NCBI GenBank assembly: GCA_001630475.1
Contig: KV419456.1
Span: 53,403-117,402 of the forward strand
DNA: 64,000 bases
Direction of reading: 5' to 3'
From: Sistotremastrum niveocremeum HHB9708
Lineage: Eukaryota > Basidiomycota > Agaricomycetes > Sistotremastrales > Sistotremastraceae
Numbering within the stretch: position 1 is the stretch's first letter; every line of letters starts with the position of its first letter. Made by a program: the position numbers and the translations under genes. The notes under the pieces are model-generated. The model saw nothing but the letters and a program-made list of their open reading frames with translations. It had not been told where the DNA came from and made no database searches. Of this stretch, positions 1 to 64,000 are shown one piece after another.

Positions 1-1491
1 AGTATGAACGAATCACGGTTATTCTGATACTGAGAGTTGACGGGCGCGTTTTGATCGGGGGTAGTAGCACTGATAGTCGTGCTCGTCGAATGCGGGAAGA
101 ATATCTGCAAGATGAGATGATTTAATGAAAGACGAACAAGTGATGACGTAAGCGTGGGAAATCGAAGAAGGCAGCAGCACACGCACGAGGAGGGTGATGG
201 CAGATGATAAGATGCATCCCAGTCCAGAGGACATGATGCACAGATCTAATCTCCATCAAGATCCAAACAGCAACAACAACGCCGAAAGAAATATAATCAG
301 TCAAATTCGACGACTGCGGATGAAGACAAGCGGCTCACCGACGGCAAACCTGTGAGTACCGGAAATCGCCTAAATAAATACCGCGACGCAGCAGAAGAGT
401 AAAATAAGGTACGCACATATTTTCGTTCACGGGATGAGCGTCATTTCGTATCCCGTCGGAGGAGAGAACGATGAGCGGAATCGTAAACAGAAATCGGAAG
501 AACACGCGAACGATCTGAACGGGAATGAAAGTCGCGAGGTGAGGAGATGAAGCGTGTTATGAGGGTCATAGGGGCTAGGGCTTACATTGAGGTAATGGAA
601 TGTCTCGAGGCGAGCGACAACAGTCGGATCTGCGCCATCGCCTTTGACTTGTCGAATAAAAGATGGAAATCGGTATAAAATGAGAAAGAAAGCCAACGTC
701 GTCAGCGTTGAACCTACAGAAGACGGACAAAATCCGGGGAAAGGGCTCGATGTAAGCGGTCGAAGAAAAGAAGGTGGAATGGACGTCGAGCACGCACCGA
801 TCGAACCGACGAGGAAAATCCAAGCTTCGCATCGGAAGTAGTCTCGCCGTGTGACTAGGGTAACGAGGGGCATTCCCATTACAGCCACTGTTGAGCCTTT
901 GAACGGTGTAGATAAGCGGTCATCGCCATGAAATACAGGGAAGATGTGGGAACACACCAATACACCATAAGCGGAACTCGCCGCTATTGAACCAACTTCT
1001 CTGCGCCGGACCCTGGTTAATCAGGAAATGCCAGAACATGAGCTCTGCGTACGAAATGAGTCGGGGATCGGCGGATGATAATTGGTTCGCTTGCCTTCGA
1101 GATGAGTCGTGCTGCGACAATTGTCAGTGCTAAACCATTTCGGTAACAATAGAGGACGTACACCTCGAGACCCCAAGCTATAGCAATCACGAAGAACAAG
1201 GGAAGAATCCAGTGCTGGTCATCCTTCGGCCAGAGGGGATAGGGCTTGGGGACCACTAAGAGGAGAGGCGATGAGGCTCAGGCAACAAAAGGAAAGGTAT
1301 AATAGTACTACCTCCGAGTAACGGCAACGATACGTAACCTAGGGTAAGAAATTAGAATTTCTGGACTCGTTTCCAATTCGGATGACGTCCGCACCTTGTC
1401 GATACTTGATGACGGTCATAGCGACGGCGTAGAATAGGATTAGTGGTACAGTTCCGAGATAGGAATACTGCACAATAACGATACGAGCCAT
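1..1491 (-). CDS. Multispanning membrane protein of a basidiomycete-restricted family, partial
   Basis: Role unknown. The gene runs off the left edge, so its C-terminus is missing. Visible exons on the minus strand are roughly 1164-1252, 958-1042, 798-897, 586-713, 417-514, 187-250 and 1-104, joined by GT..AG introns in one frame. They encode hydrophobic stretches separated by motifs I associate with a family common in Agaricomycetes: YPLWPKDDQHW, FWHFLINQGP, GEFRLWC, DYFRCEAWIFL, VVARLETFHYLN, VRVFFRFLFTIPL and SSAITLLIFFP. A first exon starting at the ATG at 1491 adds a membrane segment (LGTVPLILFYAVAMTVI). The join between this exon and the next (about 1253-1345) is unclear, because the first exon's frame meets TAG at 1339-1341 and no simple splice keeps the frame. 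The family assignment is from memory of its motifs; no function is claimed. Confidence 0.7.
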
Positions 1492-4400
1492 TAGAACAAG
1501 CATAGGAGCAAGGAGGTGGAAGTCAACGCACTGTCATGACGCGCTTGAAGGTGCCCGGCTGACGACCAGACTTCCATCGTATACATTGAAACTTGTCGTA
1601 TCTATAGAGGTGTGCAAGGAGAAAGACTTCAAACTAGGAGATACAAGTCAGTCCAAGCTCGACGCAGCTTCGGCATTTCGCCAGAAAAGAGGCAATAGGG
1701 GAGTCGGTGCTTACAATAGCAGCGTAGATTGACCATGAGAGCGTCGCGGCTGGCGAGAAATGGGGCATTATGAGTCGTAAGCCAGCTCTGCGAGAGAACG
1801 AGAGCAAGAGAATGGATTGGCAGCCAGCAAGGGGTGGAAGACCATGGAGAGGAGAGCAGAACGGCTAGGGGACAGATCGATGGCAGTGCCTCGGAACGAA
1901 CTTCCCTTTTCGGACTCCGTGCCTGACTATTACTCCCGGCGTCCTGCTTGCGCTCCTGGCTACCTCCATCATTGCGCAACCCTTCCTCTGCCCTTTTCTG
2001 TTGTAACTCGATTTCTGATGTTCAAATTCAACGTCGACACCGCCCTCGTCTCTATTTTTTCAATCAATAACCAGCACGTTGGAGACTCGCGCTCGACATC
2101 CAGAGATGCCGAACTAATGGCGGACTCACGGTCTTCCTCCGCCGAAGAGAACTTTCATTCGAGCTGCTCTCTCATATCCTGAAAGTGGAACCTATATTGC
2201 AAGACGGTATCTCTTCACCGGATTGGCTAAAATGGCTTAGCCGGCAAAGATAACGAAATAACGAAATCGACAACAGCTATATAGTCTGGAACTCTCCGCC
2301 TATAGGTTCGACGACTCGGTCGTCTAATGCATGCATCTCGTCTTCTGTAATCTCTTTCACCGGTTCTAGCCTAATCGCTCGCAGTCTAGCCGTCTTACGG
2401 AATAAACCAAGCTCGCTCGACTAAAACCCTTATTTTGGTTCCGATCGCTCTTGAAGACCTTCAGAGCTTTCGAAGCTGTATATTTACCAGCCGAGCAGCA
2501 TCCTTTCGCTATCCTGGTGGACAAATTCTCAAAAAAAGGTAGGGGTCGCTCGGGGTCCCAGGCGCCAAAGCTTCGGGTTTGATCTTGCCGAGATTGCCGA
2601 AGCTTCCTTTCCGATCTCCGCAAGCCGAAGCCGGCAATCAAAGCACCAAACAAGTCAACACAACCGCTTGCTTCTTCCATCAACGCCTCGTTTCTTTGAA
2701 AACCCCAAGCGAAGCAAATCGATTCTCAGTCTTCCAAGTTTCAACTCTATCCATCTCTCGCGACATCCGGCGATTTCATTCTCCGGAATCCACCGACTTC
2801 GTTTCGCCTAGATTTTTTTTCATTCTGCTCCCACTGTCAAATATCATTGAACGACGATCATCCGAATTATAGTCCATCAATTGATACGAAACTGTCTATA
2901 GGCTAATCCCTGGCAACCTAGGCCCATCCCGGTCCTCACCAGCCTTTCATTAACACCATATTTCATCCGAAAACTCAAAATGCACCGTCATCCCGGTCAA
3001 GATCGGAACGCCGGCAAACATCCAATCTCACCCTTCGCTATCTCCAACATCGTACTCCGCTCCAGAACAAATCGATCAATCCAGGCAACATCTCGGTTCG
3101 CAACCTATCGCAAAACGTAGACGGTCCAAGTTGGACCTACATAATCACACCGTTCACCGAAAGCTTATCATCTTCCCGACATCCCTGTGATTCCCTGAGC
3201 TCCACTTCAAAAATTCCCATGGTAACTTGGGTCCGCTCTCGATTGTGCCTGTTACATTTCCTGATCTCCTCCGACGCTCTTCCACATCTTATCGTTCTGA
3301 AAGTCACAGTTCATTCGGACGTGATATATTACGCTCGATAATCGGAAGACTGACAGCATCATTGGGTTTCTGTTGACTCCTGCAGTCGAACCAAATCGTT
3401 TCTCCTGAAATCGTACAAGCAAAACCTTCCGACGACCCTATCCGCGTACCTGGTACCTTCCCACTCCATCAACCTGCACCCTCGGTCCCGAAAACGAAAA
3501 TCCCTAGGCCTTCAAGGGGCACACTCAAAAGCATCCGTCAACCCTCGGAGCTCCCTCAATATAGGCCTCAATCAGGCACACCCTTCTCCGCCGTTCATTC
3601 CATCGCTAATTCGTTACCCGCTATCGAACTATCAAGCATAATTCCCCTGTGTCGTCATATCCGACGACGCTCTGATTTTCAATAATACCTCCTTTAGCTG
3701 TTCGGGGATTAAGAGCGTTTTGACTTTCGAATTTTAGTGTTTGTTCTCAGAGGACTGCGGATATGGATGCTGGCGTACTGTTCCGATCCGTTTACTGGGC
3801 ACTGTATATTCCTTCGGCTCGTACTGGGTCTACATCTTGACTTCAATTTGTCTGCAATACCTTCCTGTATCAATCGCGCGGGCACGGCTTGTTGGCTGCT
3901 AAAGTCTGGATCAACGTCTATCATCGAGTCTCAATATGATGCATACTGTATCATCTGAGACATAATATATCTCGAATGTCGAAATTTATCGGTAAGAAGG
4001 ATGCTTTCCACAGGAAAAAATCGCTCAGAAACCTCACTATTAGAGCATGCAAGATTATCATACATCAGTCCCAAGGCGAAGTTAGGTCATCGAAGACTAG
4101 CGCCGCAGCGATTTTTCGAACGTAATGTCCCGTAGAAGCTCTTAACGTGATCTACTGGCTCAGGATATTTTACAAATGCTGATTCATAGTTTGCGAGAAG
4201 TTGTAGAGGACAGGACTCGAGAACATTGTTTGAGCCATACGGAATGAAAGAGGTCCAAAAAGCTTGATCTTCGGGCGCTCTGTGGGCGCTTAGTTGATCT
4301 CTCGTACGTTATGGTCATGAATGGCAGGTATGTAAGTAATATGTAAGTAATCAGACGCTGGTGTCGTCACACGTGATCTCAGGCACCCGAAGTAGCCGTA

Positions 4401-4522
4401 CCACTTCGTACGTACGGACGACATCGCTTTCAGTTATTGTCTATGGACTCCCTCCCAACGCCCGTCTACAGTATCGCGATTCTTACCTCGACGTCGACCA
4501 TCGAGCCTTATCCTGCTATACC
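1492..4522. other. No recognisable gene
   Basis: About 3 kb with only short unconvincing open frames on both strands. I see no conserved motif, tRNA, long terminal repeat or inverted repeat. It could hold decayed coding sequence or the 5' regions of the flanking genes. Confidence 0.4.
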
Positions 4523-5804
4523 ATGTCCATACATTCTCAAAATCCAACCGATTCCCACACCGTCTTCCCTGGTGTCCAAGATCTGAGCGACCGGTTGCAA
4601 GAAACAGGGATGGAAATGCTAGTCCCTGTCGCGATGGGCGATTTTGCCAATATATATCGTGTTAAAATGAGGGAACAGCTTGTGGCGATCAAGCAATACA
4701 GACCTACATATTACGGAATGAAGTTACAGTACCTATAGCTATCATCTTCAGCTCATAATGACTGGGGCATTTAAACACAACGCGTCATGCTTCAGAGAAT
4801 AAAGTGAGAGATCGAATTCAGGTCGACAAATCCACATGAGAACATCCTTACAGTGTTGGGTTTTCATGCCGCGGCGGACCAATTACAATCTGAAGAGGGC
4901 ACAAACACAAGATTCTCTATTGTTTCCCCTTGGATGAAAAACGGACGAGTGACAGAGTATATACAAGAAAATCCCCACGTGGAAGTTATCCAGCTTGTAT
5001 TGAGAATATGAGGTTCTTTTTGTCATTAAACATGCACTAAGAATCCCGGCAGGCCATTCACATATGCCAGGGTGCGCAATTTCTTCACGACCAGGGAGTG
5101 ATTCATGGCGACCTAAACCCCGTATGTTAGCCATTCTCTACCAGACTTTGGGCTTAAATTCTAAATTACATCGCAGAGAAACATTCTAGTCAACGATCAC
5201 GGCAAGGCAGTCCTCTCCGGTCTAGGAACCATGAGTTTCGATGAGGCCGAGGCGTCGAATGAACATTCTTTGCCGAAAGGCGGTGTTTACGTCCTCTAAT
5301 ATCTGGCTCCCGAACAGGCCACCGAACAATTTGTTGATCTTGACCAGGGGAATCTTGAGTGTACGGCTAAAGTAGACATATGGGCCATCGGATGTGTCAT
5401 AGCTGTGAGTCACGAAGTCTTCGTCTCATCACCGCCATCTGGAAGTCGTATCAATTTCATGCATTCTCAGGGAGCTGATAACGTCGAGGAAGCCATATGC
5501 TCGTTCTAAGAGAGTGGCTGTCATCATCATGGATTTGATTTCAAGAACGAAGGCTCCTTTTGATGAACGTCTCAAAGAGTTTGCGCCATTCAACGGTTTG
5601 TGGGACGTTTGTGTAAAATGCTGGAGCTTCGAACCCTTGGCTCGACCTGAGTGTCGAGAAGTGAGAGAGTTCATGCAAAAGTTAAGACTTGATTTCAAGA
5701 AATGGTCACGCTACTCATCATTGCATATGGAATTTCAGTTTACCGAGCTCTCTAGTAAGTGTTCTATAACTAATGACTATTATCATAGCAAAACGCAAGG
5801 CTAA
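4523..5804 (+). pseudogene. Protein kinase-like pseudogene (tandem copy 1)
   Basis: Kinase fold signs appear in order across several exons: a glycine-loop-like GDFANIYRV, the VAIK lysine motif, PHENIL, IVSPWMKNG in the hinge, FLHDQGVIHGDLNPRNILV for the catalytic loop, YLAPEQ, VDIWAIGCVIA, and CWSFEPLARPECREV near the end. This is the layout of agaricomycete tyrosine-kinase-like kinases. Two stop codons break the frame: TGA at 4805-4807 just before the third helix, where arginine is expected, and TAA at 5297-5299 immediately before YLAPEQ. In addition the DFG metal-binding motif reads SGLG, so even an intact product would be a poor kinase. ATG 4523 (MSIHSQNP) is the likeliest old start. It lies head to tail with a related copy 3 bp downstream. 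Sequencing error could explain one stop but hardly both plus the lost DFG. Confidence 0.7.
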
Positions 5805-5806
5805 CA

Positions 5807-7008
5807 ATGAGCTTGAAGGCTAGTATTAACTATGAAAGTTACGACATGACCCCACAATTTTCGAAACTGAACAAGGTCCTCGGTGGCCGGGGCGGTCAAG
5901 CAGAGGTATATCGAGTCTCTTTAGATGACAAGCCGTTGGCTGTGAAAGTCTTTTGGCAAGCTGCATCCAACGACCCGGCTGATCCAGACCGACGAAAATT
6001 CTTGGCTCGAGTGCGTCCATTTGTTCCGCTTATCTCTGTCTGAGCAGCCCAACCAATTTTGACAATTTTCACCCAACTAGAATGTAAACAAAGAGATGCA
6101 AATATGGACGAGCCTCAGGCATGAGAACATTCTTCCTTTTCTTAGATACTGTGTTTTCACGGAACCCATTCTTCGGAAGCTTCCTCGGCCGGCGGATTGG
6201 CATACTTCTCCCTCGTTTCTCCTTGGATGAACAACGGGACGTTGTCGAGTTACTTGAACACCCATTGTGACACCCAGAAGCAGATCGCATACACTTGGTA
6301 CGACTTCCGATAGGCCCCATTTCTTTAAATCCAGCTTCTGACACATTGTTACCAGCTCGCCGGTGTTGCCAATGGTCTATTGTTCCTTCATTCCCTTCAA
6401 ATAGTGCATAGAGACTTGAAACCTGTGAGTGATGAAACGAAAATCTATCACGTCCTCGTTCTGATAGATTCCATCTTCTACAGGACAACATTTTGATCTC
6501 AGATGAAGGATCAGCTCTACTCGCTGACTTCGGGCTAGCACGATTGTCTGAAGCAGATCCTTGGCTCTCTTCGTTGCATTCAAATGGAGGAGATGCCGGA
6601 GGCACGACGCGTTGGATGGCTCCCGAATTGTGTCCCGACGACGACATGGAGCCAGCAACCAAGAGTACGACCGAGACTGATATTTGGGCGCTCGGATGTA
6701 TATTCGTCGTGAGTTGTCCGCGTTTCGCTAGTCGAGCAATTGGACACATCTTCCTCTTTTCTTATTCTGTAGGAATCCATCTCCTCCATTATCCATACGC
6801 GGAACAGCCAACGAATCCACGAGTTATATGTGCAATCGCAGTGCGCCACGAGCTTCCATATAAAGATTGTCCGGCTGGATTTGCTGCTTGTCCGGGGCTC
6901 TGGAAAATGAGTCAAAGTTGCTGGCGAAGAGATCCCAACGAGCGTCCAGAGTGCGGAGAAATTCTGAAATTCTTGCAGGGACTAGATTGGGACGAGGATT
7001 ATACCTAA
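5807..7008 (+). pseudogene. Protein kinase-like gene, probably broken (tandem copy 2)
   Basis: Starts MSLKASIN and keeps all catalytic motifs: LGGRGGQAEVYRV (glycine loop), LAVKVFW (lysine), HENILPFL, LVSPWMNNG, IVHRDLKPDNILI, ADFGLA, TTRWMAPEL, DIWALGCIFV and CWRRDPNERPECGEI. Introns lie near 6010-6082, 6296-6354 and 6435-6483. The frame does not hold together. Between HENILPFLRYCVF and the SPWM hinge a one-base loss near 6151-6160 is needed, and the next exon junction (6295/6355) is also out of phase. The reading frame across 6708-6771 is open only if that putative intron is retained. Compared with copy 1 this locus has intact catalytic residues and so probably decayed later. If RNA data showed unusual splice sites restoring the frame, it could still be functional. 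Confidence 0.6.
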
Positions 7009-7908
7009 ATAGTTTGATTTGCAGCAGTAGTGGACAGATCACCTGAAAAGCAAGATACTTACTCCAGTCAATGCATTAACATCACCGTTTATGTGCGAGT
7101 CTGGATGTATTGAGGGGTTCGGATGTCGTTGCGTGCCTCCTAAGAATTTTGCTTTTGTTTTTGCAAGGGGTGATAGATGTAATGGCCAGTTTAGGGAGAT
7201 GAGATGGACATTGGCATCACGCATCGCCGGTCCTAGGTCCGCTCCGGAAGCGACAGGTATAGCAGATCACTAGCATCAGAACCCTTCCGCGCCGTATTAC
7301 AAGCAAAATTAAGAGCGAATCCGAATCCAGATCCAGACCCGAATGAAGAATTAACCGAGCGAAAAGTCGGTAGCATTTCACCGTGAAGAGCATCCAGTCA
7401 TCGATGATCCGAGTCGTACGACTCCTGTCGACGATCCAAGATCGTATGCGAAAGTTCAGATTAACAGAATGATGCTATGCGTGAGAATGTGAAATTCCTG
7501 GTGCACCGAACTGACCAACCGTTTGTGATTATTAGGCAACTTTTCAACTTGGATACGATGCCTTATCTCTCACAATCCAGTGAGCACAATTGCTCACTTT
7601 GAGATTCAGAAGAAGGGAATTTATTGCCATCCTCAAAATTTTCCGCATCATCCGATCCATATTCTCTAGCGTTGAAAATCAGAAAGCCACGGAGCACATC
7701 TATTCTGAATCGACTCGGAAGCTGACGCACTATATGAAATGGCTCGAACCAGGAAAGAAAGATGATGTCGCTGTATCTGGCTCTTGTGTGGATCGAAGAG
7801 TGCATTAATATAAGGCAAAACGTAGAGTATATCGAACATCAGTATAGCAAAGGTTCCCGATCGAAAATCAACAGAAAATCTGAAGACCGAAAGCCTTGAC
7901 GGATAATA
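7009..7908. other. No gene seen
   Basis: About 0.9 kb between the kinase-like copies and the 3' end of the BTB gene. Only short open frames are present and I recognise no motif. Confidence 0.4.
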
Positions 7909-8920
7909 TCAAGTATTGTATCTGAATACAACATTATCCGTCCAATTTTCATATTTCGCACGTAATCTGTGATACCGAAAAAGAGAGTAAGTTACGTATC
8001 AGCTTGCGATGGAGGAGACTCGAGACTTACCTCGCCTTTTCAGCTTCGAATTCCGTGGGGAAGATCCATGGAAGTTCACCAATCCTCCGTTTCCCATAAG
8101 TAATGAGGTCCCCATAAGACCCGAATAGATTGTCCCTAGCGTGCGGACAGGGATTGGAAGCAGCTGCCTCTTCTCTCAAAGAAGGATCTAGAATGTTGAG
8201 CATAGGATCTCTCTTGAGCCTATGCTCACATATCAGGACGAATCTTCGCCATGCGAAACAGTCAAAAGTAGTAGTAATGCTAACTCTTCTTGCACGACAT
8301 TTGCAAGGCGGGACGGTGCCGTAGAGAGAAAAATCTTTCAGAATGTGAAAAGCCTTTTCCGCTCGTAGTTCTCGGTAGAACTTCACACTGAGGATATCGT
8401 CCAGCGAGAGCACGTGTAAATCGTCATAGTAAAAAGTGAGATCGTCGAAATCTTCTTGGCTCTGTACCAATAATGGAAGGATCATATCCTTCAGTCGGTC
8501 CATTTGGTATTTTTTGGAGACGACGTATGCCAGGACTAGGTCTTCTTCGTGATATGACCCTTTCAATAAAACCTCCTCGAGGGCGTTGCTGATGTTCGGT
8601 ATATTGTACTTATCAGCCAAGTTGAGAAGTTTGACTGCGGTCCATATATCGGCGACGACGGGGCGGGGAAGAGGGTAAATGTAACGAAGAATCGCTCCAA
8701 TTGCTGCGCTATCTTCGGCTACCTCCACCCTTCGTTCAGGGGACGATGTAGAACTGGAATGATCGAGGGAGATCATATCTTTGAAAGTCCCTGATGCGAA
8801 CGACATGATGTTTTTGTGGACTGTGAAGTCGACATTGTCGCTAATGCGGATGACGAGGTCAAAATCGGTGAATTGAAGCAGTGTTGAGGTTGTAGGTGCC
8901 GGAGGCTCGGGAGGATTCAT
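7909..8920 (-). CDS. BTB/POZ domain protein (paralogue A)
   Basis: Two exons, 8031-8920 and 7909-7966, with a 64-nt intron (GTAAGT donor). The exon lengths sum to 316 codons, giving 315 residues. A BTB/POZ fold occupies roughly residues 18-130: DFDLVIRISDNVDFTVHKNI, then SGTFKDMI, ILRYIYPLPRP and LADKYNIPNI. This is the pattern of agaricomycete BTB proteins, which generally mediate dimerisation and sometimes cullin binding; the partner here is unknown. A C-terminal region (residues about 210-295) with clustered cysteines (PPCKCRARR, CFAWRRFVLICEHRL) is shared with the neighbouring paralogue. The short last exon (RAKYENWTDNVVFRYNT) is supported because the paralogue has an equivalent exon of the same length at the same place. 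The gene is intact. Confidence 0.85.
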
Positions 8921-9598
8921 GTTCAGTCAGGATGGATATACACTGTGGGTTAATTTATTGAAAGATGTAGACTTGATATGCAAAGTGAACCTGATGTGTT
9001 CCAAACCAAATATGAGCCGTGAGCCGTGCTGCCGTCGCAACACCTTCGAAGGTAAAACAAGCGAACCTGATGAATTCCGTCTGATCACAAAGGACCCAGG
9101 GCTGAAGGTTCAAAGTAAGACAGAATTCAGAGCTGTTCAACGCGTCCTCTTACACATTCGTAATACCACAATGTCCGTGGATGCCTTCGAGTAAAATTGA
9201 ACGATGTGGACGACTCGAACGCGCCCTAGATTTTCAAACTCCGAGATCCCACACTAACGGGAGAAGCGCCTGCCCTTATTTTCCTTTCTCGATGTATTTC
9301 TTGCAGTCATTCATGGAATATAGGGTCTGGCGACAAATCGAACTTGTGGGGGCTCAATAGTTTGTCTGAATTTTTATCTGATATTTTACCCCGTGCACAC
9401 TCAGCCTTCAATGATAGCCCAGCTCTCCTCATGATACCACTATCTTTCCCTGCCCATCGACTTCTTTGGCGCCCTCCGATTGACGGGGAGACATCGTCAC
9501 GGTGCTAAGCGCAGATCTTGATGCATTCCGAGATACGAAGAGCTGAAAACTACGACATGAAGGGAGAATCTGAATTCCAGTCGATGAAAGGGCTGCAG
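8921..9598. other. Spacer between tandem BTB paralogues, no gene seen
   Basis: This holds the promoter side of paralogue A and the 3' side of paralogue B. There are short open frames on both strands but nothing resembling a domain. Confidence 0.4.
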
Positions 9599-10641
9599 TC
9601 ACTCGTTGTATTCAAATACAGCATGCTCAGTTTGTCTTTCATGATAATCACATAACCTGAATGAAGGGAAGCAAATAATATATTAGTAAAAATGTAAGCA
9701 ATCAGATAAAGCCAGAGCTCACCTCGACTTCTCAGCTTCAAATTCCTCCGGGAAGACCCAAGGAATCTCCCGGATCATCCGCTTACCATAGTCGATGAAT
9801 CTGACATAAGCCCCGAATAGATTTTCTCTAGCCTGTGGACAGACTTGTGGAGAAATGACCTCTTCCCGCAACGAATTGTCTAAGAGATCCAATGTAGGTT
9901 CCGACCTGAGCCTGGACTCGCAAGATATCATGAAAACCTTCCAAGCCCTACAATTGTTAGCGCGAGGGTTCCCACCAGCTTCTCTCTTCGCCAGGGGCGG
10001 TTTTGACAGTCGCATTCAGGAGCCCCTATATTAAGTAAATGCCATAGGACATCGAGAGCTTTCTGAGCCCGTAACTCTCGATAAAAGGTGACGCATAGGA
10101 CATCGTCAATAGCGAGAGTATGATTAAGGTCGTCGGAGTAGAAGGCCAACTCGTCAAAGGTTTCTCCGCTCTGCACTAGCAACGGAAGAATCATATCTTC
10201 GTATCGCTTCAGTTGGTATCTCTTCGCTACGGCATATGCTTCAACGAGTTTGTTTTCGTGACAGGAGCCGTTTATCAGGCCGTCTTCGAGAGCGACGTTG
10301 ATGTTGGGAATATGATACTTATCGGCCAAGTGTAGAAGTTTGATTGCTATCGCCAAACGTGAGATGACGGGACGAGGAAGAGGGTAGATGTATCGAAGCA
10401 CCGCTCCCATCGCCGCGCTATCTTCAGAGACTTCAACAATCTCAACCCTTTGTAGAGAGGACGTGGAGCTTGGAGTTAAATTATCGAGCGTGATCATATC
10501 TCTGAATGTCCCGGATGCGAAAGACATGATTGACTTGTGGACGCTAAAGTCGACGTTGTCGCTCGTTCGAATGAGAAGGTCTGCATCGGTGAAGTGAAAT
10601 AGGGGTGAGAATGAGGGCTCTGGACGTTCGGGCGGGTTCAT
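9599..10641 (-). CDS. BTB/POZ domain protein (paralogue B), apparent frameshift
   Basis: Tandem duplicate of the BTB gene at 7.9-8.9 kb, same strand and same exon plan: 9723-10641 and a 58-nt last exon 9599-9656 encoding LCDYHERQTEHAVFEYNE. The BTB region is well conserved (DNVDFSVHKSIMSFASGTF, AVLRYIYPLPRP, HLADKYHIPNI). Between about 9955 and 9990 the frame changes by one base: the upstream frame runs to APECDCQNRPW and the downstream frame resumes at NNCRAWKVFMISCESRLR, where paralogue A continues without a break. The exon total (977) is not a multiple of three, in agreement. No plausible intron spans the shift. Either this copy has lost its C-terminal half or there is a base error in the sequence. 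Without the tail it would be a BTB-only protein of about 237 residues. Confidence 0.7.
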
Positions 10642-10669
10642 TTGATGTCAATGGATCGGAGGGATAGGA

Positions 10670-11137
10670 TTAGGAGATGTTATTCTTGTTCGACGATTCG
10701 ACGATAAGCCTCCTAGCGCTCGCTTTAGGAGGGAGCTCTAAACCAAGAAGAAAAAATATAGGAATCAATGGATAGCGATTTGAGAAAGATGAAACGGTCG
10801 AACCTGATGAACCGTTGACTGCTATGGCAATTAATGCAGTTAGAACTTGGGCTGACGTAGCGCAGATGAGAGACACGAAGCAGAGCGATATGAAAAGGGG
10901 ATGAAAAAAACGGTCACATTGCCTCACACCTCCGTGACGAAATACATCCGTCAAGTCGTCCATCAATCCTTCGTATTTTCCGGGCCATATATGAGCAAAG
11001 TCTAGGTGAGATAAGATATATGAACGACGCGGTTTGTGATTTCGGATGACGGCGCCCAAGAAAAACTCAATGTCGTGGGCTAAGCGCTCTTCACTTTCAT
11101 AAATGAACGAAGCGCTTATTCCGAGCCGAGCACGCAA
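10670..11137 (-). other. Open frame of uncertain status beside the tRNA
   Basis: A 155-codon open frame with no ATG at its 5' end. It could be an internal exon after the acceptor-like TTTCAG at about 11143, or a relic. Its composition looks protein-like at first (YESEERLAHDIEFFLGAV, SYILSHLDFAHIWPGKYE) and then becomes hydrophobic (two possible membrane segments). I do not recognise it. The tRNA gene lies immediately upstream, which leaves little room for a preceding exon. Confidence 0.3.
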
Positions 11138-11173
11138 AAGCTGAAATCGGCATCAAAGCATGGCTTTCCAACC

Positions 11174-11258
11174 GGCCGTCTGGCGAAATGGCATCGCGTC
11201 TGACTACGATCAAGTAATTGCAATCAGGAGATTGCAGGTTCGACCCCTGCGTCGGTCA
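11174..11258 (+). tRNA. tRNA-Arg (anticodon ACG) with 13-nt intron
   Basis: The cloverleaf was folded by hand. The acceptor stem GGCCGTC pairs with GTCGGTC (one G-U and one U-U mismatch) and the discriminator is A at 11258. The D stem is GCGA/TCGC. The anticodon stem TCTGA pairs with TCAGG, and the loop carries ACG at 11206-11208. The variable region has 5 nt. The T arm is GCAGG-TTCGACC-CCTGC. A 13-nt insert (11210-11222) sits directly after position 37, the canonical place for nuclear tRNA introns, so the mature tRNA would be 72 nt before CCA. The T-loop TTCGACC is a good B box. ACG would be edited to ICG and read CGU, CGC and CGA codons. Confidence 0.88.
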
Positions 11259-11267
11259 TTTCTTTTT
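11259..11267 (+). terminator. RNA polymerase III T-run terminator
   Basis: TTTCTTTTT follows directly after the discriminator base of the tRNA, ending in five T residues, which is sufficient for Pol III termination. Confidence 0.7.
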
Positions 11268-11454
11268 GACTTTTTTCCTACCACATATTCAGTGGTAGAA
11301 AAATTTCCTTGTACCTCAAGCCAAAGGCTTCATCAACTCGTAAACATTAATATTGAAATTGAAAATTGGATATGGAATTATCGATCGAACGGATATACTA
11401 ATACAGTCACTTCAAAGACACAAATCGAAGACGAGAACAGTACAGTAGCAGGTC

Positions 11455-13443
11455 CTAGACTCTCCGTACAATAGCAGGATTCATATGCGTAATCTGACTC
11501 GCAAATGGCGATTCACCAGCTTCCAATCCCCCACTCCCTCCAGAACCTCCACTATCAACCGTAGCTTTCCTCGTATTCTTCCCAGCCCTTCCAGATCCTC
11601 CAAACGTAACTTTCGTCTTCTTTTGTCCTTGTCCTTCAAAGGGAAGTGGAGAAGGGAGAGGTGACTTCCCGTTGCTGTTCGAGTTGGGGTATGAATCTCT
11701 ATATCCATTCGTCTTCGACTCGATTTGGATTTGAGAGGAGGAGGAGGATGAACGATCCCATATACCCCAGAACATCCACCCAATAACGAGCATCGAAATA
11801 ACCAGCAGTCCAGTAGCGGATACTACAACTCCCCAAGTTGGCGTCCCGAACACGGATGAATCGGCACCTCCGTCCGAGGAGCGGATCGAGAATACGATGA
11901 GGGCGCAGATGAATGTTATGAATGACCAGGAGAGGAATGTGAGAGGGAGAGAGAGAATTAAGGAGAGTAGGAAGGCGGAGTGAGCGTTTTGGAAGTATTG
12001 GAGCTAGATATGGTGGTTAGATTATTGGATTTAGAGATGATGATGAAAGGAGGAGACTTACACCGGTGAGAGCATTGGATGTTAGACGGGGTTGATGTTC
12101 GCGGGTCAGGTATTGGCCTGTTAAGACGGATGCGATAGCTAGGAGGACAGAGACGAGGGTGAGGATTCGGGAGATATTGTCGATGCCTTGGATAGCTATG
12201 AATGCCACCGTTGCCCTGGCATCTGGTTAGTATGTATTCGGATCTGAGGGAGGGGGAGGGACATACGCGATCAGGACCGTAGCTAACAGATTAGAGTCTG
12301 TCCAATCCTTCAACAAGCCTTGTAAGAAGAGTCTCCATCTCGTTTGATTGACGCCTGAATCGAATCGACGACGGTCTACGTCCATTATCCGACGGAGATA
12401 TGATGTAGGCGTTCCGAAGAGGAGGATAGAGGAGAAGATGAAGAAGATCGTGTAGCTGGAGCCGTGGAGGGCTAAGTCGGAGAGATGGGTGAGTTCGTTC
12501 TGCCTCTCCTTCTCGCGGAACGCTCGGGCGGATGGGCGGCCGTAGTGCATTTCTATACGATCACGAGCTAATGAGGACGAGGTGGTCAGAAGACAAGATA
12601 CAGAGTCGACGAAATAGTTGGTCATACCGATTTGTCGGGAGATGGCGGAGACGAGCCATGTTCGGACGGCACGGGCGTAGGATTTCGTGCGTTCTGAAAG
12701 GAGAGTGTGAGTTCGCTTTTAGGCGATGGACTGGATGGAGACGTACCATCTGGTCGTAATTCGGGGTCGGGAAGGGATCGGAGTGTGCTCAGTAGTTCTT
12801 GACTTTGTTCTTTGGTGAAGGAGGATGAGCTGGTGTTGAAGAGTGTTTGATCCGTACAGCTCCATGTGAGGACGTCTTCGACATGCATGGACGCGCCGAC
12901 GGGTGCTTGGCGATGACATGGATGGGCCTGTAGGAATTCCCAGTATCGTTCTTCCATATGCAGTGCTAGATCCTCATGAGTGATAGCACGTGTTAGAAGG
13001 CGAGAAGACATACTATTCGCCGAAGCCAATTCCCCAAATCTCGATGCAGGCTGGTCCAATTCGCTAGCGCTAAACGTAGCATGATCAACCCATCTCGCGC
13101 CTTTATCGCCAATCCATAATTCCCATTCTGCAGCGAGGTGTGGTTGAGTCCTCGTCCACGCAACCTGATCATGATAAAATCGCGAGTCGAATCTTTGTTG
13201 CAGGGGCCAGTATTTGGATGGATCAGTGATGTCGATATCAGTAATGACGCGGTCTGTTGCATGGTAGTAGTATGACCAGCCGCCTGGATGGAGGAACGTC
13301 GACCATTCCGCGTCGGGGAGGGTTCTGTGGTCGTCGTCATGAGTCGGATGAGCGGAATTGGCTGTTGGGAGAACTCACCCACGAATTTGGCCAGGTCGAA
13401 GCTGGCGCGTGAACGTCAATGAGGTTGGTGGAGGAAGAGTCAT
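11455..13443 (-). CDS. Multispanning membrane protein of a basidiomycete family
   Basis: Five exons, 13379-13443, 12747-13324, 12267-12693, 12062-12215 and 11455-12003, sum to 591 codons (590 residues) with every junction GT..AG. The cytosolic N-terminal half contains WSTFLHPGGWSYYYH followed by RVITDIDI. This is a WW-like tryptophan/tyrosine motif typical of a large uncharacterised agaricomycete family. Membrane segments follow: YTIFFIFSSILLFG, then LLATVLIAATVAFIAIQ, LTLVSVLLAIASVLTG, FLLSLILSLPLTFLSW, FITFICALIVFSI and WGVVVSATGLLVISMLVIGW. The cytoplasmic tail is Ser/Gly-rich. The start at 13443 is chosen because its short exon splices in frame onto GTLPDAEW. Substrate and function are unknown. 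Confidence 0.85.
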
Positions 13444-13801
13444 GGCGGCACACAGGAGAGAGCGAGACAGCACAGAGTCGATGGACGTAGTATATAAAGC
13501 TTGTGCACAGCCACAATTAGCCCATCCACCGCCACGAGCGCAGTTAATGGTTCCTGTGCCTGACTCTTCCTCATTTCATCGAAGTCTCGTCCGAAGCTTG
13601 AGTCGTGTGAGTCGTTGCATCTTCAGAAAGCGATGGAGGTGGTTCGGAGACGTCGAGCTTTGAATCCAGAAAGGTGTCAATATTCATTGGGATTTTTCTC
13701 CGGGATTTTTTCGTGGGCGAAGGGCTTTGCAAACAAGGATAAACAACGGTCGAGCGTTTCCTAATCGGGCGGAGCAGAGATTAGGTAATGTTCTCCTAGC
13801 T
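13444..13801. other. 5' flank of the membrane protein gene up to the TIR element
   Basis: About 360 bp with no gene seen. An AT-rich TATATAAA lies at about 13490-13497, some 50 bp upstream of the minus-strand start; its orientation relative to the gene makes a TATA role uncertain. Confidence 0.4.
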
Positions 13802-13803
13802 AC

Positions 13804-13885
13804 GGTTGCCCCTGAGTCCTTAGTAGAAAATTTCAAAATTCAAAATTCATTTTGATTTCTCACGACAGGTTACCCGACGAGTTTC
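13804..13885 (+). repeat. Left terminal inverted repeat of the 1.8-kb element
   Basis: 82 bp, matching the reverse complement of 15513-15595 almost throughout. It contains an internal A/T-rich stretch of repeated TTCAAAA. Confidence 0.85.
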
Positions 13886-15512
13886 ACCGAGGCCTAGTTC
13901 TTGGGTTTTGGATTGCATTCGGGTAGCTCGGAGAAGATCAATCCCTGCCAGCGGAGCTTGAACTGGCGTCAAAGTGATTCGTGCTATCACTGCTATGCTA
14001 CCTTGCGCTTCGACAGTCGCGGGTTTATATCTTTATATCAGCATATCTGTCAACAGCCACCTGGCGTTCATGGAGCTGGCTATCACCGGTCTGTCAACTT
14101 CGAGGGTCCATAACTGCCTGAACCCAAGGGCGACTGACATCGGCCTACAAAGAAATTGCGCCTATGGTGGATGCGGTTCTCTCTCGCAAGCTTTCTTTGC
14201 CGAATCTTGGATATCTAGGGCCATAATTGACATCTTGTCTCCCAATACATTCTGCTCCGGAATTAACAACTGTGTATATCTCAACACATGGCGCTGAGCG
14301 ACACGACGAGCACTCGACCAGTCTCAGCACGGCGGCATCTCAACCTCATAGAACGAGAACTACGTCCGAGAAGATAACGCCAAGAGAAGTCAGAGTAGCG
14401 TCCGCGCGTTGATTCTGAGATTGGAGGCATAGATGTCGAGAGCGATACGGATGAGAATTAAGTCGACGATTGCGGTGAGGCTGGTTCATCTGATTTTCCC
14501 GCGACATCGATTCCTTCCAGATTCTCTACCTTCGAGCCTATCCAATCCCAAGAAACGCAGACTGAGCTCCTATCAATGACGCCGTCTATACCTGCCATCT
14601 CGTCAATCGATATGCTGTTCCGTAATCATACTCCTATACGACTCGACCTACTTCCATCTCTTGGCATCTTCGGATCCACGTTGTCTTTCTCTTTCAATAA
14701 TGGTACCAAGCTCACTGCCTCCAATTTCCTCACCGGCTTCTTCTCCTTCCTCGGCAACGCCGCGCTCAAACGATTGAGAAATAAATCATCACTTTTGAAA
14801 AGCTCGGAAAGTGGATAGCCAATGCAATGCCGCAGCAGTCTCCTCAACTAATTCATGCAATGTTCAATGATTTGGCCCTTCAAGCTCACCTTCACTTGTG
14901 CCGCCAAGGAGTCGGGAGGTTTTTTTCTATCAGCTTACCGTCACGCTGCTTACGTCTTGATTCTTGAAGAATATTATACCAGGTTCTGGTCTTGACAAGC
15001 CAAGGTTTCCGGGCGCCAATTCAGCGGTTCCCGTAGTTTGCTTCAAAATGTGTGGCATCTAAGACACATCAGAATCAATTTGGACGGAGCAAAGTCACAG
15101 CGCCGGGGACCGTGCGAGACGAGGAGGAATGAATGACTTGGCGAATAAAGCAAAAATGGCCCGTCGGGTGTTCTGGAGATCGATTAAAGCATTTTTTCAA
15201 GCGAAAGGAAGCAAGGTAATAAATGTGAGAATGGCGTGATCAACTTCAACGACAGATGTGATGGTATTCATCCACACAGCAGACGTTCAAAATCTAAGTA
15301 CGAGTCTCGACTACATCAATTCCGCTTCTTAAACTATGCACAAGAACTTTTTTGGGGAAACTCTCAAGCAAACAAAGGGGTGAGTTGAGTTAAGTTGGGT
15401 TCCTTATTATAATCACGTATGATGCAGGAGAGTTGTAGAATACTATACACCCTCAACAGATCAAACCGACCTTGCTTCCGATGACTTGCTGAACCGAAAC
15501 GGTGGCGTCGGC

Positions 15513-15595
15513 GAAACTCGTCGGGTAACCTGTCGTGAGAAATCAAAACGAAAATTGAATTTTGAATTTTTCTACTAAGGACTCAGGGGCAACCG
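15513..15595 (-). repeat. Right terminal inverted repeat of the 1.8-kb element
   Basis: 83 bp, mate of 13804-13885. It ends at the TA dinucleotide at 15596-15597. Confidence 0.85.
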
Positions 15596-15686
15596 TACCT
15601 AGCGCGGCTACAGAATGAAACTCCGAAAGCAAGCCCACAGCCGCGTTGGAGACGATTGCGGCTTTCCTGAGGGCGCGACTATCTTA

Positions 15687-17283
15687 ATGGCGATCAAAAG
15701 GAAGAAGAAAAATGCACAACCTGAGCAAGTCCGACCCCGAGTTATAATCAGCCTGCCCAATGAGCTGATCCTGGAAATTTTGCGATGGTATGCTGCTATC
15801 CTACGCTCGGACTTTATCAGATCACAAAACTGGAATGGTTTCCCTCCTCGTCTTTGCTATAAGGTTCTTCGGGTGTGAGTAGCATTGTGCGACTATGCAA
15901 GCAATACGATCTTTACATGTATCTTGATGATGCAGCTCCCATGCATGGCGTGATCTCGCCTCGTCCGTACCTCAGCTGTGGGAAAACATAAACCTGAGCT
16001 GGGCACGGACCACCATCGACGACTTCCTCTCACGATGCCGACAAACTCCTCGTTCAATCAACTGTGTACCGGAGGATGAAGATGCTTTTAGCAGAGAAGC
16101 CTGTGGGACAATGCTCGCGCAACACTTGCCGACGCTAGTCCACCTGTGCTTACTTATTCCTATAAGCTATCCCCCGTCGGCACGTGAATTCGGAGAAACC
16201 TATGTCAATGGTCTCGCGCCATTGCTTGAATCAGTCGAACTTGTTTTTGTCAGCCGGTTCCCTCCACACCTCGACTTGCATTTTCCTCATCTCTTTATGA
16301 ACGACACACCTCGCCTTGAGTCGATCATGCTGGATCGGATATGGCCGTGGTCACTCAACTTTCGGCCACGTCCAAATCTGACGAATTTGAGAACATTGAA
16401 CGTCCGGCTTTGGGGTCAACTCGTTATGGAGTCATTCATTGCATTGTTATCCCCCTCATCACCCTCGCGACTTGGAGAGATATCTATCACCTCCAATGGA
16501 GTCGCGTATCCACCGACTCCAAATCCCTCAGACACGCAGATACTGACCCTTCCCTATCTTCGTCGATTATCTCTATCTGGATGGCACGGCGCAGATTTTG
16601 AGAGATTCCTGGGGAAATTGATATTCCCAAGTCTCGAGACCGTCGCGTTGGGATTCCGGAACAGGATTGATCCCGATGAAAACCTATATCTCGATCAATT
16701 ACCTCCACAAATCCAATATCTCCACGATAGTTGCCATTCAATAGATTTCCGCATCAGCAAGACCATCACTCTAAAGGCTTTTGAAGAGGAGTGCTTGGAC
16801 GACCACGATGACACGGATAACCCTCTCACACCAATAGTCTCATACACCTCAAATGCAGCGCTCAACAGGGATACGATCAAAAATTTCACACAATCCTTTC
16901 CATTGACCTCCATCAAGTCTCTATCCATTTCCTGCAGTTGGAAAGGAGAGATCGCAGACCCATCAGTCGCTGACCTTCTCGGCGCGTGCTCGTCTTTAAT
17001 TTTCTTGCGTGTAAGCGGACCTGCGGTTGAGGTCTGGTGGAGGGTCAGAACGTCCATGAGCACACCATGTCCGTTGGAGACGCTTGTGCTCCAACCTTCC
17101 TCCGAGTGGGAATATAAATTCGGAGCCGAAATTTCGTCTGAAGTTCAAGGTGGTCGCCCACCGTTTTCCCATCTCCGGGGATTATATTTCAACAGAACTT
17201 GTATTGCGAGCGCTCCCGGATATGAACGCAGAGAGTCGCTTAGTAGTGACGATGGAGAGACAAGTTTTCCTGTCCGCATGTGA
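15687..17283 (+). CDS. F-box-like protein with leucine-rich tail (copy F1)
   Basis: Exons 15687-15874 and 15936-17283 (61-nt intron) sum to 512 codons, 511 residues. The first exon encodes an F-box-like N-terminus, LPNELILEILRWY, and the intron falls just before SHAWRDLASSVPQLWENI. This is the exon plan of the agaricomycete F-box/LRR-like family, whose members usually recruit substrates to SCF ubiquitin ligases through Skp1 binding. The rest is made of irregular leucine-rich units (HLPTLVHLCLLI, LPYLRRLSLSGWHG, FPSLETVALGF, LTSIKSLSISC). ATG 15687 (MAIKRKKKN) is preferred to an in-frame ATG at 15615 because its position matches the related gene at 34.9 kb. The gene is intact. It begins 92 bp after a transposon end, so its promoter may lie inside that element. 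Confidence 0.8.
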
Positions 17284-17367
17284 AAGCGTTCGAGTATGGA
17301 TCATAAATACACAAAATATTACAGAAAGCAATCGATAGCAACCGGAAAACAATGTGGGATATTAATA

Positions 17368-17718
17368 TTATGCAATCTCGGAAATGGGGTTCATGGCCCT
17401 GGTCCGCTGCTCGTTCTTAGATACCTCTTTCAACTTCTCATGAACAGGTGGTCCCATCCAGTACGCACGTATTTCATCCCAAAATTTCTTAAGAAATGTG
17501 ATAGGGCCGCGAGTTTGGCGCCTTGGTACCAGAAGAGTGTGAGGTTCATGAGGGGAGGCGTGGATATCGGCCCTCGCATTTGCAGCAGCTCTCCGGGCCT
17601 GTATTGAACGTGCTATGCGTGCTCGGCGATATGTATGACGGTGCCCGCGGAGTCCAGAATTAAACACCCCGCCGCCGCCGGAGGAGGCGGATGCTGCGGC
17701 GATCACTACTACAGACAT
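17368..17718 (-). CDS. Small basic hypothetical protein
   Basis: Single-exon frame of 116 residues from an ATG. The N-terminus is Ala/Ser/Gly-rich (MSVVVIAAASASSGGGG), followed by an Arg-rich stretch and then a tail that looks like folded protein (ITFLKKFWDEIRAYWMGPP). It lies tail to tail with the F-box-like gene (85 bp apart). I do not recognise a family, and it could be a chance frame. Confidence 0.4.
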   Translation of the reverse strand: MSVVVIAAASASSGGGGVFNSGLRGHRHTYRRARIARSIQARRAAANARADIHASPHEPHTLLVPRRQTRGPITFLKKFWDEIRAYWMGPPVHEKLKEVSKNEQRTRAMNPISEIA

Positions 17719-18241
17719 GATGTGTGCTGAAAGAGAAAGACGTTCGCTTTGGTAGGCTTTAAAATCGTTTGAGATGGTTGGTCTGTACCTAGAATAAACT
17801 GGATGCTCCTAAACCCTGAATTTGTGATGACTCAATTGCTCTACGCACCGTTTGAGGTTTGATATATGATCGGATTAGCCTATTTGGTCACTGTAGAGAT
17901 CCGTAGAGGGATCAGCGATCATGGCTATGGGGGTGTCGATCGTAGGGAACAACGTTGCATCGGCGCCGGCGCTCTTTTTTGAGCTGGCTCGGACTCATGC
18001 CTGGATGTGTACAGCCTCGTCATTTACCTAATTAGGCGAGCTTACCGAGTTGCGGCAACCTCGACCTGGGAAGTGTTACCATCTTAGAAATGAGCTTTGA
18101 ATCAGCAATGAAGTACAGTAATGCGACAAGCAACATTGCGCCTCGTAATCCGGAGCTTACAACAAGTCTACAAAAATTTATACCGGACGAAAAACAGCCC
18201 TATCATCTTTAACAACATCTACCAAGTGCTGTGTCTTATGA
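17719..18241. other. Intergenic, no gene seen
   Basis: About 520 bp between the small basic frame and the 3' end of the FMN reductase gene; nothing recognisable. Confidence 0.4.
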
Positions 18242-18841
18242 CTACTCCTTCTTTTCGTTCACAAGTGCAACGAACTCCTCAACACCTTCCTTTAGATCAC
18301 CCGCAAATACATCCAAGAAAGACGTATCATCCGAAACCGTCTTGGGACCAGTGATAACTCCCCTCGGCAACGAGAGAGCAGGAGTTTTCTCAGCGACGCG
18401 CATATCCAGACCTCCTGCGGTCACGATCTTAAGTTGAGCCGCAGCTTTGCCCCCTCCTCTTCCGCCGTATGAAATGATCAACGCGGGCTTCCCAACCCAT
18501 TCTTTGAATAGGTGGTCGAGAGCGTTTTTGAGCGATGCGGGGTATCCCCAGTTATATTGAGGAGTGAGGAAGATGAATCCGTCGAAGGAGGAGACGAGGG
18601 TACTCCATTTGCTGACTTCAGGCTGAGGATAGTTGGGAGGAGTGATGGCCTGCGGGACGATGTCTTCGGTGAAGGGGGGTAAGGCCAATTCGGCGAGCGA
18701 AATGGTTTCGAGCGATATATCGTGTGATGCGAGGACGGAAGGTAGTGGAGAGGGGGTAGACGTAGATGTCAAGTAAGTCGCGATCTGGGCGCCGGAAGAG
18801 TGGGCGCGAATAGATCCGACGATGAGGGCGACTTTGGTCAT
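18242..18841 (-). CDS. NADPH-dependent FMN reductase-like flavoprotein
   Basis: An intron-free gene of 199 residues with the flavodoxin-like fold of the FMN_red family (yeast Lot6-type quinone reductases). The N-terminal beta strand and phosphate loop read VALIVGSIR (residues 4-12). The flavin-binding loop PQYNWGYPASLKNALDHLF lies at residues 94-112, and SYGGRGGG (124-131) forms the second flavin contact. Length is typical of the family. It should bind FMN and reduce quinones or flavins with NAD(P)H in the cytosol, a stress-protection role; the substrate is inferred from the family. The start ATG at 18841 precedes the P-loop by the normal eight residues. Confidence 0.92.
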   Translation of the reverse strand: MTKVALIVGSIRAHSSGAQIATYLTSTSTPSPLPSVLASHDISLETISLAELALPPFTEDIVPQAITPPNYPQPEVSKWSTLVSSFDGFIFLTPQYNWGYPASLKNALDHLFKEWVGKPALIISYGGRGGGKAAAQLKIVTAGGLDMRVAEKTPALSLPRGVITGPKTVSDDTSFLDVFAGDLKEGVEEFVALVNEKKE

Positions 18842-19925
18842 TTTCTATTTCGATGAAGACGTAGATTTGGAAAGTGATTGAAGATGAGGGGAGGTGGTAC
18901 GAGGTACAAGCAGAGGCTTGCAGTAGAGACGAGGTCAACAAGAAAGCTGCAATATAAGCGTCTGAGCTGTCGATGAGAAAGCTATATAGACGACGGGATC
19001 AGAATCAGCTTCTTTCGATTAACGAAGAACAGGTACATACCGATGGTAATTCAAATCCAAACGCGATTGGGAGCGATTGCAGAGATAGACGACTGTCTGA
19101 TGAAACTCGACTGAAGCAGGATCCTTATATAGCGATAAGCAAATCGTTCCGCAATTCCGCAGCTCGACGACGCAATGCCTGGTGAAAGGTGTTGGCAATG
19201 TGGGCGCAGTCAATCCTGGTTTGCCGTCAAGCCAACGTAGACCAACAAGCCGCCGCAGAAAGCAAGATTAATTGGAAAGCGTTTGTCGATCAGATAGGAC
19301 CGAGGACCCAAGATACAGTCGTGATGCGATATATCGCCAGCTTGATTGATGAACGATCTTCTCGAGCTTCTCAACGTCTTCGGTAGATAAGCAACAGCGG
19401 CCAGCTTAATGAGTTGCCTATTAGATCGCAGAGGTTCAAATCAGGGAGGGAGTAGCTGGAAAGAGTCGAAGCGTCGAACGTTATCAAGTCGTTATCGTCG
19501 GCCATAATCGGCGTTTCTCGGCTTCGCATCTTTATTTGGTCCTTTGTTATGCTGCGGATTCTTCGGAACATTCGGAATTTCACTGTCCCGGTTACAACCT
19601 GTTACAACCACGTTACGACTGCTGCGTTTTTGGCCTCGTGAGAACTGCGTCTTCAACCTCGTTGATCCAGCTCACACTGAAGGTTTCAGAAGGGACATAT
19701 GCCTCCGGACTGTGGAGTTTTTCTGATGCTGTCACACTATAGGATGCGCAATCAATTTTGGAGCGTTCCTGATCGATGAAGCCTTCCCATTCATTATTCA
19801 ACTCTGCCTCATTACCTTACAAAGCTACAAGCGACGCTACAACATTGAATAGTTCTACTATGTCTTATCGTTCCCATTTTCTTCTCTTTTTCTGATATCC
19901 GCTTGCAGGCTGAAGCTCTACGACT
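18842..19925. other. Intergenic, no gene seen
   Basis: About 1.1 kb between the FMN reductase start and the 3' end of the next minus-strand gene. Only short frames are present; no motif or repeat recognised. Confidence 0.4.
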
Positions 19926-21526
19926 TCAATGGCACTTCATCGTCAACTCCGAATCGTTATCCGACACATCTTCGCCATCATATGAAGATGACGATGAAGG
20001 GTATCTGTAGCCTTCTATTTTATCAAGCCAATCAATAACACTTCTACTGGAAGCCGGCTTCGAAGTATGATCCACACGACGGCAGGATGCGTGCTCCACT
20101 GATACAGTGGCCATGGCTTGGGTCTCCTTGGATATATATGATTTATTCTTGACATTTCGAGAGCGTGCTGCTTTTCCTTTACCCCGATCAAGGCGATTGG
20201 AACTCGAGTCAGGAGTGTTTTCGACGATGGGTGAATGGTAACTCTCTATGGAATCCAGAACGATCCGGCGTCAGATTCCTCGAACTCTGGGGAGTATATT
20301 CTTACCTTCACCGTCACTTCCATCATCGACGCTAAGATAACGTCTGGTCACAATATTTTCCCTACTTTCGTCTCCCGCATCGTTCGCTAAATTCGGTCCT
20401 GCTCTGGCTGAGGTATTAGATCCCAAGGCACGGGCTATGACATTGATCTCCGACGCTTCTATAGCTTCTTCAGTCATCACATAAGCTCCAATCTCATCAC
20501 TCGCTTCACTCTCGGATTCGAAGTTGTCAGGACCGTCAGTTTGAATTTGATCTCCCGCATCGACCAAATCGCCCGGAGATTGAATATTCGACCGACGGTC
20601 CTTCTCGGTACCCATATTCTCGACTTCCACATCACTGTTCTCGCAAAAGTCAAACGAGTACCGCGCTCTCATTTCCATCCTATATCTGATCAGCTGCCCT
20701 TCAGGAGACTCCTCGATTGTCTTAAGTCGACTTTTAGTGAGGAACAGATGTTCTTGTCCCTTTCTCATCGCGAGATCAACGATTTTCTCAAGAGAAAGTG
20801 CATCGCCGAAAGGGTTATGGTCTCGAGACGATCTCCAAAGACGATGAATAGCATTCCACCATGGGAATTTCTTCTTGATTTTCTCTGTCAATGAAAATGG
20901 ATCTCAGAACATATGTGGTGGAATCAAAATCGGGAGTCGACGTACCAATTCGATGGGCTATTTCTGAATTCTCGGGAATATCTTTTCGTTTGATGCGAGC
21001 GCAGATTTCCCCTAGTTCAATACAGTTACCTTTATAGTGGTCTTTCAAGCTTCAGGAACACAGAAGCTTAGTCCATCGGAGACATGAATAGATTGAAGAA
21101 TGACTCACCGAAGGAATCTGCTGCGAACAGCTTTGATGAAATTCCTTGGATTTCTCCTATAATCCTTCCCATGTTTCCGTCCTGCGCACCCTTCAAAACC
21201 AAACAAGTCTTCAACGATGATCTTAATACACTCCGTCTGAGTCTGCGGACCGTCTTCTTCCAGATCTACGAACATCCCTCCGTATGTTATAATATTGAAG
21301 ATATTCTTGTTCGTTTTCATGTGATATATAAGACGCCAAGTCCAGAGCGGGTTGAATCTCCACAAGATAGGTGGACGTTGTGGGCATCTGGGAGAGGTCT
21401 TCGTGTACGCCTTCTCGGACTGGGAGTTTGAGTCGGAGGACGACGGGCTCGAGAATTCATCGGAAGATCGGGCGAGTATATCTGCGGAAATAGTGAGATG
21501 ATTGAATCTATACCCTCGAGAGCCAT
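19926..21526 (-). CDS. Uncharacterised protein, paralogue A of a tandem pair
   Basis: Not a family I recognise. Four exons are supported by comparison with the neighbouring paralogue: about 21109-21526 (5' end uncertain), 20946-21049, 20306-20884 and 19926-20242. Conserved blocks in order are FNPLWTWRLIYHMK and IITYGGMF in exon 1, CIELGEICARIKRKDIPE in exon 2, KFPWWNAIHRLWRS and HNPFGDAL in exon 3, and EV at the third junction. The aromatic and basic N-terminal half is followed by a long acidic, probably disordered region and an Ser-rich C-terminus (SSSSSYDGEDVSDNDSE). The start codon is not settled: the frame is open upstream to about 21500, and a 32-nt gap that would join ATG 21526 is too short for an intron. 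The WW/RLW block could be a DNA- or protein-binding surface; that is a guess. Confidence 0.65.
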
Positions 21527-22108
21527 AGAATACTAACCGGAAGCCTTTTGCATTCCTCCATTCGAGTCAATACTGGGGTCCGCCCGTTTTGGAATTTCAG
21601 TGACTGATAGCATCAGTTCTGGTCGATTTCGGAATTTTGATAGTTGTTAGAGCTTTGAGAAGGGCTGATTTTGAGGTTGAATTGCACGGATTTTTTATTC
21701 GATATGTGGGCTAGGACTTCCCGAAGATGATGGGCAGAGAGTCGAGTTGTCGGAGTTTCAAGCTCAGGGTGATCTTGGTAGACGCGCGTGCTGACTAATA
21801 TTTTTCAACACACCCGTCCACGTCGTCGACCATTATAATTTCCTTCTTCAGCGCCTCGCTTTGGAAGTTGAGCGGCGACGCCGGATTATCTCTTTGAATA
21901 TTCTTTTTCATGTCCAGAATATCTGGATATCATCGTTACGACCACTCGGAGCTAGATATCGGTTTCTCGTCATCTCGACTCATCCGTGGCACGACTCGGA
22001 CAAAGTCAAAATGCTATCAAGCTTGCAAATGCGTCTCCTGGTCTAAAGTCTCGCTATAGGTTAACATTACACTCCACATAGTCGGCAGCATAAACTCATA
22101 CAAATACA
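21527..22108. other. Intergenic, no gene seen
   Basis: About 580 bp between the two paralogues; no features recognised. Confidence 0.4.
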
Positions 22109-23929
22109 TCAGATACAGCGCATCATCAAATCGACATCAGATACATCCACACCAACACCATCCGGCTCAACCTCGTTACTACCGCCACTTTGATAAATCT
22201 CTTCACGATTGATTTCCACTGCACTGTCACCTACTAGGTCTGTTCCCTCCAAATCCAGAGTGACATCATCAAGACGCCCCTGGGCTCGTGCCTCCTCCTG
22301 GGCGATCAAATGTTCGAGCCATGCCTTTACGTCCAACCTCTGGGCCGGGTCCATTTCCTCTATCATCCGGATTATGTTCTGGACCGCAGGTCTCGGTGCT
22401 ATTGCGTCCTGTTGAGACGGTTCCTGAACTTCGCCGACATTCGCATCGTGGCTGCTCGTGGCGACGATAGTCCTGGTGCGATCAACCTCTGGCGATTCCG
22501 GGAGATGCGAGGGCCGCGAATGATTATCCACCGGTGGCTCGGAATCAGGAACTACAGACATTGGGAATTCCGGAGAAGGATGTCTGCCACCGCCGATTGC
22601 GTCTCGTTCCGAAGAACGTTCCACTGTGACGCCCTCTTCTTCGTTTATTGGGTTAACTGCAGGAGGTCGAGAGTCAGCTAAGGGACAATGAAGATGTCAT
22701 AGTCTGCATATGAGAAACTTGACCTTCAATCTCCATCTCCTCGCTGTCCGTCCCCTCATCGTCCAAGTCCCAGTCGAAATCTTCCTCTGACTCGGATTCG
22801 AGTTCCCGAGCCGCAACTTTTGATCTGAGTCGAGATAAGATTTGCTCATTCTGTCGATGAGCTTCGGTCTCTCCCAAGGTCTCCGTATCAGAATCCAAAA
22901 CGTCCGGTGTTTCTGCTTCGATTTCGACATCCTGTCCTGTGAGATCGCTTTCTCCTCCATCGGAGTTTATCATAGCCTCGTCCTCGTCTTCGTCTTCCGT
23001 TGTGTTATCTTCGCCCTCCGATTCGTTCTTTTGATCTTCCTCTTCATCGATCACGTCTTCCATACATTCGTCTTCATCCTCACCCCCGTAATCCCAGTCT
23101 TCTTCGCTCTCATGATCACTGTCCTCGTAATAAGCTTTCTCGATCCGTGGTCGCATCTCCTTTCTAGTTCTTATATCCAGCTTCAACGGTAAGGTTCTCT
23201 TGACCATGTCCCACATCTCCCCGCTCATGAGAATGTGACTCTGACCTTTCTTTTCGGCCAGCTGCTTGATCTCCTCGAACGGAAGCCTATCTCCGAAAGG
23301 ATTATATCCCTTACAAGATCGCCAAAGACGATGGAAAGCGTTCCACCACGGCCATTTCTCCTTGATTATTTCTGCCATCCTCGCGTCAGCCGAGTACTTG
23401 GCGAAGAGGTTTCAAGAACAACCATACGAATTCGTTGAGCAACCTGCGACCCTTCCGGAATGTCTACTCTTCGTATTCGTGCACATATCTCCCCTAATTC
23501 AATACATCGGCTCTTATATTCTTCCTTCAATCTCGAATCGACAATTCATCAACCTGAAAAGAACGTTTGCATTTCTCGGTACACTTACGTGGTGAATCTC
23601 CGTCGAATGATTTCAATATATCTATTGGGATTCTCTCTGAACAGGGGGCCATGAATCGGATGGATACCAAAGATGTCATTGGCCATAGGCGTAAAGCAAT
23701 CCCTTTGATCCTGTGGACCGCCAAGACTCAATTTCTTGAACATTTTCCCAAAAGTAACGATCTTGTAGGTGTTTCGATCGATGTTTAGGTAGTGAATGAG
23801 CCGCCACGTCCACAGGGGATGTTGAGTCCATCTAACCAGTGGAGGATATGTCGCTGCGTGGGTTCTACGTGAGTAAGAACGACTTGACGTTGAAGAGATG
23901 GACGACGAGGAGGAAGAATCGCTGTCCAT
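22109..23929 (-). CDS. Uncharacterised acidic protein, paralogue B of a tandem pair
   Basis: Four exons, 23589-23929, 23428-23531, 22724-23371 and 22109-22656, sum to exactly 547 codons (546 residues). It starts MDSDSSSSSSISS at an ATG. Blocks shared with the gene at 19.9-21.5 kb are HPLWTWRLIHYLN, IVTFGKMF, CIELGEICARIRRVDIPE, KWPWWNAFHRLWRS and YNPFGDRL. Intron positions and phases are the same in both, and exon 2 is 104 nt in both, which is strong evidence for real duplicated genes. The middle (from about residue 180) is extremely acidic, with long Glu/Asp runs, suggesting a histone- or RNA-processing-type disordered tail. No catalytic motif is visible. The C-terminus ends DVSDVDLMMRCI. 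Confidence 0.75.
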
Positions 23930-24738
23930 GGAGTAGGCTCTCTGAAAAGTGTTTCACGCTTCTTTGACATCTAAATTAGTTTTTAGCTTTCCACTCTCGA
24001 GATGTCGTACCAGATGGGTATCTATAGGTACGATTTTGCTTGGATCATGAAATGTGGACTCTCTTGCGTTCGGACTCGAGGATCAAATCAGCAATCTTCG
24101 AATCGAAGGGGATGAAAGTTGAGAAAAGTTGTCAGATACCCTATTTTTGGTGTAGAGCCTGCCGAAGGAAATGGTCGTTCCCCCGTAGCTTGTCAGTGAC
24201 GAAAGAATTATTACGAATGAGAGATTCGAATGGACACTAACACGAGGTGAATCGGAGTTTCAACGGACTGCATCGCATGAGAAGACTGACTCAAGATGGA
24301 TAGACGCCAAGGCATCGATGCAAATGAACGCCAATCAAAGCAGATCCCTCGAGAACCAAGACCTATTTATTATTGAAGAAGACGGAGGCAAGGTTGGATT
24401 TGTTGTCATGGGCCTAAAAAGGGCGCTCTCTTCAGGATTCGCTGATCCACAAAATACGCAGGTACACCCACCCCTGCCCCTATTATCATAGATTAAATAT
24501 TGATATGTACGTTGCGACGAAAATTCATTGTGAATGTCCGCTGCGGGTCCTGCTCATGTAACTTTCACAAACCAACAATTGTTTTCCGCGAATTACAGTA
24601 CCGCGAGCGAATTTGAAGAGACATAAGCGCTCATGCTGACTAATGCGCTCCCTCCTCCGACTCCGTCGTACACCTCGTCATCATCGCCTCGGACATCGAT
24701 CTCAAAGTCTTTCCGCAACCAATTTCCTCTCTCGAGCC
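23930..24738. other. Intergenic with upstream ATGs of the ankyrin gene
   Basis: No gene recognised between the paralogue B start and the ankyrin gene. An upstream ATG at 24633 is out of frame with the ankyrin gene, while the ATG at 24643 is in frame and would add 32 residues. Confidence 0.45.
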
Positions 24739-25319
24739 ATGTCTTCACCGTCGCCATCATCTCATCCAGACCCATCGTCGAGCGCATCAGGTAGCACGCC
24801 TCCTCCAACTGCAGCTGCTACAACGAATCAGGATGGGAAAATCAGCACATTGCCCGACGAAACGTTGGACTTCGCAGCTAAAGTGTTCGACCTTGCACGA
24901 AAGGGAGATAAGGATACATTGGAGACATACCTCAACGCCGGTCTTCCTCCAAACCTCACCAACTCAAGCGGTACCCAGTTTTAATCCAGTCGCAATGATG
25001 AGCACGAAACTGACCCTGAATCGCAGGGAATACATTGCTTATGCTCGCAGCGTACAGTGGTCACGCACCTTTAGTTCGTCTCTTACACTCTAAAGGAGCA
25101 GACGTCGACCGATTGAATGATCGTGGTCAAAGTCCTCTCGCAGGCGCTATATTCAAAGGCGAAGATGAAGTCGTCAAGACTCTCGTCGAACTCGGTGCTG
25201 ACCCTACGAAGGGAGAACCGAACGCTCGTGATGCTGTGAAAGTATTTGGAGCGAAGCAGTATGAGGAGTTGTTGGGAGTGAGCCCATCTTCGGCGAACGA
25301 AGAGAAGAAGTCTGAGTGA
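24739..25319 (+). CDS. Ankyrin-repeat protein
   Basis: Exons 24739-24970 and 25027-25319 (56-nt intron) give 175 codons, 174 residues, from the ATG that begins MSSPSPSSHPD. Two to three ankyrin units are visible: FDLARKGDKDTLETYLNAG, NTLLMLAAYSGHAPLVRLLH then SKGADVDRLNDRGQSPLAGA, and FKGEDEVVKTLVELGADP. This is the short, widely conserved fungal ankyrin protein that begins with a Ser/Pro-rich segment; the binding partner is unknown. An in-frame ATG at 24643 would add an Arg/Leu/Ser-rich leader without acidic residues, resembling a mitochondrial presequence. I prefer 24739 from the family's usual start, but the longer form (206 residues) also keeps the frame. Confidence 0.85.
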
Positions 25320-26981
25320 AGAGAATTCATCCAATTCTGTGCAAAGATGGTGGCGGCCACTTCCCAATCGTTCCTATCTCCTCGATTCGTGCACTCCCTC
25401 ATCGATTCCTCATACCCAGCCCGAATCATTCATATCGTTGTCGTTCATCCTTCACACCTCCGACTTTTCACGCCCCATACCAGTCAACGCCTCACACCTC
25501 ATCTCCGAGACATTGGTGCTATTTCAAGGTCAATAATCCTCCCTTACGCCGCCCTTACACTCCACATAAAACCGTGGTCCGTCATCGTGTCTTTCAACGA
25601 GGTTTGAGTCTTTTCGATTCCCTGAACATAACCCGACGTCCGGTCATCTTCGTCGTTAGAGACCAAGCCCATTCAGGAGGGATCGTCGCGAGCCGTAATG
25701 CACATCAAGCTCATCAACGTGTCCACCTGCGCCAGTCGTAAACTACCACCTCCCTCACCCTATCCATAGTCTCTATTCGACTACACAGATTAAGCATCCT
25801 GGTCATCGCACAACGCAGGGGATACTGCTTTGCTCTCTCGAGCATCAGCTCTTATCATCTCCGTGCTCATCATCATATGACGACGCCGTCCTTTCTTCAT
25901 CCTCGCCCGACGATCCGACGATCGAGGAACGTAGAAATTGCAGTTGAGTATGCCAATGCCACCACAGCCGTGATACGAGCATCGCATGCACTGCATGACG
26001 TCACACTTTACTCGACATCACCTACTGTTCCTCATCATCCCCCGCCACGCAATCTACCGGTGATGCCTTCTGTGCGATTCGACGAACCGCGTAACCCAAG
26101 TCGAATATTCTCCGGACATCAATTCCAATCCATACCCGTCGACTCAGCTTGTAGTGCAGTGCCTTGCGCTCCTTCGACGTCGTCATCTTCGATTGAGCTC
26201 GAGTTTCGGTGATGGCGTTGATCACTTTCGACATAGCGAGAAACGTAGGGATCCGACTCTACGATCCCACCCCCTCCTATTCTCGTTATATCACGAGATA
26301 GGATCTCTTGAAAATAATGGAGGCGTGCAAATCTAGGGCCGTCACGTCATTCGGGCGTGCTCGTTGAACATGCGCCCATGGAGTCGACTCGTTCGTGCCA
26401 TGTATCGGCCACCGAATTGAATGCAATTTCAGCACGATGTCATCTTGACCTGTTCGTATTCCAACCATCGGCAACGTTCGGTCATTCGATCAACGTCGAT
26501 CGTCCCCGATCTTTACCGATCTCACTCTATCGTCGTACTTGTTCCTACTCCTCCGGATACACAGGCTCCATCGCTTCCATTACATAGATTTATTTATTAT
26601 GCACTATATTACCATAGATCCACAGTTTGCATGTACAACAAGCTACAATAGCGATAGTACAGACAGCACATGTACATCGCACTGGCGTTCTTTTATACAC
26701 CCAAAATGGTATGAACAACAAGGCTGAGATCGGGGCTGAACGAGAAAAGAAAGGGTCAAAGGGAGATAATAAGATCGAGATTGCGATCAGGTGACAGATA
26801 GATAGATGAGATCAGAACAGATCAGAACGAGTGTAAAACGGAGAACAAAAAGATTAGATCAGAATAAAGTCATGGAGAATCCAAGAATGGAAGGTAAATC
26901 CGGAGAAATATCAGTCTAGGAGTATAAAAGCCATAGCCTAAGCCCGGCCTCATGCATATGCATCAGAGCCCGTTCGATGAC
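25320..26981. other. No recognisable gene
   Basis: About 1.7 kb of C/T-rich sequence between convergent genes. A plus-strand frame at 25347-25607 starts with ATG 28 bp after the ankyrin stop, but its His/Pro/Ser/Ile composition and lack of motif do not convince me. Confidence 0.4.
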
Positions 26982-29900
26982 CTATCCCTCGATCGGAATC
27001 AAGTAGCTCGCCAAACACCAGCCCACATGTCCCGTCTTCTCATCCCTCGCAAGCAACAAACAATCTTCATCCTCTCCGCCGTTCCCACCTTGCGCAGGCC
27101 TAAGTCCCTCAATCCTCAACCCCAGCGACTCGATCACAACCTCCAGCGGAACATCCTCTTCATCCGTATGCGTAGGCGATCTCGCAAGTTGACTCGGCGA
27201 GCCAAGTTCGCGTATTATCGAGATATGCATCCCTGGAAGAAGTTGGAGGAATGGAAGGTCGAGGTATGTCGCTTCGGATTCTAGAGCTATTGGAGAGGGA
27301 GGAGCGGCGCGGAATGGATTGGTCGAGAGGGAGGAGAGGGATGGCTGTGTGGATGGGAATGAAGTGGGTGAGACGACGATGCAGTTGTAGAGAGCTGGCA
27401 TCGACATATTGGGGTCGTTGTCCCGGGGGGCGGTCGGGGGCGGTTTACCATTCGTGGAGGCGGATGGGTTGAAATTCGGATTGCCGTATGAAGTTGCGGT
27501 GGGTGTAATTCCGTACGACCCTCCTGACGCTGATAAAGTGGTCGTACTCGACGCAGCTGACATCGACGAATTCGGATTGAAAGCTACCGCTGCACGACTT
27601 GGGGGACGGGGAGATACTCCTAGTGAAGGCGTTTTGGAAATGGGTGTGGGAGGTGCGGGTAAAGCTGCCGTAGGCGGTGGATTCGGATTCGGACCAGGGT
27701 TCGTATTCCTCCTCGCTCTGGGATGAGGATTTGGGTGGAGTTGAACATGAAGCTGCGGATGCTGCTGCTGTGCTGGAGGCGTCGGCGAAGGAATAAGAAT
27801 CCGAGGCGTCCCACTCCGACTTTCCCTCCCCAAACCTTCTCGCGAGGGAGAAGAACGATCACTAGTCTGACCTCGCGAAAGACTAGTGCTCCTTCGTAAA
27901 CCCGAAAGACTCCTTCCTAATCCATTCCTCCCTCCTGACGAGGAAGATGAAGAAAGTACGTCCTCTGCTTCTCGGATTTCGGATATACGAGTCGGACTAA
28001 CGCTCGCGGCGGGATAGGTCGCCTGCCTAGCAGATCGGCTTTCTCGTAATTCTTTTAGAAGGCTGGAATCATGAGAGTCGCGGTTCGACGAAGACTTAGA
28101 GTCTTTCGAGTCGCGATTGGACGAGAAGGAAGCTTGCGATCTGGGTGATCTCGGGAACTGCGCATTCGCATTCGTCGAGGAATTGGGAGCAGGCGATCGA
28201 CCTCTCCGAGGACGCTGAGGTTGAGGTTGAGAAGGAGGTTGGGGGAATTGTTGAGCGTATATCTCCCGCTCGACCCTTTCCTGTTCATCAATAACCGCAA
28301 AGAATCGTTCCTCTTCCATCCCTCCATCCATGCCGTTCTCACGCTCACGAGCAAGCCACTGTCCATGTAGATCGGGGGCAGAAGGCGCATGGACCATCGT
28401 TGGACTTTGCATTGCACCCATCGGGAGCGGGAGAGATGCGTGTGCGCGCATTGACGAAGGTGATTTCGGATTTGTGGGAGTTGGGATTTGAGAATGGTAT
28501 GGGTATGGATCTTCGGGTATCGATGCGTATCCGTGTTGATGTTGATGATGGGAAGGATGAGGATGCGGGTGAGGGATGTACATCGCAGTTCCCAGCCCCG
28601 TCACCCCTCCTCCGATACCCGCGGCAACGCCAAGTCCAGGACCGAGTCCGACATCAATCCCCATAGCACGTAACGCCTCCCTCTCGCGTTCCCGTTCCCT
28701 ATCTCTCGTCAAACTCCCACTTCTCCCACTCTTCCCACTATTACTCGATTTCCCACTCGTACTCCTCACACTCATCCTCCTGCCTCCCTCCTTCTCTTTC
28801 CCCCCACTTCCTCCAGATCCAGAACTGAATATCGACGCCGTCCCCGCAGTCGACGTAGCATTGATCCCAGCAACTTGTTCAAGAGAACTAAGCATGCCCA
28901 ACGCATACCTCTCCACTTCCTCGAATCGTTCCCACCACACGCGAACTGTCTCCTCTGCACAATTCGCCCGAATATCAGCGGACGAATGAGACATTCTCTT
29001 CGAATCTCCTTCTCCGTTTCCAGCTGAGGTATCGTCAGCGACGACACCGTCGAATGAAGGCGGCAAAGGCGCCGTTCCTCCGACGCCCAGCGCAAGCCAT
29101 AGTTCTCCCCACCTCCCTCTCACATCCTTGAAGAACTCCGCTTGAACCCTCCTCCATTCTCCAAGAATAGCTCCCATACCTCTCTCAAGCAACGCCACAT
29201 ACTCCGGTAGCTCCCCTCCAAGCGCACCATTCAACGCTACATAATTCTGAGACGCCGCAAGGAGTGTAGCTGGCGGTCTTGATTTAGCTGAGGATGAGAG
29301 AGGGAAGTGGAGTAGTGTTTGATGTGATGCGTGGAGTGTTGATAGGTGGGTTAGGAGGAGGAGGGGAGAGCGAGTTGAGAGGAGGAGGGAGGAGAGGTGT
29401 GGGAGTATTGATGAACGGAGAGTATTTTCGAGATTGGAGAGTGCAGCGGATATATGTATCGTGATGATATCTCGGAAAGCAGTGAGTGCTTCCGATGGAG
29501 GAGTAGAGGCGAGATAGATGACATTCGAGAACGCCTGAGTCCACCGTGCTGGCGCATCGACGAGTGCAGTGCGCAAAGTCACGCTGACGAACTCCAGAGA
29601 TAGTCGAGCGAACGTATCGATGAATAAAGTCGTCTGCTTGATCCTCCTCGCAAGACCCACGATCCGATGTTCCTCAGGCGTCTTCGCAAACGAAAGCGTA
29701 AGACCTAACGTCTCCGCTTTGATCAACGCCGGTAAGGTCGAGAGCAAACCCAACCCCGCTCCAAGCGCAGTAACACTTGCCGAATTCGCAAGTTTCGGAA
29801 GTTTGATGCTCTTCATCCGTCCTTTGTCTTTCTTATCGTCTCCCGAAGGCGAAGCGTTAGAGATATCCCCATCGCTCCCCATCCTCCCCTCAAGAATAGC

Positions 29901-31314
29901 TCTGACAACTTCAACCCTCCTCCGCCCTTCATTAACCCTCCTGGCACACCCCTCCATCATCCCCCTCGCTTCTCTCAATAACTCCAAATCTGGATGATCA
30001 GGATTCAAAGATTCGGTAGCGGCTATAATAGCTGAGAGAAGGAGGGGATATTTGAGAAGACGTTGGATGGGCTTTATGAGGAGTGCGGGGAGGTCCCAGG
30101 CGTTCGTTAGTGGTGACGCGAGGGTTTTCGATTGGGTGAGGTAGTTTTGGATGGAGGGTGTTGGGGAGGTTGTGAGGGATGTGTATTGGGCTAATGCAGC
30201 GGGGTGTCGGGATATGTAAAGATTGAACGGGGGCTCGAGGACGGGAATCTAGTCATACATTATTATTAATATTTAGTTGAAAATATTCGGGACTTACGAC
30301 GTCGAGAAAAAGTTGACCTATAGATCCTTCATCTCCCGTTCCGCCTGGGAGAACAGACCCTAGCGTCTCTTCGATTTTCTCAGAGAAGACTTCTGCGAAC
30401 ATAGCTAGTTGGGTGATATTCCCAAATATAGTGCGCACGTCAGAGGGTGTGAATGGGGCAGATGAGGAGGGTGTTAAGGACGTTCGGGATTGATTGCCGG
30501 CGATGTTCGCTGTAGGGAGGGTTTGGGATGCGGAAAGAGGGAGAGGAGCGGAGAGGGATGAAGCGGTGGATAGTGTTCGTGTCGAGGTAGATGATGATGA
30601 TGGAGGTGTCGGAAGAGCTTGAAAAGGAGGTGGATGGCCTACGCATTCCAGTCAGATCTTCTCAAGAGCTGAGATAATGAACACCGTACCGAGTGCTAAA
30701 GGGAGAAATATATCTCTTATAATAGCCAAATCGGAAGCATACGCTCGTTCAGAGGATAATAATTCCATAAGCGCATGCGTGCGTTTCGTCGGCTGCGCCT
30801 GAGGTAGCAATGGAGCGACATGCTTCGATGCCGACGTCGAAGTTGGTGATGGAGACGGTGGAAGCTGTGGAGAAGGTGGCAAAGAAGGTGAAGGCGATCT
30901 CGAAGTCGGCGGAGTCGTCGAATAAGCATCATATATCGACGTGAAATTCGACGGTGAAAGCGGTGGCTCCATCACTCCATTTCCATTACTAGCACTGGTA
31001 GCAGTACTAATAGACCTCGCCATGGGCCTCAAAGGAGATCTCATTGGTAAAGTAGGCGGCACGACACTGCCGAATGATGAAGTCGTATTCGTCGTCGCAG
31101 TTGAAATTCTAGATGCGGATGATGAGCGTCGATGTTTTTGATATTCTTTAGCAGGAGGTGTCGGTGGACGGATGGGCTGGGATGTTGATGTTGATGTCGT
31201 TGGACTTAAGGGAGGCGGAGGAGAAGAAGGGAGCAAGAAATCAGGAGGAGGGGTCATCAACGCGATGCCCATCCGCCGGTTAGGAGTCGTACGTCCCGAC
31301 ATTGATGAGCTCAT
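26982..31314 (-). CDS. RhoGEF with DH, BAR and SH3 domains (Tuba/DNMBP-like)
   Basis: Exons 30690-31314, 30298-30638 and 26982-30248 (introns 51 and 49 nt) sum to 1411 codons, 1410 residues. A Ser/Pro-rich N-terminus leads into the DH domain. Its first conserved helix is KRTHALMELLSSERAYASDL (about residues 175-195) and its signature helix is LPALLIKPIQRLLKYPLLL (about 375-393). A BAR-like helical region follows (about residues 450-720, including LARRIKQTTLFIDTFARLSL and NYVALNGALGGELPEYVALL). Then comes a long low-complexity Ser/Pro region, and a C-terminal SH3-like module (LLPGMHISIIRE ... HVGWCLASYLIPIEG). Fungal DH-BAR proteins activate Cdc42/Rho at curved membranes to direct polar growth and septation. 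The lack of a PH domain fits the Tuba class. Confidence 0.9.
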
Positions 31315-34300
31315 CCCGTCGTTGCCGTCGTCGCGCTCGTCAACGTCGTCTTCGTCGTTCAGTCAAAGGAGCCAAGTACTGTCGACGCTAGCTGGTGGCC
31401 CTGTCACGGCGAGCTCAGCCAGGCCCGTCGGAAGAATCTCGCCACGCCGGTCACACGAGCCTATCACGATTTCACATTATTTTTGCCCTATTTTTCCTCC
31501 AATTACAAAGCGGATAGCCGGGATCCCGGAACGTGCCCGGAACGGCTAAAACGGGTACCCCTGAAATTCATCGGCTTCTTGCATCCGAGTCATCCACCAT
31601 TTCACCGTCATCTCGATTTCCTTGATTATTTCTTTTTATGCTGTACTGGACCAGTTGAAGACATGAGGCGACTTGCTTGACTCACCCCACGTCGATCCAC
31701 GACGCTTGTGTCAGGCACGCTCATGATCACCCTCAACGTGCTACATCGGCATGCTATTCCATGCGGAAAACTCTCGTACACGCTACTACCCCAGAAAAAG
31801 GCACACCAATTTCCCCGTCTCCAGTCTCGGTGCTATATTCTCACGACTCTATTTTCTCGAGGCTCAGGTTCAGGAGCTGGTTCAGGTCGTTCTTCAGATC
31901 AACACCAGATCTCTGGTGACTTCTCAGAACTGCATTCGCTTGTCCATCTTATTCTTTCTCGACGACCGGCCTTTGCACACATCGCGTCTGATATTTATAC
32001 AGTCCCATGCTCTGTCCCGTACACTGTATTTCGCTTTCGGATCTCATAGCTCATTCGGTCATCGTCCGCCCTCAAATTTAAATTTTACGCAGTTTCTCCG
32101 TGTCGAGGCCTGGAATATAAACTTTTAATTTTAACGCTCATCCGCGTACCTAAATCCTTCCATTCAATCTTCCATTACGCAGTTTATTCTTCCAAAGTCT
32201 TCTCATGTGTTCGACGGCCCTGGCGGTTCCTGCTTCATCCCTGCTCGTCACGTTTCGTCATTCAGATCGATCAGGTCCTGAATCTTGGTCCGAGTCTACC
32301 CTACGTGATACCCACTGATAATATATTGACTATTTACATTAGCAAATTGCAAGCTGCCAAACGTGTGCTGAGTCCCCGTCAAAACAGAGCAATGTCAGTG
32401 TGCAATTTGTGTACCAAGCCCCCTCCCTTTGGAAGCGTTGTAAAAGGCTATGATAATAGAACCCGGACGTGGGGAGACGATCGGATCTAGTAAAGCATAC
32501 CTATGATAATAGAACTATGTCCCTAGGCAGCAATCGGTTTCTCCATCTCTATGATCAACGATGTCTTCTTCGTACCATCGATCTCCGCCATCAATGCATG
32601 GATTCCAACCCGATTTGCGAACAGTTCCCCTTTAATTTACAGGTACCTCCCACCTCCATTGCAGCCGATCTTGATTGACATCAGCGACCTTGGCTTTTAG
32701 AACGGAGGCAATGTCGGCGAGTATTTCTTTGAGCGTTTCTCCAACTCCAATAGTTATCGGCGGATAGACGGGTGCGGCGACGTTCATGTATCAGTGTGCG
32801 GTGATCGTCGTGTTTGTTTTTGAAAACTGGCGATACGGAGTTCTTCGAGGAGCGCGCGGAGATTTGACATTTCTGAGAAGACGAAATATTGGAGTCACAA
32901 TGGAAATGCTATCGTCAGAGGAGGAAGATGATTCGTGACTGAACGAAGGAGGGAGATTTTTGATGGGCTGAACAGAAGGGGTCTCGAATCTCGATGGCCC
33001 GGACAACAGCCGTTGGATCCTATAGCTCGTCGTATCTCGGTGATGACGATACGATGAGGCGTAGGTACTAATGCGGTATGCACATTGTCTTCAAAGGTGT
33101 GGAGGTGAGCAGCAGTCATTGTATCAGGGTTCGAAGGCTGAAAGACAGGATATTCAAGCGGAGAGAGGCGTAATTGATGTATCCAGAGTGTGGTTGAGGT
33201 CAGATTAGAGGATGAGCATCAATGCGTAGACCCTCGTCGCGCAAGACGACGACGAAAGGGAGTTACACACCGAGGCCGGATTTGATCGTTGTTCAGTCCA
33301 ACCCGAGCATGGAAATATTAGGAAACTTGCCTCAATCAGTGAACGCTTAGTAATTTTCAAAGCAATCAAACTTCATTGTTTTCAATCATTTGTCAGCTTG
33401 AGCGACGTGTGTCCTGAGTGCTGACAGGGCGCGGCCGTCCAATCAGAAGGAGGCGTATCTAGGTACAACACTCCCATAAGTCCGTAGATCCATGATAGCG
33501 TGGGGAAGGCTAGCACCGAAAACAAGATTTCAGAGCTGCAGCAGTGTCGGCGGAAGCAGATATAGCCACGTGTCGTTCGTGCCGATTTGATGCCGACGCA
33601 AGAGAAGCCTCAATCATCCAGATATAAATCCATGTTGATGTATGATTTGTCGTGACTGAGAAGAGGCAGATGGACAGCGTATCTTGAAGTTCTCTAGAAT
33701 CCCAGCTTCGTTCGCAGAGGTCGAATCAATGTGATCAAATATCTACTCGATATTCTCCGAATCAGGGATTTCCCACTTTTGACATGATGATTCTGAATAA
33801 ATTGAAAGACGTCACCAGAAGGCTGAAAGCGAAGAAACGAGAGCCAGAGAAATGTCGTGCATGGAGTCGTCACCGTGAGCCTGTTGACGGAAAGGTTGAG
33901 GGTTTCGGCTAACAAACTTTGTTGTTGTTTGGTTATCCTTGAAATCCGGCGCAGGGACGGCTTTCTCGGCCAGGCTCTCGTGCAAATGAAGTGACGATTT
34001 TGAACGTTCGTCTAATGCATTCATCTCTCTCAGTAACCCCTCTAAGGTTTAGTCTTACTGAGATTTCTGGTTCGCAGTATTAAACATGTTACCGAAGCCT
34101 GCCGTACGGAAGCAAATGCCACGTGGCGAATCTGCTGTGCATGTTTGATAGGAAAACTAGGCTGGGAATTCTCGCAAGGGACTCTGGAACAACTCGTCAA
34201 TCTCGGTTTGGAATATGGAGACAGAACGGATGGTTTTCGCTCTCTCTGATTTTAAAGGCGCCGTCGTGTGAGCCTGGGTATTCTGCGGATGACAGGCGCG

Positions 34301-34882
34301 AGGCTAGGTCAGAGCGATGCATGTCTGTTCCTGAGCGATGCGGCTGGTTCCTATTTACTTCCCTCTTTAGTAACGTGGCTGGTCTCCTATCATTCGACTC
34401 ACCATGATCGTGCTTTGGACACTGCCTCCGCGAAGCTGAAGACACGCTTAACGATCATGCATCGTGTTAAATGCTCGGTTCGCCCTGGAAATCACATTTA
34501 TCCATCTCTCACGGACGACAGTCAGCTCCTCTGCCTCCGGGAATTTTTCTTAAAATTGGTACGTGTGTCATCATATATTCCTCCTGGCTACGACTGACCT
34601 TCACTATGCGTCCGAAAGACGAACCTTCGAGGACGGGCCGAGACCATCATTCGGAATGGTCCGAAATGAAACACAGCCCCGACCCTCCATCTCGACGTTG
34701 ACCTGCACAGCCTTTCGCTTGGCTCACAGCGGTACCGCTCGACCCAGCCCACAGTGACTCAGAGGTAATATGTGCCTCTAGGCGACATACTATAAAGTAG
34801 GGAAAACAATACGACGCAAGTTCCGGAGCGAAGCCTCTACCCATTGCGGATCAAATATATCCAGCACCTCATTTGGCTCATC
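31315..34882. other. Gene-poor stretch of 3.6 kb
   Basis: The RhoGEF promoter side and then no clear gene. A 15-bp direct repeat CTATGATAATAGAAC occurs at about 32448 and 32501. One short frame at 32632-32787 is listed separately. The rest has only brief frames on both strands. Confidence 0.4.
32632..32787 (-). other. Short protein-like frame, possible last exon or relic
   Basis: 51 codons from an ATG: MNVAAPVYPPITIGVGETLK followed by EILADIASVLKAKVADVNQD and RLQWRWEVPVN. The composition looks like real protein, but there is no clear upstream exon; Ser-rich frames at 32791-33119 may belong to it. Not recognised. Confidence 0.25.
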
Positions 34883-36432
34883 ATGAGTTCCAAGTCTAGA
34901 CAAACCGACCTTTTCTCCAGACAGAACTCCGCCGTCTTTCCCAACGAATTGGTGCTCGAGATATTGCGGTGGTACTCCGACTTCCTAAAAAGTGAATTCT
35001 TCGAGTCAACCAAAGAAGTCTCCTTCAAATTGCGTATAAAGCTTCTTCACGTGTACGGACCCTAGCTTAGGCAACGTTACAAGACTTCAACTCATGTTTG
35101 ATTTTTTATAGATCCCATTCCTGGAGCGCCATAGCTCTCAGCATTCCCGAGCTCTGGCGGAATATCGACTTAACTTGGCCACCAAACGTCATCGACGATT
35201 TCATGACACGAGGCAAAAACGTGCCGACCTCACTCGAACTAGTGTCCAAGGCGCACGGCGAAGTCCTACACGACATCCGTGGGCTCATTATCGCTCAGCA
35301 CCTTGATTCACTCGAGCGTCTACGCTTGATATTACCGTGCGGGTGCATAGAACCACACCTAAACATTCCCGCTCCTCGACTCAAACATCTTGAACTCGCG
35401 TGTAATACCAATAAATCAAGATATAACATGTACTTCGAAAGTCTATTCCAGAATAACGCCCCTTCTCTCGAATCCATCACTCTCGAGAATATATGGCCTC
35501 CTCAACTCATGATTTCTTCGAACGTCCGTCATCTGAAGGCCTTCGAAGTCTCGTGGCCATCAAACACACAATTACCGATACCATGCCTTCCTCGATTCTT
35601 GACCGCCTCCCCAGAGCTCGAGCAGATTTCCATCTCGACCAACACGTTCCCACGATCATTCTACTGTCCCTCAGCACATCAGAAAGGACCCATCACGCTG
35701 GCAGATCTTAGGAAGCTGTCAATATCTCGAGTAGATGTAGTCCTATTCGGAAAACTCTTCCGGAGGCTTGTTCTACCCAATATCGAGACTTTGGCGCTTT
35801 CGTGGAGATCGAAAGGCACAAATGAGGATTGCGAGATCTTGAATCATCTTCCGAGCGATGTACAAGAGCTCCAGGCACGATGCAGGACGTTGCACGTTCA
35901 CGTGACCTGTTCGGAACTGAAGATCAAGCTTTACCGTGAAGATGGGTTTCCAAACAATTCGACCACGCCCGCCATAATGTTCACATCCGTTCCTAAATCT
36001 CACAACTTCTCTCTCCAACCTTTCAGCCATTCTCTTCCGTTCGAATCAATCACTACCCTGGTTTTATCAGCGAGAGCCAAAGCCAAGGGGCAAATTTCGC
36101 ACTCCAACCTCAATGAGCTCTTACTCAAATGCCATTCCGTAACGAAGGTCAAGGTCGCGGGATCAATGGCATTTACATGGTGGGAAGTCCTGACTTCCTC
36201 AACTTTGCCTTCGAAATTAAAACATCTCGAGCTGATGGATTGCGCGAGTTGGCTCGACGAGTTCGGATATGCATTTTTTGAGAGGCTTCATAGGAGGGAT
36301 GAAGGCCTTCAGGACCTACAGAATTTGGATCTTGAGAATATACCGGAAGGCATATCTGAATATCTCTTATGCAGTGTTCGGAAGACGGTGGTTGTTCGCA
36401 AGGTGAAGCATACATCACGATGGCGGTTGTAA
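34883..36432 (+). CDS. F-box-like protein with leucine-rich tail (copy F2)
   Basis: Exons 34883-35052 and 35112-36432 (59-nt intron) give 497 codons, 496 residues. The F-box-like start reads FPNELVLEILRWYSDFLKSE, and the intron lies directly before SHSWSAIALSIPELWRNIDL, exactly as in copy F1 at 15.7 kb, its closest relative in the window. The remainder has the irregular leucine-rich units of the family (APRLKHLELAC, NAPSLESITLENIWPP, LADLRKLSISR, LPNIETLALSWRS). The likely role is a substrate receptor for an SCF ubiquitin ligase; the substrate cannot be inferred. ATG 34883 (MSSKSRQTD) is the first that fits the family start. The gene is intact and convergent with copy F3. Confidence 0.82.
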
Positions 36433-36562
36433 GACAATGGCCTTCGGAACACGAAATCGCTGTTCCGTTTGATCAATCCTTTTGGACTTCGTTGAACTTT
36501 GTATGTGTACTCGAGTGTCAGGACTTCTAGGTAGCTACAAACGACAAATAAACATTATACAA

Positions 36563-38183
36563 TCACTCGACGCCGTCACTAATTTCAACGTTGCTCACTA
36601 GCTGCACAATGTCATCCCGGAAGGTGGCAGGGACTTGGGATTTGACCTCTTCCGAGCTCAAAATAATTTTAACACTTCCAAACTTTCGCTTCCGGATACG
36701 TCCGAACTTCCAGTCCAAAACCTGGACTAATCTCTGTAAATGCATCGCCACATGGGGGTCAGTGACACTCAGCGTGAACGTGTCTAGACTGTCCCATATT
36801 TGATTCTCCATGGCATGGATATGCGTCAGGAGAGAAAGGATAGGGTATCCTTCGATGCGTAGCTCCTTCACGTTCTTGAACAGATTAATGAGAGCTGAGA
36901 CACTATAAGATCCTTGGCAATTATCCTTTGACACAATTTCAACAGTGGTGCAGTGGTCTAAGCACAGAACTGAAGATAGGTGGTCGAGAATTGGACTATC
37001 ATGACGGCCTGAAATGTCTGGGAACATGTAGCTGTAAGCGATGGGTGGTTTCATGGCGGGGTCCGGAAGGATCTCGGAGTGGTGCATGGAAAATGTGAAT
37101 GGCATGCGGATCGTAAAAGCAGTAGATTGAACGACACTGCGAAGCCAGATTTTGGAGGTCAACAGGGGCATCATTCATCCAACCGTAGGTCTGCGGAGAG
37201 ACGTTCGGGTAAAGAGACGATTTAAAATGTTCATTCCTTGGCAGATCCATGCACGACATGAGATATTCCAGATGGTTTGAAGGCCACCATTCCAATGATA
37301 TTTCCTTCAAAGACTGAGCAATTACCCGTTCCGAACGTCTGGCGAATGTCGCATCAGATCGGCTAGGCGAATAATGCTTGATGTCGACGATGAGCGTCTC
37401 CAATCGAGGCGCCATGGAAATGATCTGGATGACCTCTAAAGAGAAGAACTCGCGTCCATCTTGTGACGCGAAGGTAAATTCCAAATTTGTTAGATCGGTG
37501 AGGTTGGTCCGACTGAGAAGGAATCGTGGGGATATATTTCTCAGCACCACGGCTGTGAGGGGAGACCCATCGCCCAGCATCTGTTCGGGTGTCGTTATGG
37601 GGAAGTCCACACCATAACCAGGACCGATAACTTCGAGATGCAAGTGTTTGAGCCGAGGCGCTGGACGACAAAGGTGGCGACGGCAGAATGTATCCCAAGC
37701 CGATGCAAGGCTCCGGCTTTCTCGGTTGTTGATCAAGGTGATGTTGAGGTTCTCGAGCATTGGAAGTATGTCCTTGGAAGGATATGACTGGTCAATGGCG
37801 TAGAATGGGGAGGATCCGTTTCCTTCTGCCAAATGAATGAGAAAGCGAGGCGGATGCCCTCCGGCTTTTGAAACGAGGTCATTTCGGACAACGCTCGGCC
37901 ATGAGGTGTCCATGAAGTCCCAGATATCGCTACAATCCAGTGCGACTTCTCTCCAAGCCCCGCAACTAGGCATACTCAGACTCCTAAATCATTGAAACGC
38001 GTATAGAAGTTCTTACACGTGTAGTATCCTGTACCAGTGGATCGAGTACCAGGAGTCAGTCCGCGGATTCGCGCGTGCCCCCAGTTCGCGTAAAAGAGTA
38101 GTCTTGATGTCTCCGAAGTAATGTCGTAGTATTTCTCGAAAGACTTCGACGGGTAGTTGGAGGACAAGAGCCTTCAAAGCCAT
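36563..38183 (-). CDS. F-box-like protein (copy F3), apparent frameshift
   Basis: Exon 38017-38183 starts MALKALVLQLPVEVFREILR and ends HWYRILHV. After a 51-nt intron, exon 36563-37965 continues CGAWREVALDCSDIWDFMD. It aligns along its whole length with copy F4 next door (TPEQMLGDGSPL, NISPRFLLSR, ISMAPRLETLIVDIK, LEYLMSCMDLP, LASQCRS). At about 37083-37110 the frame moves by one base: upstream ends near CFYDPHAIHIF and downstream resumes SMHHSEILPDPAMKPPIAYS, where F4 is continuous. Exon lengths sum to 1570, one more than a multiple of three, so a single extra base is the simplest explanation. The C-terminal part (VLDWKFGRIRKRKFGSVKII) is otherwise well kept, so decay is recent or the base is an error. 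Confidence 0.7.
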
Positions 38184-38420
38184 CGGGGTATTTGATGGAC
38201 GGCTTGGGGGCTGGACGCATTGCGGAAGAGAATTAGAGTTCGTCCGAATTCCGATCCGATCGTCGTCGATGGCAACGTCAATACTTTCTTTCTTGGGCAA
38301 CAGACTGTGAGGAAGTCAACTCAGCACTATAATAAACAGCGGATGAATGTCATACAACGACAGAGTCCTGGTCTTCCACTTTCTCGGTACCGATGTAAAC
38401 TACGGCTGACAACATACGAA

Positions 38421-40112
38421 TCATTCGCCATCAGTCGCAACTCGAACACTCATCTCGAGATTCTCCACCAGCTTCTCCAGCTGCTCATAAAAGCCCACAG
38501 GGATGTTCTCTCTAATCTCATCACTCGCACAGATAACATTCACGTCCCCAAACTTCCGCTTCCTAACTCGAGCGAACTTCCAATCCAAAGCATGTACCAA
38601 TCTCATCATCTTCTCCGCAACAAAGATTTGGTCCACAACGAGCGTAAGCGAGGTAATGGTGTCCCATAATCGATTTTGTAGAATATGCGACCGCGTAAAG
38701 AAGTAGACGATTGGATGGCTTTCGATGCGTAGATTTTTGACGGCCGGGAACTGATTGAGAAGAGGCACGACGCTGTGGCTCTCATCACCAAGATCTTCTA
38801 GAGGGGACGATATTTCAAGGGTAGTGCAAGAGGCTGGAAAAAAGAGCGAGGATATGTGATTAAGAGTTTTGTCGTCGCGCCAGGCTGAATCGGTGGCGAA
38901 GACATAGGTGTAAGCGATGGGAGGCTTCACGTTGAGCGCGCTATCTGGAAGGTTCTCGGAATGATAGGCGGAGAGAGACAATCTGCCATGCTTGTAGCAG
39001 CCACGTGCAGAACGACACTGCGAAGCAAGATGCGAGATTTGAGGAGGAGCGACATTCATCCAATTATAAGTCTTTGGAGAGTGACGCGGATGTATGGACG
39101 TCCTGAAATGATGAATAGCGGGCGTGTCAATGGATGACATGAGATATTCCAGGTGATGCGAAGGCCAGAGTTCCAACGACAGCTCCTTCAGATTCGACAT
39201 CGTCAATCTTTCGGAGCGTTCGACGAATGTCATGTCCGATTCAACAGCCCAATCTTGGTAGGTCTTCACGTTAAAGATGACAATTTCGAGCCGATAAGCC
39301 ATGGAGAGAATTTGTAGAACTTCGTAAGAGAAGACCTCGTGTCCATGTTCGGGGGTATAAACCACTTCCAAAAATCTCAGGTTATCCAGTTCGACTCGAC
39401 TCAACAGGAACCGGGGGCTGAAATTCCTCAACACAACACTTTCTAAAGGAGGAGACTCTCCGCCGAACATTTCTTCCGGTGTTGCTAACATAAGTGGGTC
39501 CATGTGGAATCTTGAATCGAGAGCTTCGAGATGGAGATATTGGAGATGAGGCGATGGAGTGAGAAGGTGACCGGCGGAGAATTCGGTCCAGAATTGGGGG
39601 ATATGTTGATTGTAATCGGTTTGAGTGATGATGATTTTCAGACCTCGGAGTGTAGGGAGCGCTTCTTTGCAAGGATATCGTCTTTCGATGGCAGCGAATG
39701 GGGACGATGGGCGAGAGGAGGAGGAAGAGCAGTGATGGTCGTGAATGAGGAAGCTTGGAGAGAACACTTCGCGGTTATTTGATCTCGAGAGGAAGTCGGC
39801 TTGCACGGCAGAAGGCCATGACGTGTCCATCACATCCCAGAGTTCTGGGCAGTCAGACGCGATTTTACGCCAGGATCTACAGCTACACAGAGAGGATAAG
39901 CACTCAACTAACATTCTGATATTAACACAAAGTACTTACACGTGCATTATAGTGTACCACTTACGCAGCCTACTGGCACGAGCAGCAGCGTCATCCTGAC
40001 TCTCTCGGTCCGGCGAAAGGAAATAAGAGGCTTTGATGTCGTCGACATATTGCTTCAGGATGTCTCGGAACAGTTCGACGGGTAGCTTAAGGACAGGAGG
40101 TGCAGCATCCAT
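38421..40112 (-). CDS. F-box-like protein (copy F4), intact
   Basis: Exons 39940-40112 and 38421-39882 (57-nt intron) give 545 codons, 544 residues. The first exon is MDAAPPVLKLPVELFRDILK to MHV. The second begins CRSWRKIASDCPELWDVMDT and carries the leucine-rich tail (TLRGLKIIITQ, HLQYLHLEALD, ESVVLRNFSPRFLLSR, NLKELSLELWPSHHLEYLMS). It ends with the family's conserved block LDWKFARVRKRKFGDVNVI. It is the intact reference for F3, F5 and F6. F-box families of this type are highly expanded and turn over rapidly in Agaricomycetes. An in-frame upstream extension exists, but MDAAPP aligns with the starts of F3 and F6. Confidence 0.83.
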
Positions 40113-40497
40113 CGGAATAGAATAGACCGCGGTGACGATGTGGTTCAGAGCAAAGTGGGTTTCGAACTCCGACCCACTCGGTGAATGTTGGATTGTTATA
40201 TTCGACAATCAAGAGAACAACTAGGCCTATAGGGGTCATTTTGCGTTCAACTTTCAACAAGTGCCAGAGTGTAAAAATATATTTGGCGAACGTATTCATG
40301 TCAAGGCCCTCGCTACCTACACCAGACCTTCGCACTGTAGCCCGGGGGGTATTTCCTGATGAGCTGATGAAAAGGTACGTCACAACCGTTCGGGTGAAAT
40401 ATAGTATCTTCCTCGATGCGTACGAACGACGAACATTGATCATTCCAATCACTACATCACCGTATATCTGCATCTCAATTTGACTATTGATAGACAC
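40113..40497. other. Intergenic, no gene seen
   Basis: About 385 bp between F4 and the F5 fragment; short frames only. Confidence 0.4.
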
Positions 40498-40770
40498 CTA
40501 TGAACAACGAAAGAGACATGTGTTCATTCGGTCCCGACCCTGATCTCGACATTGCTCAATGCTCACTACCTTCGTTATCTCTTCATGGAAGTTGGGAGGA
40601 ATCTTTGACCTGAGCTCATCGGTCCTGCAAATGATGGTGAGACTCCCAAACTTCTGGTTCCTGATCCGTCCAAACTTCCAACCCAACGTAAACACCATGT
40701 TCTGGAAATCCGCGGGATCCTGAACTTCTGTAACGATGAGAATTATTGACTTGAGACTATCCCATGTCGA
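40498..40770 (-). pseudogene. C-terminal fragment of an F-box-like gene (F5)
   Basis: Encodes WDSLKSIILIVTEVQDP through GWKFGRIRNQKFGSLTIICR to the stop at 40498. It is clearly homologous to the last 70-80 residues of F3 and F4 (WDSLDTFTLSVTDPH; LDWKFGRIRKRKFGSVKII). Homology stops abruptly at about 40770, where a different, plus-strand coding sequence begins. This is the truncated tail of a third tandem copy, with the rest deleted or replaced. Confidence 0.7.
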
Positions 40771-41323
40771 TAAGACTGTTGCAGCTCAGGTCAAAGCCTT
40801 TGAGAAATATTCTACTCATGCAAAACCCAACAACACCGTTCTGCATCGTCTCGGAAGCAACTCCAAACGCAGCAGTTTGAAAGCCAACAAAGCCATGGAA
40901 CGCAAAGAAGCCAATGCAGCAGTAGTACGACTAGAAGAGCAGCTCGCAGGCACGCAACAGGAGAAAGCTGCTGCACAGCAAAAGCAAAAAGATCTTCAGC
41001 AGGCCGAAAAGAATCTCAAGAGTCAGATTGGAGACCTGCCAAAGAAGGCAAAAGGGAAGGGAAGAGAGAAAGGAAAGGTTTTGATTGACTTGGTCACCGA
41101 CGAGGATGTAGCTGAAAGGGAAGTTTTGAACGTTGATGACGACACTGAAGCTGCAGCCCCCCCTCCTCTCTATCTCGACCCAGCGTCATCATCCAACCGC
41201 AACCTACTTCCCGACTTCCTAAACCTCGAACCGTTGGGCGAGTTACCCGCGGGTTTTCAGCCCGACCTCTCGCAATCCGAGTTCGACGAGTTGTTTGGAT
41301 CGTGGGGACCATGTCTGGATTAA
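40736..41323 (+). CDS. Coiled-coil acidic protein, 5' and 3' altered
   Basis: 195 residues from ATG 40736. The first 11 or so residues are read from the antisense of the F5 fragment. Unrelated sequence begins around 40770 (SHVDKTVAAQVKAFEKYST), so the original 5' end is probably missing. A Gln/Ala/Lys-rich coiled coil (about residues 58-102, NAAVVRLEEQLAGTQQEK) is followed by a basic patch (KKAKGKGREKGK) and an acidic, Pro-rich tail with FDELFGSWGPCLD. The TAA stop at 41321-41323 belongs to a transposon inserted after the last codon. The sequence beyond the transposon continues the same frame for seven codons to another stop, so the tail is clipped. Family unrecognised; it could derive from a transposon-borne gene. 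Confidence 0.5.
   Translation: MRIIDLRLSHVDKTVAAQVKAFEKYSTHAKPNNTVLHRLGSNSKRSSLKANKAMERKEANAAVVRLEEQLAGTQQEKAAAQQKQKDLQQAEKNLKSQIGDLPKKAKGKGREKGKVLIDLVTDEDVAEREVLNVDDDTEAAAPPPLYLDPASSSNRNLLPDFLNLEPLGELPAGFQPDLSQSEFDELFGSWGPCLD
41313..41320 (+). repeat. Left target-site duplication GTCTGGAT
   Basis: Exact 8-bp copy of 41972-41979. It encodes the last residues (C)LD of the interrupted frame. Confidence 0.85.
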
Positions 41324-41971
41324 GGCTCCACTGTATCCATATATATATGGTATATATAGGGGGTATATATATGATATACAGTGTATAATATACAAGCTTC
41401 CTGGTATATGTATAGTATATGTATAGTATATGGTATACAGTTGTCATATAATAAAAGGGTGAAGCAGGGGTTAAGGTGACATTGTCCCATGAGATTTCTG
41501 TTTTCAAGTGTTTAAAACACCACCAAAGGACTCAAATAATTTTAATCATTATTTATATTAATAAATTGCGGATTATTCTCATTCAGGGGGTGGTCAAACA
41601 CTTTATAGATAACTGGGAGTAGTGTGAGAGGTTGCCTCACAAGTACAACAGTGTTTGGACAATGATTATCACTTTCAGGTAGTCAAAATCAAAGCACAAT
41701 TGATAATAACCATGTGGAGAACACCCAGAATAAAGTTTAAATAAGGAAATTAATCAGATATACACAGCCAGGTATGTAGGCTACAGTAGGCAGATGATTC
41801 CAGTAGTACCACAGTGTTAGGAATACTCCTGTAGTATTGTAATGCTCTTAGTAATTTATTAAGTCAAATATACAGTATATACAGTATATATATGGATATA
41901 TATATGTTATATACCCTATACTGTATCAAATACAAAAATTTGTATATGGATACGGATACAGTGGAGCCCTA
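41321..41971. mobile_element. hAT-like MITE (651 bp) with 8-bp target duplication
   Basis: Inverted ends TAAGGCTCCACTGTATCC (41321-41338) and, read inward from 41971, TAGGGCTCCACTGTATCC; 17 of 18 match. They are flanked by identical 8-bp copies GTCTGGAT at 41313-41320 and 41972-41979. An 8-bp duplication with T at position 2 and A at position 7 is the hAT hallmark. The interior is A/T-rich with TATATA runs and has no coding capacity. It sits inside the end of a coding sequence and provides that gene's stop codon. Confidence 0.85.
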
Positions 41972-41979
41972 GTCTGGAT
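41972..41979 (+). repeat. Right target-site duplication GTCTGGAT
   Basis: Exact 8-bp copy of 41313-41320. It is followed by in-frame GCT GAT GCT CCC ATG TAC ACT TTG TAA, the displaced original gene end. Confidence 0.85.
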
Positions 41980-43040
41980 GCTGATGCTCCCATGTACACT
42001 TTGTAAAGTATCAATATGGTGTATCCCCTAGTGTCTTAGTAGCGTATATTGCTTTCTGTCACATCGCTTTATTGATATAAATGTATTTGCCAAACTATCC
42101 ATCTCTATCTCCGAGACCTCCGAGACGCGAGTATACTCGTTCCGGTGCTGATATAAGTTTGGCTGTGACTCAAGTGAGAGTCGATAGCTACGGAGTGAGA
42201 CTCGTTACGAAGTGAGAGTGAGACTCAATCTCACTCCGAGATTGTCAGTGAGAGTCGCCCGGCCCGAATCTCACTCATACCTCTTTCGTTCATCCTCACT
42301 TGGGACGCGACGATCGAGGAGGAGATCTAGATGGGGTTCATCCGGATTCCGTCGCTGACGCATTCGGCAATCCCGAACGGATAGGATCATCCGAGATCAC
42401 CGAGTCTCGTGGACATTCTTCAAGCTCAGCCTCAAGCAAGGCCTCAAGTCTATACCTTGGTCTATACATCAAGTATTCTGCCATTAGTAGGCCCATTACT
42501 GTTATACTTTACGATCTCGACGGGTACGGATACTATATAAAGGAACGAAGGTAGTTATTGCATGACCTCCGCACAGTGAATCATCATAATTTCATAAAAT
42601 GCTTGCATAAATGTCGCCATCGGGTTGAAGTCTGGATCGCATGGATGAGCAAGATAATCCGGGATGCTTTCCTCGTAGGCTATATTCATTCGGAAGAAGC
42701 AGAAGAGGGTGTCTCTGAAGCATAATTAGTATCATGGATGGTGAAATCAACCGAGAGAAAAGCACCTTCGGATGGAGAATTGATACTAGTAATTGTAAGA
42801 CACCAAGAATCAGAGACGGAAATTATTGTATGATGAAAAGTCTAAGACAAGGCGAATGAGGGGACATTCATCGGATCGTGCGTAAGCAAGACGCATGTCT
42901 CCCATGTTTCAGAAAGAGCGTGATCAAGAGAGTCGGGACACTTTGACTCAATATCTGTCAATTGCGGCGCGAGAATAAAACTGATCCAGATCGGAAGGAA
43001 TCTCTCAAGAATCTGTTGGGAATCTTCCGGGTCCAAAAAT
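41980..43040. other. Gene-free spacer with GTGAG repeats
   Basis: About 1.06 kb without a recognisable gene. At 42160-42280 the word GTGAGA/GTGAGT and its complement CTCAC recur many times in both orientations (GAGTGAGACTC type), giving a locally self-complementary block. A TATATAAAGG lies at about 42534. Confidence 0.45.
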
Positions 43041-44964
43041 CTAGTTGACGGCTTCATAAAGCTCAATCCCAGGAAACTTCTCCTCCATCTGCTCGAGAAT
43101 CCACCAATAAGGCGTAACATACGAAACACTAGCTTCGTCCTCTTCTAGGGAACCCGAAGCACCAGTCACCATCCCCACGACCCTCCCCTCCCTATCAAGG
43201 ACTATCGACCCCGAATCTCCAGCTTCAGAAAACGTGCGCGTGTTGTCATGAGGTAACACAGCGAATTCCAAAGCCTTTCGAGATGGAGCGACGTTGGATG
43301 TGGATGTGGATCCGGCGGAAGAGCGTGAATAGGTGAAAGATTCAAGACCATTGAGAGCACCGATAGTCGTTCCTGTCCCTAAGCCGTTCTTTACGACTAA
43401 GATACATTTATTGCCGTGCGCGTCGAGGTGGTGGGGGTTGTTCAGCTCGTCGGCTCGGAGAAAGTTGAAGGCCTGGAGAAGACCGTCTTGTGGGTATTTG
43501 TATGATTTCCGGTCTTGGGGGTGAGGGAATAGGGTGTTGGCATATTGTGTGGGGGAGATGTTGCCGCCTGCATAAAGCGAAAGGTAGCAGTCAGCCAGCG
43601 TCTAAGGATGAACATAAAGAAGAAGGTTGATGCGGAACACGATGCGAGATGATGAAAGAGGAGTGAAGGAAGAAATCAAGGAAGAGCGTACCTATCCAGA
43701 CTTTATTACCCGTAAACGTCTTCCAATCAATCTTATCCTTGTACAATTCGATAAGAGCCCAATCATTCGGAAACTGGTAAGGTTCGACCGAGTCTTCGAT
43801 GCTCTCCGAGCGTAGTACAAAGCCGATAACGCGTTGATCGAGTGTGGTGAAGTTCTCGGTTATGTCGGCGTGCAGCGCTTTCACCCTACGAATCTCCTTG
43901 ACAGCTTTCTTGATCGAATCAAGGTACTCTTTTCGTTTATCAACCACCTCTTCATCTTCCCCTTCCTTAGCTTCTCCAAGTCTAACGACGGCATCGTTCC
44001 AAGCGTCGATATTATAAAGGTGCTCGCCGACAGTAGATAACATAGCCGAAACGGCGTTGTCAAAGCCCCAGAATCCTGGCGCGACGATCTCTTCGCGACG
44101 CTGGCAATTCGTCCCAGCAATACTAGCGTTGGAGTAGAGCGGAGGAGGTCGAGCAACGTGAGCGCATGTGAGGAGTGCGATACGATCATCATCTCCCGGA
44201 AGACGGAAGTAGAATGCACCTGTCCCTTCGCAGAATGGATTCGTGCGACTCGCGATGGAGAGACCGAGAGTTGGTGTGAAAGGTTTGCGTAAGTGGGGGA
44301 CGTTATTGATGAGAGGGTGGAATGAGAGGAGCTTTGGAGGGGAACCGGAACTGGACCCGGAACTGGATGAACGTGTCATGAGGGATTCGATGAATGCGAC
44401 TTCGATTTCGGGGAATCCGGACTCGGCGAGAATTTTCTTGACGAGCGCAGCACTGTCGATAGCAGCGTCGTAAGAGAGAGAAGAGGGGATCACACCGACG
44501 CATATGATGAGAGGGCAGAATGACTTGGGATCCCCAGCATTGGCGTAGGCGAAGGCATTGACGGACGTCCACAATATACCGTGCGATTCGAGCTCATCGC
44601 AGATGCTTGTACCGATCGAAATCCAAGTAGATTGGATAGGATGATCGTACACTGGTCGAGGTTCGCGAATGAGACGTTCGCCTAGAGGGCCGTGGGTGGG
44701 CCATTGAGAACCGGATTTGTAGATGCATGGAGTGCGATAAGGGAAGAAGTCGCTGTGGGGGAAGGGATATTTGTCGGTCAGAGGGGGTGTGTTGGGAGGG
44801 ACATCGTTTGCAGATGATGTTTCGGCGGCTTTGTCGATGGGTCGTTCGCCAGACCACCAGGAAGAGGAGGACAGGTAAGTGTTGGGACCTTCTTCATGCT
44901 TTCCAGCATTTAAGCACGCATCGATGAACCCTTCGCTGAGCTGAAGTTCAGCAGGAATATACAC
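43041..44964 (-). CDS. Trypsin-like serine protease-fold protein
   Basis: Two exons, 43692-44964 and 43041-43567 (124-nt intron), 600 codons in frame. An N-terminal region typical of a large agaricomycete family (WWSGERPIDKAAE, WTSVNAFAYANAGDPKSFC, HPLINNVPHLRKPFTPTLGL) precedes a trypsin-like fold. The His motif is LLTCAHV (residue about 270), a candidate Asp is in FPNDWALIELY, and the Ser motif is EAGDSGSIVLD, followed by VGMVTGASG and YVTPYWW. The catalytic triad therefore appears complete. No signal peptide is seen, so it is probably intracellular. The 5' end is unresolved: the frame begins with GTG directly after an acceptor-like TCGATAG, and no upstream exon with ATG is evident before the divergent USO1 gene 200 bp away. 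Substrate unknown. Confidence 0.8.
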
Positions 44965-45166
44965 TATCGACGAGGAGAAAAAATGAGAAGCAAATCAAGA
45001 GGGGAGCAGACCAGAAGCTCTTGGAGCTCACTTATAAATTAACAAATAAACGTTAAACGGCCATTTACTCCTATTCAGAGAACCGACCAGACAGACTTGA
45101 GACAATGTCGACGGTGGCTCGCCGAAGAGAGAACGCACATCCGAATTCCGCTCCGACCGTCGTTGA

Positions 45167-48100
45167 TGGATTTCTTCTCGTCAACGTACAACGCCCTACG
45201 TGGGCCTCAAGGCGCCCCACAATCAGCCACAGATGCAATTGGAAAGCTCTCAGACCGTCTATCCCAATCAACTCTTCTCTCCGACCGACGTGCATCCGTT
45301 CTCTCGCTCAAAGGTCTCGTACGAGATTGGAAGACAGAAGTTGGCGATGTGGCTTTACCAGGACTCATCGAGGTCTTGCTGAACGACTGTGAAGTCGACG
45401 CTGATATTGGAAAGGCGTGCTTGGAGACTATTACTGCCCTGTGCGAGATTGGCGGGGAGGGTGATTTGCACGGTGGCGTTGGTGTACCTGCTTCTGTGGT
45501 GACGAGAGCGAATGCGAGGGACAGTGGATGGCGACATATGGATTATTTCCTGGCGAACGAAACGGCGACTCACAAGCTATTATTCCTCCTTTCCGACGAG
45601 GCGTTTTACACGAGATTCTGCAGTCTGCAGCTCCTCGCATTACTCCTTCAACACCGGCGTACCGTCGTCCAGAAATATTTCATCTCTTCTCCAAATGGAA
45701 TCGGAACGAGTGGGATATTGGCCATCCTAAACGACAAGAAAGAAATTCTACGAAATGGTACGTGAAGTTGTCTAGCGAGGGACCTGGCTCATAATGACGA
45801 ATTTGGATAGAGGGTCTCGTAACACTTCAAGCTCTCACGAATCAAAACGTGGAAATCCAAAAGATCCTCGCATTCGGCGGCGCATTCGACTCCCTCCTCA
45901 ACATCATCACCGCAGAAGGTGGCGTCGAAGGTGGCGTCGTAGTCCAAGACGCGCTCCAATGCCTCGACATGCTCCTCCGTCTTAACGTCTCAAATCAAGT
46001 AAGCTTCTCCTTCCACATCACACAATAATCTTAATTCAACCTAACCTTCCCAGACCTACTTCCGCGAAACTCACCTCCCATCTCTCCCTCCCCTCCTCAT
46101 ATTCCCTTCAACCCTAACACTCACATCGGACTACGCAACTCCCCAAGAATTCGCCCTCCAATTCTGGAACGAGCAGAAGTCTATCAATGTCGGACTCATA
46201 GTTGGTATTCTTGGCCTCTTCTCGAGAGGAGCAAAAGAAGGGGATAATATCGGAAGCGCGGTGCAGAGATGTCTGATCGAGTTGGCTTTGGCGAGTAATT
46301 GTCCGACGGCCGTGAAAGTCAAGGTAGCTTTGTTCATGCATCTTTCTTTCACGATGGTGCTGATGCCGATTGACAGGCTCTACAAGGTCTCCCGACAACT
46401 GCGTCAGCACAACTAGCTACATTGGTCATCACACCATACGCCCCTGTCCCAGAATCCAACGGAGACGAATGGGATAGGCTGGACCACACTAGTGCATTAT
46501 CCGCCGTCGTTGATCTGGCTTTAGAAGGTATGACGAACGCTTTAGCCTGTTCGTATCCAGTTTCTGATATTCATATACGAATAGGCGAATACGGCGGTAT
46601 TGGTCAGGTACCTGATAGCAGACCAAAGGTGGCGCTGGAGCTACGCGCAGCAGCAGCGGCGACATTCGAGGTCTGTCTCGTGCTCTTCGTCATCCTTCAT
46701 TGTCTGACCCTCGCTTATTGTAGAATTTTGTACGACGAGAAGATATCCGCGACGCAGTCCTCCGCGGGATGTCTCCAACTGATCCCGGTATGCCACCCCC
46801 CTCTTCTCCTCTCTTATCCTCACTAACACGTCTCTCCTTCGAATAAAGATACCCGACCACCCCGCGCATCCGTTCAAATCCTCTCAAGTCTAACAACACC
46901 CCCACCTCAACCGATAACCCTCACCGCATCTCTCAAAATCCTCTTCAGCTCTTTCCTCTTCTCAAGCCTCCTCCGTACCGAACCTTCCTCATCCGCCAAA
47001 TCACTCGCTCGTCGAATATTACCTTTCGCCGATCGACCAAGTTTGAGTGCGGAGGGTGAAGAGAAGATGAGCAGAAGCTTCTTCGTTCCGGCAGATAGTC
47101 CTACGGTCCCGCCTTCGCATGGTGCCGGAGCCGGAGGCGACGCAGGCGACGGATTAGGAGAAGGGGCGGGTGCAGATCGAGGCGATGACGATGGAGATGA
47201 TCAAACACTCCTTCAAATCCTCATCGAACATCTCTCCCTCTCATTCCTCTACCGCTCAAAATCATGGGAAGGCACCTCTATGCCATCTCCCTCTCTCGGA
47301 TCTAGCGAAGCGCAAGACGAACGAGATTGGGTACGTCCTAGTCTTCAGTCTTCGTACGTTGAACTGGGACTGATGAGAGGATAGGATCGATTGATCTCTG
47401 GATATCTGATATTACTCATTCAATGGATGTGGGATGATTCCGCAAGCGTGAAAGAGTTCTTGGATAATGGCGGTCTGGCAACTGTGCGTCTTCGCCTCCT
47501 GCTTATCTTGTCGTCTATTCGTACTGATGAACCGGGTAGTTAACGGAACCGATTAATCAGCCTACGGGCGTCGATCCGATCGTTAAAGGATTATGTACGG
47601 GTCTTTTGGGCGTGTGTTATGAATATTGTCGTTTGCCGGGACAAGTAACCAGGTTAGACTCCTCTCCTTCTCCCCCCTCCTCTTCCTCCTTCCCTCCTTC
47701 GTTGTGTCCAATGAATCTGACAGTGTTGCAGAACATCAATATACCAAATAATCCAACGCCTAGGCTCCGACTCCCTCCGCTCCTCACTCCTCCCCTTGCG
47801 GGATGATACTCGCTTCCGCGACATCTCACCTGAGTCGATCGTGTTGGATGCGCCGAAGACGTCTTTCGCTACGCCTTTTAGTGGATTGTCCACTTCGACA
47901 AATGTAAAAGAGGGAGAGGGGAAGGAGGGGGAAGGGGATGTGTGGTTTGATTGGAGCTTTTGTGAATTTTGGAAGATGAATTTCTGTACGTTCGCTTCTT
48001 ATTCTTCCCCTCTCTTTCCGGGTCGTTTCAGTTCTTCATTTTTCATCCTTCCTTCATCCTTTTCGTCTTCGTTTCTGTCCTTCGTTCGTCTCCTTCCCCT

Positions 48101-49028
48101 TTGTGACCTTCCGCTACGTCCTTTCCACTTCTTCGACCCTGCTTTATCATCACATTTCTTCCACTTCCTGTTACGCTCCTCATCATGGGCCTCTCGCTTC
48201 TTAGTCTTCGTTCTTCGTTCTTCGCGGACTTACGTCCTCCATTCCCTTCTTCATCCTTTGCCTTTCCTCTCCCGTCTTCCGCTCACGAGCCTCTTCTTCC
48301 TCCTTTCCCCCTCCGCCCACATTCCTCCCCTTGTCGTTCTTTACTTTTCGTTCTTCGTCCTACTCTTTCGTTCTGTATCGAGAATAAGCCACGCCGATGC
48401 TGATGCACCACCACAGACGCAGTCCAAAGAGCCCTCTCCCGCGATCCCGATACAATCTCCCATCCTCCCGGTACGTTCCCTTTCCCTTCTCCTCCCCCTC
48501 CCTCCTCCTTTCTCCCCCTCCTTCTCCCCTCCTCTCTCCGCGTTCCCAGTAGCTCACAATGATGCGATACAGGTCCAGAATCGAGCGAGATGAACGCACT
48601 CGTCGAATCGTTAAGAGATATCATCGAGAAGCAGAATGCTGAGATTGGGGGTTTGAATGAGAGGTTGGGGGATGTGCAGAAGCGGCATGCTGAAGAGGTC
48701 CGTTCTTTCTTCTTTTATTCCTCCCTCCCTCTCCGATCTTCATCCTCTCCGTTATTCGTTTGCCCACCGCCACCCTCTATGCGATCGCGAACGATACTGA
48801 CTTATGTGATGATAGATCGACACCCTCCAAACACGCATATCAACCCTCTCATCCTCCCTCTCATCCTCAACAGAGAAACAAAAAGAGATGGAGAAAGAAC
48901 AAGAAGATCTCCTTGTATTCTTAGAGGAGATAAGTGGGAAGAGGAAGAGGGATAAGAGGAGACTTAGGGAGTTAGGAGAAGATGTTTCGGAGGATGAGGA
49001 AGAGGAGGGGGAAGAGGAGGAAGAGTAG
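45167..49028 (+). CDS. USO1: General vesicular transport factor Uso1/p115
   Basis: Golgi tether that captures COPII/COPI vesicles with Rab1/Ypt1 and SNAREs. It starts MDFFSSTYNALRGPQGAP, the conserved p115 N-terminus. The armadillo-type head is spread over about ten exons (SDRRASVLSLKGLVRDWK, FCSLQLLALLLQHRR, GILAILNDKKEILRN, ALQCLDMLLRLNVSNQ, CTGLLGVCYEYCRLPG, ESIVLDAPKTSFATPFSG). A short coiled coil follows (NALVESLRDIIEKQNAEIGG ... KEMEKEQEDLLVFLEE) and an acidic end of Asp/Glu runs, as in p115. The tail is shorter than yeast Uso1 and closer to animal p115. Introns are mostly 50-65 nt except one of 431 nt (47986-48416), which is almost pure C/T. Start chosen at 45167 from conservation; the frame is open further upstream. 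Confidence 0.93.
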
Positions 49029-49353
49029 CGTTACTGGCGTTGTAGTAATGTGTGCGGGGATGTCCAGTCTCGTTTCAATTTCGACTTATTTCGACTCGTT
49101 TCGACTTGAGTGTTCGGAAGTCATTGATAAGGCGTAGCGTAGCGATTCTTTTCGTATCTGACGGACTATTTGATTACGAGGTTTACTAATGTTATAATGA
49201 CATCGCCTATTCCTTTTCGATGGGTGTACATCCAGATCACGTTGCTACGAAATCCCTCGCGTTTCAGCTCGTCTGCATCCGCCGCGATCGAACCCAATCG
49301 AGAATACCATTTCAGACCGCCCCAGCCACCTACTCCAACGTCGACGTTGTCGT
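49029..49353. other. Convergent intergenic, no gene seen
   Basis: 325 bp between the USO1 stop and the amidohydrolase stop, presumably the two 3' untranslated regions. Confidence 0.45.
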
Positions 49354-50844
49354 CTATGGAGAAAGAAGAGGCTCCAATCCAAGCTTATACAGCTCATTCG
49401 AATTATGAAACAGTGCGTTTTCGACGAATTCACAAGCTTCGCTTTCGGTGATGTCGCCTCCGTGGACGCTTTCGCTTAATACCTACATCCAATACAATAA
49501 GATGGTTGAAGAAAGATGTGAGGGTGGAAGGAGAACATACGGCGAAGAGTGCTTGACGTGCTTGGATTGATCCGAGGTAGAACGTCTCAGGCCACCAATG
49601 TCCGTCCGCTAATCACAATCAGCACTCATCCAAGCTTCAATCGCAAAGGGAAGAAATAGACGCACTACTCCAAAGAATCTTATTCCCAGGACACATCTCC
49701 AACATCTCCCTAACAACCCCTTCCTGTCCCCCCCTACTCACCATCGGAAATATCTCTCCAAAATCAAGATAACAATTTTTATATATCCCCGTTAGATATC
49801 CTGCTTCTTTCGTGAATGGATACGAGGAGTGGAGGAGGACGATGGGTGTGGAGGAGTAGGTGCGGATTAGGGGTTGGAGGTGGGAGGGTGTGGAGAGGGG
49901 GAGGGAGATATCGGAGTCGCCTAGGCCTGTGTGGAATTGAACTACCTCCGCGTCAGTTTCGATACTCGTGAATGGAGAAGCGGAGGGAAATACCTGGTAA
50001 AGCATATTTCCCCGCAATCTGACACGTAACACACACAATCCAATCATTAAACACCTTCTCCTCAATCCTCACCTTCCCCTCCTCTTTCGCCTGTTTGATG
50101 GATGAAGCGAATGATGTCGCTAGTTCGGAGGGGGGTTGGGAGAGAGATACGGAGAGGCCTGTTCGGTAGCAGATTATTGATTTGAAGGCTACGATTTGAG
50201 GATCTGTGTGTGCGTTTTCGATAGCTTGTCGGAATCTCTTCTCGAATATCTCGAATGATATCTCGCTCTCCTTGGACAAGGCAACGATCAATTCCTACCC
50301 ACATCAACGTCAATCTCAATTCACAGATTCGGATGAAAGAAGGACGGACCTGAGCAACGACTTCAACCCTCAATATCCTCTTCGTCTTACTCTTCATATA
50401 CGGGTCATGTTCCTCAAAACTCCAACAGTTCTCCTCGATCCCCATAAGGAGATCATCCAATAAAAGACACTGAATCCCCACATTCCCAAAATCAAAACAC
50501 CTCCTCACAATACTCTCATACTCAGCCTTGCCCCTCCATTCTTTCACCGCATCCCACATCCCTCTTCCCCCCTCTTCTCGAATTTGATCAAGAACGTCGG
50601 GAGGTATATCGTATAGAGGAACAAGTTGCTTCGCAGCCCGCTTGAGAGAGATAGTATTGACCAAATCCTTCTGAGCGAGTCCTTCAGCTTCACCTGCTAG
50701 ACCTTCGAGAGGGAATGCGTTCGAGAGGGCTTTGGAGGGTTTTAGGAGGTTATGTGCGTGGTTGTCTATTGCGGGGTATGTAAAGGCTGTTTTGTAGAGT
50801 TTTGGAAGGCCTTTATCCGCGTTTGATGAAGTGGGAGTCGTCAT
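49354..50844 (-). CDS. Amidohydrolase (FluG N-terminal-domain type)
   Basis: Five exons, 50350-50844, 49994-50294, 49666-49941, 49541-49608 and 49354-49482, sum to 423 codons (422 residues). It is a metal-dependent TIM-barrel amidohydrolase of the Amidohydro_2 class. The HxH metal motif is NHAH at residues 28-31 (H29, H31). Later ligands appear to be in QFHTGLGDSD, LLHSSYPFTKEAGYL and the aspartate of TDGHWWPE. The C-terminal SVHGGDITESEACEFVENAL is also typical. In Aspergillus FluG this module forms the N-terminal half fused to a glutamine synthetase-like half. Here the synthetase-like gene lies 0.78 kb upstream on the same strand. Reaction unknown; hydrolysis of an amide or gamma-glutamyl compound is a family-level guess. 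Confidence 0.88.
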
Positions 50845-51626
50845 CGCTGTTTCGTCGACGTCGTAGACTGGTAGTCGCTGGGGTGATCTTGGTTGTGGTT
50901 GTGAGATGAGTTATTACGACGAGAGAGAATCGCACGCCTACGATAAACGATAAAGCCTTGGATAAAGCAGCGCCAAAAATAAAGACATGAACAAAGATAT
51001 CGATATTGTAATGACTCTCACCGATAGCAGATTACCAGATCACCCGCCAAGCCAAGGTAATCGCACCCAGTCAAACCAAGAAATAATCGATAGCATTAAT
51101 TTCGATAGCGTGTGATCGACAGGCGCCCGACAGGAATTCAGCAGGAATATTCATTGCCGAGAATGCCGAAGATGCCGACAGGTACGGCTTTCTGCTGTTG
51201 CGATGCCGGGCCCTAGATCTTTCTGCTATATCGTGCCGACGCGTGGCCGAGGGATCGAGCTATCTAAATTTTTTAAAATTTAAAATACTAAACGCAAATC
51301 TCCTCGTGAAACAGGCACAAGTTTCTGATAAGATCAGGTACGCAGTATGATCTATGATACCTAGATATTCTCAGCAGGAACTTCTGCTTTGTCTCTAATA
51401 TCAAATTTGACACCAAAGTCAGATCGGCTGTACTCTTACGAGCACATCGAATGAGCTATCGATTTATCTGAATCTATAACTATTGTGATTCTCATTCTAC
51501 TTTGATTACTTTTATTCCTAAGAGCTGCTTGACGCCCATGATTCTACCAACTATCGCATCCATTACCACTTCCCACCGACGACTCTGTCAACCCTCACTC
51601 TAAACCGCAAAAAACTCCTCTAGAAT
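50845..51626. other. Spacer between synthetase-like and amidohydrolase genes
   Basis: 782 bp, A/T-rich in the middle, without a recognisable gene. It must contain the terminator of the upstream gene and the promoter of the amidohydrolase gene. Confidence 0.45.
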
Positions 51627-53595
51627 CTAGAATCGATCAACCAATTCATTAAGCGACAATTTCTCAAGTCTCTCCGCCCGAAACTACACCAACATCAATA
51701 TAATTCGCACACAGGAGAGGGAGAAACGACTCACGCGAGTAACAGCCGCATAAGATCTAACCAACTCCTCACCCAACATCCCACCCAATTCCCGATCCTC
51801 CTCGAGAGCTTTCAACGCTTCGGAGAACGACGTAGGTAGTTTTTGGACGATGCCCATTTTTTGACGGGTCGTTTCGGGGAGGGAGGATGCTTGTCCGAGG
51901 GACTCTTCCATCAATTGCGACGAGGGAGGCGAAGGAGCGGCAGTGGAGGAGGAAGAGGAGGGAGAAGAAGGATTTATGGAGAGGGATTGAGAGGAGGTGG
52001 AGGAGGATTGGGAAGAGAGGAGGGATTTGATACCTAGTATACCGGATGCGAGGAGCGATGCGAGTGCGAGGTAGGGATTGCCTGTTCCGTCTGAACATTT
52101 AACTTCCAAGTTCCACCCCCCACCTCCTGCACCAGCAGCACCGGTGACATTAATCGTCCCACCATCCCCTCCATCCTCATAAGTCGTCGTAGCAGTCGTC
52201 GTCGCAGTCGAAGAAGAACCCGAAGTCCCCGAAGAAGGCTGGAAGGACGAAGGGTTCGAAGGACGCGGAGGACTCCCACACAATCGAACAGGACATTCCT
52301 TGTTATCCCTCCCCCAACAAACCCAAGTTCCTCCACTCCAAATCCCATCTTTAACCCTCTCATAACTCTGCGGTGCACCTAGGGTGAACGCACAACTTGC
52401 CGGTAAATGATCTAGAATTCCTTGGAGGAAAGACGCCTCGAGAGAAGAGAGGGAGTACGGATTCGAGGGGGTGGGAAGTGTTAGGGAGGAGGGGAGAGGA
52501 GAGGAGGGGGTGGGGGAGAGTGATATGTGGACGTGTGCTGCTGAGCCGGCTGTTCATACGAGTACGCGTTAGATCGGTTGAATGAGAAGCGAAGGGGAGG
52601 GGACGTACGTGCTGAATCGAATACACGTGGGGCGAGTGTAGCTCGTAATCCATATCTCTGCGCAACATCATACATAACCTCCCTCGTCATCACTACACAA
52701 TCAACAGCCTGCACAGGCCTAAGCGGAGCAGTCACAATCTCAAACTACCCCATCCTCGTTAGAAACGCAATAAAGAGAGGGAAGAAGGGGACGTACCTGT
52801 CCTGGAGCAGCTTCCGCATGCCAATAAAGCACCTCCACCCCCATCTTTAACAAACACTCACATATCTCCTCCATCACCGCCAACTCCAACGTCCCACTTC
52901 TTGCCGCTTTTGACTCGTTCCATCCGTATGGATTGACGGGCAACGGTGCCCCCGTGGGGGAGGTTTCGGAAGAGGACAGTGTGAGGATGAATTCAGTTTC
53001 GAAACCTGCCAGGAATTGGATTCCGAGCTCTTCCTTCGCAGTTCTATCCATATCGTCGTCGTCATTAGCAGTTTTGAGTGAGGATGGAGAAGACCGACCG
53101 GACGATTCGATCCAAAACCCCCCTCGCACAGTTAACATTCGCCCTCCTCTCTCCATTATTTGAAATTCCCTTATCCTCAAACCACCCAAAAACACTCGCA
53201 TACGCCCCCTCATTAACCAACTCCTCACCCCTCTTCCTCAATCCCAGAGGATTCCAACCCCTCACACTCATAAGATCAGGAACGAGCCATATCTCCCCTC
53301 TCGGACCTATCCCTGCTTCAGGTGGATTATAAAGTCCTTCGACGAGGTAAAAAGCCACTGGATTAATAGCTAGCTTCCCGCCTTTGATCTTCGTTATGTC
53401 AATGACATGCTGCTCGGTCGAAGGAGGAGGGTTGGAGGAGGAGGGGACGGAGAGAGAAGAGAGGAATTGGGAGATCGGTATGACGCGGTATGAAGTGTCG
53501 TTTGAATAGGGGACGTAGTAGATTACAATCCATTTCGTACTCGTGGGGAGTGAGAGCGCTTTAAGGAGCTGCGCGTGACTCGGTGACGATGACAT
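51627..53595 (-). CDS. Glutamine synthetase-like protein (FluG C-terminal-domain type)
   Basis: Five exons, 53099-53595, 52797-53043, 52609-52744, 51735-52549 and 51627-51683, sum to 584 codons (583 residues). Type I glutamine synthetase-like features: EIWLVPDLMSVRGWNPLG in the beta-grasp part, IQFLAGFETEFIL (metal ligand Glu), YWHAEAAPGQFEIV (Glu and substrate), AGSAAHVHISL in variant form GSAAHVHISL (ATP/glutamate His), and KCSDGTGNPYLALASLLASG. A low-complexity Ser/Thr/Gly insert (about residues 415-445) and a Ser-rich insert near the end are unusual. The first intron has a weak GTCGGT donor but a perfect CTAAT branch point. It belongs to the gamma-glutamyl-ligase class related to FluG, rather than the housekeeping GSII of fungi. 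The product may be an ammonium or amine ligase; substrate unknown. Confidence 0.88.
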
Positions 53596-54204
53596 GCTGA
53601 ATATTGCTAGTGAAGACGGTCAAGACGGTCAAGAGTCTGAAGACGAATGAGGCCTGACTCGGATGAGTGAACAGCGACGTCGGCGCTTTCGCTTTATATA
53701 TCGATGGCGGGCATCACAGGCCTCCGAACCGGTCTCGCGACCTTATATACGCCTTCTAGTAATTGTCGCAAGTGTAATCTTCTGGAAGCTCGCAGGAAAT
53801 GGGCGCAGGCGTGCCAAAGATGTCGGAAGAGATAGCAAGCCGAATAACCCGAATAACCCGAATAGCTTGGCTTTCACCGGCATCTCTGATTTTCTAGACT
53901 TTCAGTTCCGAATCTCGTATCTTATCGATCTGAATATCGAACGTTGAGCGCCTGGAACACCTGAATTTTTATCCAGGTCCGGTCCAGGTCAAGAATACAT
54001 GTACAGTCAAAGATCAAATTTCTGAGCGAATCACTAGTAGTACATCTGCGATCAAAAACCAAAAACCGGCGCGGGAAGCCTAACCTGAAATATTACGTAA
54101 TCCATCCGTCCATCCACGTCGCGCAGCGCTCACTTCGCGTCGACCTCGAGCTCGAGCTCGCCCTCCGACCGATCCATCGAACGAACCAAAAAGAACGCGA
54201 CGCG
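53596..54204. other. Divergent promoter region
   Basis: 609 bp between the divergent glutamine synthetase-like and coatomer zeta start codons. Contains the repeated phrase CCGAATAACCCGAATA near 53840 but no gene. Confidence 0.45.
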
Positions 54205-54915
54205 ATGGTACGCCCCTCCCCTCCCCACCACACAGCACATCCCGCCCACTGACCAACCAAAAAACCTAGTCAAATCTAACGCTCTACAACGTCCAAGCTC
54301 TCATCATCCTCGACTCCGAAGGCCACCGCATCCTCTCAAAGTACTACTCCCCCAAATACCCCAACGCCCTCTCCCCACCCTCTCACACCCCCCAAACTCT
54401 CAAAGACCAAAAAAGCCTCGAAAAATCCCTCTTCGAAAAGACTCGAAAGTCGCCTTCCGCTTCATCCTCCTCCGGCGACATATTGCTTCTCGACGGCCAT
54501 TTAGTACTCTTTAAACAGAGTCTTGATCTTTGGTTTTATTTGTTGGGAGGACAGGGGGAGAATGAGCTTTTGCTTAATGCGGGATTTGTAGGATTTTTGG
54601 ATGCGCTAGGTCTGCTTTTTAGAGGACAGGTGGAGAAAAGGGCTCTGGTCGATGCGCTCGATCTCGTAGTCCTAGCTCTCGACGAGACATTCGACGACGG
54701 GTACGTCACCCCTCCTATTCCTCTTTGATGTATGGACTAATGGTGTGCTGGGTAGGATTATAATCGAGACTGATCCGGCGACTATTGCGAGTCGGGTGAG
54801 TCGACCGAGGACGGACGTGGCGAGTGTGGGTGATATACAGATTAATGAGCAGACGATTATGAATGCTTATCAGACGGTGAGGGAGAGGATGCAGAGGGGG
54901 TTGGGTGCGCTTTAG
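54205..54915 (+). CDS. RET3: Coatomer subunit zeta (COPI)
   Basis: Small longin-fold subunit of the COPI coat for Golgi-to-ER retrieval. Three exons: 54205-54207 (only the ATG), 54270-54700 and 54756-54915, together 198 codons (197 residues). After the 62-nt intron the protein continues SNLTLYNVQALIILDSEGHR and ILSKYYSP, the conserved zeta start. Next come DILLLDGHLVLFKQSLDLWF, GFLDALGLLFRGQVEKRALV and DALDLVVLALDETFDDG, then IIIETDPATIASRVSRP. Length and motifs match fungal zeta-COP. An intron placed directly behind the initiator codon is required, since exon 2 has no suitable ATG at its start. Confidence 0.95.
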
Positions 54916-55207
54916 GAACTTTAGGGACTGCAGGCGCTTTTGACTTCTCCATTGTCTGTTTTCTTCAAATCCAACGTATTCTTACTTCTTTCTTTTCACT
55001 CAAAACGTCGCTTGAGATCGGCTCCGGCTCTCTTGTTCCTCCTTATTTCGTCCTCGTTTGTCAATATAATCGTACTTTCGCTTTCCTTTGAATATTAATG
55101 CAGGGATTTGATTACGGAAGGTCTCCCGGGCCAGGCTGAGCCGCCAGCACGGAATTATCGCTGAATCGGATCGGACTTCGAATGTCCTCTCCTATGCAGA
55201 TTATTCG
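54916..55207. other. 3' region of coatomer zeta and spacer
   Basis: About 290 bp of T-rich sequence; no gene seen. Confidence 0.4.
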
Positions 55208-56690
55208 ATGAACGTTAACGTGGTATTTCCTGTCCTTGATCTTCCTGGGACTATTCCGCGGGTATCCTGCACGAATATTTCGCGTCCATCAAAGCCAATT
55301 ACTTCCTGCCAGCGAGGCAGAGACCGAACGCGCTCTGGCATGCAGGTGGGCTGCGTGATTGGTATAGGATTATGCACGTGTAAGACCTCGAGCTTGAATC
55401 AACTAGATGGTGATTGATTTCTTGTGTCTACAGCTGCAGAACTTGGAGAACACTAGCGTCCGAGTTCATGGAAATTTGGGAGTTCATGGATCCAACATGG
55501 CCTCTCGAAGCTCAACAAGGCTTCCTCTCCATCTCCAAAGCGGGTGGTCCCGATTTTAACCCACGCTTCCTCATCCATTTCCCAGAAGACGACGGTGACG
55601 GCTTCGGAACACCCCCCTCTCCATCCCCATTCATCGCACTCGACGAAATATATCCTTGCAAAGACGCGCTTCTTACCCTCGAAGGCCTCAAGATTCACAT
55701 CGTACCCGCAAACGACGATCAACGTGTACCAGACGCGTGGGATACTTTCCGCTCTTGTCACCTATCCAGTCAAGCTCGCCATCTCAAACTTCTCCACCTC
55801 GAGCTTTTCGATCCTAGAACTTACATGTATCGAGAATTTCCGACGTCGTCCACACCCGAACAAAACAGATGTTGAACGAATCTCCTTTCGAAAGCGTGGT
55901 ACTGAGGAATATATTAATATCTCCCCAATTCCTCCTCGGTCGACTCGAACTCGCAATTTGAAATATCTCAAAGTCTCCTACAGTCTACAGACCAGGACAA
56001 CAAGTGCAATTCTTTTCATTCAAAGTTCTCCCAATTCTTTCCATCGCGCCCCAAATCGAGACCCTCATCTTCAATGTTAACTCGTATCGTTATTGGGTCC
56101 CACGATCCGTCACATTCGTTAAGCGCCCGCACGACTCACAGTAGTGCATCTAAAGAAACTCTCTTTGGAAAAGTGGCCGGGGAAGCATCTGTAATATCTC
56201 CTGTCGTCCATCGATCTGCCGAGCATCCAACATTTCAGCACTTCCACCAATCCACATCATTCTCCGAGGAACTTCGACTGGATGAAAGATGCTCCTTCTG
56301 AAATACTATCTCTCGCTGCGCAATGTCGTTCGGCCCGGTGTCGGTGTGACGTTGACTCCTTTCATGTTTCCGCCTATCACTCCGAGCGCCTTTCACCCCT
56401 CACTCTCAGCACGAAACCATCCATCACTTACAGCGACGCCTTTCAAGGAAACAGTTCAGGCGAAATTGACAGCGCGCCTCTCAATTATTTATCCTCAATC
56501 CTGTTCCTCGACTCCTGCATCGCCCTCGAAAGACAGTCCAATGGGTCACAGCGTTGTATCCCTCATCAATCTCTTCAAACACGTCAAGTTTCTCCGTCTC
56601 GAGACTCCATATCATTTGCCCAGAAATAAACGGCAAGTCGTCATTAATTCTTTGGCGGCCAATTCCAGTGAGAGAAATATTACGTAAGCC
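55208..56690 (+). pseudogene. F-box-like pseudogene (F6)
   Basis: Same plan as F3/F4: an exon 55208-55379 starting MNVNVVFPVLDLPG, an intron, then CRTWRTLASEFMEIWEFMDP from 55433. The frame is broken several times. Exon 1 shifts by one base near 55260 (the family sequence resumes as ILHEYFASIKANYFL), another shift lies near 55855-55870 (resuming ESPFESVVLRN), and further shifts or stops fall between 55950 and 56290. Recognisable blocks continue (LSLAAQCRSARC, FHVSAYHSERLSPLTL) to about 56690. It is a whole-length, heavily decayed copy separated by 15 kb from the F2-F5 cluster. Confidence 0.8.
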
Positions 56691-56869
56691 GAAGCGTACT
56701 TCTGTGTCGGCGTAAAGGCTTCAAATCTCCGACAGGGGGCTTGTTTGTTTTCCTCACAACCCGAGTTGGCATCACCGAAAGACAGAATTGAACACAGATG
56801 ATCTCGACAAGTTGAGCCCTTTATCTTACATACAGTTTAATCCCTTCTCCCTCATTCCCTCGATCGATT

Positions 56870-58735
56870 TTAAGATAGCCTAACCAAAACCTCCGCCGCC
56901 TCATTTATCTTCGCCTCATGCTCAGCCAAATATGCCCTAGTCTTATTCCGTATATTACTGAGCTTCCACCAATGCCCCAAAGCCACGCCCTCAAGTCCTT
57001 TCTTCACATTAAACCGGAAATAATTAAACTCGCCTGGATCATGCAAGTTCTTGAACGACTCATGAGCCTTCTCCGTATCCGTGGCAATTTTGCAAAGAAT
57101 GACGTTAATGCCTAGGTAAGATGATATCAAAGGGAGACTGAGCAGATGATACCACCTTAGTTTCACCCGGTCTTCTCCTCCTGCACCGAGACTTATAAAG
57201 CAGATCTCGTGGGGTAGATGGGTTGCGGAGTGATCAGGATCTTGATCATCCGTTCTCGAAGCTTCTTGGATGAGCTTACGTCGTTCTCCAAGGAGCTGAA
57301 AAGCAGGGTTGTTATAGTTTAGACCACCATCGAGGAATTTGAATTCTTTCTCGGGAGTCCGGATCGTCATCGGTTTGAAATAACCGGGAGCGGCCGAAGT
57401 CGCCCTAGCGGCCTGCCAGACCTGGCAGTTAGCAGGAGGGTGAACTTCAGGTTCGCGTTCGCTGGGTGTCCCGTCTTCAAGAGGAGGACGTTGAGGGACA
57501 GCATGGGATTCTTTGAGAAACGTTTGAGTTTGATCATCCTCCTCGCTTAGTCTGTAGTAAGGATGTTATGTGGGTATACCAGCGGGTAATGGGTACCTGA
57601 AATATTCTCAAAACCTTGACCCTGACCCATTGGGTATTCCACTTCAGGTACCTGATACCCACAGGTATACCAGACGGGTATTGGGTAACCCACAGGTGAT
57701 TGGTACCCAGGTATTTCACAGGTACCTGCAAAGGTACCCGGGTATTCTAAAGGTACATACAATAGGACCAATATAAAATAACCATAAAAATGTCTTGGAG
57801 TGCTCAGAGTCTTCTTTATCATCACTGCCTTGCACTCTGTCTTCATTGAACTCTTCATCTGGGTCACTAACAAGATGGTCTGTCTGGAGCCTTGGCCAAT
57901 CCTATGAGCCAATCACCTGTGCCGGGTACCCGAGGTCTCCAGGTGCTTGACCCATACCCATTGGGTAATTGGCTTGGGTTACCCGTGATGACGGGTACCT
58001 TGGCATCTCGGGTACCCACAGCGGGTACCCAGGTACCCAAAACCCACGTAACATCCTTAGTCTGTAGTTCCGAAAAAGATGTAAAGGAAAGTTGACGTCC
58101 AAAGTCTTGTCATGTATAACGGTGCACACAAAACTATTCATAAAAATCAACGTGAGGACCCCGAAACATGCAAAAAAACATGATTGAGATCAACTTCTTA
58201 CGTGTAAGGACGCCCTTGGCCCGACACAACTTCTGGATCATGGAGCATGACGTCGGCCTTTTGATGGTTTTGAGTTATTGTGCTTTTTATCATCTTTTCC
58301 AGTTCTTCGGAATCATGGAGTGCTTTCTGTTTCAAGAACCGCAAGACCGATTTATCAAAAACGGCCTTTCCCAGATTTTCATAGACCTTCAGCGCGTCTG
58401 CTACAGACATTTTGAGAGGTCCGAGCATCAAGGCTATGATTCTGTAGACAGTTCGTTAGTGGCTAAGTCGTGACGGCACAAACATCACACACCCTCCAGT
58501 GCTTGTTCCTCCGATGACATCGAAATACGAGCAAGGGAGAGGCGTGGTTTCCATTCCTTTTTGCTCCTTAATCCTCTCCATTATAGCCTCTAGCATCAAT
58601 AGTTCCGAATAGCCTCGGATACCTCCGCCGTCTAGAGTGAATCAAATATCAAAACGGCGAAAAATACGTAGAAGGGCTGGAAGAAATACCTAAGGACAAC
58701 ATCCGGAGGGGCAATTTTGGTTTATGTTCGGACAT
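56870..58735 (-). pseudogene. Patatin-like phospholipase gene interrupted by a MITE
   Basis: Exons 58690-58735, 58493-58631, 58202-58441, then a last exon from 58133 that is split by a 502-bp insertion plus one duplicated octamer, and resumes at 57549-56870. Without the insertion the exons total 393 codons. Motifs: MLSLDGGGIRGY (oxyanion loop), the nucleophile elbow GGTSTGG, VWQAARATSAAPGYFKP, and FLDGGLNYNNP, where the Asp completes the Ser-Asp dyad. The family cleaves fatty acids from membrane or storage lipids. All sequence outside the insertion is in one open frame, so the insertion is the only lesion. Translation entering it reaches a stop at 57902-57904, about 85 residues further and before the catalytic Asp. 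Unless the insert is spliced out, the enzyme should be dead. Confidence 0.88.
57558..58059. mobile_element. hAT-like MITE (502 bp) inside the patatin-like gene
   Basis: Inverted ends TAAGGATGTTATGTGGGT (left) and TAAGGATGTTACGTGGGT (right, read inward), 17 of 18 identical. They are flanked by the exact 8-bp duplication GTCTGTAG at 57550-57557 and 58060-58067. The interior is rich in GGTACC/GGGTACC and GGTATACC words in both orientations, which makes it strongly self-complementary. No coding capacity. The eight-base duplication with T2 and A7 and the TAAGG terminus match the MITE at 41.3 kb, although the rest of the sequence differs. Confidence 0.88.
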
Positions 58736-59101
58736 TTGAAAACCTAGGGCACGAGATAGAGGCGTTGAACGTGTGAGGCAATCACAGCCGTTTGCACGAA
58801 CTTCATAGACTCATCTCTGCTTGGAACCCCGCCTTATACTCCGCTCTGGATCCTGTGCCCTGGAGTTGCCTCGTGTAAGGCCTCGTGTCTGGGAGAAGTG
58901 GCTGAACGCTCAAAGCGTGGCTTGAGCGTCTTCTATCGATGTTTCACTTCCGTAAACTACCATAAACGACCAGATTGCTTTTTTACAAGGTAATCTTCAG
59001 TTGGTAGTTTCAACTGTATTAGGGAACGTGTAAATACCTTTTACAAGGTAACTAGAGACTATTAGTAAGGAGCGACGACGCTAAGTTAAACGAAAGACTC
59101 A

Positions 59102-59130
59102 CTCTTCAGTTGGTAGTTTCAACTGAAGAG
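59102..59130. repeat. Perfect 11-bp hairpin, with a partial second copy at about 58992
   Basis: CTCTTCAGTTG and CAACTGAAGAG form an 11-bp perfect stem around GTAGTTT. A second copy at about 58992-59016 shares TCTTCAGTTGG and TAGTTTCAACTG but its stem is shorter. TTTTACAAGGTAA is also repeated directly nearby (about 58981 and 59039). Confidence 0.65.
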
Positions 59131-59579
59131 CGTAGGCGCGAGGGCGCGGAGTATTAACTACTTAAGTCCGTTAAGTCCGAACGCTATATACGAATTGTGA
59201 TCTAAGCTTGAATTCCAACATGCTTGTCTACACACTGCCTGTGCCTAAGACTGCTTAGTGTATACGGTATACCGCCGAGGCGGCTACTAAGAATGGCTTT
59301 GGCCCATGGCTTCGTCGTGGCTGAACGGTACGTCCCCTGAGAACAGATCAGAACCCCGACTCGTTTTTTTCTAGACCTTGTATCACAGGCTTCTTACAAT
59401 ATCAGCATGCCACGCTGCATGTCAGGTCTCCGTATCTCAAATCTTGATGGACTTGTACGGGACTTTTAAGCTGTATCCGGTCTTAATCCTCAGGCTCGTG
59501 TCAGCATCCATCAGTAAAAAGGGAACAGTGCCCGGCTAGCAAATATAGCCTCGGCTAGCCACCCCGCCATTCCGTAGCA

Positions 59580-59840
59580 TTCCAGAGCGTCCATAGGGTT
59601 CGACCGGAGCTATGCGGCCTCCATAGCCGTTCATAGCAACGTGCCACGTCTAAAGAGAACTATGGACCTGCCGGCTCGCGCTATAAGCAGTCTAAAGGTA
59701 CCGGCACGTTCTATGTAGTATTCTGTAATTCCCACCAGGAGGTCCATAGCCCTTCAGACTGACCGTAGTAAGAGACAGGCACCGTATAGGATGCGCCGGA
59801 AGCTATGGACGCTCCGAAGCCTCCATAGCCGTCCATAGGG
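59580..59840. repeat. Cluster of degenerate CCATAG/CTATGG units
   Basis: The hexamer CCATAG or its complement CTATGG occurs at least seven times in 260 bp, often within GCCGTCCATAG or GCGTCCATAG. Units at the two ends are partly inverted (AGCGTCCATAGGG against CTATGGACGCT), hinting at a decayed foldback element. Confidence 0.5.
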
Positions 59841-60254
59841 TCAGTGTCATGACTTAGTAGATTTTTTTGAATGCAACAGCTTGAAATAATAAAGAGCTGA
59901 AAACCGGGCCCGGCGTTGGATGTATGTGTTCGAGCGAAGCAGAAGAACAGTGAACTTGGTCAAAGTATTGGTTGCACGCGACACAGTGTATTATTTGACT
60001 AAATTTTGAAAATGAGGCCAGTACAGGAGATGACGAGAGAGATATCGAGGGATATCGAGGGATGGACTCGGGATGATGAGCGTGGAGACTGAATTAGAGA
60101 CTGGGTGTCGTGGTCAGACCGCGCTCGGTCATAGATTCGTGAAGCGGTTGACGATGGTCGAAGCTTCAGAATGGGGGATATTCGAGGATGAGGATGGAGG
60201 AGGGAGAGTCTAGAACAATATTAAATCGCGGAGGAGCTGCGAGCATAGCTGAAC

Positions 60255-60636
60255 TCACCAGTGATGCCCATCCTCAACCCCCTCAACCGTTTCTTCAAAC
60301 AGGTCTCCCATGACCGCATCCCCACCGTGCACATCGACCATTTCGACGTCCTCTGATATATCCTGCCCTCTCATTTCGACGTCCTTGACCTCCTGCTGTA
60401 TTTCTCGCATCTCAACTTCTCCAGCTTCCTCTTCTTCGCACTCCATCATGTCGATGTCGATGGTCGTATGTTGGGTAGCAGGTGCATCGACGATTTCGAA
60501 CATCACGACGTCGGACGAGTCGACAGCTTCAAGCATCACGACGTCGGGTACGGTCTTGGAGGATCGTGATGAGAAAGAGATCAAGAGAACAGAAAGAAGT
60601 ACTTACATTTGAAACTGAGGCGAATGCGTTGTGCAT
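60255..60636 (-). CDS. Small acidic protein with Val-Glu-Met repeats
   Basis: Two exons, 60607-60636 (MHNAFASVSN, followed by a consensus GTAAGT) and 60255-60554, sum to 110 codons, 109 residues. Strongly acidic, with repeated short units ending in methionine: DVVMLEAVD, DVVMFEIVD, VEMREIQQEV, VEMRGQDI, VEMVDVHGGDAVM. No cysteine-rich or catalytic motif is visible. Short acidic proteins of this kind are often species-restricted. The acceptor (CCAAG) is weak, so the exon join is a hypothesis. Confidence 0.5.
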
Positions 60637-62267
60637 TGTTAACCTGTGAGAGCTTGAGTGTCGCGGTAGGCAGCTCCGATGTGACGCTCGGCGCCGGAAA
60701 GCTGCTGTAGGACTCGACTCGACGTTCGGGAAACACTCAAGCTACCGCGGTGAGTAATGCTTGATAGAACTTCTGGAATCATCGACGAAGTCTAATCTTT
60801 ATTGGAACAAAGTCAGTCAGCCGTTGAGCACTGAGAGGCATGGAAATAGGAACTCACTGAACTCACTGACTGGCTGAAGAACCTCCTTCGGGCGCTACTC
60901 GACGACTTAGGCATGGTGAAATGGGGAAGGGGAGGGGCAGGCAGATTTGCATCGATCGGAAATCTTGATAGAGGGCTCGTTCATGCTTGCTGCTCCATCT
61001 TGTCCCTGTGTCGACCTCATGCGCCATGAGCTTGATCCCCTTTCAAGGTCGGACGGACTTCTGATTCACGATCTTTCGTCTTCATTAACTTGCTCCTGAG
61101 TCTCGTATACGTCGGACCACCACCAGCTTGCCAAGAACTTCTAGGCAGCTGATGCGAATCAAGCACCAGAGTGCCTCCTCTTCGGCTTCTCTCTCTCTCT
61201 TTCTCTCTCTCTCGTGCTCGCCAGCTTGAAGATGCGACTATCTGGAGGTCGAACTGGGGAGACAACGGGGTGCAAGACGTTCATCTCGGTCTGGATGGGT
61301 TTCTGGGAGGGTTCCGAAAATGATGGGAATGAGGTGGTCTTCTCTTCCGTTTTCTGAGAAATACATGCTAACGTGAAGCTCTCTCTGCGTTCCCGCTCTA
61401 GGTCGACTAGGGTTCAAGAACACGGTTCTATTGCGGGTGGTGTGGGCGCACAACTCGAGCTGGATGGAGATGGAGAGAGTGGACTCGGGAGATGTCGTCT
61501 TCGGTAACTGAATGGGTTTCCGTTGATGTTGTCCTCTGGTCATGGTAAAGCTGACTCCTGATTAGATGGTCAAAGTCAATTCCGGGGTTGTACTGGTACG
61601 TACCATAATCTGAATATGCTGACTGATGCATCCCGAGATCATACCAGATCAGAGTATGGCTTCGGTGTCCATGCTCGTGTGAAGCGACTTGACTGCGCGT
61701 CAGTCAATATTCGAATTGCTGATGACAATTCTCAGATACCTTTTCTTTTCATGAGTCAAATAAAGTGAGAGAGCATTTGATGGGTCCGACTGTGGTCTGA
61801 GGGTATTGGCTCGTGAGTTCTCCTCAGCATACGTTGGATTCAAATGACGAACCCCTATCAAGTCCTTCCAATCATTATACCCCTCCATTGCTCCTCGGGC
61901 ACTTTCCACAACCGGTGAAGATTGTTCACGACTCTCAATGACCGCTGTGGCAAATAGAGTAACAGCTCTCCCCAGATGAGATTAAGGATGCGATAGCTAG
62001 AGAATCTCGAGTTCGAGATCGCCATTTCCTTCAAAGCGTGGAATTGAGGGCTTGGGGAGGCACGGGAAGTTGTTTTGAAACACGGCAAGGAAGTCTGGTT
62101 CTGCCTATAGAAAGCAGCGACATGGGCATGGCCCAGTGAGCTGAGCGACAGGGGGAGTCCGAAAATTGTCGAAAGAACAAGTGAACACGTCACGTGCTAC
62201 TGTAAAGCCTCTTCCCACCCGCACGTTGAACTAGCTTCACAACCCACGTTCAGTTTTCATCCAAGCT
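60637..62267. other. Intergenic 1.6 kb, no convincing gene
   Basis: Several minus-strand frames (61017-62193) read partly like protein, for example NLIWGELLLYLPQRSLRVVN, but lack ATG starts and consistent splice joins. They may be remnants. A CT microsatellite lies inside. Confidence 0.35.
61186..61213 (+). repeat. CT microsatellite
   Basis: A pure C/T run with (CT)n interrupted once by TTT. Confidence 0.8.
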
Positions 62268-62964
62268 ATGTTCACACCAGCTCCAATCAATCGCTCCCGC
62301 GGAGCACATTACGGAACACCCGTGTCGCCCTTCGTGGCCTTCAGTCCCCAAAGGTCTTTCCTGCGTGCGGCTACCGTCAAATCCCCCAAATCTCGCACCA
62401 CACCATTGGTCTCCCGTCTTTTGAAGAGCAAATTATCCATCGCACACCTAACCGACCCACCATCGTCACCCTCCCCTCCGACTGACCAGTATGACGAACT
62501 CGGTAGCCGCTCCAAGTCCAGCGAAAACGAGGTATGTGCACAGTGAAAAATGATCCTTAAGTTCTGCTTCTGATGTCTCGTAGTCAGATGTCTTGTTGGA
62601 TATCGGCGAGGATGCCGATCTCGTAGCTCAGCAGCAGCTCCTCAGCGCGCGTGAGCGGTGTTATGAATTGCGTGAACGCATCGACAGTTCTAAACGACGC
62701 CTCAAGATCACCAAGGCCCTCGTCGAAACCCAGGAGAAGCATATCTCAGATGCATCGGAGGAGTTAAAGAATGTTGAGGATGAGATTGGCCATTGGAGAG
62801 TCCTGTTGCATGGCCAGGATGCTGCTCCCGCTGGGACCACGCTGGATGACCCCCTTGAGCTGGATGACAGCATCGAGATGGTCGAAGAGGACGCGGACGC
62901 GGAGGCGGACGAGGAGGCCGGAAGCGATACAGAGGCAGGCGAGCAGGCCAAACCCACTGCGTAG
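62268..62964 (+). CDS. Coiled-coil hypothetical protein
   Basis: Exons 62268-62531 and 62584-62964 (52-nt intron) give 215 codons, 214 residues. The N-terminus is basic and Ser/Pro-rich (NRSRGAHYGTPVSPFVAFSP, SPKSRTTPLVSRLLKSK), resembling a phosphorylated disordered segment with possible Ser-Pro kinase sites. The second exon forms a coiled coil (QQQLLSARERCYELRERIDS to ELKNVEDEIGHW), followed by a highly acidic tail. Not recognised; the layout suggests a structural or nuclear adaptor protein. The exon join is clean. Confidence 0.65.
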
Positions 62965-63119
62965 ATATCTGCTGAGTGCTTACCGCTGACATATTGACTT
63001 CGTACTCTATTTTCATTGTATCATACTTTCGACTGGATTCTCTACGTGTTCGAAGCAATTGTCAGACTAGACTAAAAAGTGTGCATTATTCTGTATATAC
63101 ATTTTTTTGGGTACGGGCA

Positions 63120-64000
63120 TTAATGATCTAAAAGACGAAAGATGTGTTTGTCAGTGTACTTATTCAACAAGAAATGAGTGGAGAAATCAATGCTGTTCGA
63201 ACAAGTAAGTCGCCGATCGGCGTTTTTGCCAAAGCGAGGAATCAGGACGGCCGGTCTGCGGATGAGCGAGAGGTCGATGATCCCACCCATACGAGAACCG
63301 TTGCTACGGATTGCTCGCTGGAGGACGAACATGCCCGATACTTGATGCGGCTGGCGAAGTAATCTTCGGTCTGACTGCACTTGCGGTACAACATCAAAGC
63401 GCTCCATGTAGGCCAAATATGGCGCTCGAAAGCCCTGACGTCTGAGAGAATCCGAGTAGATGGGTTGAAATAAAATGCGAAGTTGGCCAATAAAATGACC
63501 TGCATATCTTGAAGTGAGTACACTGCATTCCAGTAAGATATGAACACGCATACGATTCCCAATATCAAGAGGGTCGCCCGGAGCATCTGTGAGAGAGTCT
63601 CCTGCATTATTGATCGCAATCACCGTGTCGTAATGCCCTCTCTTCTGCTCCTGTGATGGGGGGGATGCCTGACAGTCCTCTGAAGGCAATACTGTGCCGA
63701 ACTGATCTCGAATTTGGATCCGCATTCTGTACCATATGCGAATGTGGGAGAACGGAAGTTGGCAGTCAACGGATGAACGCAGACGACCACCAATGACATG
63801 CTGATTCTGTATCTTGGGTTGACAGAAGTAATCCCCTAAAGCAGGTCGAAGCTCTGCTATACCGAATATACGGGCTGCTTCATCAACAGAGAGACTGGCG
63901 ATGTTCGAGGTATATGCAAAATGGAATGCAGTTGAGCCAATAGATGGTGTTAGATTTTTTAAAATACGTAGACGTTTCCCTGTGAGTGATTATGACATGC
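63120..64000 (-). CDS. Plavaka-type transposase, C-terminal part, cut by window edge
   Basis: The last exon, 63120-63979, follows an acceptor (CTCACAG) and has an uninterrupted frame. Motifs I recognise from Plavaka-family transposases: IAELRPALGDYF, HVIGGRLRSSVDCQLPF, HIRIWYRMRIQIRDQFGTVL, LAYMERFDVVPQVQ, VSGMFVLQRAIRSNGSRMGG, LIPRFGKNADRRLTCSNSID and FLLNKYTDKHIF. Plavaka elements are DNA transposons of the CACTA/KDZ-associated group common in Agaricomycotina. The catalytic DDE region would lie to the right, outside the window. The frame is intact as far as visible, so the element may be young. Confidence 0.85.

Follow-up and report, generated by a model that had tools for sequence, protein, structure and literature searches.

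Probable recent insertion of a hAT-type MITE whose terminus supplies the stop codon of a coding-like frame in Sistotremastrum niveocremeum

According to the accessible part of its description, the mushroom Marasmius oreades harbors the non-autonomous hAT families MarorhAT-4, -11 and -12, which are 597-631 bp long, are active in the laboratory and are thought to be mobilised by a longer hAT of 3,396 bp (PMC9674265). These families are the closest described parallel to the MITE analysed here, which also belongs to a mushroom, is short and has no transposase. The likeness drawn here is one of description; the Marasmius families differ in having an identified source element and in having been seen to move (PMC9674265).

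Three other systems, taken from the accessible parts of the respective reports, concern what such insertions do to genes. In potato, a C-terminal truncation made by a transposon (StCDF1.3) has a phenotype; its maturity effect and excision footprints are documented, in text that names no superfamily for the transposon (PMC12420743). Exon 4 of Xenopus dm-W stems from hAT-10, so that there, as here, non-coding hAT DNA forms the end of a coding sequence. In dm-W, however, the hAT-derived DNA has come to code for 71 residues following two point mutations, whereas the MITE gives a stop only (PMC9250109). For maize Ds1 of the Ac-Ds system (hAT), exonization was simulated with intronic insertions in plant genes, in contrast to the insertions described below, which enter open frames and bear TAA at one end and TAG at the other (PMC5432752). 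The accessible text of PMC12595863 contains no mention of "stop codon", and that of PMC6416283 no match to "stop". Within the searches made, we found no report of the present element and no general survey that tallies how often hAT ends serve as stop codons.

That a terminus acts as a stop follows in the ordinary way from hAT-type ends and has been described before. The locus is a sound, replicated instance and not a new mechanism, and knowledge of hAT elements is unchanged by it. What it provides is one genome in which, at both ends of one family, the terminal letters set the outcome of a coding insertion.

The element and its copies

The window, i.e. the whole stretch of 64,000 nucleotides that was analysed, lies within contig C63 of the genome searched (34.7 Mb, 111 contigs). 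Its tandem F-box-type genes, frames with gaps resembling introns and numerous hAT transposons point to a basidiomycete. It contains an insertion with the following parts:

41313..41320, no strand: left 8-bp target-site duplication, GTCTGGAT
41321..41971, plus strand: hAT-type MITE, 651 bp, 32.6% G+C, with 4 differences from its sister copy C7 over 641 aligned positions
41321..41338, plus strand: left terminal inverted repeat, TAAGGCTCCACTGTATCC
41954..41971, minus strand: terminal inverted repeat of the right end, TAGGGCTCCACTGTATCC when read inward
41972..41979, no strand: right 8-bp target-site duplication, GTCTGGAT

The non-coding insert is read directly from the sequence. Its two duplications are identical, and the inverted repeats are alike at 17 of 18 positions, the sole mismatch being base 3 (TAA versus TAG). 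By a simple count, about 4e-6 such pairs of duplications and inverted repeats are expected by chance in 64 kb. No transposase was found inside the element, and the six-frame translation of the window copy is broken, with 70 codons as the longest open stretch.

Seven copies, a lower bound, were found in the genome: C63 (the window copy, C63w), C7, C10, C20, C23, C25 and C83. All seven have perfect 8-bp duplications, with a different sequence at each site. The 651-bp element with 18-bp inverted ends and exact duplications, as described in the sequence-only reading, is thus borne out, and the match of inverted ends and duplications, which that reading wanted to see in other genomic copies, recurs in the copies found. 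In every copy the left end is TAA and the right end, read inward, is TAG; the 18-bp ends are constant save one substitution in C10. Five copies are 643-652 bp long. The other two, C7 (907 bp) and C10 (1166 bp), carry nested inserts in cores of 641 and 642 bp. CACCATAG borders the nested insert of C10 on both sides; that of C7 (locus L053, element at 4468-5374, host frame of 547 codons) comprises ~266 bp and has inverted ends starting with CTGTACCTACA.

Private to the window copy are 1 substitution and a 10-bp duplication. The sister pairs C63w/C7 and C23/C25 show 4 differences each, over 641 and 645 aligned positions, respectively, whereas the remaining pairs are 90-95% identical. The near-identity within these two pairs indicates that the insertions are recent; judging from the aligned copies, the family has been active recently and over some time.

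Like other MITEs the element is short, AT-rich and devoid of coding capacity. Its copy number is not high (at least 7 in 34.7 Mb), but MITE families of more modest number are mentioned in the accessible part of one report, 24 copies in its case (PMC3942097). Four of the seven copies count as lying in or near genes: C63, C7 and C23 each sit in an open frame of at least 200 codons, and C25 in a gene recognised by Pfam. At C10, C20 and C83 no open frame of at least 40 codons enters the element (for C20, 532 bases were examined on one side).

The interrupted host frame

We consider it very probable that a hAT-type MITE recently inserted at a codon boundary of a coding-like frame and that its terminus supplies the stop. 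The features of the host frame and its surroundings are:

40543..40764, minus strand: F-box-type gene of a tandem array, 3' remnant, overlapping the first ~10 codons of the host ORF in antisense
40736..41323, plus strand: host frame, 195 aa and TAA, coding-like codon usage, no recognised family
41321..41323, plus strand: TAA, identical with element bases 1-3 and with the stop of the host frame, phase 0
41980..42006, plus strand: stretch through which the host frame would run on in the empty site, with ADAPMYTL and then TAA

The 195-aa product of the ORF has the C-terminal residues GPCLD, directly followed by the first three bases of the element. When the flanks are joined and one duplication is removed (reconstructed empty site GTCTGGATGCTGATG), the frame reads on through ADAPMYTL to the TAA at 42004-42006. 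The sequence-only reading had claimed that the element terminus acts as the stop codon. This holds in conceptual translation, and the opposite terminus does likewise in a cytochrome P450 gene (see below). It was also right that the same frame resumes beyond the element and runs to a TAA, but eight residues are lost, not seven. The eight-codon tail alone is no evidence of a natural end, since any random frame ends somewhere.

Codon usage argues for a coding frame, which is presumably translated. The codon score of 0.068 exceeds all of 2000 order-1 resamples and is inside the range of the eleven training ORFs (leave-one-out -0.03 to 0.086), these being ORFs of the window picked by length, not proven genes; one of them, 26982-30008, scores under two of its own off-frames. 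The 195 codons stay open in 1 of 2000 resamples. Neither a paralog in the genome nor an above-cut-off family match was found for the ORF, and no relatives in viral contigs were confirmed. Weak matches at E 0.07 (44% over a lysine-rich stretch) and E 0.10, to ATG16 (16.5 bits, cut-off 33.7) and Piwi (14.3 bits, cut-off 28.9) and to PDB chains (best mL100, E 2e-5) were rejected as low-complexity or coiled-coil matches.

The 5' side is less regular. The F-box-type remnant was detected by tblastn with the copy at 36563-37174 (42% over 74 aa, E 2.5e-15). Its homology ends at 40764, whereas two longer tandem copies, at about 36563-38300 and 38421-40208, continue. The F-box name was given by eye and from an F-box-like Pfam match of a neighboring copy below the cut-off (13.2 bits, cut-off 24.3). 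As the first ~10 codons of the host ORF are antisense to this remnant, the ORF may be 5'-truncated or chimeric. The ORF, treated as a gene in the sequence-only reading, is hence a putative gene: the frame is coding-like, but its start overlaps the antisense remnant, and neither a paralog nor a family above cut-off was found.

A possible interpretation, to which we give somewhat less than an even chance, is that the MITE entered a dead gene fragment. The ORF would then be a 3' exon, and one and the same rearrangement would have severed it from the 5' part of its gene and shortened the F-box-type neighbor; the stop would be inconsequential. This would explain why the minus-strand homology overlaps the ORF start at 40736 and stops at 40764, and it agrees with no paralog having been found and with residue 54 being the only other Met of the ORF. 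Against it stand the 195 codons without an internal stop and a positive codon score in each of the four segments from 40787 on, although another frame is higher in one of them. By eye, GTTGCAG near 40783 makes a plausible splice acceptor, so that a first exon could lie elsewhere, and in compact genomes gene starts do overlap their neighbors.

At 55261-56603 on the plus strand lies a degenerate 5' part that, together with the F-box-type 3' remnant at 40543-40764 on the minus strand, resembles two complementary halves of one gene, possibly split by an inversion of ~15.8 kb; this is unproven. An inversion of this kind predicted the missing 5' part of the host ORF on the minus strand right of 56603. 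There we found a patatin-like gene instead (named by eye from its GGGIRG motif), which ends with its own stop at 56870, and the prediction was rejected. The patatin-like gene (minus, about 58600-56870) is itself split by a stretch rich in GGTACC/GGGTACCTG repeats at window positions 57530-58060 (by eye).

Outcomes of insertion and the 3' end

Returning to the reading of a recent codon-boundary insertion, a non-autonomous hAT-type element would have transposed into the coding-like frame at a codon boundary and duplicated its 8-bp target. The distance to the stop was computed for all seven copies in both orientations and three phases. It is 0 codons in phase 0; in the non-zero phases the stop comes after 15, 18, 22 or 35 codons, and after 54 in one phase of C7, which carries a nested insert. 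Since both family ends are TAA/TAG, codon-boundary insertion in either orientation means an immediate stop without element-encoded residues. Under the proposed mechanism the stop would thus directly follow the duplicated target in one phase, and the other two would append a short foreign tail of 15-35 codons (54 in the one C7 case). The expectation of one third clean truncations is countable across fungal pangenomes.

The C25 copy (L056 4529-5173; genome C25:411528-412172) provides the second phase 0 case. It lies in reverse orientation within a cytochrome P450 gene; after ...DPETITFGFG the P450 frame runs into the TAG of the element end and stops there. The empty site goes on with RR and then, by eye, with an intron and ICPGRH; as the insertion precedes these, the haem-cysteine part is cut off. 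Of three peptides compared with Pfam, two from the interrupted gene reach 46.2 and 27.8 bits (cut-off 22.8), and the third, from beyond the insertion, stays below this cut-off with 13.5 bits.

C7 is inserted in phase 1 of a 547-codon frame, where 22 codons are added before the stop, and C23 in phase 2 of a 238-codon frame, where 35 are added. The codon scores of these two frames are weak (0.010 and -0.009, respectively), and neither has an above-cut-off Pfam match. Phase 0 is thus found in two of four coding-like insertions (C63w and C25) where one third is expected; the phase looks random, the observed proportion being compatible with, and not clearly above, one third. Shorter frames that enter the element were not counted as genes. 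These are 57 codons at C63w (phase 1), 81 at C23 in reverse (phase 0), and 74 (phase 1) and 127 (phase 2) at C7 in reverse.

The element carries three AATAAA motifs:

41450..41455, plus strand: AATAAA arising from the single substitution that is private to the window copy; AATAAG in the six others
41560..41565, plus strand: AATAAA, shared in position by all seven copies
41729..41734, plus strand: third AATAAA

The expected number is 0.71, and 78 of 2000 resamples reach 3. In the 651 bp past the second duplication no AATAAA was found. The mRNA may end at these motifs, and the 3' untranslated region and poly(A) signal may have been replaced, as the sequence-only reading proposed, although fungal 3' ends are not strictly AATAAA-dependent. 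Only 9 of 1953 possible single substitutions create a new AATAAA; nevertheless, the motif at 41450 is merely suggestive of a 3' end provided by the element, because it is one event, noticed afterwards.

The same motifs permit a different outcome: the TAA would still terminate translation, but with an mRNA that is unstable or has its end at another place, the allele would be null and not cleanly truncated. An insert as rich in AT as this one (32.6% G+C) and with its three AATAAA can alter 3'-end formation. However, the new stop lies just eight codons ahead of the empty-site stop, and a large change of the mRNA is not required; we regard a null allele as rather unlikely. Less likely still, and in our view improbable, is a fully functional outcome in which the inverted ends of the family form a two-way stop (TAA/TAG) and the window element may supply both the stop and the mRNA 3' end of a functional shortened gene, after the private AATAAA mutation 129 bases from the stop. 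If the ends do work in this way, insertions at codon boundaries would shorten proteins cleanly at the C terminus and add no foreign residues.

Just downstream of the host frame, at window positions 42130-42280, there are GTGAGACTC/GAGTCTCAC repeats (by eye), which are partly inverted.

Assignment to the hAT superfamily

The inverted repeats of hAT elements begin C/T-A-A/G-N-G. In its accessible part, one report gives TIRs of 10-25 bp and 8-bp duplications for hAT elements (PMC3942097). The present family agrees with this description in all seven copies, which have perfect 8-bp duplications and 18-bp ends starting TAAGG.../TAGGG.... The same genome contains 23 matches to PF05699. One of them (22.3 bits, cut-off 21.4) is part of a complete resident hAT of 4,453 bp (L052 1231-5683) with the target-site duplication ACAGTCAT and the ends TAAGGCATCCAACG and TAAGGCCTCCAACG, which are similar but not identical to the 18-bp ends of the MITE.

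A search of the genome for the end patterns and a scan of hAT neighborhoods found no autonomous element with the ends of the MITE. With the 18-mer end and up to 2 mismatches there were 14 sites, all within the seven copies (reversed-pattern control, 2); with the 12-mer there was one additional site, unpaired (control, 8). The scan covered 34 loci (L028-L061), a part of the genome, with a pattern requiring C or T at base 1, A at base 2 and G at base 5, base 3 being free. It yielded 15 end pairs versus 0 in a control with the right arm uncomplemented. By our own reading these represent 13 distinct elements, 5 of them from the MITE family. Every pair starts TAA or TAG at both ends.

The hAT label is hence based on the ends, the duplication size and the resident hATs, not on a source element. 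With a complete hAT of comparable ends in the genome, the earlier call of a hAT-like MITE is supported, and the copies were probably moved by a hAT transposase. That the MITE comes from another superfamily with 8-bp duplications (e.g. P, Merlin, Zisupton-type), several of which exist, would be compatible with its lack of a transposase and with the source element not having been found, but it is very improbable given the TAAGGC ends and 8-bp duplication of the resident hAT and several further elements with 8-bp duplications and TAAGG, TAGAG or TAGTG ends in the scanned loci.

A match of the 18-bp end in two viral contigs was taken as chance, as only 18-19 bases are common; by their ORFs, these contigs are phage-like (by eye). 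A hAT transposase gene lies in several pieces on the minus strand of L059 from about 1496 on, and the C20 copy (L059 533-1175) is situated ~320 bp past its 3' end. Two elements in the scanned loci have TAAGG ends and perfect 8-bp duplications, one of 748 bp (L034 301-1048, duplication TAAGGGTGAGCTCG) and one of 631 bp (L057 2957-3587, duplication TAAGGTTGCCCACG). Five hAT-like elements of ~506-516 bp (L054 4517-5032; L056 2709-3214, 7027-7535 and 8467-8972; L039 143-648) have TAGAGTT/TAGTGTT-type ends and 8-bp duplications and probably constitute one further family, a member of which sits nested within the C10 MITE.
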